DNA from: a bacterium
GTDB taxonomy: Bacteria; JAJRZV01
Direction of reading: 5' to 3'
Length of the DNA: 10,461 nt
NCBI GenBank assembly: GCA_024275095.1
Contig: JAJRZV010000104.1
Location: 1 to 10,461 of the forward strand
Part shown: one piece after another, positions 1-10,461 of the stretch
Layout of the letters: every line of letters starts with the position of its first letter
How positions within the stretch are numbered: the first letter of the stretch is position 1
Made by a program: the position numbers and the translations under genes
The notes under the pieces: generated by a model
The model's database searches: none
Told to the model about the DNA's origin: nothing
Seen by the model: the letters and a program-made list of their open reading frames with translations, nothing else

Positions 1-756
1 CAGGCCATAGAACGCATCTTTCCGGCAATCAGAAAGTATCCTATCGCAAGAGCCATGGCAGGAGTACGCATAACACTCTATCAGTGGGGCCCCAACGAGG
101 ATGCGCTGTCACGGGAACATCGGATTTACGATCACGGCAAAGAAGGAGGACCTGAGGGTCTTTACACCATTGCAGGCGGCAAGCTCGCCAGTTACCGTCT
201 CATGTCCGAAGAAATGGGAGATGTCATAGCGGCACGTCTGGGAGTAAAAGAAAAAAGCACAACTCATGTAGATCCCCTTCCCGGGGGTGAGCGAGAGTTA
301 GAACCTGCTGAGATCGCTGTTCAGTATCGTATTCACCCCTACTATGCAGCACGTCTTTACCGCAAATATGGAACGCGTGCACTGGAGATATTAGACATGA
401 TGGAACAGGAACCTTCCCTGAAAGAAATCGTTTGTCGGTGTGAACCAGTAACAGCAGCAGAAATTGTATTTGCTGTAAAAGAGGAGTTCGCCAGAACGCT
501 ACCTGACGTGAGAAGACGAACGCGCTTGGGCACAGGGGCATGCCAGGGTCGCCGCTGTGGACTGCGCGGTGCTCAAATTCTCGCTCAGGCATTGAACCTT
601 GATGATAGTGCAGCACTGGACGTCTACAGAGACTTTGTCCGGGAACGCTGGAAAGGTATAAAACCGGTGATTACAAAAACAAAAAACATCACGGGTATTG
701 CTCATCTCTTTAACACAAATGCGTTTTCCCGTGTGAGAAGGCCATGGGACGTGTAA
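1..756 (+). CDS. glpA: Anaerobic glycerol-3-phosphate dehydrogenase subunit A, C-terminal half (5' partial)
   Basis: Flavoprotein subunit that oxidises sn-glycerol-3-phosphate to dihydroxyacetone phosphate and passes electrons towards the quinone pool. The frame is open from base 1, so the gene starts upstream; the ATG at 55 is internal. The visible 251 residues hold the end of the FAD-dependent oxidoreductase domain, with the GlpA/GlpD signature GGK...SYR at window residues 59-66. A BFD-like [2Fe-2S] domain follows, with cysteines at window residues 145 and 147 (CRC) and 181 and 186 (CQGRRC). That iron-sulfur domain separates GlpA from aerobic GlpD, which lacks it. E. coli GlpA is about 540 residues, so roughly half is present. 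The last 13 nt overlap glpB, as expected for translationally coupled subunits. Family assignment is firm. The exact electron acceptor is not visible because no glpC follows. Confidence 0.9.
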   Translation, partial: QAIERIFPAIRKYPIARAMAGVRITLYQWGPNEDALSREHRIYDHGKEGGPEGLYTIAGGKLASYRLMSEEMGDVIAARLGVKEKSTTHVDPLPGGERELEPAEIAVQYRIHPYYAARLYRKYGTRALEILDMMEQEPSLKEIVCRCEPVTAAEIVFAVKEEFARTLPDVRRRTRLGTGACQGRRCGLRGAQILAQALNLDDSAALDVYRDFVRERWKGIKPVITKTKNITGIAHLFNTNAFSRVRRPWDV

Positions 757-1838
757 AAGTATATGGATCCGGCACGGCGGGTTTATTCGCCGCTTACACA
801 GCCGCTTCACTTGGTGCAGAGGTGGAAGTTTTCACACATTCTGGTGGTTCCTCATTGTTTTTCACCGGAGCGATGTTGCCTCCGGCAAGCAATCCACGTA
901 ATTTGTGGCCTTCCTGGCTGCAGAAAGAAATGAGCTCAAACTTTATGGACGCGCTGGAGCTCCTCGGTCAAACGGGATTGAGATATGCTGGTGATCCCGA
1001 AAAGGCAGAGACATACCTGAAATCAGACGGGGGCACCCTTCTGGCTTACTTCGTTCTTGAATCAATGCGAGGAGCAAATCTTGAACACATTTCATCCGTG
1101 CGGGCTGTAATGGTGAAATTTCAAAATGAACCCTTCGTAAAAGCACCTTCCCTCAATGCCGACATCCGCGTTCTCCACATCAATAGCAATGTTCATCCTA
1201 TGAAGATTGCGCGTGATGTAGAGGAAAAGGGTGTAGAAGTACTTTCATCACTCATCCCCTTAAATGAAGTGGATAACTGCGATGTAATACTCATTGAACC
1301 GTGCGCGGGATTGCGCTCTACCTCACAGGTCATGCAGGCCCTCCGAGAAAAACTTGGCAAAGAAGTGTGGGAAGTACCTTCTCCTGGAAGCAATGTGCCC
1401 GGCCAGCGGGTACTGGAACACCTGAAACAGGCATTCGACAATTTGCCCGTGACTTTTAAAGAAGGAAATTTTTTAACTGAAATACCCGAAGGAAACGGGG
1501 CTTCTGTCGTTTTAGCCACCGGTTTCGCGTGGTTATTTGATACCAAGAGCAACGCTTTTGCCATAACCCTGGAAGGTCCTGTACGCGAAATTTTAAGCCC
1601 TGATGCATTCCATCAGCGCACTCTTTTTAACGATTCGCCGTGGGCACAGCACGAAGCGTATTCAGTGCACGTTCTCATTGATGAAAAGATGCGGTTGCTC
1701 TCTCTTGAAAGGGAACCACTCCATCAGGGGCGCCTTTTTGCATGCGGTTCCCTGGTTACCGGACTTGAAGGAGGAATGGCTGCAACGCTGGTATCTGCAT
1801 ACATTGCAGGGCGGGAAGCCGCTCGAACTTCTTTATAA
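744..1838 (+). CDS. glpB: Anaerobic glycerol-3-phosphate dehydrogenase subunit B (GlpB-like flavoprotein)
   Basis: Second flavin subunit of the anaerobic glycerol-3-phosphate dehydrogenase, thought to relay electrons from GlpA to the membrane side. The 364-residue protein opens with a Rossmann dinucleotide-binding loop GSGTAG (residues 8-13), followed by GGSSLFFTGAM (34-44), which resembles the GlpB segment after the first fold. Near the C-terminus CGSLVTGLEGG (334-344) resembles the second flavin-contact loop typical of such oxidoreductases. It is shorter than E. coli GlpB (about 419). The ATG at 744 is preceded by the purine-rich GAGAAGG and overlaps the glpA stop by 13 nt, which supports this start. 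Similarity is weaker than for GlpA, so the call rests partly on position. The usual partner glpC is absent; the next gene, 5 nt on, is a glycosyltransferase. Confidence 0.78.
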   Translation: MGRVKVYGSGTAGLFAAYTAASLGAEVEVFTHSGGSSLFFTGAMLPPASNPRNLWPSWLQKEMSSNFMDALELLGQTGLRYAGDPEKAETYLKSDGGTLLAYFVLESMRGANLEHISSVRAVMVKFQNEPFVKAPSLNADIRVLHINSNVHPMKIARDVEEKGVEVLSSLIPLNEVDNCDVILIEPCAGLRSTSQVMQALREKLGKEVWEVPSPGSNVPGQRVLEHLKQAFDNLPVTFKEGNFLTEIPEGNGASVVLATGFAWLFDTKSNAFAITLEGPVREILSPDAFHQRTLFNDSPWAQHEAYSVHVLIDEKMRLLSLEREPLHQGRLFACGSLVTGLEGGMAATLVSAYIAGREAARTSL

Positions 1839-1843
1839 ACCGG

Positions 1844-3121
1844 ATGCAGGGACTCCTCGTCACATATTTCTTTTATCCCTTGGGCGGGGGAGCTACAAGA
1901 CGTGTGCATGCGCTGGTGAAATACGCTCGTGAGGAAGATGTATTTTTTCAGGTATTGACGGTAAAACCACAGTATTATCCTTCTGTATATCAGGCTGCAT
2001 CCCGAGAAGAAGCTCCACTCCCGGAAGGACACATACACCGGACAAAAGCACTGGAGCCTCCGCGAGAGGGATTTCGTGATGTTGTTTACACAGTAAAGCA
2101 AACAGGCGGCTTGAAACAACTTGTTCTAAAAATTGCACGCACCGTGTATCGCCATGCCATCGTACCCGATCAATTTATCACATGGTTGCCTTACGGTCTC
2201 AGGGGGGTAAAAGAGATAAAAAAATCAGGCAGACGTTTCGATTTTATTCTTTCATCAGGGCCACCCTTTACCGCCCATCTCATTGCTCTTGCAGCGCACA
2301 GGCGGTTCAAAGCCCCCTTACTACTTGACTACCGGGACCTGTGGAATGGAAGTCGTTATTACGCAAGGCCGTTTCCCGCTTCTTTCGTCAACAAAAATTT
2401 AGAGAAAAAAGTGCTTTCCAGTGCACGTTTTATCGCTGTAACCACCTCCAGAGCAAAACAGCGCCTGCTGCAGGAATTTCCTTTTATTGATCCGTCATTG
2501 GTACAGGTGGTCCCCAATGGATTTGATTTTGACCCCCTACCCTTTCAGTCGCCTTCCCAAGGCCCTTTTACGTTTCTTCATCTGGGCAGCCTTACACCGG
2601 AGAGAAACCCTGCGACATTTCTTTCAGCTATTAAAAAACTGATAGAGGAAGGCTTTTTAAAAAAAGATGTGAAGATCATTTTTCAGGGCTACGTTCACGA
2701 GGTCTGCCGAGATAGTATAGAGTCGTCCGGGCTTGGCAGGATGGTAGAAATACGCCCGGACGAACCTTACAACCTGGCTGTCAGGCGCCTTCAGGAAGCC
2801 CATGTACTCATTGTTCTACAATCGTTGGCCAATGGGGGAGACACAGCCATACCCGGTAAGTTCTACGATTACCTGGCGGCACGCCGTCCCGTACTGGTAC
2901 TCGACGAAGAAGGCGCTACATCTGAAGCTGCAAGAGAGTTAGGAATTCAATCAGTAGCTCACATATTCAATGAAAGAGAAATCCTGGAAAAAGTAAAAGA
3001 TATTATCCTCCGGTATGAAAAACATCTGGAAACTGCCAACCGCTCCACGGATGCACTCATGCGCTTTCACCGACGGGAAATATTCCGCTCATTTTTCAAT
3101 CAATTAAAATCAACCCTCTGA
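1844..3121 (+). CDS. GT4-type glycosyltransferase (GT-B fold)
   Basis: Predicted cytoplasmic or membrane-associated glycosyltransferase that moves a sugar from a nucleotide-sugar donor to an acceptor, probably in surface polysaccharide or glycolipid synthesis. The 425-residue protein begins with TYFFYPLGGGATRRV (residues 7-21), the N-terminal acceptor-side signature of many GT4 enzymes. LDYRDLWNG (161-169) follows, then VVPNGFDFD (222-230) at the domain hinge. The C-terminal Rossmann domain begins with FLHLGSL (244-250) and carries the donor-binding region GKFYDYLAARRPVLVL (338-353). I see no transmembrane helix or signal peptide. The start five bases after glpB fits the family N-terminus, although no strong ribosome binding site is visible. 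Donor and acceptor cannot be predicted. A link to glycerol-phosphate metabolism is conceivable from the neighbours but is not shown. Confidence 0.85.
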   Translation: MQGLLVTYFFYPLGGGATRRVHALVKYAREEDVFFQVLTVKPQYYPSVYQAASREEAPLPEGHIHRTKALEPPREGFRDVVYTVKQTGGLKQLVLKIARTVYRHAIVPDQFITWLPYGLRGVKEIKKSGRRFDFILSSGPPFTAHLIALAAHRRFKAPLLLDYRDLWNGSRYYARPFPASFVNKNLEKKVLSSARFIAVTTSRAKQRLLQEFPFIDPSLVQVVPNGFDFDPLPFQSPSQGPFTFLHLGSLTPERNPATFLSAIKKLIEEGFLKKDVKIIFQGYVHEVCRDSIESSGLGRMVEIRPDEPYNLAVRRLQEAHVLIVLQSLANGGDTAIPGKFYDYLAARRPVLVLDEEGATSEAARELGIQSVAHIFNEREILEKVKDIILRYEKHLETANRSTDALMRFHRREIFRSFFNQLKSTL

Positions 3122-3124
3122 TGT

Positions 3125-6100
3125 ATGACGTATTCTGACACCAGCACGGGTATAATAAACACCCACACCATGTGGAGCAGACAAAAAGACTTATTAAAGC
3201 GTGCAGTACTGGTTACCGCCTCAGCGGGTGCAGGCAAAACCGCACAGCTGACGCAGCGGTATATCCACATTTTAAACCACTCGGAAGACCCGGAATACTT
3301 CACCTGCATTCTCGCAATTACCTTTACAAATAAAGCTGCCAAGCAAATGAAAGAACGAATTCTCTCCGAGCTCATCACACGTGCCGTCGAAAACCATGAT
3401 GAAAAAGCGCTGAAAATTCTTGAATCCATGCTTCGTAATTCACGTCGGTTTCGTGTAAGCACCATTGACTCTTTTGTGCGTTCCTTATGCCTATCCTCCG
3501 CAGCATTCCTCGAGTTCCCTCCTGAATTCGACGTAGAGCTTAACCCGGATGAAACAATCAACTATGCACTCGATCTCCTATTGTCTGACCGCAGCGAAGT
3601 GAAAAGCACCGAGGAAGTAGTGGATACATGTTTGGAAATGGGAATTACACTGGGACTGAACCCCATCCCTTCACTCAAGCGCACCATTTCACGCCTTATC
3701 GTGGATTCTTACAGCAAGGTGGCAAAAGACACACACTATGGCAATGCTGTAGAAATAAAAAAAATCCAAGACGCACTGCGTGACGCATTGAAAAAACTCA
3801 TACAAAGATATGGGCAGTTAAAACCCGAAGAGAAAGACAATGCTGAAAAGCTTTTACAGTATCTGCAAAATGCCAGTGCACGTCAACTTATCAACGAGAA
3901 GGCCTTTAAACCTCTGCAGCGGCGTTCAAAATCGAAACCGAGAATGATTATTCGCAAAAACGACGGGGAACTTCAACAGCTTTACGCCGAGGTGACTCAC
4001 GTTCAGAGAGATTTTGTTGATATTTATTACAGTAATCTTTCAGGGGTATTTTCTAAATTTGTAAAGAAAACCTTATATCTCTCTCATAAGCATTTGAAAC
4101 GGAAGGGGCGTGTGCTTCTGGCAGATCTTTATTTACAACTTCTTGAACATCTGGAGAAAGATGAGGTGCCCACACTTTTTTTCTACTTAGGAGAAAAACT
4201 TGAACACTATCTTATAGATGAATTCCAAGATACAAATCCTGAACAATGGGCCGTGCTCCAGCCGCTGATAGAAACCGCCATCAGTCAGAATGCACGTGCA
4301 TCGTTCTTCGCAGTGGGTGACAGGAAACAGGCAATCTATCGTTTTCGTGGAGGTGATAGCAGAATTTTCGACCACGTAATCCGTGAATGTTTCCAATCAG
4401 AACGAATCCACCACGATACGAACTCGCTGAGAACCAATTACCGCAGTCTTCCGGCCATTCTCAATTTTGTGGCTGATGTTTTCCAGCCGACAAATTTAAC
4501 CACCGGGCTCAGAGAGGTGCTTCTTTCCCAAAATAGGGAAAAACCTCTTCTTGAGGAAGTTATCGAAGAGGTACAAAAGCTCTGGGCTTTTGACACCACG
4601 GTCAAACAAAAGCCGGCAGAAAAGAACGAGAAGGCTGAAGGGTTTGTAAAAGTCGAAGACATAGAAAATGCAGAAGATAATCTCGACGAGGTGGTTAAGG
4701 AAACACTTTTAAAACGTGTTCATGAGCTTTTAGCACGAAACTGGGCACTGGCTGATATATCAATACTGGTCAGAGACAATCAGCAGGTACAGAAAGTAAC
4801 AGGCTGGCTGAAGGACCATGGTATCTCTGTTGCTTCAGAAATCACATGGGACGTGCGCACACACGCAACAATGCGTGAGATTATTGCATTGTTGCGCTTT
4901 CTCAATCATCCGCCTGATGATACTTCATTTGCAGGATTTATTATGGGAGAGCTTTTTCTCAGCCTTGCAGGGTTAAGACGGGAAGAGGTGGAAGCATTCC
5001 TTCAGGAGCACCGCCTTGAAAAGAAGTCCGATGGAAAACATCTCTACCAGGCATTTCAAAATAAATTTCCTGAGGAATGGGAAACTCACATTGCGCCGTT
5101 TTTCCGGATGGTGGGATTTCGTACGCCTTATGAGCTACTGGTTGCTTTGGCCAAACACTACCGTGAGTTTTTCGAGAAAAGGCCAGAAGACGGCGTGTTC
5201 CTCTATCACCTCCTGGAAACGGCTGCAGAGGCTGAGGCCAATGGTAATACAGGCATGGACGATTTCATGAGATGGCTGGACAGTGCACCGCAGGAAACAT
5301 TTCTTCTCAAGCTACCAGATTATGGCGATGCTGTACAGGTACTCACTGTTCACAAAGCCAAGGGACTGGCATTCCCTGTTGTTATTTATCCATTCGGCTA
5401 TATTACACCCCGTGCACTCCGCCTCCCGGAAGTGTTTGTGAGCGATGAGGGACACATTATCATGGGACTTTCCAGAGAATCGGCAGCAAAAGGACTAAAG
5501 ATGAAAACCTTGGTTATAAAAGAAATAGCATCCAACCTCATCGACGAACTGAATCTTCTCTACGTGGCCTTTACACGGGCTCAATACGAATTACACGTGT
5601 TCTGTCTTAAACCAAAGCATTCGCCATGGATACCCTTACCCCTGCCCAAAAATCTGCGCAACCTCACGTACGGGGTAGAAAGTAGCTCTTGCGTTACAAA
5701 AACTGTTTCACCCGGTGAAGCAGGCGAACTTGTTATTGCTCCCGTACCATTCGCGGGTGAGGGGCTGCGACGACTCGTCAGACGTCGTGGGGATGTAACC
5801 ATTGACATAGAAGAACGCCGGAGACTCCAGCGCGGCAGGCTCATACACCGAGCCCTGGCCTATGTAGAGGTGGTACCAGAACATGCATGGGAAGAAATCA
5901 TTCACCAGGCAGTGGAGAAAGCAGCTTTTCAGGAAAAGTTGCACGAATTATCCAGAGAAATTGCGAGAGAACTCATCACTTTTTTTCAGGAACCTGAAAA
6001 TCGTGCTCTTATTCAGGGTACACCTGTAATGGTAGAAGCAGATTTGTGTGACAGTGAAGGCAATATTTACCGACCCGATCGAGTCCAAGAACGCGATGGT

Positions 6101-6271
6101 ATTATGGAAGTTATCGAATTCAAAACAGGGGAACATCCATCCGAAGAACATGCAGAGCAGGTGAAAAGTTATATTCATCTTCTGCAGTCGATATTCCAAG
6201 AAGCCCGCTTCAGGGGATACGTTGCATATATTGACCTTCAACAGGTGGAAACGATACCGTGGCAGAACTAA
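3125..6271 (+). CDS. addA: AddA-like UvrD-family helicase with C-terminal PD-(D/E)XK nuclease
   Basis: Motor and nuclease subunit of an AddAB (RecBCD-like) complex that resects double-strand breaks for RecA-dependent repair. All SF1A helicase motifs are present: Walker A ASAGAGKT (residues 32-39), motif Ia TFTNKAAKQM (66-75), Walker B DEFQD (365-369), motif III GDRKQAIYRFRGGD (398-411), NYR (438-440), motif V TVHKAKG (741-747) and motif VI YVAFTRAQ (813-820). The C-terminal nuclease shows His908 in RGRLIHRAL, Asp985 in YRPDRV, EFK (998-1000) and Gln1012, so it looks catalytically intact. At 1048 residues it is of the compact type. The ATG at 3125 lies three bases after the preceding stop without a clear Shine-Dalgarno. 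Met16 (ATG at 3170) is an alternative start, since the first 15 residues precede the conserved part. It overlaps addB by 13 nt. Confidence 0.9.
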   Translation: MTYSDTSTGIINTHTMWSRQKDLLKRAVLVTASAGAGKTAQLTQRYIHILNHSEDPEYFTCILAITFTNKAAKQMKERILSELITRAVENHDEKALKILESMLRNSRRFRVSTIDSFVRSLCLSSAAFLEFPPEFDVELNPDETINYALDLLLSDRSEVKSTEEVVDTCLEMGITLGLNPIPSLKRTISRLIVDSYSKVAKDTHYGNAVEIKKIQDALRDALKKLIQRYGQLKPEEKDNAEKLLQYLQNASARQLINEKAFKPLQRRSKSKPRMIIRKNDGELQQLYAEVTHVQRDFVDIYYSNLSGVFSKFVKKTLYLSHKHLKRKGRVLLADLYLQLLEHLEKDEVPTLFFYLGEKLEHYLIDEFQDTNPEQWAVLQPLIETAISQNARASFFAVGDRKQAIYRFRGGDSRIFDHVIRECFQSERIHHDTNSLRTNYRSLPAILNFVADVFQPTNLTTGLREVLLSQNREKPLLEEVIEEVQKLWAFDTTVKQKPAEKNEKAEGFVKVEDIENAEDNLDEVVKETLLKRVHELLARNWALADISILVRDNQQVQKVTGWLKDHGISVASEITWDVRTHATMREIIALLRFLNHPPDDTSFAGFIMGELFLSLAGLRREEVEAFLQEHRLEKKSDGKHLYQAFQNKFPEEWETHIAPFFRMVGFRTPYELLVALAKHYREFFEKRPEDGVFLYHLLETAAEAEANGNTGMDDFMRWLDSAPQETFLLKLPDYGDAVQVLTVHKAKGLAFPVVIYPFGYITPRALRLPEVFVSDEGHIIMGLSRESAAKGLKMKTLVIKEIASNLIDELNLLYVAFTRAQYELHVFCLKPKHSPWIPLPLPKNLRNLTYGVESSSCVTKTVSPGEAGELVIAPVPFAGEGLRRLVRRRGDVTIDIEERRRLQRGRLIHRALAYVEVVPEHAWEEIIHQAVEKAAFQEKLHELSREIARELITFFQEPENRALIQGTPVMVEADLCDSEGNIYRPDRVQERDGIMEVIEFKTGEHPSEEHAEQVKSYIHLLQSIFQEARFRGYVAYIDLQQVETIPWQN
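6243..6261 (+). promoter_or_regulatory. Ribosome binding site and GTG start of addB
   Basis: AGGTGG (6243-6248) lies ten bases before GTG 6259-6261, within the last codons of addA. No in-frame ATG occurs until residue 61, which is inside conserved sequence, so this site decides the start. Location inside addA suggests translational coupling of the two subunits. Confidence 0.65.
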
Positions 6272-9072
6272 TTCATTTGACGCCAGAGGAAGACGCACCT
6301 GAATGTTTAGCCCGTATCCTTGCTGCTGAGGGCAAGCGGGACCTGCGTCATACATGGGTAATATTCCCTGGCAGACGTCCCTTCTACTATCTCAACCGAC
6401 ATCTTGCACAACTGCTGAACGGAGCCTTCCTGCCACCAATGGAATTCACAGAAGACGAGTTCATTGAACATCTTGCACTATCCACCGGCGCAATAGAAGG
6501 CCAGCGCATAGAAACCCTGGATGCCCTCTCATTCCTTCATCAAAGCCTTAATGAGCTCTCTGGCAAGGGCCTTCTCAATCCGGGCGATTTTCAAACCTTC
6601 CTTAGATGGGGTTTTCGATTTATAAACTTTTTCGACGAACTGGAAGAACACCTCATCACCGTTAATGCTCACGCTCTCAAAAATCTGGAAGCTCAGGTTT
6701 TGTCCTTCGAAGACCGCATTCCGCGCTCCATTCAGAGTGTTCTTTCACAGATCTCTTTACTCATGCCACGGTTGCGCGATCGCCTTCTTCAAGCCCGGTA
6801 CTATACACGCGGCATGGCATACCGGGCAGCAACGGAAGGAATTAAGAGTGCCAGACCACCGGACGTAAAAAAAATTTTCTGGTACATACCTTATGCACTA
6901 TCACCATCGGAAGAATATATATTGAAGCAGCTGTGGGAAGGTCCACCCGAAATCGTGGTTATATACCATGAGCCCGGCCACCTGGGAGTCGTAAAAGAAC
7001 GCCCCAATGTGGTAAGTGTGCTGGAGAGATTAAAAGGAAAGTCACTCCCTGAAGCTCCTGTAAAAACCACCCCGCTACGCGTTTACCGGGCATTCAGCAC
7101 TCACAGCGAAATCCTCACTCTGCGAGAGGTGTTGAGAGAAGAAATAGACAAAAATCCTGCACGCACAGCAATTGTAATGCTGCGTACCGACGTGCTCCCG
7201 GTACTCCTGTCCGAGGTTCTTGAAGGGGTCTCTGTTGAATACAACATCACCATGGGATATCCCATTGCCCACTTTCCACCTTATTCTCTTATAATGGCTT
7301 TTATTAAGGTTTTAGAAACACGCCAGGCCGGTCGCTTCTACATACCGGCACTGTTCAATTTCCTCAAACATCCTTACATTAAAAACTTGCCCCTCGAAAA
7401 AGGAGGCTCTTTCAGGGCATTCGTGCATGCTCTGGAAAACGTATTTATCAGAAAAAACCTGGCTTTTGCACGGCCCGAAACGTTAAAAGACGCAGGAGCA
7501 AAAGCAAGCAGTGAAATCAACGTGGAAGAGCAAGAAGCACTGGAAATTTACCAGTATCTGCTCGGGCTTCTTATGCACGAAAAGGAACAGGAGGACGCTC
7601 TTGCTCATACGGCGGAGACGTTGGAAAGGCTCTTTCAGTTTCTCCTGACAAAAGGTGAAGGCAAAACCCATCCCTTTGCCGAAGAGTTCATTGGACGGGT
7701 GCTTGACCTTTTCCAGCGCATACGCCTCAGTTTTATGGGCAACCTTCCCCTGCGTCAAGAAGACAGGTTTTTTCTGCTTGCACACCTGCTCCAGAGCGAA
7801 AGAGTGCCATTTTCCGGCATACCGCTGGCAGGTCTCCAGGTGCTGGGCCTTCTGGAGACACGGGGCATCGCTTTTAAAAATGTGTATATCACAGACGTTA
7901 ATGAAGGGATACTTCCAACAGCAGGAGAAGGAGGCTGGCTGCCTCCGTCAATAAGGAAAGTTCTGAAGCTTCCTCTGCCAGAAGATACAGAAAAACTTCA
8001 GCGTTTCTACTTCGCACGTCTTGTCAATGGTGCAGACCAGGTAAATATCTTCTACGTAGATGCTCCAGATAAAATGCGCAGTCCCTTTGTTGAAGAAATG
8101 ATTCTTACACGCAAACTCGCCGGAATAGAAGTGAAAGAAAAAGGTGTTCTGTTCTCCACGTCAACCACATCCTCTCCCAGAGAAAGTACCGCGTTCAAAA
8201 AGACATCCGCTGTTCTTACAGCGCTTAAAAACATCCAGTTTCATCCCACAGCGCTGGATACCTACATGAAGTGTCCAGCGCGTTTCTACTTCCGATACCT
8301 GCTCAAGCTGGAAGAGGCCGACACCATTGAGGAAGATGTTGAGGCACGAGATGTGGGTAATATTGTACACGAAGCGCTTAGAACTGTATTCGAACCATTT
8401 GTGAATAAAGGATTCGTAACTCCCGAAGACATCGAAAAACGACGTTCCGTTTTACCGGTTATTGTGCGTGAGGCAATGAACCGCGAAGGTTTGGGCCCCA
8501 CTGACGAGGACGCTTCCGCTGTACGCGAAATTATCTATCACACACTACTGCAATACCTCAACAGGTATCTGGAGATAGAAAAGGAAAATGCTGAAAATAA
8601 AGGAATAAAAATTATAGCACTGGAGAAAAACATAGAAGTGTCTTTTCCACTGGATGCGAACGGGAATGCAGTGCCAGTGGTAGGTCGGGTGGATAGGATT
8701 GACTTCTTTGATGGAAAGGTAAGAATCATTGATTACAAGACCGGTGGCTCGGTGGACACACCAAAACGGAAGGGACTGAAAGCCCCCGCCAATCGGGAAG
8801 AAGCAAAACATATCATCAAATCCTTCCAACTGCCCCTTTACCTCTACTTGGGACGCTGCAAGGAATACTTTACCGACTACAACCAGGCCGATGCCGGTGT
8901 CATACTTATCAAGAATGTATTCAAAAAACCACGCGAGGTATTAAAAAATGTATTTTCTTCATCGTCAAAACCTTCAGAGATAATGGAGAATGTTTTTATA
9001 CCTGCCATGCGGCTTCTCATAAAAGAAATAATTGATGAAAGCAATCCTTTTATTCCGGACTCCTCTGACTAG
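6259..9072 (+). CDS. addB: AddB-like nuclease/inactive helicase subunit, ending at an amber codon inside its iron-sulfur motif region
   Basis: Second subunit of the AddAB end-resection complex. The 937-residue protein has a helicase-like but inactive N-terminal part: the segment VIFPGRRPFYYLNRHLA (residues 34-50) stands where a Walker A would be and has no GKT. ITDVNEGILP (544-553) is typical of AddB. The C-terminal PD-(D/E)XK nuclease has Cys672 (YMKCPARFYFRYLL), His704, GRVDRIDF (809-816), IIDYKTGG (823-830) and Gln857, so the catalytic residues look intact. The start is GTG at 6259, inside the end of addA, with AGGTGG ten bases upstream; this agrees with where the homologous region begins. 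The frame ends at TAG just after NPFIPDSSD, the point at which AddB proteins normally continue into a three-cysteine 4Fe-4S motif. Those cysteines are encoded in frame beyond the stop (see 9070-9123). The truncated product keeps only the first cluster ligand. Confidence 0.88.
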   Translation: MAELIHLTPEEDAPECLARILAAEGKRDLRHTWVIFPGRRPFYYLNRHLAQLLNGAFLPPMEFTEDEFIEHLALSTGAIEGQRIETLDALSFLHQSLNELSGKGLLNPGDFQTFLRWGFRFINFFDELEEHLITVNAHALKNLEAQVLSFEDRIPRSIQSVLSQISLLMPRLRDRLLQARYYTRGMAYRAATEGIKSARPPDVKKIFWYIPYALSPSEEYILKQLWEGPPEIVVIYHEPGHLGVVKERPNVVSVLERLKGKSLPEAPVKTTPLRVYRAFSTHSEILTLREVLREEIDKNPARTAIVMLRTDVLPVLLSEVLEGVSVEYNITMGYPIAHFPPYSLIMAFIKVLETRQAGRFYIPALFNFLKHPYIKNLPLEKGGSFRAFVHALENVFIRKNLAFARPETLKDAGAKASSEINVEEQEALEIYQYLLGLLMHEKEQEDALAHTAETLERLFQFLLTKGEGKTHPFAEEFIGRVLDLFQRIRLSFMGNLPLRQEDRFFLLAHLLQSERVPFSGIPLAGLQVLGLLETRGIAFKNVYITDVNEGILPTAGEGGWLPPSIRKVLKLPLPEDTEKLQRFYFARLVNGADQVNIFYVDAPDKMRSPFVEEMILTRKLAGIEVKEKGVLFSTSTTSSPRESTAFKKTSAVLTALKNIQFHPTALDTYMKCPARFYFRYLLKLEEADTIEEDVEARDVGNIVHEALRTVFEPFVNKGFVTPEDIEKRRSVLPVIVREAMNREGLGPTDEDASAVREIIYHTLLQYLNRYLEIEKENAENKGIKIIALEKNIEVSFPLDANGNAVPVVGRVDRIDFFDGKVRIIDYKTGGSVDTPKRKGLKAPANREEAKHIIKSFQLPLYLYLGRCKEYFTDYNQADAGVILIKNVFKKPREVLKNVFSSSSKPSEIMENVFIPAMRLLIKEIIDESNPFIPDSSD

Positions 9073-9123
9073 AGATACTGCGATCACTGTCCCTACCCCG
9101 CCCTGTGTCGCAGGCCCTATTGA
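9070..9123 (+). other. In-frame amber codon followed by 16-codon extension carrying the AddB 4Fe-4S motif
   Basis: Seen directly: TAG at 9070-9072 is followed in the addB frame by codons for RYCDHCPYPALCRRPY and then TGA (9121-9123). Cysteine codons are at 9079, 9088 and 9106, spaced C-x2-C-x5-C. Known of the family: AddB and several Cas4-like PD-(D/E)XK nucleases bind a 4Fe-4S cluster with one cysteine before the nuclease core (Cys672 here) and three in a C-terminal C-x2-C-x5-C cluster. Inferred: the ancestral gene read through position 938, and the amber either is decoded by a suppressor or special tRNA, is a recent nonsense mutation, or is a base-calling error. One substitution would restore a Lys, Glu, Gln, Tyr, Ser, Leu or Trp codon. 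The full-length product would be 954 residues. Confidence 0.85.
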
Positions 9124-9133
9124 AATCACTCCA

Positions 9134-9163
9134 TTGACATACATGGGTTAGGACTGCTAACTT
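9134..9163 (+). promoter_or_regulatory. Candidate sigma-70-type promoter for the DUF302 gene, with inverted repeat in the spacer
   Basis: A perfect TTGACA (9134-9139) is followed after 18 bases by TAACTT (9158-9163), preceded by TG at 9155-9156 as in an extended -10. The -10 itself is a weak match. The spacer carries GTTAG-gactg-CTAAC (9147-9161), a perfect 5-5-5 inverted repeat that could bind a dimeric regulator. The site lies in the short gap after the addB tail and before the next ribosome binding site, where a new transcription unit would be expected to begin. AT-rich hexamers farther down, such as TAATAA at 9171, are alternative -10 elements. Confidence 0.45.
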
Positions 9164-9204
9164 TTATGCATAATAAGCACGAGCATCCGAGTCCAGTAAC
9201 AAAC

Positions 9205-9210
9205 AGGAGG
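9205..9210 (+). promoter_or_regulatory. Strong Shine-Dalgarno for the DUF302 gene
   Basis: A perfect AGGAGG sits five bases before the ATG at 9216. It fixes the start and is much stronger than the initiation signals in the preceding gene run, suggesting independent and efficient translation. Confidence 0.8.
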
Positions 9211-9215
9211 AGAAC

Positions 9216-9602
9216 ATGAGTTATGCGATGACACGAACAGTAAAAGGTTCGTTTGAAGACGTGATTCAACGAACCATACAGGCACTTCATTCTGAAGGCT
9301 TCGGCATCCTTTGTGATATAGACGTAAAAGCCACGCTCAAAGCAAAACTCGGAGTGGATTTTCGCAACTACCGGATACTGGGAGCATGCAATCCCCCCTT
9401 TGCTTACAAGGTCTTGCAACAGGAGGATAAAATCGGACTCCTCCTCCCGTGTAACGTGATTGTCCATGAAAAAGAAAATGAAACAATAGAGGTTGCCGCC
9501 ATTGACCCAGTAGAAGCCATGAGCGTGGTGAACAATCCCTCCCTCGAGAAGGTAGCGGAAGAAGTAAAAGAAAAGCTTCAGCACGTTCTGGAAAAGCTGT
9601 GA
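9216..9602 (+). CDS. DUF302 family protein
   Basis: Small soluble protein of 128 residues in the DUF302 family, whose biochemical role is not established. It shows the family signatures: SFEDVIQRTIQALHSEGFGIL (residues 12-32), the ACNPPFAYKVL block (57-67), and GLLLPCNVIV (74-83) with the conserved Pro-Cys, followed by a strand ending IDPVEAM. Length matches the family norm, and no signal peptide or membrane segment is visible, so it is probably cytoplasmic. Cysteines at positions 33, 58 and 79 are available, and 58 and 79 fall in the conserved blocks; metal or redox binding is possible but unproven. It follows addB by about 90 bases after the TGA at 9123, has its own strong ribosome binding site, and precedes a small exported protein and a CzcC-like gene. 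That placement suggests association with metal or stress response rather than DNA repair. Confidence 0.9.
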   Translation: MSYAMTRTVKGSFEDVIQRTIQALHSEGFGILCDIDVKATLKAKLGVDFRNYRILGACNPPFAYKVLQQEDKIGLLLPCNVIVHEKENETIEVAAIDPVEAMSVVNNPSLEKVAEEVKEKLQHVLEKL

Positions 9603-9651
9603 TCGGCACTTCAACCCCATGGACTTTTGATCCATGCAGAAGTTATGATTA

Positions 9652-10107
9652 ATGTTGATGTATAGATTTTTCCATCAGTGGCGTCCAGGTATTGCAAAAG
9701 TTTTTCCAGTAGTTCTGTTTTCATGCATGTTGCTGGGTACCATGGAAGCGTGGGGGGCACTGCTCTGTTTCGGGACAAACGATCATTTCGCCATTGAAAT
9801 GCCTATGCAAACGGAGCTACCCTCTCAATTAAACGCCTTTGTATTCCCCTCGGCAAGCGCACTATTTCACATAGAGCAAAGCTGTGGATACTGCACCGAC
9901 GTGCCTCTCAGTATTTACACCCTCGTCCCCATTGCCCCCAATATTCCCGAACCCGGCAGTCGCGGGTCCGGGACCACAGCGCAAACGAATCCAGAAGGAC
10001 TTAATCCTCAAACAAGAATTATAACGGGTAAAGGCACCTTAGCCTTTAGATGTTTGAAACCGTCTTTTGCACCTTTCATTATTTTGTCCACAGTTCTTCG
10101 TAATTGA
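9652..10107 (+). CDS. Small exported Cys-containing protein preceding an RND metal-efflux gene
   Basis: Hypothetical 151-residue protein. Basic residues near the N-terminus are followed by a hydrophobic stretch (about residues 15-30) and a plausible signal peptidase site near AWG-A (35-36), so the mature protein should be exported. The segments LLCFGTNDHFAIE (37-49) and SCGYCTDVPLS (77-87) resemble, from memory, small secreted proteins encoded just before czc/cus-type efflux operons in other Gram-negative bacteria. I know no formal family name for these. The CxxC pair (Cys78, Cys81), with His73 and Glu75 nearby, could bind a metal, which is an inference. The short C-terminus ending FIILSTVLRN is hydrophobic. 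The start is uncertain: ATG at 9652 or 9658, with only a weak AGAAG upstream, and an in-frame TGA at 9646 prevents extension. About 70 bases separate it from the CzcC-like gene. Confidence 0.65.
   Translation: MLMYRFFHQWRPGIAKVFPVVLFSCMLLGTMEAWGALLCFGTNDHFAIEMPMQTELPSQLNAFVFPSASALFHIEQSCGYCTDVPLSIYTLVPIAPNIPEPGSRGSGTTAQTNPEGLNPQTRIITGKGTLAFRCLKPSFAPFIILSTVLRN
10029..10048 (+). repeat. Inverted repeat (7-bp stem, 6-nt loop) within the small exported-protein gene
   Basis: TAAAGGC (10029-10035) and GCCTTTA (10042-10048) are perfectly complementary around a six-base loop. No T-run follows, so it is not a canonical terminator. A second GC-rich hairpin, CCCGAACCC/GGGTCCGGG with one mismatch, lies upstream at 9946-9972. 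Both are inside coding sequence and may be chance or attenuator-like structures. Confidence 0.35.
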
Positions 10108-10167
10108 TTTCCCGCCTTAATTTTTTGTCGTAAGTCGCAGCCCAAACAACAGCAGACATGAAAATGC

Positions 10168-10173
10168 AGGAGG
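10168..10173 (+). promoter_or_regulatory. Shine-Dalgarno of the CzcC-like gene
   Basis: A perfect AGGAGG sits five bases before the ATG at 10179. It selects this start over the in-frame ATG three codons later and matches the onset of a signal peptide. Confidence 0.8.
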
Positions 10174-10178
10174 TCTGT

Positions 10179-10461
10179 ATGAAAGAGATGTTGAAAATCC
10201 TGTGTATGTGTGTGCTGGTAAACACATCAGCACACGGTGAACAATTAAAAATTCAAAAACAAATCGTTGAAACACTCACACTACAGGAAGCTGTAACACT
10301 CGCGCTTTCCAGACATCCCGAAATCCAGGCATTCCCGTGGGAAATCAGCGCCGCTGAGGTTGCTGCGTTTCAGGCGGGTCTCTTCCCCAATCCAGAGCTG
10401 GAGGTGGAAGTAGAAAACATCGCAGGGTCCGGCCCTTACCGGGGAATTTCAGGACTGGAGA
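10179..10461 (+). CDS. TolC-family outer-membrane efflux factor, CzcC/CusC-like (3' partial)
   Basis: N-terminal 94 residues of an outer-membrane channel that would work with a periplasmic adaptor and an RND pump (CzcB/CzcA type) to expel divalent or monovalent heavy-metal ions. Residues 1-20 form a short signal peptide with a likely cleavage after SAHG. The mature start contains LTLQEAVTLALSRHPEI (residues 34-50), the typical first helix of outer membrane efflux proteins. NPELEVEVENIAGSGPYRG (72-90) follows, strongly reminiscent of CzcC proteins, in which this element precedes an E-T/S-rich strand. No N-terminal lipobox is seen, unlike CusC lipoproteins. The gene runs off the window, so the metal specificity and the pump genes are not visible. 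Family assignment is solid; the Czc-type substrate is an inference. Confidence 0.85.
   Translation, partial: MKEMLKILCMCVLVNTSAHGEQLKIQKQIVETLTLQEAVTLALSRHPEIQAFPWEISAAEVAAFQAGLFPNPELEVEVENIAGSGPYRGISGLE

Follow-up and report, generated by a model that had tools for sequence, protein, structure and literature searches.

The window analyzed here, a stretch of 10,461 nucleotides from a bacterial draft genome (G000; 2.45 Mb in 136 contigs, 97% complete), raises the question of what a TAG codon means when it closes the frame of a recombination nuclease gene, addB, three codons ahead of the first cysteine of its C-terminal motif. Taken at face value, this stop would point to a recombination nuclease with a switchable iron-sulfur (Fe-S) cluster or to a new use of UAG. 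A sequence-only reading of the window had offered both, as two AddB products or as an amino acid inserted at UAG, and had named a very recent mutation or a read error as the simple alternative.

The addB locus and the sequence beyond its stop

The addB frame overlaps that of its upstream neighbor addA, and past the TAG it stays open for 16 codons, encoding RYCDHCPYPALCRRPY, before a TGA is reached (Table 1), just as had been described. All four Fe-S cysteines lie in one frame, the last three of them beyond the TAG, and the PDDEXK_1 profile matches the read-through AddB over residues 663-951 (E 1.6e-34), spanning the TAG and reaching the end of the profile (247/247). Elsewhere in the window, positions 1-1838 take in the C-terminal portion of a glycerol-3-phosphate dehydrogenase that resembles GlpA and bears a BFD-type [2Fe-2S] domain and, after it, a flavoprotein that may be GlpB.

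Table 1. Features of the addB locus (positions in the window) and conserved genes of G000 that carry an in-frame stop
Feature	Position	Strand	Stop	Basis
addA (UvrD-like helicase, C-terminal nuclease domain)	3125..6271	+		ORF; Pfam UvrD-helicase, UvrD_C, PDDEXK_1
addB frame as read, 937 aa, GTG start	6259..9072	+	TAG	ORF; PDDEXK_1; homologue alignment
Codon of Cys672, the first of the four cysteine ligands of the Fe-S staple	8272..8274	+		Cys in 75/81 aligned AddBs
In-frame stop in a variable column, mostly Glu in homologues	9070..9072	+	TAG	sequence; residue tally
Continuation with C-x2-C-x5-C; Cys codons at 9079, 9088, 9106	9073..9120	+		frame, PDDEXK_1, alignments
Expected natural stop, 4 residues past the last Cys	9121..9123	+	TGA	sequence; homologue ends
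M16 peptidase			TAG	one Pfam domain spans stop
Aldehyde:ferredoxin oxidoreductase (AOR)			TAG	one Pfam domain spans stop
LeuA			TAG	one Pfam domain spans stop
RF2 (prfB)			TAA	one Pfam domain spans stop
[NiFe]-hydrogenase small subunit			TAA	one Pfam domain spans stop
DnaE			TAA	one Pfam domain spans stop
NadB			TAA	one Pfam domain spans stop
Methyltransferase/glycosyltransferase			TAA	one Pfam domain spans stop
Enolase-superfamily protein			TAA	stop between its two domains
TPR/cNMP-binding protein			TAA	weak domain match
TPR/zinc-ribbon protein (probable case)			TGA	stop in a repeat; other copy has Gly

The cysteines C672, C941, C944, and C950 are invariant between the query and five AddBs of 22-32% identity. 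This conservation was further examined in an alignment of 81 sequences (the query and 80 named homologues), in which the tail cysteines are retained in most members (C941 73/81, C944 73/81, C950 68/81; C672 as in Table 1) and the catalytic residues H704, E789, D812, D825, and K827 are identical in all 81, in agreement with the earlier statement that Cys672 and the catalytic residues of the nuclease are intact. The spacing from an upstream Phe to the first tail cysteine is the same as in the homologue L003. The motif could be parsed by pattern in 48 homologues, all of which (48/48) reach it without a stop and end 1-11 residues after the last cysteine, compared with four in the query. By simple arithmetic, three cysteine codons would fall at these exact places by chance with a probability of about (2/64)^3, or ~3e-5, which bears out the earlier judgment that a chance match in a short tail is very unlikely. 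Together, the homologue alignment, the spacing, and this low chance argue that the tail after the TAG is the genuine end of AddB, with its Fe-S motif.

The assignment to AddB, likewise proposed in the sequence-only reading, is upheld by the PD-(D/E)XK nuclease domain with its catalytic residues and by the pairing with addA. The lineage-specific NCBIfam models score far below their cut-offs (TIGR02786, addB_alphas, 73 versus 486 bits; TIGR02773, addB_Gpos, 48 versus 904 bits), and the domain, the neighbor, and the alignment suggest a deep-branching AddB outside both. The query resembles the AddB of AddAB, a member of the iron-staple PD-(D/E)XK family and a relative of Cas4 (PMC3466216), in its addA neighbor, its helicase-like N-terminal part, its RecB-type nuclease residues, and its Cys672 and C-terminal C-x2-C-x5-C, and differs from it in the TAG placed three codons ahead of the first tail cysteine. 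The nearest AddBs are only ~30-34% identical (for example, L218 and L219 of Desantisbacteria), and G000 is the sole genome of its phylum in the comparison set. Of 48 highly conserved columns, five differ in the query AddB, where the median is 1; these five deviations are of mixed type, and G-to-T on the coding strand accounts for none of them.

Amber decoding and the residue at the stop

The residue found in homologues at the position of the stop, codon 938, had been proposed as a check together with its state in close relatives. The first part could be answered: the column is variable, with Glu the commonest residue (20/73 homologues) and Lys next (11), and a simpler tally of the residue three positions ahead of the first cysteine gives Glu in 16/48. 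For the second part, single-protein scans of genome contigs and viral contigs returned no close relative of the addB product. Since the column is variable and neither catalytic nor a ligand, a special amino acid is not called for at this site.

Specific recoding of the amber codon, by pyrrolysine or by a suppressor tRNA, would yield one AddB form with the cluster and one lacking it, and the intact, homologous tail speaks for it. We nevertheless consider it extremely unlikely in view of the decoding machinery. Among the 43 tRNA genes detected in G000 with the Rfam model, all of which were passed through ARAGORN, none carries a CUA or UUA anticodon; the set is incomplete (tRNA-Ile, tRNA-Asn, and one tRNA-Ala are missing), which makes the absence of a suppressor strong but not absolute evidence. 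A search of G000 for PylS with PF01409 gave one strong PheS-like match over the full length and a second, short fragment match, but no PylS. Without PylS and without a CUA anticodon among the 43 tRNAs, G000 was rejected as a pyrrolysine-decoding organism. RF1 is detected at 506 bits, and the 698 ORFs in 843 kb of G000 end in TGA (372), TAA (260), or TAG (66); with 66/698 ORFs ending in it, TAG is therefore a normal terminator in G000, and a UAG-reassigned code was likewise discarded. Amber recoding would, moreover, leave the TAA interruptions of this genome aside. The proposals of dual products and of UAG decoding are thus not borne out.

In-frame stops across G000 and in control genomes

A recoding call that rests on a single window of draft sequence needs a genome-wide census of in-frame stops. 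Stops flanked on either side by coding sequence were scanned for in 843 kb of sampled stretches, about a third of G000, and ten further conserved genes were found with a single in-frame stop (TAA in seven, TAG in three), in addition to a probable TGA case (Table 1). A single Pfam domain spans the stop in AddB and in eight of these ten. The interruptions lie at L061:9675(-), L117:4575, L114:3284(-), L095:8711, L083:17629, L095:1991(-), L116:10974, L093:5555(-), L089:7890, L115:2517(-), and L084:4007(-). Stops at L092, L115:4429, and L096 were rejected as natural gene ends, and one at L104:18808 was excluded for want of family support. Other conserved genes with an in-frame TAG, which the sequence-only reading had suggested looking for, do therefore exist, but they are accompanied by the seven with TAA; with TAA, TAG, and probably TGA all present, no single reassignment accounts for the stops.

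Two of the interrupted genes are of particular weight. DnaE and RF2 were each detected once in G000, and both are interrupted; among the 29 genomes searched, the main DnaE is interrupted by a stop in G000 alone. The TAA in RF2, noticed while RF1 and RF2 were being checked, lies beside the normal CTTTGA frameshift site of this gene, which is itself a known device (PMC12421855).

The same scan was applied to three control genomes (G019, G025, and G041; 740 kb), with natural ends and interrupted genes sorted by eye, and gave one clear case: none in 302 kb of G019, one in 107 kb of G025 (NusG, with TAA), and at most one possible case in 331 kb of the low-coverage G041. The NusG stop (L179:5678) falls in the conserved C-terminal domain. 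The rate of interrupted genes is clearly higher in G000 than in the controls, and something sets G000 apart. Other draft genomes have contig coverages of 1.8 to 5 in their named records, so drafts of low coverage are common in the genome collection, yet G019 is clean at ~5-fold coverage.

The lesions were further characterized by the residues that homologues carry at the stops. Glu is found in the hydrogenase, AOR, and bacterial M16 proteins, and Arg, Lys, Glu, or Gln at the DnaE site; for RF2 and NadB, the homologues shown give no decisive residue, and the LeuA match stops short of the site. Where homologues are informative, the stop thus appears usually to replace Glu. A Glu codon becomes TAA or TAG, and a Gly codon TGA, by one G-to-T change each; a repeated G-to-T change fits the lesion pattern, although this is suggestive only. 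In DnaE, the codons 3' of the stop (L095) read YCFNKSH where YGFNKSH is expected, a single example of a G-to-T type change that places Cys at a mostly conserved Gly and is the only Cys at this site among the 29 genomes. The invariant columns of RpoC and DnaE across the 29 genomes show no excess of missense changes, with few informative columns and hence low power. The G000 scan contained no frameshifted genes, which rules out indel-prone sequencing as the source.

Lost cluster, tolerated stops, or consensus error

AddBs without the cluster do exist in nature, which bears on whether the TAG is a real and very recent nonsense mutation, by which the sampled strain would make a shortened AddB that lacks the Fe-S staple, with its loss under way. 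Of the 78 homologues that end naturally, 67 possess all four cysteines; five keep Cys672 and the first two tail cysteines and stop ahead of the third; five have lost all three tail cysteines and carry Asn or Asp at Cys672; and one retains Cys672 but breaks off further upstream, probably through a frameshift. The five AddBs that lost every cysteine (L238, L244, and L246 of Omnitrophota; L257 and L296 of Flavobacteriaceae) probably represent a concerted natural loss of the staple, judging from their aligned sequences. The five that retain the first cysteine and the C-x2-C pair and end before the third tail cysteine (L251, L254, L258, L279, and L288) belong to Flavobacteriales and related Bacteroidia.

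Homologues that end at this site without the motif, raised in the sequence-only reading as a possible objection, were therefore found, and the query frame likewise ends ahead of the cysteines. The objection does not carry over to the query, since in these AddBs the first cysteine is gone as well and no motif follows the stop. The query, with Cys672 retained and its tail undecayed, is therefore not an established cluster-less AddB. The Fe-S staple is considered essential for AddB integrity (PMC3466216), and comparable losses through the stops in dnaE and prfB could not be tolerated. We regard a recent mutation as unlikely.

A general tolerance of nonsense codons, in which UAA, UAG, and UGA are all frequently read through by leaky termination or near-cognate tRNAs and stops accumulate, would account for the many genes that are interrupted but otherwise intact in coding sequence, at a rate above that of the controls; readthrough would indeed be required if the dnaE and prfB stops were real in the cell. 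Conserved bacterial genes with in-frame stops under purifying selection have been described, and the stops attributed to readthrough (Belinky et al. 2021; PMC7918605). The query shares with those cases a single in-frame stop with the coding frame kept beyond it, but they were argued from conservation between genomes, whereas the comparison set has no close relative of G000, and G000 is hit in essential genes too. Against such tolerance, the genes for RF1 and RF2 were both found, a suppressor anticodon was not, the AddB stop (TAG followed by A) lacks a recognized readthrough context, and all three stops end genes as usual. On balance, we judge general nonsense tolerance very unlikely. The chance is smaller still that G000 truly carries single in-frame UAA, UAG, and UGA codons in many conserved genes, essential ones included (among them AddB, DnaE, RF2, and the hydrogenase), and lives by leaky readthrough without a dedicated suppressor tRNA.

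The reading that we consider probable is an ordinary four-cysteine AddB with a nonsense substitution in its draft consensus, most likely introduced by an error of sequencing or assembly. It is favored because the dnaE and prfB stops would be unbearable for a living cell without suppression, because at least ten other conserved genes of G000 are broken alike, and because the five motif-less homologues lost Cys672 and the query kept it. The simple alternative named at the outset is thus the one that gains from the TAA, TAG, and probable TGA stops in other conserved genes, and we infer that these stops are most likely consensus errors rather than mutations of the organism. The excess of stops in G000 over the controls counts against the error reading, and a real mutational or physiological cause would be the less likely explanation.

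Under the consensus-error reading, the living cell would have an AddAB helicase-nuclease with an ordinary iron-staple AddB. The consensus would carry a single-base nonsense substitution three codons ahead of the motif, one among many scattered over G000, for which consensus error in sequencing or assembly would be the simplest source. In the cell, the site would hold a sense codon (homologues have mostly Glu), addB would be read straight through, and translation would be normal. If the stops were instead true in the reads, G000 would argue strongly for nonsense tolerance throughout the genome.
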